Below, in pieces: positions 1-20,319 of a stretch of 20,319 nt of DNA (the first letter of the stretch is position 1; each line of letters starts with the position of its first letter). This stretch comes from a virus: the IMG/VR virus record IMGVR_UViG_3300017773_000204, positions 1 through 20,319 of that record, one strand, 5' to 3'. Position numbers and translations under genes: made by a program. The notes under the pieces were generated by a model. The model ran no database searches and had not been told where the DNA came from. It saw only the letters and a list, made by a program, of their open reading frames with translations.

Positions 1-1
1 A

Positions 2-112
2 CTAAGTACGTTCTACAACAGTCATAATGCAGATGTAGTAACCGCTTTGAATCGTGTCGCAGCTAGAATAATAGATGTCTACGATGAAAACGGTACTCTG
101 TTAAATAATTAA
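2..112 (+). CDS. C-terminal end of an unrecognised protein (partial)
   Basis: An open frame enters from the left edge and stops with TAA at 110-112, giving the last 36 residues of a protein. They include an amphipathic stretch (VVTALNRVAARIIDVYD) and end in GTLLNN. I do not recognise the family. The position directly upstream of giant structural genes, on the same strand, suggests another virion or baseplate gene, but this is inference from context only. The stop lies 11 bases before the next start codon, so the two genes are probably on one transcript. Confidence 0.6.
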   Translation, partial: LSTFYNSHNADVVTALNRVAARIIDVYDENGTLLNN

Positions 113-123
113 GGGTACACCGA

Positions 124-3100
124 ATGTCAGACCTAGTACTGAAGATAAAAAATGCAAACGGTGATTTGCAACGAGTATCTTCGTCCGAAGAAAATTTCTT
201 AGCGTATCGTGCTGGTCTTCAGTTAAAGGCGTCTGGTGGAACTTCTGTGGGCGACTTAAAGACTCAGTCTGCTAACGCAAGTAGTATCGGTTCATTCACA
301 AATACATTCTATAACGAACCAGTAGGAACTCACCCAGCTTCTTCTCTTTCAATTGGTACTACAACTACCAATCTTTACTCACAACAAGGTACAGCAAACG
401 AAGACGCCATTGATAACAATCATCGTAATAACTGGCAAATGCCTATTAAATATGCGACTGAAAATGGTAAGTTAGGACTACACCCACTGACTCAGAATCA
501 GATGGACAGTCTTACAGATCGTCTGAATAGTATTATTGCAACCAACGATTATGTTGGTTCATACAAACTTGGATCTTCTGCGCCTAGTAGTGATTATTCA
601 GAAAAGTTTACTGCGTTTACCGATACTCGTACAGACGGAACTTCTACTGATTACAAGATTTATCAGAGAACCACACAGACAGCCCCGACTGCAATCGATG
701 TTGCATACGTCTTAGATAGTGATGGATATCAAGGTATTCATACAATGACGAACCAACAGATGAACTATACTTTTGGTCAAAGATGTAAAACCAGAAGGGC
801 AATATTAGGTAACATTGGTTCATACGAACTTCGTAGTTCTGCACAAGGAGCTCCTACATCTGCTGGTACATGGGTTGCAAAAGGTACTGCGGTAGATACA
901 CGTAATACAACATTTGAAGGTAACTATACTAGAACTCGTTCATCTATCTACACTACAGATAGAATATCTACCTACTCAAGAACATCTACTCGAACAAGTA
1001 CAAGAGATTTTGTTGGTGATTACGTAGGTAATTATTCTAGAGACTTTATTGGTAATTACTCTAGAGGTTTCGCTGGTAACTACGCTCGTGACTTTATTGG
1101 TAACTATGTAAGGAATAGGGTATCAACTTACAACAGAACTAGTACTCAAAATTTTACACGTTCTTTTGAAGGTAACTACGCTCGTAACTTTACTGGTAAC
1201 TATTCCAGAACGTTTACTGGAAACTACACTCGTGCTTTTGTCGGTGAGTATTCACGTACTAGTACTAGAGGTAGGGTTAGTACATATGCTAATACATATG
1301 CAGGCGACTTTACTCGTGACTACACTGGTGACTTTGTAGGAAACTATTCTCGTAACTTTGCTGGTAACTTCGCTGGTAACTTTGTAGGTAATTATTCTAG
1401 AACAAGACTGTCCGCATTTAACAGGACTAGAGTTAGTCAATATGCTCGAAACTATATAGGTAATTATTCTAGAACTAGAGTTCAAGCATACTCAGACGAT
1501 TATACCAGAACTAGAGTAGTTAACTACGCTGGTAACTACGTAGGTAATTACGCACGAAACTTTGCTGGTAACTTCACTAGAGGCCGTGTATCTAACTATA
1601 CAAGTGTTATTACCGATAACTATTCAAGAAATTTTGCTGGTAACTATGTCGGTGACTTTATAGGTAACTATACTCGTAATTTCTTAGGAAACTACTCTCG
1701 TGGTTTTGTCGGTGAGTACTCTGGTGCTCAGGGGGCTGCGGCTGAAGAACAAGGTAACCACATGTGGTTCATTGGTAACTATAGTAGAAATAGTACAAGT
1801 ACCTTTACCAGACCTAATGTTGACAATAATAGTACTCAGGTTTTCTCACGTGTTAGATACGAATACTTTATAGGTAACTATACTAGGGTATCTAACTACA
1901 CAAGAACTGACAACTTTACACGTATTAGACAGGCAGGATATGTAGGATCATCTACTTTTACGGCTTACCTATCGTTCTCTCGATTGATAGGTACTTTCCC
2001 AGGCGCATATCTCCAATACTATAGTCGGTATGCCTACTATACTGGTAATGATTACGGAAGAATGTCTACTACAATTTCTACGGATGTTGATACAGGAGAT
2101 ACCTTTACAGGTAACTTCACCTCTGGTGGAATATTCACTCGAAACTTTACAGGTAATTACTCTGGTAATTTGCCTCTAAATTTTTCACGTACATTAGACT
2201 TTACTTTCGAAACCACTGGCGAAGGCGGCCCCTTTGGTTATGTTGGTGAATATACTGGTGAATATACTGGCGACTTTATTGGTGATTATGCTGGTAACTA
2301 TGTCGGTGACTTTACAGGTAACTATAGTAGACAAAGAGCGTCAATATACTCAAGAACAAGGAACTCTGCGTATACACGAACAAGAACAAGTGCATATACT
2401 AGAAACTCCACGGACACGTTTACCAGAACAAGGAACTCTGTGTATTCTAGACAACGTGCTTCGAACTACGCTAGGACTTTTACTGGTAACTATGCCCGTA
2501 ACTTTGCTGGTAACTTCACTCGTGTTTCAACTAGAACAAGACCTAGTAATTTCGTGGGTAACTACGTTGGTAACTACTCTCGTGACTTTATTGGTAACTA
2601 CTCTAGAACTAGACCTACTACCTTTGCAAGGAGTTTTGTTGGTAATTATTCTGGTGATTATGTAGGTAATTATTCTAGAACATCTACCCGAACTTCTACA
2701 CGTACTAGAGCTTCTTCTTATTCTAGAACTCGTATAACTGACTTTACAGCGATCACGTCTACCAGAACGAGGAATACAACATTCTCTCAAACATTTACTG
2801 GTAACTTTGTAGGTAATTATTCTAGAACTAGAGTATCAGCGTATACAAGAGGTCGTAATTCAAGTTACAACAGAACACGTGTCAGCAATTATGTTGATAC
2901 CTATATAACTACACGTTCAAGTAATTACGTTGGTAATTATTCAAGAACGTTTACTGGTGAATACGCAAGAACTAGAACATCGAGTTACAATAGAACAAGA
3001 ACGTCTTCTTATGCGAGGACTAGAACTTCGAGTTATTCCGCACCGTATTCGAGGACTAGAGTTTCAAATTATGGCGGTAATTACGTTGGTGATTATGCTA

Positions 3101-3213
3101 GAGCATTTGGTGCAGAATTTACTAGAGGTTTTGTGGGTGATTATATCGGTACAACTATTTCAACATCTTCTGAACAGGTCGAAACATATACGCTATATGT
3201 CCGTGAATCTTAA
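124..3213 (+). CDS. Giant repeat-containing virion structural/fibre-like protein (shorter paralogue)
   Basis: 1029 aa; I infer a virion surface or fibre protein. Residues 1-264 form non-repetitive head domains: a start region (LKIKNANGDLQRVSSSEENF), a segment around 55-80 with YNEPVGTHPASS, a beta segment at about 143-182 ending YKIYQRT, and a segment at 208-260 with MNYTFGQ, NIGSYELRSS and TWVAKGTA. Residues 265-1007 are a tetrapeptide-periodic domain (units such as VGNY, SRNF, TRTR, TSSY), interrupted at about 540-720 by an irregular island holding the only Trp of the repeat domain. The last 22 residues (GTTIS...ETYTLYVRES) match the end of the next protein. AAGGG at 111-115 sits 8 bases before the ATG. 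The head resembles, from memory, large structural proteins of marine T4-like phages. Its exact place in the virion cannot be read from sequence. No signal peptide or membrane segment is visible. Confidence 0.8.
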   Translation: MSDLVLKIKNANGDLQRVSSSEENFLAYRAGLQLKASGGTSVGDLKTQSANASSIGSFTNTFYNEPVGTHPASSLSIGTTTTNLYSQQGTANEDAIDNNHRNNWQMPIKYATENGKLGLHPLTQNQMDSLTDRLNSIIATNDYVGSYKLGSSAPSSDYSEKFTAFTDTRTDGTSTDYKIYQRTTQTAPTAIDVAYVLDSDGYQGIHTMTNQQMNYTFGQRCKTRRAILGNIGSYELRSSAQGAPTSAGTWVAKGTAVDTRNTTFEGNYTRTRSSIYTTDRISTYSRTSTRTSTRDFVGDYVGNYSRDFIGNYSRGFAGNYARDFIGNYVRNRVSTYNRTSTQNFTRSFEGNYARNFTGNYSRTFTGNYTRAFVGEYSRTSTRGRVSTYANTYAGDFTRDYTGDFVGNYSRNFAGNFAGNFVGNYSRTRLSAFNRTRVSQYARNYIGNYSRTRVQAYSDDYTRTRVVNYAGNYVGNYARNFAGNFTRGRVSNYTSVITDNYSRNFAGNYVGDFIGNYTRNFLGNYSRGFVGEYSGAQGAAAEEQGNHMWFIGNYSRNSTSTFTRPNVDNNSTQVFSRVRYEYFIGNYTRVSNYTRTDNFTRIRQAGYVGSSTFTAYLSFSRLIGTFPGAYLQYYSRYAYYTGNDYGRMSTTISTDVDTGDTFTGNFTSGGIFTRNFTGNYSGNLPLNFSRTLDFTFETTGEGGPFGYVGEYTGEYTGDFIGDYAGNYVGDFTGNYSRQRASIYSRTRNSAYTRTRTSAYTRNSTDTFTRTRNSVYSRQRASNYARTFTGNYARNFAGNFTRVSTRTRPSNFVGNYVGNYSRDFIGNYSRTRPTTFARSFVGNYSGDYVGNYSRTSTRTSTRTRASSYSRTRITDFTAITSTRTRNTTFSQTFTGNFVGNYSRTRVSAYTRGRNSSYNRTRVSNYVDTYITTRSSNYVGNYSRTFTGEYARTRTSSYNRTRTSSYARTRTSSYSAPYSRTRVSNYGGNYVGDYARAFGAEFTRGFVGDYIGTTISTSSEQVETYTLYVRES
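916..3144 (+). repeat. 12-bp / 4-residue coding repeat domain, shorter paralogue
   Basis: Codons 265-1007 of the 1029-aa protein follow a 4-residue unit: small/beta residue, then G or R, then N/D/T/S, then usually Y or F, with Arg-rich variant units (TRTR, TRTS). On DNA this is a degenerate 12-bp period with varied synonymous codons (GGTAACTAT, GGAAACTAC, GGTAATTAT). The periodicity produces open shadow frames in other phases (for example 2234-2665) that are not genes. No Lys or Cys was seen in the stretch. Confidence 0.9.
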
Positions 3214-3223
3214 TTCTAAAACA

Positions 3224-3231
3224 TATAAATA
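3224..3231 (+). promoter_or_regulatory. T4-type late promoter octamer TATAAATA
   Basis: An exact match to the T4 late -10 consensus lies in the 58-base gap between the two giant genes, 40 bases before the ATG at 3272. In T4 such sites are read by host RNA polymerase with the phage sigma gp55. It would give the 2499-aa gene its own late transcript in addition to read-through from upstream. Confidence 0.75.
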
Positions 3232-3258
3232 GAATTAGAATTAAAATTAAACGGAAAC

Positions 3259-3297
3259 ATGTATAAGCGTTATGGCGTATTCAGATATACCAATTAG
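3259..3297 (+). other. Possible 12-codon leader ORF overlapping the giant gene start
   Basis: ATG at 3259 opens a 12-residue frame (MYKRYGVFRYTN) ending at TAG 3295-3297. It overlaps the ATG at 3272 in another frame. The best purine-rich site, GGAAA at 3253-3257, is close to this ATG and 14 bases from the annotated start, whose own upstream sequence is a poor ribosome site. This may be a chance frame or a translational-coupling leader. Confidence 0.2.
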
Positions 3298-6200
3298 AAT
3301 CAAGGAATCGTACTCAAGTGGTAGTAATGCCAACTTTGATGCGAACGACTTGGCTCAATATGCCCCATCCGATGAACGTAACATTGCCTATAATGCTGGT
3401 AAGTATGCGTTGTCGAAGGTGGGGAATTCTGGTGCGGACAGGTATATGCCAGGCTGGATCGGTGTTATTAATGATGGTGACCGAACTTCTATTGGTTCTT
3501 ATTCTGATACCAAGTATAATGAAGCAGATGGAACTCACCCTGCTTCTGCCATATCTCTTACTACAACCACAACAACTCTATCTTCTAGAGATGAGTTATA
3601 CTCTAACCTAGCAAATGCAAATAAAAAATTAGGTAGTTCAGGTCTTCCAGAGGCTGGTGTCAAATGGCCTATGGTTTGGGATAGTGCTTTAAAATCTTTC
3701 CGTCTTCCTACATTTGCTGAATGTGAAGCAATGTCAGATAGGATCAATAGTTTCATTGCAACCAATAACTACCCAGGCCTCTACTATCTCGGTTCGTCTG
3801 CACCAAGTGATGGAGACACATGGAAGGTTGCACAATCAACAGTTTTCTCTGATACAATTAATTCGGGTACGGTAGTTAACTATAACATCTATGTCAAAGA
3901 AGACATGGCGTCACCCCCAAGTACAGACACATACAATCGTCCTTTGTTTATCTGGAAAGGTAATACCGAGTTGTATGATAATGATAACACAAATATAAGA
4001 AATCACGGTCTAGCCGAACATATCGCAATGGAGACAATCTCTACTTGTCGATACAGTGCGATATATCCTAGTACAATCATTACAGAAGAACAATCAAACG
4101 GTACTACCACTTTAATAACAACCACAGGTAGTGTACCAGAAAGAGGTTCGTTCCCAGTAACAGCAGGACGAAGTTATTATGGTAACAAACCTATAGAACT
4201 ACACAGAAATGATCATGGTAATGTCATGGTTCCTTGGTCACTACGTGGTCGAGAGTTTGGTGGATTCTCTAATAGATATGGAGACAGTACATATTTCTTA
4301 TTTGCAAAAGAAGCGTGTACCGTAAAATTCTTTGTAAACGAAACAAATGGTATCAATGGTACTGCGACAAGAACCGTATCATTAAGTGCAAACACAGTAC
4401 AAACAGAAACATTCACTGGTATTGATAATCAGTGGGTATTCATCACATCTACAAAAGATATAATAGTTTCTTCAGAAGAGGATGATGGTGATAAACTCAG
4501 AATACCACCAGCTGTTCAAAACGTATATCGTGCATACAATTCTGACGAAAGAACTACTGTAAACACTGCACCCACTACTGCAACTGGTAACTTGATAACC
4601 GACAGTAATGGTTATAATGTTGTTGCGTTTAAAAGTGGTGACGGTGCTGGTAGTGATGCAAACCAAGGTCTAGGTGAAGAGTTCTTATCAAACACTTTTT
4701 CTTGGGGTGATGCACTCAGAGACTATAACATTGTTGCAAGAGATGCCGATACCATTGTTACCGTATCATATTGGGACACGTCAGATAACGATTGGGTGGT
4801 ACAAGAGTATCACTACATGAACGCAAATAACATGGTCGCACGTAATGGTAATGACGGGCCAGGCGCTGACGGTGCATCAGGTGATCAGGACGGTGCAAGC
4901 ACAGTAGCACAGTTTGCGAATGGTGCCAATCTATGGAAGTTCGAATCAAACAATCCTATCATGGTGAGAGTCAATGATACATCTGGTGATGAAGAACAAG
5001 TGATGGGTTGGATGTCTGATCTTGCAAAAGATGGATATGAGACTGGAACCTTCCAAGGATTCCGTGAGATGACCGACTATCAAATGGGACACACCTTTGG
5101 TCAACTAGCAGCTAACCGAAGATCCACCAAGGGAAATATTGGATCATACGAATTACGTAGTTCTTCTCAAGGCGCCCCAACCGCATCTGGTACATGGGTT
5201 GCAAAAGGAACCGCAACAGATACTAAGAAAGATACTATAGAAGTTGCGTATACAAGAACACGTGCATCATCATATACAAGAACACGTCCGTCAACATATT
5301 CAAGAACACGTAATAGTAATTACACAGATGATTACACACGTGTTAGAATATCAAATTATGCTGGTGACTATACACCAACCTTTACTGGTGATTACACTCG
5401 TACATTTACAGGTAACTTCTTACGTACTAGAACATCATCGTACAGTAGAAACTTTGTCGGTAATTACTCAAGAAACTTTGTCGGTAACTATGTTAGAACC
5501 AGAGCATCAACCTATACTAGAAATAGTACTGCGGTACGTACATCAAATTTTGTAGGAAACTACACAACAACAAGAACGTCTGCTTACTCTGATAACTATA
5601 CTCGTACAAGACTTGATAACTTTGTTGGAGACTATGCTAGAAATAGGGTGTCTACCTACAATAGAACTAGTACTCAATCGTTTACTGGAAATTATGCACG
5701 TGCCTTTACACGTACACGTATTTCAAGTTATGAAAGAACTAGAGTCTCTTCATATGCTGGAAACTTTACTGGCAACTATACACGAACAAGAGTCAGTGGT
5801 TTCACTACTACATTTAGTGACACATACTCTCGTAATTTTACAGGTAATTATTTACGAGACTTCGTAGGTAACTATTCAAGAAATTTTGTTGGAGAGTATG
5901 TCGGAGACTTCACTGGTGATTACGTAGGTAACTATGCACGTGCCTTCGAAGGAATATATACTAGAACAAGAACATCCCAGTACACAAGAACTTCAACACG
6001 TACTAGACATTCTGCATATACCAGAACGTCTACACGTACAAGAACGTCATCATATAGTGCCGACTACACAAGAACCAGAGCTTCTAGTTATAGTCGAACT
6101 TCAACACGTAACAGAAGTTCTGCATACACTAGGACATCTACACGTACCAGAACATCTACATTTAATAGAAACCGTGTAAGTGCATATACAGGTAACTTCG

Positions 6201-9200
6201 TTGGTAACTACTTACGACCATTCGCTGGTAACTTTGTAGGAAACTACGGTAGAAACTTTGTTGGAGAATACACTCGTAACTTTGAAGGAAACTACTCAAG
6301 AAATTTTGGTGGTAACTATGTTGGGGATTTCATAGGTAACTATGTACCAAACTATGTGGGTGATTACGCCCGACAATTCTCACGTAATTTTACCAGAACA
6401 TTTGTTGGGGACTTTACTGGTAATTACTCTCGTAACTTTGTTGGTAACTTCGGTGGTAACTTTACTGGAAACTATTCAAGAACCAGAATATCTTCATACA
6501 CTGGTAACTATCAAAGAGGTTTTGTTGGAGACTTCGTTGGTGACTTCGTAGGAAACTACTCAAGAGATTTCGTTGGTGATTACGTAGGTAACTATTCACG
6601 TAACTTTGTGGGTGAGTATACTACTACTTTTACTGGCGATTATACTCGAACAAGTACAAGAAACAGTACTAATAACTTTGCTCGTAACTATGCGAGAACA
6701 CGAATAACTGATTATGTTGGTGATTTCACTCGTACATCAACAAGAAGCCGAGTTTCGAATTACTCACGTAACTTTACACGTAATAGTACAAGAACATCTA
6801 TCTCATACTATCAGAGAACTTCAACACGTAGTAGACATTCTGCGTATACCAGAACTTCTACACGTACTAGAGTTTCTGCATATTCGGATAATTACTCACG
6901 TACACTTGCATATGTTGGTGACTATACTAGGAACATAACCTATACAGGTAACTATACCCGAACATTTACTGGTAACTTTGTCGGTAATTTCGCAGGAAAC
7001 TATACTAGGTCATTTGCTGGAAACTATGTAGGTAATTATTCACGTAACTTTACACGTAATTTTGGTGGTAATTACAACACCACATACACTGGTAACTATG
7101 CTAGACTGCGTGTAACAGACTATGCTGGAAACTTTACACGTACTCGTGTAACTGATTATGTTGGAGACTTTACACGTGACCAAGTAAATAATTATGCTGG
7201 TAACTTCTTAGGTAACTATGCGAGAATATTTACTGGTAATTTCGCTGGTGACTATTCAAGATCACGTGTCACAAACTACGAAGGCAACTTTGCTGGTGAC
7301 TATTCAAGAACACGTGTTACAAACTACGAAGGCAACTTTGTTGGTAACTATTCTAGAACATTTGCTGGTGACTTTGTCGGTGACTTTATTAGAAACTTTA
7401 CTGGCAACTTTACTGGTAATTACTCTCGTAATTTTGCTGGTGACTTTACTGGAAACTATTCTAGAAACTTCGGTGGGAATTACTCAAGAAACTATACACG
7501 TAATAGACATTCTGCATATGGTAGAACTCGTAACAGCACATACGTAGGAAACTATACTAGAGATAGTGTAACTAATTATACTGGTGATTATCAGAGAACA
7601 ACAAATACATACTTCAGCAGAACATTAGGTTTCACTACCACTTACATTGGTCATTATACAGGCAATACCTATCCCTATACTGGTAACTTTGTAGGTAACT
7701 ATACAAGATCTGGCGCTTACACTAGAACCACACATTATGCAGGCAACAGTGTTAGAACTAGTACACGATATCTGTACTTTGTTAGGATGTTAGGTTTTGA
7801 ACCATTTGAATATACTCGTATAGGATTCTATACAGGTAACTTTGCTGGCACCTTCTCAAGAACCGTTGGCTTCGGTACTGGAATCTTTATGAGAACTAGT
7901 ACACGTACTAGTGGCGTCAACTATGTTGGTGACTATGTTGGTATATCTTCTACTAGAGTATCAAACTACCTTGGTACGGTAACTAATAATTATCAACGTA
8001 CTAGTGCCGTATACTTTACTGGTAATTATACAAGAGATCGAGCTACAAGTTTCGCTGGTAACTATTCAAGAACATTTACTGGTAACTATGCACGTGCATT
8101 TACACGTACTAGAGTATCCGCTTATAACAGAAACAGGGTAACTAACTTTTCTCGTAATTATACTCGTGGACGTGTTACTGATTACTCACGTAATTATGCT
8201 CGTAATAGTACCAGAAACAGAGTATCTGCCTACAGTAGAACACGTGCCACGAACTACGCTGGTGACTTTGTAGGAAACTACGGAAGAACACGTGTCACTA
8301 ACTATGAAGGAAACTTTGTAGGAAACTACGGAAGAACACGTGCAACTGATTATATTGGAGACTTTACACGTGATCGTGTTACACAATTTGCTGGTAACTT
8401 CTTAGGTAACTATGCGAGGACATTCACTGGTAATTTCTTAGGTAATTATGTAACTGTATTTACAGGTAACTTTGTTGGTGACTACTCTCGAAACAGAGTA
8501 TCCTCATTTACACGTACAAGAGTCTCGAACTATGCACGGGCATATACTAGAACAAGTACACGAACACGAGTTGAAACCTATCAACGATCAAGAATAACCG
8601 ACTCTACGAGAGCTAGACATTCTGCGTACACAAGAGCTAGGGTATCAACTCACAATTATCAGAGAACTCGTTATAGTACATTCCACTATACAGGTAACTA
8701 TTCTCGTAATTTCGCTGGTGACTATACTGGAAACTATTCAAGAACCTTTGCTGGTAATTATGCTGGTAACTACGCTAGACCTTTCGCTGGTGACTTTACT
8801 GGAAACTATTCTAGAAACTATTCCAGAACATTTGCTGGAAACTTTGTAGGTAATTATGCAACAACATTTACTGGTGACTTTGTAGGAAACTACTCACGTA
8901 ACTTTACAGGTGACTTTGGTGGTAACTTTGTAGGTAACTATGCTACAGACTTTATTGGTAACTTTGTAAGAAATAGATACTCCGCATATGCAAGAACCAG
9001 AATACCAACAAGAACTAGTGCTTACGCAAGAACACGTGTTACCAACTTTACACGAGTTAGACTGTCCGCATACACTAGAGTTACTAATCAGGGATTCGTT
9101 GGTGAATACACACGTGTTTCGACAAGAACTTCTACAAGATCTAGAACTTCTACGTATACACGTAATGACCTAAACAACTTTGTTGTTACAAGAACAAGTA

Positions 9201-10771
9201 ATTATGTAACCACTTATTCGAGAACCATTATAGGTGTTAACTTTACCAGAATGGTTGCATACTTCAGTCAAACTCAATACTTTGTTCGAATGATTGGTGG
9301 CGAACCATTTGATTATTCTAGGGTTGTTCATTATGTTGGTACAGGACATTACGTAGGTGGATACACCAGAGAAAGAGATACCGCATTTACTCGTACTAGA
9401 AGTTCAGCTTATGTGACACAAAGAAACTCTACATTTACACGTACACGTGTTTCTAATTATACTAGAACTAGTACACGAACACGGAATGAAGACTATACTA
9501 GAACACGTGTGACCGATTATAGTAGAACATTTGTCGGTAATTACTCTCGTGATTTCGCTGGTAACTATACTGGAAACTATACTCGTTTATTTGCTGGTGA
9601 GTATGTTGGTAACTATAGTCGTGATTTTATCGGAAATTATACAGGTAACTATTCTCGTGATTTCGGTGGTAACTTCACTGGAAACTATACTCGTGCATTT
9701 GCTGGTAACTTCACTGGAAACTATACAAGAGACTTTGGTGGTAACTATGCTGGTAATTACACACGTAATTATACTAGGACTAGTACACGAAATAGTACAA
9801 ACACCTTCTCACGAATTAGGACTAGTACATTTAGTCGTGTCAGAAACTTTGTAGCTTTCACCAATGTAACTACAAATTACTCTTCGACTCAATACTTTGT
9901 TCGAATGATCGGTGGCGAACCATTTGATTATTCTAGAGTCGTACATTCGGTAGGTACAGGATATTATACTGGTGGATATTCAAGAACAAGAACATCTGGT
10001 TATGTTGGTAATTACGTTGGTAACTTTACAAGAGGGTTCTTGGGTGAATACACTAGAGTATCTACACGTACCAGAACGTCAAACTTTTTAGGTAATTATT
10101 CTAGAAACTTCACTGGTAACTACACACGTAATTATACAAGAGTACGTCATAGTAATTATGTGGGTAACTACAGTAGAACATTTGTCGGTGAGTACACCAG
10201 AACAAGACCTACAAGTTATGTCGGTGATTATGTAGGTAATTATTCCAGAGACTTCATTGGTGACTTCACACGTACTAGTACCAGAGACTACATGGGTGAC
10301 TTTACTGGTAATTATTCCAGAGACTTCATTGGAGAATATGCAAGAACTAGGATATCAGCCTACGAAAGAACAAGAACTTCTGGTTACACTAGAACATTTG
10401 AGTCAGTGTTTACCAGAGGAAGAGTTAGTAATTATACACGTGTAAGAGACTTTGTAGATTTCACTAGAAACACAGTTCACTATACACGTACTCTATACTT
10501 TGTCAGGATGTTAGGTTTTGAACCATTTGAATATACCAGAGTATCTAGTTTTACTGGTACTGGAAACTTCATTGGTGACTACGTAGGAGTATATTCTCGT
10601 GGATTCCAAGGTGACTACACTGGCGATTATACAAGAAATTTCGAGGGTAATTACTCTCGTGACTTTACTGGAAATTATTCCAGAAACTTTATAGGTAACT
10701 ATACAGGTACAACAATCGATACGAATACTTCGATTATCGAGACGTATACATTGTATTTAAGAACTGCCTAA
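3272..10771 (+). CDS. Giant repeat-containing virion structural/fibre-like protein (longer paralogue)
   Basis: 2499 aa, a paralogue of the gene before it. The head shares YNEADGTHPASA, a beta segment at about 169-211 (YYLGSSAPSDG...YNIYVKE) and, at about 598-655, MTDYQMGHTFGQ, GNIGSYELRSSSQGAPT and GTWVAKGTATDT. Between these, residues about 212-597 are an extra region absent from the shorter paralogue, looking like beta-sandwich material (KEACTVKFFVNE, NQWVFITSTKD) plus a Gly/Asp-rich linker near 525-540. Residues 661-2477 are a tetrapeptide-periodic domain with no Lys, Cys or Trp that I can find, broken by four YFVRM-EPF cassettes. The last 21 residues (GTTIDTNTSIIETYTLYLRTA region) match the paralogue. 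A late promoter octamer precedes it. I infer a virion fibre or adhesin; an unusually long tether is an alternative. It was probably lengthened by in-frame repeat recombination. Confidence 0.8.
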   Translation: MAYSDIPIRIKESYSSGSNANFDANDLAQYAPSDERNIAYNAGKYALSKVGNSGADRYMPGWIGVINDGDRTSIGSYSDTKYNEADGTHPASAISLTTTTTTLSSRDELYSNLANANKKLGSSGLPEAGVKWPMVWDSALKSFRLPTFAECEAMSDRINSFIATNNYPGLYYLGSSAPSDGDTWKVAQSTVFSDTINSGTVVNYNIYVKEDMASPPSTDTYNRPLFIWKGNTELYDNDNTNIRNHGLAEHIAMETISTCRYSAIYPSTIITEEQSNGTTTLITTTGSVPERGSFPVTAGRSYYGNKPIELHRNDHGNVMVPWSLRGREFGGFSNRYGDSTYFLFAKEACTVKFFVNETNGINGTATRTVSLSANTVQTETFTGIDNQWVFITSTKDIIVSSEEDDGDKLRIPPAVQNVYRAYNSDERTTVNTAPTTATGNLITDSNGYNVVAFKSGDGAGSDANQGLGEEFLSNTFSWGDALRDYNIVARDADTIVTVSYWDTSDNDWVVQEYHYMNANNMVARNGNDGPGADGASGDQDGASTVAQFANGANLWKFESNNPIMVRVNDTSGDEEQVMGWMSDLAKDGYETGTFQGFREMTDYQMGHTFGQLAANRRSTKGNIGSYELRSSSQGAPTASGTWVAKGTATDTKKDTIEVAYTRTRASSYTRTRPSTYSRTRNSNYTDDYTRVRISNYAGDYTPTFTGDYTRTFTGNFLRTRTSSYSRNFVGNYSRNFVGNYVRTRASTYTRNSTAVRTSNFVGNYTTTRTSAYSDNYTRTRLDNFVGDYARNRVSTYNRTSTQSFTGNYARAFTRTRISSYERTRVSSYAGNFTGNYTRTRVSGFTTTFSDTYSRNFTGNYLRDFVGNYSRNFVGEYVGDFTGDYVGNYARAFEGIYTRTRTSQYTRTSTRTRHSAYTRTSTRTRTSSYSADYTRTRASSYSRTSTRNRSSAYTRTSTRTRTSTFNRNRVSAYTGNFVGNYLRPFAGNFVGNYGRNFVGEYTRNFEGNYSRNFGGNYVGDFIGNYVPNYVGDYARQFSRNFTRTFVGDFTGNYSRNFVGNFGGNFTGNYSRTRISSYTGNYQRGFVGDFVGDFVGNYSRDFVGDYVGNYSRNFVGEYTTTFTGDYTRTSTRNSTNNFARNYARTRITDYVGDFTRTSTRSRVSNYSRNFTRNSTRTSISYYQRTSTRSRHSAYTRTSTRTRVSAYSDNYSRTLAYVGDYTRNITYTGNYTRTFTGNFVGNFAGNYTRSFAGNYVGNYSRNFTRNFGGNYNTTYTGNYARLRVTDYAGNFTRTRVTDYVGDFTRDQVNNYAGNFLGNYARIFTGNFAGDYSRSRVTNYEGNFAGDYSRTRVTNYEGNFVGNYSRTFAGDFVGDFIRNFTGNFTGNYSRNFAGDFTGNYSRNFGGNYSRNYTRNRHSAYGRTRNSTYVGNYTRDSVTNYTGDYQRTTNTYFSRTLGFTTTYIGHYTGNTYPYTGNFVGNYTRSGAYTRTTHYAGNSVRTSTRYLYFVRMLGFEPFEYTRIGFYTGNFAGTFSRTVGFGTGIFMRTSTRTSGVNYVGDYVGISSTRVSNYLGTVTNNYQRTSAVYFTGNYTRDRATSFAGNYSRTFTGNYARAFTRTRVSAYNRNRVTNFSRNYTRGRVTDYSRNYARNSTRNRVSAYSRTRATNYAGDFVGNYGRTRVTNYEGNFVGNYGRTRATDYIGDFTRDRVTQFAGNFLGNYARTFTGNFLGNYVTVFTGNFVGDYSRNRVSSFTRTRVSNYARAYTRTSTRTRVETYQRSRITDSTRARHSAYTRARVSTHNYQRTRYSTFHYTGNYSRNFAGDYTGNYSRTFAGNYAGNYARPFAGDFTGNYSRNYSRTFAGNFVGNYATTFTGDFVGNYSRNFTGDFGGNFVGNYATDFIGNFVRNRYSAYARTRIPTRTSAYARTRVTNFTRVRLSAYTRVTNQGFVGEYTRVSTRTSTRSRTSTYTRNDLNNFVVTRTSNYVTTYSRTIIGVNFTRMVAYFSQTQYFVRMIGGEPFDYSRVVHYVGTGHYVGGYTRERDTAFTRTRSSAYVTQRNSTFTRTRVSNYTRTSTRTRNEDYTRTRVTDYSRTFVGNYSRDFAGNYTGNYTRLFAGEYVGNYSRDFIGNYTGNYSRDFGGNFTGNYTRAFAGNFTGNYTRDFGGNYAGNYTRNYTRTSTRNSTNTFSRIRTSTFSRVRNFVAFTNVTTNYSSTQYFVRMIGGEPFDYSRVVHSVGTGYYTGGYSRTRTSGYVGNYVGNFTRGFLGEYTRVSTRTRTSNFLGNYSRNFTGNYTRNYTRVRHSNYVGNYSRTFVGEYTRTRPTSYVGDYVGNYSRDFIGDFTRTSTRDYMGDFTGNYSRDFIGEYARTRISAYERTRTSGYTRTFESVFTRGRVSNYTRVRDFVDFTRNTVHYTRTLYFVRMLGFEPFEYTRVSSFTGTGNFIGDYVGVYSRGFQGDYTGDYTRNFEGNYSRDFTGNYSRNFIGNYTGTTIDTNTSIIETYTLYLRTA
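7154..7243 (+). repeat. 90-bp segmental duplication, copy A
   Basis: This stretch encodes DYVGDFTRDQVNNYAGNFLG and the following ten residues. It matches 8348-8437 closely at the DNA level, including the identical run ggtaacttcttaggtaact, beyond what the basic 12-bp unit explains. The offset is 1194 bp (398 residues). Confidence 0.75.
7253..7348 (+). repeat. Tandem pair of 48-bp (16-residue) higher-order repeats
   Basis: Two adjacent 48-bp units begin at 7253 and 7301. Each encodes Y-S-R-(S/T)-R-V-T-N-Y-E-G-N-F-(A/V)-G-(D/N), four tetrapeptides long. Near identity of DNA (including acaaactacgaaggcaac in both) points to recent duplication. Confidence 0.85.
7775..7819 (+). repeat. YFVRM-EPF cassette 1
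   Basis: Residues 1502-1516 read YFVRMLGFEPFEYTR. This sits inside an irregular island (about residues 1440-1570) where the 4-residue register breaks down. It is most like cassette 4. Confidence 0.85.
8231..8374 (+). repeat. Three tandem 48-bp (16-residue) higher-order repeats
   Basis: Units start at 8231, 8279 and 8327. They encode YSRTRATNYAGDFVGN, YGRTRVTNYEGNFVGN and YGRTRATDYIGDFTRD. The same 16-residue unit occurs as a tandem pair at 7253-7348, so the two places share a duplication history. Confidence 0.85.
8348..8437 (+). repeat. 90-bp segmental duplication, copy B
   Basis: Partner of 7154-7243. It encodes DYIGDFTRDRVTQFAGNFLG and the next ten residues, with the same downstream sequence tatgcgag followed by a TGNF unit. 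Confidence 0.75.
9278..9322 (+). repeat. YFVRM-EPF cassette 2
   Basis: Residues 2003-2017 read YFVRMIGGEPFDYSR and are followed by a V-V-H-Y-V-G-T-G-H-Y segment. It is nearly identical to cassette 3 at both DNA and protein level. Confidence 0.85.
9893..9937 (+). repeat. YFVRM-EPF cassette 3
   Basis: Residues 2208-2222 read YFVRMIGGEPFDYSR, 205 residues after cassette 2. The downstream VVHSVGTGYYTGGY echoes cassette 2, so the pair probably arose by duplication of a block of about 200 residues. Confidence 0.85.
10496..10540 (+). repeat. YFVRM-EPF cassette 4
   Basis: Residues 2409-2423 read YFVRMLGFEPFEYTR, 201 residues after cassette 3. The core is identical in protein to cassette 1, but the upstream segment (RVRDFVDFT) resembles that of cassette 3 (RVRNFVAFT). 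Confidence 0.85.
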
Positions 10772-10817
10772 ATAACTTTAATATAGATATATCATCAATT
10801 AATAATAGGAGATTGAG

Positions 10818-11288
10818 ATGAGTAGTAGAAAATGGTTAGATAATGCCTTTTGGGAAAGAGACGATAAGGAACAGTTAAACTGTATCTTAGAGTTAGAAGA
10901 TGATGCTGGTCGTCAAACACGACAAGTCATGAAACTTAATAGAGTTGATAAAGAGGGTAACCCTAATCCAGATTATGATGAAGTAATCGAGGTGTTGGGT
11001 GATGAGTTAGTAACTCAGAATACTGAAGACAGAAAAACTCGAAAGTCTGCCGAAAAGGAAGAACGGAAACTTCGAGATCAAGAACATGCGAAAGCACGTA
11101 AGATGGAAGAACTCTTCAATTACAAGATGGAAGCGTTTGAGGTTGACGAAATAAAGAATTGTAAGAACCGAAAACTAAAAGGTAAGTTGAGACGTGCGAA
11201 GTCAAAGATTGAAGTTGATTTATATGCAATGATGGTTCTTCAGGAACATCTTGCAAATGAGGAGAAAGAGAATGACGGAAAAGACTAA
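10818..11288 (+). CDS. Charged conserved phage protein of unknown function
   Basis: 156 aa, soluble, very rich in Lys, Arg, Glu and Asp. Residues 1-65 look globular (WLDNAFWERDD, then ILELEDDAG). Residues about 68-110 are a run of charged residues with coiled-coil character (TRKSAEKEERKLRDQEHAKA). The end holds the segment EVDEIKNCKNRKLKGKLRRA and IEVDLYAMMVLQE. From memory this layout recurs in a conserved hypothetical family next to fibre genes of marine T4-like phages, but no function is established to my knowledge. AGGAG at 10807-10811 lies 6 bases before the ATG. Its end overlaps the glycosyltransferase start by 17 bases, so translation is likely coupled. A chaperone or assembly role for the giant proteins just upstream is possible but unproven. 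Confidence 0.8.
   Translation: MSSRKWLDNAFWERDDKEQLNCILELEDDAGRQTRQVMKLNRVDKEGNPNPDYDEVIEVLGDELVTQNTEDRKTRKSAEKEERKLRDQEHAKARKMEELFNYKMEAFEVDEIKNCKNRKLKGKLRRAKSKIEVDLYAMMVLQEHLANEEKENDGKD
11261..11264 (+). promoter_or_regulatory. Ribosome binding site deciding the glycosyltransferase start
   Basis: GGAG lies 7 bases before the ATG at 11272. A longer in-frame reading from ATG 11251 (prefix MQMRRKR) would place this site inside the gene, so 11272 is the better start. Confidence 0.6.
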
Positions 11289-12000
11289 GGGCATTGTAGT
11301 TGTTGCGAGTAACAAACCCAACTTCTACAAGTACGCAATTAATCTTATTGATTCTATTCGTGATTTTCACGAAGATGCTAATATTACACTAGTAACAGAA
11401 CCTTGGATGATCGATGAACGTGCAGAAGAACTTGCTGATCAGATCATTCATTGTGATGACCACTATCGTGCAAAATTGTGGGGGATGACTCAATCTCCGT
11501 ATGACCTCACAATGTATATCGATGCGGACATGGAATGCGAACATGAAGATATAGCAAACGTCTATGATGAACTTGGTGACTATGATGTCATGTTTACTGA
11601 ACTTACAGATGAACGTGATTACATCTATGCAGAAAGAGATTTTGATACACCAGAAGGGCCCGCAAAGTTTACTCTTTGTGGAGGCGTCTGTTTATATGAT
11701 ATGAGTAAACCTATCGTTCGTCAGTTTATGGATGAATGGTGGGAACTAACACGAAGACAGATGGACAAAGAATGGTGGCCTGAAGGTTACGCAGAAAGTC
11801 TTCGTTCATGGGATCAGTTCTCTCTTTGGTGGTTAACCGAAAGAACGGACAAATATAAAGATCTCAAAATAGGAATATTTAAAGATGACATGCGTTGGAA
11901 CTATTACAATGCGTGGAATTGGGCAAGAACAAGACCAGAAGGAGAAGTTGTATTACGACACTATTCTTGTGGATTAGATAAGGACGGACATATAGTATGA
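11272..12000 (+). CDS. Glycosyltransferase, GT-A fold (GT8-like)
   Basis: 242 aa from the chosen ATG. GT-A enzymes move a sugar from a nucleotide sugar to an acceptor using a metal held by a DxD motif. Visible here are an N-terminal beta strand (GIVVVASNKPNFYKYA), the DxD motif in MYIDADME (D84, D86), a central CGGVCLYD at 136-143, a conserved-looking SWDQFSLWWL at 179-188 that fits the acceptor/catalytic region, and a C-terminal RHYSCG (H230) placed like the third metal ligand of GT8 enzymes. There is no membrane segment. It overlaps the gene before it by 17 bases and the oxygenase-like gene after it by 4 bases (ATGA). Donor and acceptor are unknown. Virion proteins or host glycans are both plausible. 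The family call is by motif only. Confidence 0.7.
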   Translation: MTEKTKGIVVVASNKPNFYKYAINLIDSIRDFHEDANITLVTEPWMIDERAEELADQIIHCDDHYRAKLWGMTQSPYDLTMYIDADMECEHEDIANVYDELGDYDVMFTELTDERDYIYAERDFDTPEGPAKFTLCGGVCLYDMSKPIVRQFMDEWWELTRRQMDKEWWPEGYAESLRSWDQFSLWWLTERTDKYKDLKIGIFKDDMRWNYYNAWNWARTRPEGEVVLRHYSCGLDKDGHIV

Positions 12001-12716
12001 GCGATTTAGATACTTCAATGAGGACAATACCAATCAGAAACCAAGAACTGATTGAGATTCTTGATAGGTATGTTAAACTAAGAACCGATAACCCAGAGGC
12101 ATTTGAAAAGTATATGCATCTGAGTTGTAATCATGAACGTGGTCAGAAAGATTGGTACACTGGTGAAAAATACTTATCACAAATAATTGCTCAGGGCGAT
12201 CGACATGAAGGTTTCCCAGAATCTATGGTCGGTTATGAGTTCAGGACAAACCAAAAGAATCATAGGTTCTTCAAGAATGAATTCGCTGAAACTGGAGAAG
12301 AGGCTATATGGAGACAAAACTTTGTCGAAGAATTAAGTTCTGTCCAACTAGACATAATGCACTTCATGGGATGTCGTAACAATGCATTGACAGCAGTTTA
12401 TCCGCCTGGCGGGTTTATTGGATGGCACAATAATGCGAATGCTTCTGCATGGAATTTCATATTTTCTTGGAGTGAAAATGGAGAAGGCAGTTTTGATTAT
12501 TGGGATATTCAAAAGGGTGAGATTGTCAAAATGCAAGACGAACCAGGCTGGCAGTTGAAGGCAGGATACTTCGGTCATTATGGTGAAGAGGATAAAATCT
12601 TCTATCATTCAGCTGGAACAGACTGTTGGAGACATACTATATCATTTTGTTTCGATAGATCAGATGCAAGTGAAGAATATCGTGAACAAATAATAGATGA
12701 AATTAGTTCAGAATAA
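11997..12716 (+). CDS. 2OG-Fe(II) oxygenase-like protein
   Basis: 239 aa. 2OG-Fe(II) oxygenases hydroxylate proteins, nucleic acids or small molecules in a double-stranded beta-helix fold with an HxD...H iron triad and a distal Arg that binds 2-oxoglutarate. The second half fits that pattern: YPPGGFIGWH at 135-144, then FNFIF-like strands, a GEGSFDYWD segment at 162-170, and FYHSAGTDCWRHTISFCF at 202-219. Candidate ligands are H144, H204 (60 residues later) and R212. The residue two after H144 is Asn146, not Asp or Glu, which is unusual for a hydroxylase. Residues 1-110 are mostly helical and unrecognised. Its start codon overlaps the glycosyltransferase stop. It is the last gene before a late promoter. 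An inactive or differently acting beta-helix enzyme is the alternative. Confidence 0.55.
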   Translation: MSDLDTSMRTIPIRNQELIEILDRYVKLRTDNPEAFEKYMHLSCNHERGQKDWYTGEKYLSQIIAQGDRHEGFPESMVGYEFRTNQKNHRFFKNEFAETGEEAIWRQNFVEELSSVQLDIMHFMGCRNNALTAVYPPGGFIGWHNNANASAWNFIFSWSENGEGSFDYWDIQKGEIVKMQDEPGWQLKAGYFGHYGEEDKIFYHSAGTDCWRHTISFCFDRSDASEEYREQIIDEISSE

Positions 12717-12729
12717 AAAAACTAATTCA

Positions 12730-12737
12730 TATAAATA
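12730..12737 (+). promoter_or_regulatory. T4-type late promoter octamer TATAAATA
   Basis: An exact late consensus lies in the 52-base gap after the oxygenase-like gene, 31 bases before the ATG at 12769. It probably drives the fibre group 12769-15152. Confidence 0.75.
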
Positions 12738-12768
12738 AAACCATAGAACAGTAATTTTAGATAGAGTT

Positions 12769-13125
12769 ATGGCAGAATACGAAGACTTTACAATTGATCA
12801 AGGCGCAGATGTAGCAATCGAGATCCATCTCAAAGAACAAGATGGCTCTAATAAAGATTTGACTGCACATACGATCACGTCTAAAATGAAAAGAAATTAT
12901 AATGCTGATGCTGATGGCACTGTAGATTTTACAACTGCGATTGGTGATCCAGCGTCAAACGGAGTAGCAATACTCACATTGACTAACGAACAGACAGATC
13001 AATTGATTACGACTGGTCGTTATGTATATGATGTCGAGATTTCTTACGTGGATGAAGACAATAATATTATTATTGAACGTGTCCTCGAAGGGAAAATTAA
13101 AGTTAACCCTTCGGTAACAAGGTAG
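12769..13125 (+). CDS. Small beta-sandwich virion protein (fibre-associated)
   Basis: 118 aa. The sequence begins with a FTIDQGADVAIEIHLKEQDG segment, then ITSKMKRNYNAD, and ends GRYVYDVEISYVDEDN followed by VLEGKIKV, a pattern of alternating beta strands with no helices of note. From memory it matches a widespread small family in marine phages whose members resemble the N-terminal domain of baseplate upper/receptor-binding accessory proteins. The role (adaptor or baseplate/fibre connector) is inferred from that and from its place as first gene of the fibre group. No enzyme motif is seen. It is preceded by a late promoter octamer and only a weak ribosome site (TAGAG). Confidence 0.65.
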   Translation: MAEYEDFTIDQGADVAIEIHLKEQDGSNKDLTAHTITSKMKRNYNADADGTVDFTTAIGDPASNGVAILTLTNEQTDQLITTGRYVYDVEISYVDEDNNIIIERVLEGKIKVNPSVTR

Positions 13126-13137
13126 GGAAAGGGAAAG

Positions 13138-13362
13138 ATGGCGGTTATAGTAACTACTAAAGGCACAACTAAAGTTAAAAAGGTTGTAGTTGGTCGTCCT
13201 GTAAAAAGGATAAACAGTACTACTGGTAATATCAACAACTTGGCGGGAGTTGATACGACTGGTGCTGAACAAGGTAGTGTCCTCGTTTATGATGAAACAT
13301 CTTCCAGTTTTAACGCAACAAACGATCTAGAAGATCAAAATCTAAACGGAGGCCAATACTAA
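13138..13362 (+). CDS. Small fibre-associated structural protein
   Basis: 74 aa. Basic, Thr/Val-rich N-terminus (VTTKGTTKVKKVVVGRPVKR) followed by an acidic C-terminal part with GAEQGSVLVYDETSSSF and the ending LEDQNLNGGQY. The SVLVYD...LEDQ-NGG ending is a pattern I recall from short proteins next to tail fibre genes in marine T4-like phages. Function is unknown; a connector to the fibre made by the next gene is plausible. GGGAAAG just before the ATG is the likely ribosome site. The stop overlaps the next start (TAATG), so fibre translation is probably coupled to this gene; GGAGG at 13348-13352 inside its end would serve the fibre gene. Confidence 0.7.
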   Translation: MAVIVTTKGTTKVKKVVVGRPVKRINSTTGNINNLAGVDTTGAEQGSVLVYDETSSSFNATNDLEDQNLNGGQY

Positions 13363-15152
13363 TGGCAAGTAAAATTCTAATAAAAAGGTCGGGAACGACT
13401 GGAGCGCCTAGTTCATTACGAACAGGTGAGATGGCATATAGTTATCATACTGACCATCAAAAACTATACATAGGTTGGGGTTCTGAAACTACTCCTGGCG
13501 AAGCGGACAACATCGGTGTTATCGGTGGTATCTACTACACTAATATGTTGGATCACAGTGCTGGTACACTGACCGCAAGTTCAGCGATCATCGTTGATGC
13601 AAACAGTAAGATCAACAACTTAAAAGTTGACAATATAGATCTTAATGGTAACACCATTAGTACAACAGATACTAACGGAAACTTAGTCCTTAGTCCAAAT
13701 GGAGCAGGATCGGTTAATGTTTCTACATCTAAGATTATCAATGTTACAGATCCTACTGCGGATCAACACGCTGCTACTAAGAAATACGTAGACGATACTG
13801 TAGGTGCAGTATCATCAAATATCACATTAAGTGATGGAACAGATAGCGATACCTTTGTCACAGGTAATACACTTACATTTGATGGTGGTACAGGTGTCAC
13901 AACAACAGTAACAGATGACCAAGTTAGTTTCGCCATCACTAATACAGGTGTTTCCGCCGCCACCTATGGTTCATCAACAGCCATTCCTTCATTAACTGTT
14001 AATGCACAAGGTCAGATCACATCTGCATCTACTAACGCAATTTCCACTACTCTGAATGTAATGGCGGATAACGTTGGTACTGGTGGAGACTCATCTGGTA
14101 CAGTTGCATTAGGTACTGACACATTAAAGTTTGTTGGTGATTCGTCTCAAGGTGTTGAGATTTCTTTCAATAATGTAGATAAGAAACTTACTGTTTCTAA
14201 CGAAGATGCAACAACAGCTAATAAAGGTGTCGCATCATTTAACTCTAGTGACTTCTCTACTTCTTCTGGTGCGGTAAGTATTAAGAGTGGTGGTGTATCG
14301 AATACACAACTTGCTGGATCTATCGCAAACAATAAACTATCAAACAGTGCAGTAACGGTTACTGCTGGTGCTGGTCTTGGTGGTGGTGGTTCCGTATCAC
14401 TTGGTAGTTCAGTATCACTTCATGTAAATGTAGATAACTCAACACTTGAAAGTGACGGTTCAGATACTATCCGTATTAAAAACGGTGGTGTTACTAACGC
14501 TAAACTTGCAAACGACAGTATCACAATTGGTACAACCGAAATTGATCTTGGTAATACTTCTACTGTATTAGCTGGATTAACGCAAATTGATGTTGACAAT
14601 ATCCGAATCAAAGACAACACAATTAGTACAACTGACGCTGGTTCCCCAACAACTCTTACACTAGATCCTAATCCTGTAGGTGACTCAGGTACGGTTATTA
14701 TTGCTGGTGACCTAACGGTTCAAGGTACTACAACCACTATCAATAGTACAGAAGTTTCTATTGGTGACTTGACGTTGACACTTGCGGATGACGCTGCTAA
14801 CGCAGCTGCAGCCAACGGTGCTGGTCTAAGACTTGGTGCAGATGGTTATACTGCATCATCGAATCGTCCGTCAATCACATATTCTTCTTCTGGAGACAAG
14901 TGGGTATCGAGTATACCGATTGATGCAACTATTGTTGATATGTCAGAGACAATCGATGACCGTGTATCAAATCTATTGTTAGCGGGTGAAGCAATCGATC
15001 TCACATATAATGATGGTTCAAACTCATTGACCGTTGCTGCGGAAACTGCTACTGCCTCTAATCTTGGTGTTGCGAAGTTCCCAACAGCGAACTTCACAGT
15101 GACAACTGGATCTGTTGCGATTAGTGTTGTAGACGGTGGAACATACTCATAA
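13362..15152 (+). CDS. Tail fibre protein
   Basis: 596 aa, probably a trimeric beta-rich fibre. Residues 1-60 form an adaptor-like domain (KILIKRSGTTGAPSSLRTGE, then KLYIGWG) typical of the attachment end of phage fibres. Residues 85-145 hold LNGNTISTTDTNGNLVLSP, GAGSVNVS and TDPTADQHAATKKYVDD; this last motif is a hallmark of tail fibre shafts. A second NTISTTD unit appears at about 415-425, followed by GDLTVQGTTTTINSTEVSIG. The rest is Ser/Thr/Gly-rich strand repeats (GVSNTQLAGS, GGVTNAKLAND). The protein ends GSVAISVVDGGTYS without an obvious receptor-binding head or chaperone domain. It is the last gene before a strong hairpin. Host range cannot be read from it. Confidence 0.85.
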   Translation: MASKILIKRSGTTGAPSSLRTGEMAYSYHTDHQKLYIGWGSETTPGEADNIGVIGGIYYTNMLDHSAGTLTASSAIIVDANSKINNLKVDNIDLNGNTISTTDTNGNLVLSPNGAGSVNVSTSKIINVTDPTADQHAATKKYVDDTVGAVSSNITLSDGTDSDTFVTGNTLTFDGGTGVTTTVTDDQVSFAITNTGVSAATYGSSTAIPSLTVNAQGQITSASTNAISTTLNVMADNVGTGGDSSGTVALGTDTLKFVGDSSQGVEISFNNVDKKLTVSNEDATTANKGVASFNSSDFSTSSGAVSIKSGGVSNTQLAGSIANNKLSNSAVTVTAGAGLGGGGSVSLGSSVSLHVNVDNSTLESDGSDTIRIKNGGVTNAKLANDSITIGTTEIDLGNTSTVLAGLTQIDVDNIRIKDNTISTTDAGSPTTLTLDPNPVGDSGTVIIAGDLTVQGTTTTINSTEVSIGDLTLTLADDAANAAAANGAGLRLGADGYTASSNRPSITYSSSGDKWVSSIPIDATIVDMSETIDDRVSNLLLAGEAIDLTYNDGSNSLTVAAETATASNLGVAKFPTANFTVTTGSVAISVVDGGTYS

Positions 15153-15155
15153 ATA
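15148..15155 (+). promoter_or_regulatory. Late-promoter-like octamer CATAAATA over the fibre stop codon
   Basis: One base differs from TATAAATA, and the form NATAAATA has been proposed for late promoters of T4-like cyanophages. The octamer includes the stop codon (15150-15152). A transcript started from it would begin just before the UUCG hairpin, so the site is uncertain. Confidence 0.3.
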
Positions 15156-15164
15156 CGTTTAGGG

Positions 15165-15184
15165 TGACTCTCTTCGGAGAGTCA
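15165..15184 (+). terminator. UUCG-tetraloop hairpin, likely terminator or mRNA-stabilising stem
   Basis: Perfect 8-bp inverted repeat TGACTCTC / GAGAGTCA around a TTCG loop, closed by C-G, the extra-stable C(UUCG)G hairpin first noted in T4 mRNAs. It lies 12 bases after the fibre stop and is followed by an AT-rich tail (ATTTATATTATATAATTTT positions up to about 15202) rather than a clean U run. It separates the fibre group from the neck group. Confidence 0.7.
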
Positions 15185-15202
15185 TTTATATTATATAATT
15201 TT

Positions 15203-15206
15203 GGAG
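15203..15206 (+). promoter_or_regulatory. Ribosome binding site GGAG for a TTG start
   Basis: GGAG lies 7 bases before TTG at 15214 and supports that rare start codon; no ATG in frame is available upstream of the conserved N-terminal motif. Confidence 0.6.
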
Positions 15207-15213
15207 ACAAATT

Positions 15214-15414
15214 TTGAGCACAACGATTAAACATAAAAAAAGTTCGGTAAAAGGTATCAAGCCAGGCACAAGTTCATTAGAGTTAGGTGAACTGGCAATA
15301 AACACCAACGAAGGAATCATCTTTTTGAAAACAGAAGATTCTTCTTCTACACTAGATATTATCGACTTTCAACAACTAAGAGTTTATAACTCTTCGGGAA
15401 CAAGGATCAATTAA
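15214..15414 (+). CDS. Stand-alone fibre-adaptor-like protein
   Basis: 66 aa, starting at TTG. The sequence TIKHKKSSVKGIKPGTSSLE, then LGELAINTNEGIIFLKTED, matches the adaptor pattern at the N-terminus of phage fibres (basic strand, small loop with Pro, L-x-x-GE-x-A, then a strand with a small turn), as in the 596-aa fibre just upstream (IKRSGTTGAPSSLRTGEMAY). Here no shaft follows: the protein ends after DFQQLRVYNSSGTRIN. It could be a plug or connector that occupies a fibre socket, or a remnant of a lost fibre gene. Intact reading frame, good ribosome site and TAATG coupling to gp13 argue that it is expressed. Confidence 0.65.
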   Translation: MSTTIKHKKSSVKGIKPGTSSLELGELAINTNEGIIFLKTEDSSSTLDIIDFQQLRVYNSSGTRIN

Positions 15415-16172
15415 TGGCAAGCCCAAATTCTAGACAAGAGATGATCGATTACTGCTTGCGTAGTTTGGGTTCACCTGTACTCGAAATAAATGTTGATGAT
15501 GAACAACTAGAAGATCGTGTAGACGAAGCTATCCAATGGTTCCGTGAGAATCATCCAGATGGTTCACGTAGACATTATATGTCTTTCGAACTTACTCAGG
15601 ACATTATCGATAATGGATATGTCGATCTAGGTGATGATTCTATCCAGACAGTTGTTCGGGTGTTTCCAATCAATACTGTTTCACAAACAACAAATTTCTT
15701 TGATATCAAATATCAGATGATGTTGAATGATGTCACGGATCTAAACAATTATGCTGGTGATATTGCATACTATGAACAGATGCAACAACACCTGTCACTA
15801 CTTGATATGAAATTAAGTGGCATTCCAGAGATAACACATGACCGACAGGGTAATCGTTTATACTTCTATTTAAGTTCAGAAAAACTTAGTGTTGGTGATT
15901 ACATTGTTGCAGAAGTGTATGGAATAAGAACTCCAGATTCAACAACAGAATATAATTCCCTATGGAACCATAAGTTCCTTAAAGAGTATACCACAACAAT
16001 TATAAAAAGGCAATGGGGAACTAACCTGTTGAAGTTTGATGGTATGACCTTGCCTGGCGGTGTTCAGATCAACGGACGTTCTATTTTTGAGGATGCCAAT
16101 AATGAACTTGAACAAATTAGAACTAGGTTTAGGGAAGAGGAAGACGTAGGCCCTGTCTTCTTCGTAGGATGA
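15414..16172 (+). CDS. 13: Neck protein gp13
   Basis: 252 aa (T4 gp13 is about 309). Together with gp14 it forms the neck that closes the DNA-filled head and offers the docking surface for the tail. Seen: the N-terminal helix SRQEMIDYCLRSLGSPVLEI, then DEQLEDRVDEAIQWFRENH, a middle segment with DIKYQMMLNDVTDL, and the C-terminal FLKEYTTTIIKRQWGTNLLK and LPGGVQINGRSIFEDA, all of which I recognise as gp13 of marine T4-like phages. Position before gp14 and gp15 confirms the call. TAATG overlap with the gene before it; AAGGA at 15402-15406 is the ribosome site. Confidence 0.92.
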   Translation: MASPNSRQEMIDYCLRSLGSPVLEINVDDEQLEDRVDEAIQWFRENHPDGSRRHYMSFELTQDIIDNGYVDLGDDSIQTVVRVFPINTVSQTTNFFDIKYQMMLNDVTDLNNYAGDIAYYEQMQQHLSLLDMKLSGIPEITHDRQGNRLYFYLSSEKLSVGDYIVAEVYGIRTPDSTTEYNSLWNHKFLKEYTTTIIKRQWGTNLLKFDGMTLPGGVQINGRSIFEDANNELEQIRTRFREEEDVGPVFFVG

Positions 16173-16173
16173 T

Positions 16174-18210
16174 ATGGCAACAAATCCGTATATTAGTCAA
16201 AAGGTACGTTCAGAACAACACCTATATGAAGACCTAGTAATAGAGTCTTTAAAGTTCTATGGTCAGGACGTATACTATATCCCACGTGAGATAGTCAACC
16301 AAGATAAAATCTTCGGTGATGACATTCCGTCACGTTTTTCTGATTCATACAAGATCGAGATGTACATCGAGAACCAAGAAGGTTTCGATGGAGAGGGTGA
16401 TCTATTCACTAAGTTTGGTATTGAGTTAAGAGACCAAGCCACGTTTGTTGTCGCACGTAGACGTTGGAAGAAACTAGTAGGTGACAATCTTGCGGAACAC
16501 GGTTTCCGTCCTCGTGAAGGAGATGTCATTTATCTACCTATGTCAGAATCTATGTTTGAGGTTCTCAAGGTAGAAACAGAAACCCCATTCTATCAATTAA
16601 GTAATCTGCCTACATTCCGTATGCAGTGTGAGTTATTCGAATACAGTGACGAAGACTTTGATACTGATATCCCATCTATCGATGCGATAGAGTATGAAGG
16701 TGCGTTCCAGTATAAACTTACAATGAATACAAGCGAAGAGAACAAACCTGTACTAGTTCCTGTACTGACAGATCAAGGTAGAGTTGAATCTGTTACTATT
16801 CAGAGTGGCGGTTCTGGTTATGTAACTGCTCCTACACTTGTAACTAGTGGTGTTATAAACGCATCTAAATTTGGTAGATCTGCGTTATACTCTAATTTAG
16901 GTCATGGTGATGAAGGACAGTATCTATTACAGAATGCAGAAGGTACAGTAGAACTATTCATCAAACCAACTAATCTGCCTAATTCTGGTCAACAAGCATT
17001 ATTCGTTACAGGGGGTGATACACCTCAGAACGAAATGATCTTTGGTCTGAATAACAATGGTAGAATAGTGTATTCTTATGCTGATAACAATGGTCAGTCA
17101 TTAAATGAAGTACCAAACGATACTATACAAGCTGGTAACTGGGCACACGTACTTGTAGGTCACGATGACAACGACTTCTTTGTTTATGTTAACGGTACAA
17201 AATATGTTGACTCAGCTTCAGACAGAACACTTAACCTAATAAGTAATCATGGATTCTCTGTGGGTTCATTCGCTGCTCGTGAAGTTGACGGTATTAACTA
17301 CAGTTCGTTTAATGGTCAAATTGATGAGATGAGAGCGTTGGTAGGAGACGCCTCAACGATCTTTGACTCTAGACTAACACATACTACACAGTCTTACACA
17401 CTAACCATATCGGGCGGTGATGGTGCAGACTACACATTCGATGCAAGTCAGTCTGATAGAAATGGTGAAATTACAGACTTGACAGATCCAGAAATTAATG
17501 TTATAATAGGCGATACACTCGTCCTTGATAACAACTCTGGTGGTCATCCAATAGAGATTAAAGACAGTAGTGATAACGTAGTCGCAACACAAGATGTTTC
17601 TACAGAAGAAACTACGTTCACTCCAACTGCAACAGGAACATATACGTATCAATGTACTGTAACTGGTCATGAGAATATGGTCGGATACATTGTGGTATCT
17701 GCTCAACCTACAGGAATACCTGTACCAGATTCAGAGTTTGATAGTAATTCGAATACTGCATTACTGAGACACTTCAACGGTGATTCCGCAGAGATTACTG
17801 CGGTAATGACAGGTGGTTCTATATCTTCGGTTAATATTGTAGACTCTGGTGATTACTATACATCAATACCTACTGTAACAGTCGATGCGCCTACGGTTGG
17901 TGGTCAGTTCATTGTAGGTGAAACGGTTACTCAAGATAATACTTCTTACTCAATCAAAGGTGAAGTAACACGTTGGTCAGATAGTGACCGCATACTTCAA
18001 CTTGCACACGTGGGAAGTACGGACGGAACATTCAAGTCATTCTCAACAAATGCTAAGATAGTTGGTGCATCATCTTCAGCTGAGTGGGTTCCTAAACTTG
18101 TAGAAGAATTACAACAAATACAGAATACTGCACAGAATAAAATCTTTGATGATTTCGAAAGTGACTTCTTAGACTTCAGTGAAAGTAATCCATTTGGAGA
18201 TATATTTTAA
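16174..18210 (+). CDS. 14: Neck protein gp14 with inserted LamG-like and cupredoxin-like domains
   Basis: 678 aa against about 256 in T4. The conserved gp14 body is split. Residues 1-183 contain the usual start (ISQKVRSEQHLYEDLVIESL, FYGQDVYYIPRE, FRPREGDVIYLP). Residues about 575-678 contain the usual end (FIVGETVTQ and LDFSESNPFGDIF). Between them are a GGSGYVTAPTL motif at 212-221, a LamG/concanavalin-like module (about 225-400, with GTVELFIKPTNLP, GNWAHVLVGHDDNDFFVYVNG and FNGQIDEMR), a cupredoxin-like domain (about 406-510), the sequence SNTALLRHFNGDS at 526-538, and a second SGDYYTSIPTV motif. The protein sits at the neck next to gp13, with a 1-base gap after the gp13 stop. The insertions presumably project from the neck, like collar or whisker decorations; that is inference. 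Confidence 0.9.
   Translation: MATNPYISQKVRSEQHLYEDLVIESLKFYGQDVYYIPREIVNQDKIFGDDIPSRFSDSYKIEMYIENQEGFDGEGDLFTKFGIELRDQATFVVARRRWKKLVGDNLAEHGFRPREGDVIYLPMSESMFEVLKVETETPFYQLSNLPTFRMQCELFEYSDEDFDTDIPSIDAIEYEGAFQYKLTMNTSEENKPVLVPVLTDQGRVESVTIQSGGSGYVTAPTLVTSGVINASKFGRSALYSNLGHGDEGQYLLQNAEGTVELFIKPTNLPNSGQQALFVTGGDTPQNEMIFGLNNNGRIVYSYADNNGQSLNEVPNDTIQAGNWAHVLVGHDDNDFFVYVNGTKYVDSASDRTLNLISNHGFSVGSFAAREVDGINYSSFNGQIDEMRALVGDASTIFDSRLTHTTQSYTLTISGGDGADYTFDASQSDRNGEITDLTDPEINVIIGDTLVLDNNSGGHPIEIKDSSDNVVATQDVSTEETTFTPTATGTYTYQCTVTGHENMVGYIVVSAQPTGIPVPDSEFDSNSNTALLRHFNGDSAEITAVMTGGSISSVNIVDSGDYYTSIPTVTVDAPTVGGQFIVGETVTQDNTSYSIKGEVTRWSDSDRILQLAHVGSTDGTFKSFSTNAKIVGASSSAEWVPKLVEELQQIQNTAQNKIFDDFESDFLDFSESNPFGDIF
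16846..17373 (+). other. LamG / concanavalin-like module inserted in gp14
   Basis: Residues about 225-400 of gp14. The order of strands GTVELFIKP, GNWAHVLVGHDDN, FFVYVNGTKYVDS, FSVGSFAA and GQIDEMRALVG follows the common LamG/pentraxin-like jelly roll seen in phage adhesive proteins. Such domains often bind glycans; ligand unknown. Confidence 0.7.
17389..17703 (+). other. Cupredoxin-like domain inserted in gp14
   Basis: Residues about 406-510 of gp14. The strand pattern YTLTISGG, INVIIGDTLVLDNNSGGHPI, TFTPTATGTYTYQCTVTGHE and NMVGYIVVS matches small blue copper proteins. All four type-1 ligands are present: H458, C494, H499 and M502, with the azurin-like Cys-x4-His spacing. Copper binding is inferred. 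Confidence 0.7.
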
Positions 18211-18989
18211 TGTTTGGTAGTTGGTTTTATAACAAGCGTGTTAGAACGGCAGTATCCGTATTTGGATCACTGTTTAATAACTTACACGTATTACGACAGA
18301 ACTCTTCGGGTGCAACTGTATCTCAAGTAAAGGTTCCGTTGTCGTATGCACCTAGAAGATCTTTCATTGAAAGACTAAATCAGATGTCTCAAGGAGAGGA
18401 GGCAGAACGTAGAGTCGCAATGAAACTTCCTCGTATGTCGTTTGAGATTACAAATATTGCATACGATCCAGAGAGACAATTACCTAAGACCAATAAGTTC
18501 TCAAGAGCGGCTACAGAGAATACATCAAAGAAAAGATTTTACACATCTGTTCCATACACAATGGGATTTCAACTTAACATCTATGCAAAGAGTCAAGATG
18601 ATGCGTTGCAAGTCGTGGAACAGGTTATACCATATTTTAACCCACAATATACTCTATCAGTAAAACCGTTTACGGATTACGCTGAGATTATAGAAGATAC
18701 ACCTATCATATTGAATGGTGTTACCTTCTCAGATGACTTCGAAGGATCTGTAGGACAAAGACGTACTATCATCTACACACTAGACTTTGAGATGAAGATG
18801 TCGTTCTATGGGCCAGATAAAGATGCGCCTATTGTACGTACTGTTGATGCAAACTTCTTCTTAAAAGAAGAGGGATTACAAGATAGTGACTTATTTGTTG
18901 AAAGACTAAATATAACACCGACACCGTCTAATATAAGTCCAGACAGTGATTTCGGATTTAATATTCAACTCCTTGATAGTGAAGTATAA
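18210..18989 (+). CDS. 15: Tail sheath stabiliser and completion protein gp15
   Basis: 259 aa (T4 gp15 is about 272). gp15 caps the finished tail tube and sheath and joins the tail to the neck. Recognised from MFGSWFYNKRVRTAVSVFGS, the segment VKVPLSYAPRRSFIERL, LPRMSFEITNIAYDPERQLP, YTSVPYTMGFQLNIYAKSQD and ILNGVTFSDDFEG with the following RRTIIYTLDFEMK. The ATG shares a base with the gp14 stop (TAATG), and GGAG at 18196-18199 is the ribosome site. It is directly followed by gp16. Nothing odd is seen in length or sequence. Confidence 0.95.
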   Translation: MFGSWFYNKRVRTAVSVFGSLFNNLHVLRQNSSGATVSQVKVPLSYAPRRSFIERLNQMSQGEEAERRVAMKLPRMSFEITNIAYDPERQLPKTNKFSRAATENTSKKRFYTSVPYTMGFQLNIYAKSQDDALQVVEQVIPYFNPQYTLSVKPFTDYAEIIEDTPIILNGVTFSDDFEGSVGQRRTIIYTLDFEMKMSFYGPDKDAPIVRTVDANFFLKEEGLQDSDLFVERLNITPTPSNISPDSDFGFNIQLLDSEV

Positions 18990-19340
18990 ATGACAGATGA
19001 AAACAAGAACGTTAATAAAGATTACGAGTATTCAAGAGACACCTATTACGATCTGATCGAGAGGGGTAGAGAGTCTTTAGAACTTATGATCGAAGTGGCA
19101 CGAGAGTCAGAACACCCTCGTGCATTCGAAGTATTATCTGGGATGATTAAAAATATCTCAGATGTAAATGATAAACTTATGGATCTGAATAAGAAAAATA
19201 AGGATATCAAACAAGAATCTAAACAGTTGGAAAATAAAGGAACTACCAACAATAATGTGTTTATAGGTTCTACTACTGATCTACAGAGAATATTACGTGA
19301 TGAGGAAAAAGTGATTGATGTTTCAGGATCAGAAGAATAA
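18990..19340 (+). CDS. 16: Terminase small subunit gp16
   Basis: 116 aa (T4 gp16 is about 164). The small subunit forms a ring that recognises phage DNA and stimulates the gp17 ATPase. The central helical pair, with ESLELMIEVARESEHPRAFE and VLSGMIKNISDVNDKLMDLN, is the coiled-coil oligomerisation core typical of T4-like gp16. The C-terminal part, with NNNVFIGSTTDLQRILRDEE, is the conserved tail that contacts gp17 in this family. Start ATG follows the gp15 stop directly. The last 23 bases overlap gp17, as is common for this pair. Confidence 0.9.
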   Translation: MTDENKNVNKDYEYSRDTYYDLIERGRESLELMIEVARESEHPRAFEVLSGMIKNISDVNDKLMDLNKKNKDIKQESKQLENKGTTNNNVFIGSTTDLQRILRDEEKVIDVSGSEE

Positions 19341-20319
19341 CTACCTCGGTAATCCCAATGTAAAGAAAGATGGGGTTGCAGAGGAGTGGACAGAGGAGTC
19401 GGTAAAAGAGTACGCTAAATGTATGAACGATCCAGCGTACTTTGCTCGCACCTATGTTAAAATTATCTCTCTTGATGATGGTCTAGTCAATTTTGACTTG
19501 TATCCATACCAAGAGAATATGTTTAACCACTTTAACGATAATCGTTTCTGCGTAGTGCTTGCTTGCCGTCAGTCGGGTAAGAGTATTTCGTCCGTGGTAT
19601 ACATTCTATGGTATGCGATCTTTCACCCAGAAAAAACAATCGCAGTTCTTGCCAATAAAGGCGCAACTGCAAGGGAGATGTTAGGTCGTGTTACGCTCGC
19701 ATTGGAAAACTTACCGTTCTTTTTACAGCCAGGTTGTAAAGCACTCAATAAAGGTAGCATTGAGTTTAGTAATAACTCTCGTATTATTGCGGCTGCCACA
19801 TCAGGTAGTTCTATTCGTGGCATGTCTGTCAACCTTCTGTTTCTTGACGAGTTCGCTTTTGTGGAAAGAGCAAATGAATTCTACACTTCCACATATCCTG
19901 TCGTGTCGGCTGGTAAGGAAACTAAGGTCATTATTACTTCCACCGCAAATGGAATCGGAAATCCATTCGAAAAAATCTGGACAGGTGCTAAACAAGGAGT
20001 AAACGAGTTCCAACCATTTGAAGTAAATTGGTGGGATGTGCCAGGCAGGGACGAGGAATGGCAGAGACAAACAATTGCGAACACGTCACAATTACAGTTC
20101 GACCAAGAATTTGGTAACACCTTTTTTGGAACAGGTGATACTTTAATTAACGCAGAAACTTTACTATCCCTACGTGCTAAAAACCCCATTGATCATCTCA
20201 ATGGTGGGGACTTCCTAGTTTACGATAAACCACAAAAAGGACATGAATACCTTGTCTGTGTTGACGTATCGAAGGGAAGAGGACAGGACTATTCTACGTT
20301 TAACGTTATCGACATTAGC
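19318..20319 (+). CDS. 17: Terminase large subunit gp17, N-terminal 334 residues (cut by window end)
   Basis: Packaging motor ATPase and headful nuclease; T4 gp17 is 610 aa, so a little over half is present. Seen: adenine-binding/Q-type region LYPYQENMF (61-69), Walker A CRQSGKS (83-89), Walker B LLFLDEF (173-179, catalytic E178), coupling motif TSTANG (207-212), and the first nuclease motif CVDVSKGRGQDYS (D316), equivalent to the T4 nuclease Asp401 region. All key ATPase residues are present. An in-frame TGA at 19312-19314 leaves only TTG 19315 or ATG 19318 as starts; ATG is preferred, GAGG at 19302-19305 being the likely ribosome site. The frame is open to the last base. Overlaps gp16 by 23 bases. 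Confidence 0.97.
   Translation, partial: MFQDQKNNYLGNPNVKKDGVAEEWTEESVKEYAKCMNDPAYFARTYVKIISLDDGLVNFDLYPYQENMFNHFNDNRFCVVLACRQSGKSISSVVYILWYAIFHPEKTIAVLANKGATAREMLGRVTLALENLPFFLQPGCKALNKGSIEFSNNSRIIAAATSGSSIRGMSVNLLFLDEFAFVERANEFYTSTYPVVSAGKETKVIITSTANGIGNPFEKIWTGAKQGVNEFQPFEVNWWDVPGRDEEWQRQTIANTSQLQFDQEFGNTFFGTGDTLINAETLLSLRAKNPIDHLNGGDFLVYDKPQKGHEYLVCVDVSKGRGQDYSTFNVIDIS

Follow-up and report, generated by a model that had tools for sequence, protein, structure and literature searches.

Two tandem genes of the window, by which we mean the whole 20,319-nucleotide stretch analysed (IMG/VR virus record IMGVR_UViG_3300017773_000204), encode proteins that probably form giant antiparallel hairpin fibres zipped by residue rules; we put the probability of this reading as a whole at about 0.86. 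Its downstream neck and terminase genes mark the window as part of the genome of a T4-like marine phage, and the tetrapeptide array lies in the genes at 124-3213 (P0002, 1029 aa) and 3272-10771 (P0001, 2499 aa). All features are given below in window coordinates and lie on the + strand. That the two arms of the array pair antiparallel in mirror register is strongly supported by several sequence-based tests that do not share assumptions. A literature search found no description of such an array, of a hairpin fibre or of the related phage C48C1, nor of the architecture set out here.

A four-residue register in two tandem proteins

The initial annotation had cut the P0001 array into four-residue units, and autocorrelation bears this out. 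Across residues 661-2477, identity reaches 0.19 to 0.29 at lags of 4, 8, 12, 16 and so on, against 0.10 expected, with a peak at every multiple of 4 (z of 12 to 27); odd lags are depleted (z about -9), and residues 1-660 show no period-4 signal in the same analysis. The unit described in that annotation matches, once rotated by one position, the consensus [Y/F/R/S]-[T/A/V/S/I]-[G/R/S]-[N/T/D/A] obtained from 6,243 units of 63 related proteins, and its view that the two faces of an extended strand alternate is judged to be right. Its statement that the register runs for hundreds of residues without slip holds for residues 662-1451, an unbroken 790 residues. Slips occur in the tip, at about 1452-1562, and where the second half carries three inserts of 41 residues each. 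The composition is dominated by T, R, Y, G, N and S, with almost no Lys, Trp or Cys.

At the DNA level, most repeat periods in the array genes are multiples of 12 nt, and units of the same sequence are written in many different codons (the 23 copies of TRTS come in 20 DNA versions), which indicates selection on the protein and not on the DNA. Local periodicities beyond first-order expectation were found at 8 residues in P0002 and at 12/24 residues in P0001. The 12/24-residue superperiod was considered as a solenoid rung and set aside as inconsistent, being seen in P0001 and in family averages and absent from P0002. Recent DNA duplication as its source was likewise rejected, as the superperiod persists when silent-site-similar pairs are excluded.

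The expectation that the array would match no described fold was upheld: no Pfam family matched the array protein, and a profile search of solved structures with the array gave no credible match. A search with an array piece of 84,980 bacterial and archaeal genomes yielded no relative. The initial annotation had proposed structure prediction of array pieces; for one of 240 residues, modelled in isolation, it was uninformative (pLDDT 39.5), and in hindsight such a piece is missing its partner arm.

The array occupies a predicted hairpin of the base domain

An AlphaFold2 model of P0002, built with 34 sequences, has residues 1-271 at pLDDT values mostly between 80 and 97, the next 730 residues at about 30, and the last ~20 residues at 93 to 97. 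The confident part is built from a module of a helix and a beta-hairpin, present in three copies. In the third module, the hairpin strands are residues 250-271 and 1004-1027, both with high pLDDT; the C-terminal strand pairs into this hairpin, which places the array in the hairpin loop, with a chain that leaves the base and returns to it. The array is predicted with high confidence to be an insertion in the beta-hairpin of the last module of the base domain, with the tail closing onto the base.

On the basis of the model and the alignment, the N-terminal base domain of P0002 comprises residues 1-269 (124-930). Its C-terminal tail, residues 1006-1029 (3139-3210, ...VETYTLYVRES), forms the last base strand (pLDDT 93 to 97), is near-invariant across the family, and is similar to TDYKIYQRTT, the second strand of module 2. 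The base domain of P0001, residues 1-661 (3272-5254), was recognised by a match to P0002 residues 13-193, and its tail, residues 2476-2499 (10697-10768, ...IIETYTLYLRTA), the base-closing strand, is conserved with P0002 and the family. Very short members of the family (301 aa, L047) consist of one module, the array and the tail.

P0001 residues about 270-580 (window 4079-5011) make up an extra region of ~300 residues before the last base module, and a Pfam search of the P0001 base region, with these residues included, returned no family. The last module is placed late in L033 and L041 too, suggesting a similar extra region there. The full P0002 model yielded nothing useful in fold searches, which say little about the base domain because two-thirds of the model is unfolded.

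Two arms of matched length flank a midpoint tip

A chain that runs out and back is expected to turn at its midpoint whatever the length of the array. Among 29 proteins with arrays of about 200 to 3,000 residues, register loss per 5% bin was 0.48 and 0.44 at 45-55% of the array and 0.03 to 0.1 at both ends. The excess of irregularity in the middle over the ends was 0.254, compared with 0.001 (SD 0.041) under random shifts, and was reached in 0 of 5,000 of them. In P0002, threading pairs residues 270-396 with 1005-879 and 397-535 with 877-739, giving an outgoing arm (270-535; 931-1728) and a returning arm (739-1005; 2338-3138) on either side of an irregular tip at the array midpoint (536-738; 1729-2337), which is marked by a phase break, lies outside the main paired segments and is the putative receptor-binding end. 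The corresponding parts of P0001, delimited by register, phase break and threading, are an outgoing arm of 790 residues without slip (662-1451; 5255-7624), an irregular tip (1452-1562; 7625-7957) and a returning arm antiparallel to 662-1451 (1563-2475; 7958-10696).

Outgoing and returning arms are nearly equal in length (236/240, 460/456, 264/260 and 224/228 residues). Simple phase walking fails to give arm lengths for bulge-bearing proteins, those of the window included, and for these threading was used instead. The middle is the most divergent part in several close pairs, with an identity of 0.33 against about 0.68, 0.43 against 0.82, and 0.69 against 0.91 to 1.0, as expected for a receptor-binding tip.

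Changes in length are matched between the arms. The smaller fibres of L025 and L030, which are 97-98% identical, differ by only two indels, +32 at 458 and +32 at 766, and their larger fibres by +60 at 408 and +60 at 1106; the mirror positions of these indels in the AlphaFold register are 777/469 and 1111/413, respectively. Mirror indels were also found for single units (+4 at 604 with +4 at 748; -4 at 461 with -4 at 751) and for two units (+8 at 347 with +8 at 865; +8 at 72 with +8 at 274). Over 49 pairs, not all of them independent, 35 equal-size indels across the arms fell at the mirror constant, compared with a mean of 4.6 and a maximum of 17 elsewhere.

Residue rules couple the two arms

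Mutual information between the arms peaks at i+j = 1275/1277 in P0002 numbering, which is the base register of the AlphaFold model. For 31 non-redundant proteins, which as in all the covariation tests are relatives and not statistically independent, the peak reaches 0.295 and 0.286 nats at two adjacent same-face offsets, compared with about 0.09 to 0.12 when off register by more than a few residues and with 0.150 (SD 0.019) in a between-protein control. Paired sites of close relatives are also substituted together, with an odds ratio of 15.1 at the mirror register and of 1 to 6 elsewhere.

The rules themselves are specific to position. Opposite pairs at position 1 are Arg-Phe at 3.2 to 3.4 times expectation, Tyr-Tyr at 1.5 times and Arg-Arg never. 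At position 3, Arg-Gly, Arg-Ser and their reverse are enriched, and Arg-Arg occurs 13 times against about 107 expected. Taken together, these rules have FxGNYxR in one arm facing YxRTRxS in the other. On the opposite face, Thr goes with Asn or Asp, and Val or Ile with Thr or Asp. Coupling on the large face reaches towards +2 and on the small face towards -2, which would be consistent with a twisted antiparallel ladder. In P0001, the protein to which this count applies, exactly one Arg is found in 143 of 198 position-3 rungs (95 expected) and two Arg in 8 (32 expected), and Arg tends to alternate between the arms with periods of 2 and 3 units. The partner arm adds only a modest predictive gain over a strong grammar within each arm.

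Threading recovers the proposed hairpin and three 41-residue bulges

The pairing rules used to thread the window proteins were derived from a training set that left out the window as well as L033 and L041, its nearest relatives. P0001 threads as 662-701:2475-2436, 702-864:2394-2232, 865-1028:2190-2027 and 1029-1451:1985-1563, with a score of 568.7 compared with 97.4 (SD 11.1) when the second-half units are shuffled; its mean pair score is 0.53 in the mirror register and at most 0.09 at the other tested offsets. P0002 scores 206.4 against 29.8 (SD 8.6) for shuffled sequence. An independent set was fetched via the dioxygenase-like neighbour gene described below, with less than 25% of 7-mers in common with the training proteins, and 28 of its 28 proteins scored above their own shuffles (median z of 16). 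Some distant relatives thread poorly, with a paired fraction of 0.24 to 0.57.

The threading of P0001 leaves three bulges of exactly 41 residues unpaired, all in the returning arm, at residues 1986-2026 (9227-9349, ...YFVRMIGGEPFDYSRVVHYVGTG), 2191-2231 (9842-9964) and 2395-2435 (10454-10576). The same motif, YFVRM[IL]G[GF]EPF[DE]Y, is present in all three, and a fourth copy lies in the tip; the copies of this YFVRM module are at residues 1502-1508, 2003-2009, 2208-2214 and 2409-2415 (window 7775-10516). Counted from the base, the first two bulges are 163 outgoing-arm residues apart and the next two 164. The 41-residue module was found in no other fetched locus. In well-threaded proteins, it is the returning arm that holds the large bulges (at least 20 residues), and the globular insertions of C48C1 are among these.

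Array genes have conserved neighbours

Array genes sit among fibre-assembly and neck genes, in an order common to phage C48C1 and the IMG/VR relatives. Wherever a locus extends far enough, the genes for D1, a glycosyltransferase-like protein, a dioxygenase-like protein and a fibre-assembly homologue come in this order after the array gene; L013 and its near copies are the exception, as no D1 was detected in them. In the window, D1 is a charged protein of 156 aa adjoining the fibre gene (10818-11288), a possible assembly factor. The glycosyltransferase-like protein (11266-12000) has an invariant DxD (D86, D88) in the alignment, and its relatives give weak Pfam GT2/GT8 matches: 8 of 19 members match Glycos_transf_2 weakly (best E of 4e-4) and one matches GT8 (8.5e-4), and no match to a solved structure was obtained. 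The 2OG-Fe(II)-dioxygenase-like protein (11997-12716), whose gene overlaps the previous one by 4 nt, is so named from its motif (WHxN ... H ... R); H144, N146, H204 and R212 are invariant, with HxN in place of HxD/E, and profile searches gave no family match. The next gene (12769-13125) encodes a homologue of 'L-shaped tail fiber protein assembly' proteins (phrog_3304, E of 1.4e-14; phrog_1084, E of 5.3e-20), and further downstream are neck proteins, a tail sheath stabiliser, and the small (PF11053) and large terminases.

Loci fetched by the dioxygenase-like gene alone contain an array gene in 73 of 80 cases. Six of the other seven end at a contig edge. Within the stretch examined, L065 is truly exceptional: its D1, glycosyltransferase-like and dioxygenase-like genes have no array gene directly upstream. 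The glycosyltransferase-like gene adjoins the dioxygenase-like gene in all 75 testable loci, by a strict rule in 62 and with a longer overlap in 13. Given the weak family assignments, the pair is a possible fibre-modification cassette, and it is an attractive idea that the fibre might be hydroxylated and glycosylated by these two enzyme-like neighbours.

A gp14-like neck protein of the window (PF11649, E of 1.9e-35; 16174-18210) contains a large insertion that includes a Laminin-G/concanavalin-like domain (PF13385, E of 6.4e-13). This is followed by a stretch that is weakly plastocyanin/azurin-like (PF00127, E of 0.03) and keeps His...Cys...His...Met, so the insertion may include a copper domain on the phage neck.

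Relatives and known systems

The array is carried by phage C48C1 (OQ984149, Kyanoviridae; the unannotated protein WJE88074.1) and by more than 40 IMG/VR loci, and the relatives carry it mostly as two tandem paralogues. WJE88074.1 has the base domain, array, tail and downstream genes in common with the window, and its threading gives a hairpin whose returning arm carries large bulges. Unlike the window, C48C1 has one 3,300-residue protein and not two, with inserted globular domains. The array is also found between other domains in different scaffold proteins, of L036, L040 and L050, with hairpin scores of 86, 70 and 119 against 10 to 17.

This other fibre scaffold, in which the array is internal, lies at L036:1-2922, L040:4125-8474 and L050:1535-5752 (the last beginning MSYGLQ...), and its relatives in L001 and L011 lack an array. 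A cyanophage structural protein of S-RIM2 (L002, 9001-9417) has a similar but aliphatic VTGN/LTGD tetrapeptide array. The S-RIM2 TGNV arrays and that of the window have x-x-G-N tetrapeptides in common (tblastn); those of S-RIM2 are short, and their position 1 is aliphatic and not aromatic or Arg.

The beta-helix of T4 gp5 (PF22178) is likewise part of a phage virion protein with short G/N beta repeats of the form [hydrophobic]-x-G-[N/D]. However, gp5 has an 8-residue VxGxxxxx unit, three chains that run the same way and a C-terminus at the tip (PMC4576200), whereas the array has a 4-residue unit, an antiparallel return, a mid-chain tip and Arg/Tyr pairing rules; neither the octapeptide nor the course from base to C-terminal tip that marks the gp5 type was found in it. 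Pentapeptide-repeat and other beta-solenoids resemble the array in their short regular repeats and alternating faces and differ from it in that the array has a period of 4, mirror pairing of its arms and no stacking rungs, with neither a rung-length period nor a family HMM match. T4-like long tail fibres and their 'L-shaped tail fiber' assembly neighbours have the gene neighbourhood and the probable place in the virion in common with the array proteins. No sequence similarity to them was found, and there would be one giant hairpin chain per arm pair in place of several half-fibre proteins.

Alternative explanations

Antiparallel pairing could also occur between chains, with the outgoing arm of one subunit on the returning arm of its neighbour in a domain-swapped dimer or trimer bundle. 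Phage fibres are usually trimers, which favours such an arrangement, as does the lack of a core in a lone two-stranded ribbon of 790 residues, and covariation is equally compatible with swapped and single-chain topologies. In the single-chain model, the C-terminal strand joins the base of the same chain with high pLDDT, but the monomer mode of AlphaFold would draw a swapped strand likewise. We regard a swapped bundle as unlikely, though a real contender. The single-chain hairpin has a point against it as well, in that the AlphaFold2 arms are at a pLDDT of about 30, although the alignments behind these predictions did not match arms of unequal length arm by arm.

The initial annotation had offered a beta-solenoid fibre, with pentapeptide repeats as the nearest idea, and a flexible chain. 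Neither is supported, given that the array halves pair antiparallel with single 4-residue insertions matched at the mirror position. Such insertions fit an extended two-arm hairpin and do not fit rungs of at least 8 residues. The local periodicities of 8 (P0002) and 12/24 (P0001) speak for a single-chain solenoid with rungs of 8 or 12 residues, but the arms are equal, partners lie at constant i+j instead of i to i+rung, both array ends meet in the AlphaFold2 model, and no pentapeptide or other Pfam family was matched, leaving this fold very improbable. Much the same low probability attaches to a triple-stranded beta-helix formed by a trimer, as in the T4 gp5 spike, with its C-terminus at the far end. 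The [YF]-x-G-[ND] unit does resemble the VxG[ND] of gp5 (PMC4576200), one member weakly matches PF22178, and the S-RIM2 VTGN array has a low-complexity match to gp5; against this, the C-terminal strand comes back to the base, the units repeat at intervals of 4 residues instead of 8, and pairing between the arms is in mirror register. A condensing, intrinsically disordered chain of Arg/Tyr 'stickers' would suit the T, R, Y, G, N, S composition and the low pLDDT, yet it offers no reason for a strict register, position-specific pairing or compensated indels, and we consider it slightly less probable again. The least credible source of arms whose lengths mirror each other is an inverted duplication of the DNA. 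At the pairing register, bases are no more complementary than in the background (0.262 and 0.273, compared with 0.292 and 0.298), and R-F, Y-Y and R-G are not codon complements; an inverted-duplication origin is refuted by these two results.

Proposed architecture and significance

In the hairpin model, each tandem protein would be a very long virion fibre in which the whole array replaces the loop of a base-domain hairpin. The chain would run as an extended outgoing arm to an irregular tip and back as a returning arm, antiparallel over the whole length, to end as the C-terminal strand on the base. Pairing on the face of positions 1 and 3 would set Tyr against Tyr, Phe against Arg or Ser, and Arg against Gly or Ser, with Arg almost never facing Arg. 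Length would change by whole units in both arms together, so that one plan could serve arrays of 120 to about 1,800 residues. The pairing is presumably made within one chain by beta-ladder hydrogen bonds, high-confidence predicted pairs being confined to the base and the arms having a pLDDT of about 30. At 0.33 nm per residue, the arms would measure at most about 260 nm in the 2499-aa protein and about 90 nm in the 1029-aa protein. A two-strand ribbon alone would have no core, and the chains therefore likely associate further, probably as trimers.

Most likely the proteins serve as tail fibres in a T4-like marine phage, a role that fits the gene order (the fibre-assembly homologue and neck genes, and the tail genes of C48C1) and the variable tip. 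The tip is a putative receptor-binding element, and together with the three 41-residue loops of P0001 it would be a likely site of host contact. Antiparallel pairing of strands several hundred residues long by a readable residue code, with compensated insertions keeping the two in step, is not known to us from any protein. There is a good probability, somewhat below that of the hairpin model as such, that these fibres represent a protein duplex with a side-chain code, RNA-like threading and compensated growth, used in at least two unrelated phage scaffolds and perhaps hydroxylated and glycosylated.

The failure of AlphaFold on the arms, at a pLDDT of 30, can mask a highly ordered design that plain covariation exposes. 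If the hairpin model is true, these proteins would constitute a new fold class among phage fibres and would suggest modular, length-tunable protein zippers, and the model would help to locate tips and modules for receptor binding in the giant, unannotated proteins that marine phages encode.
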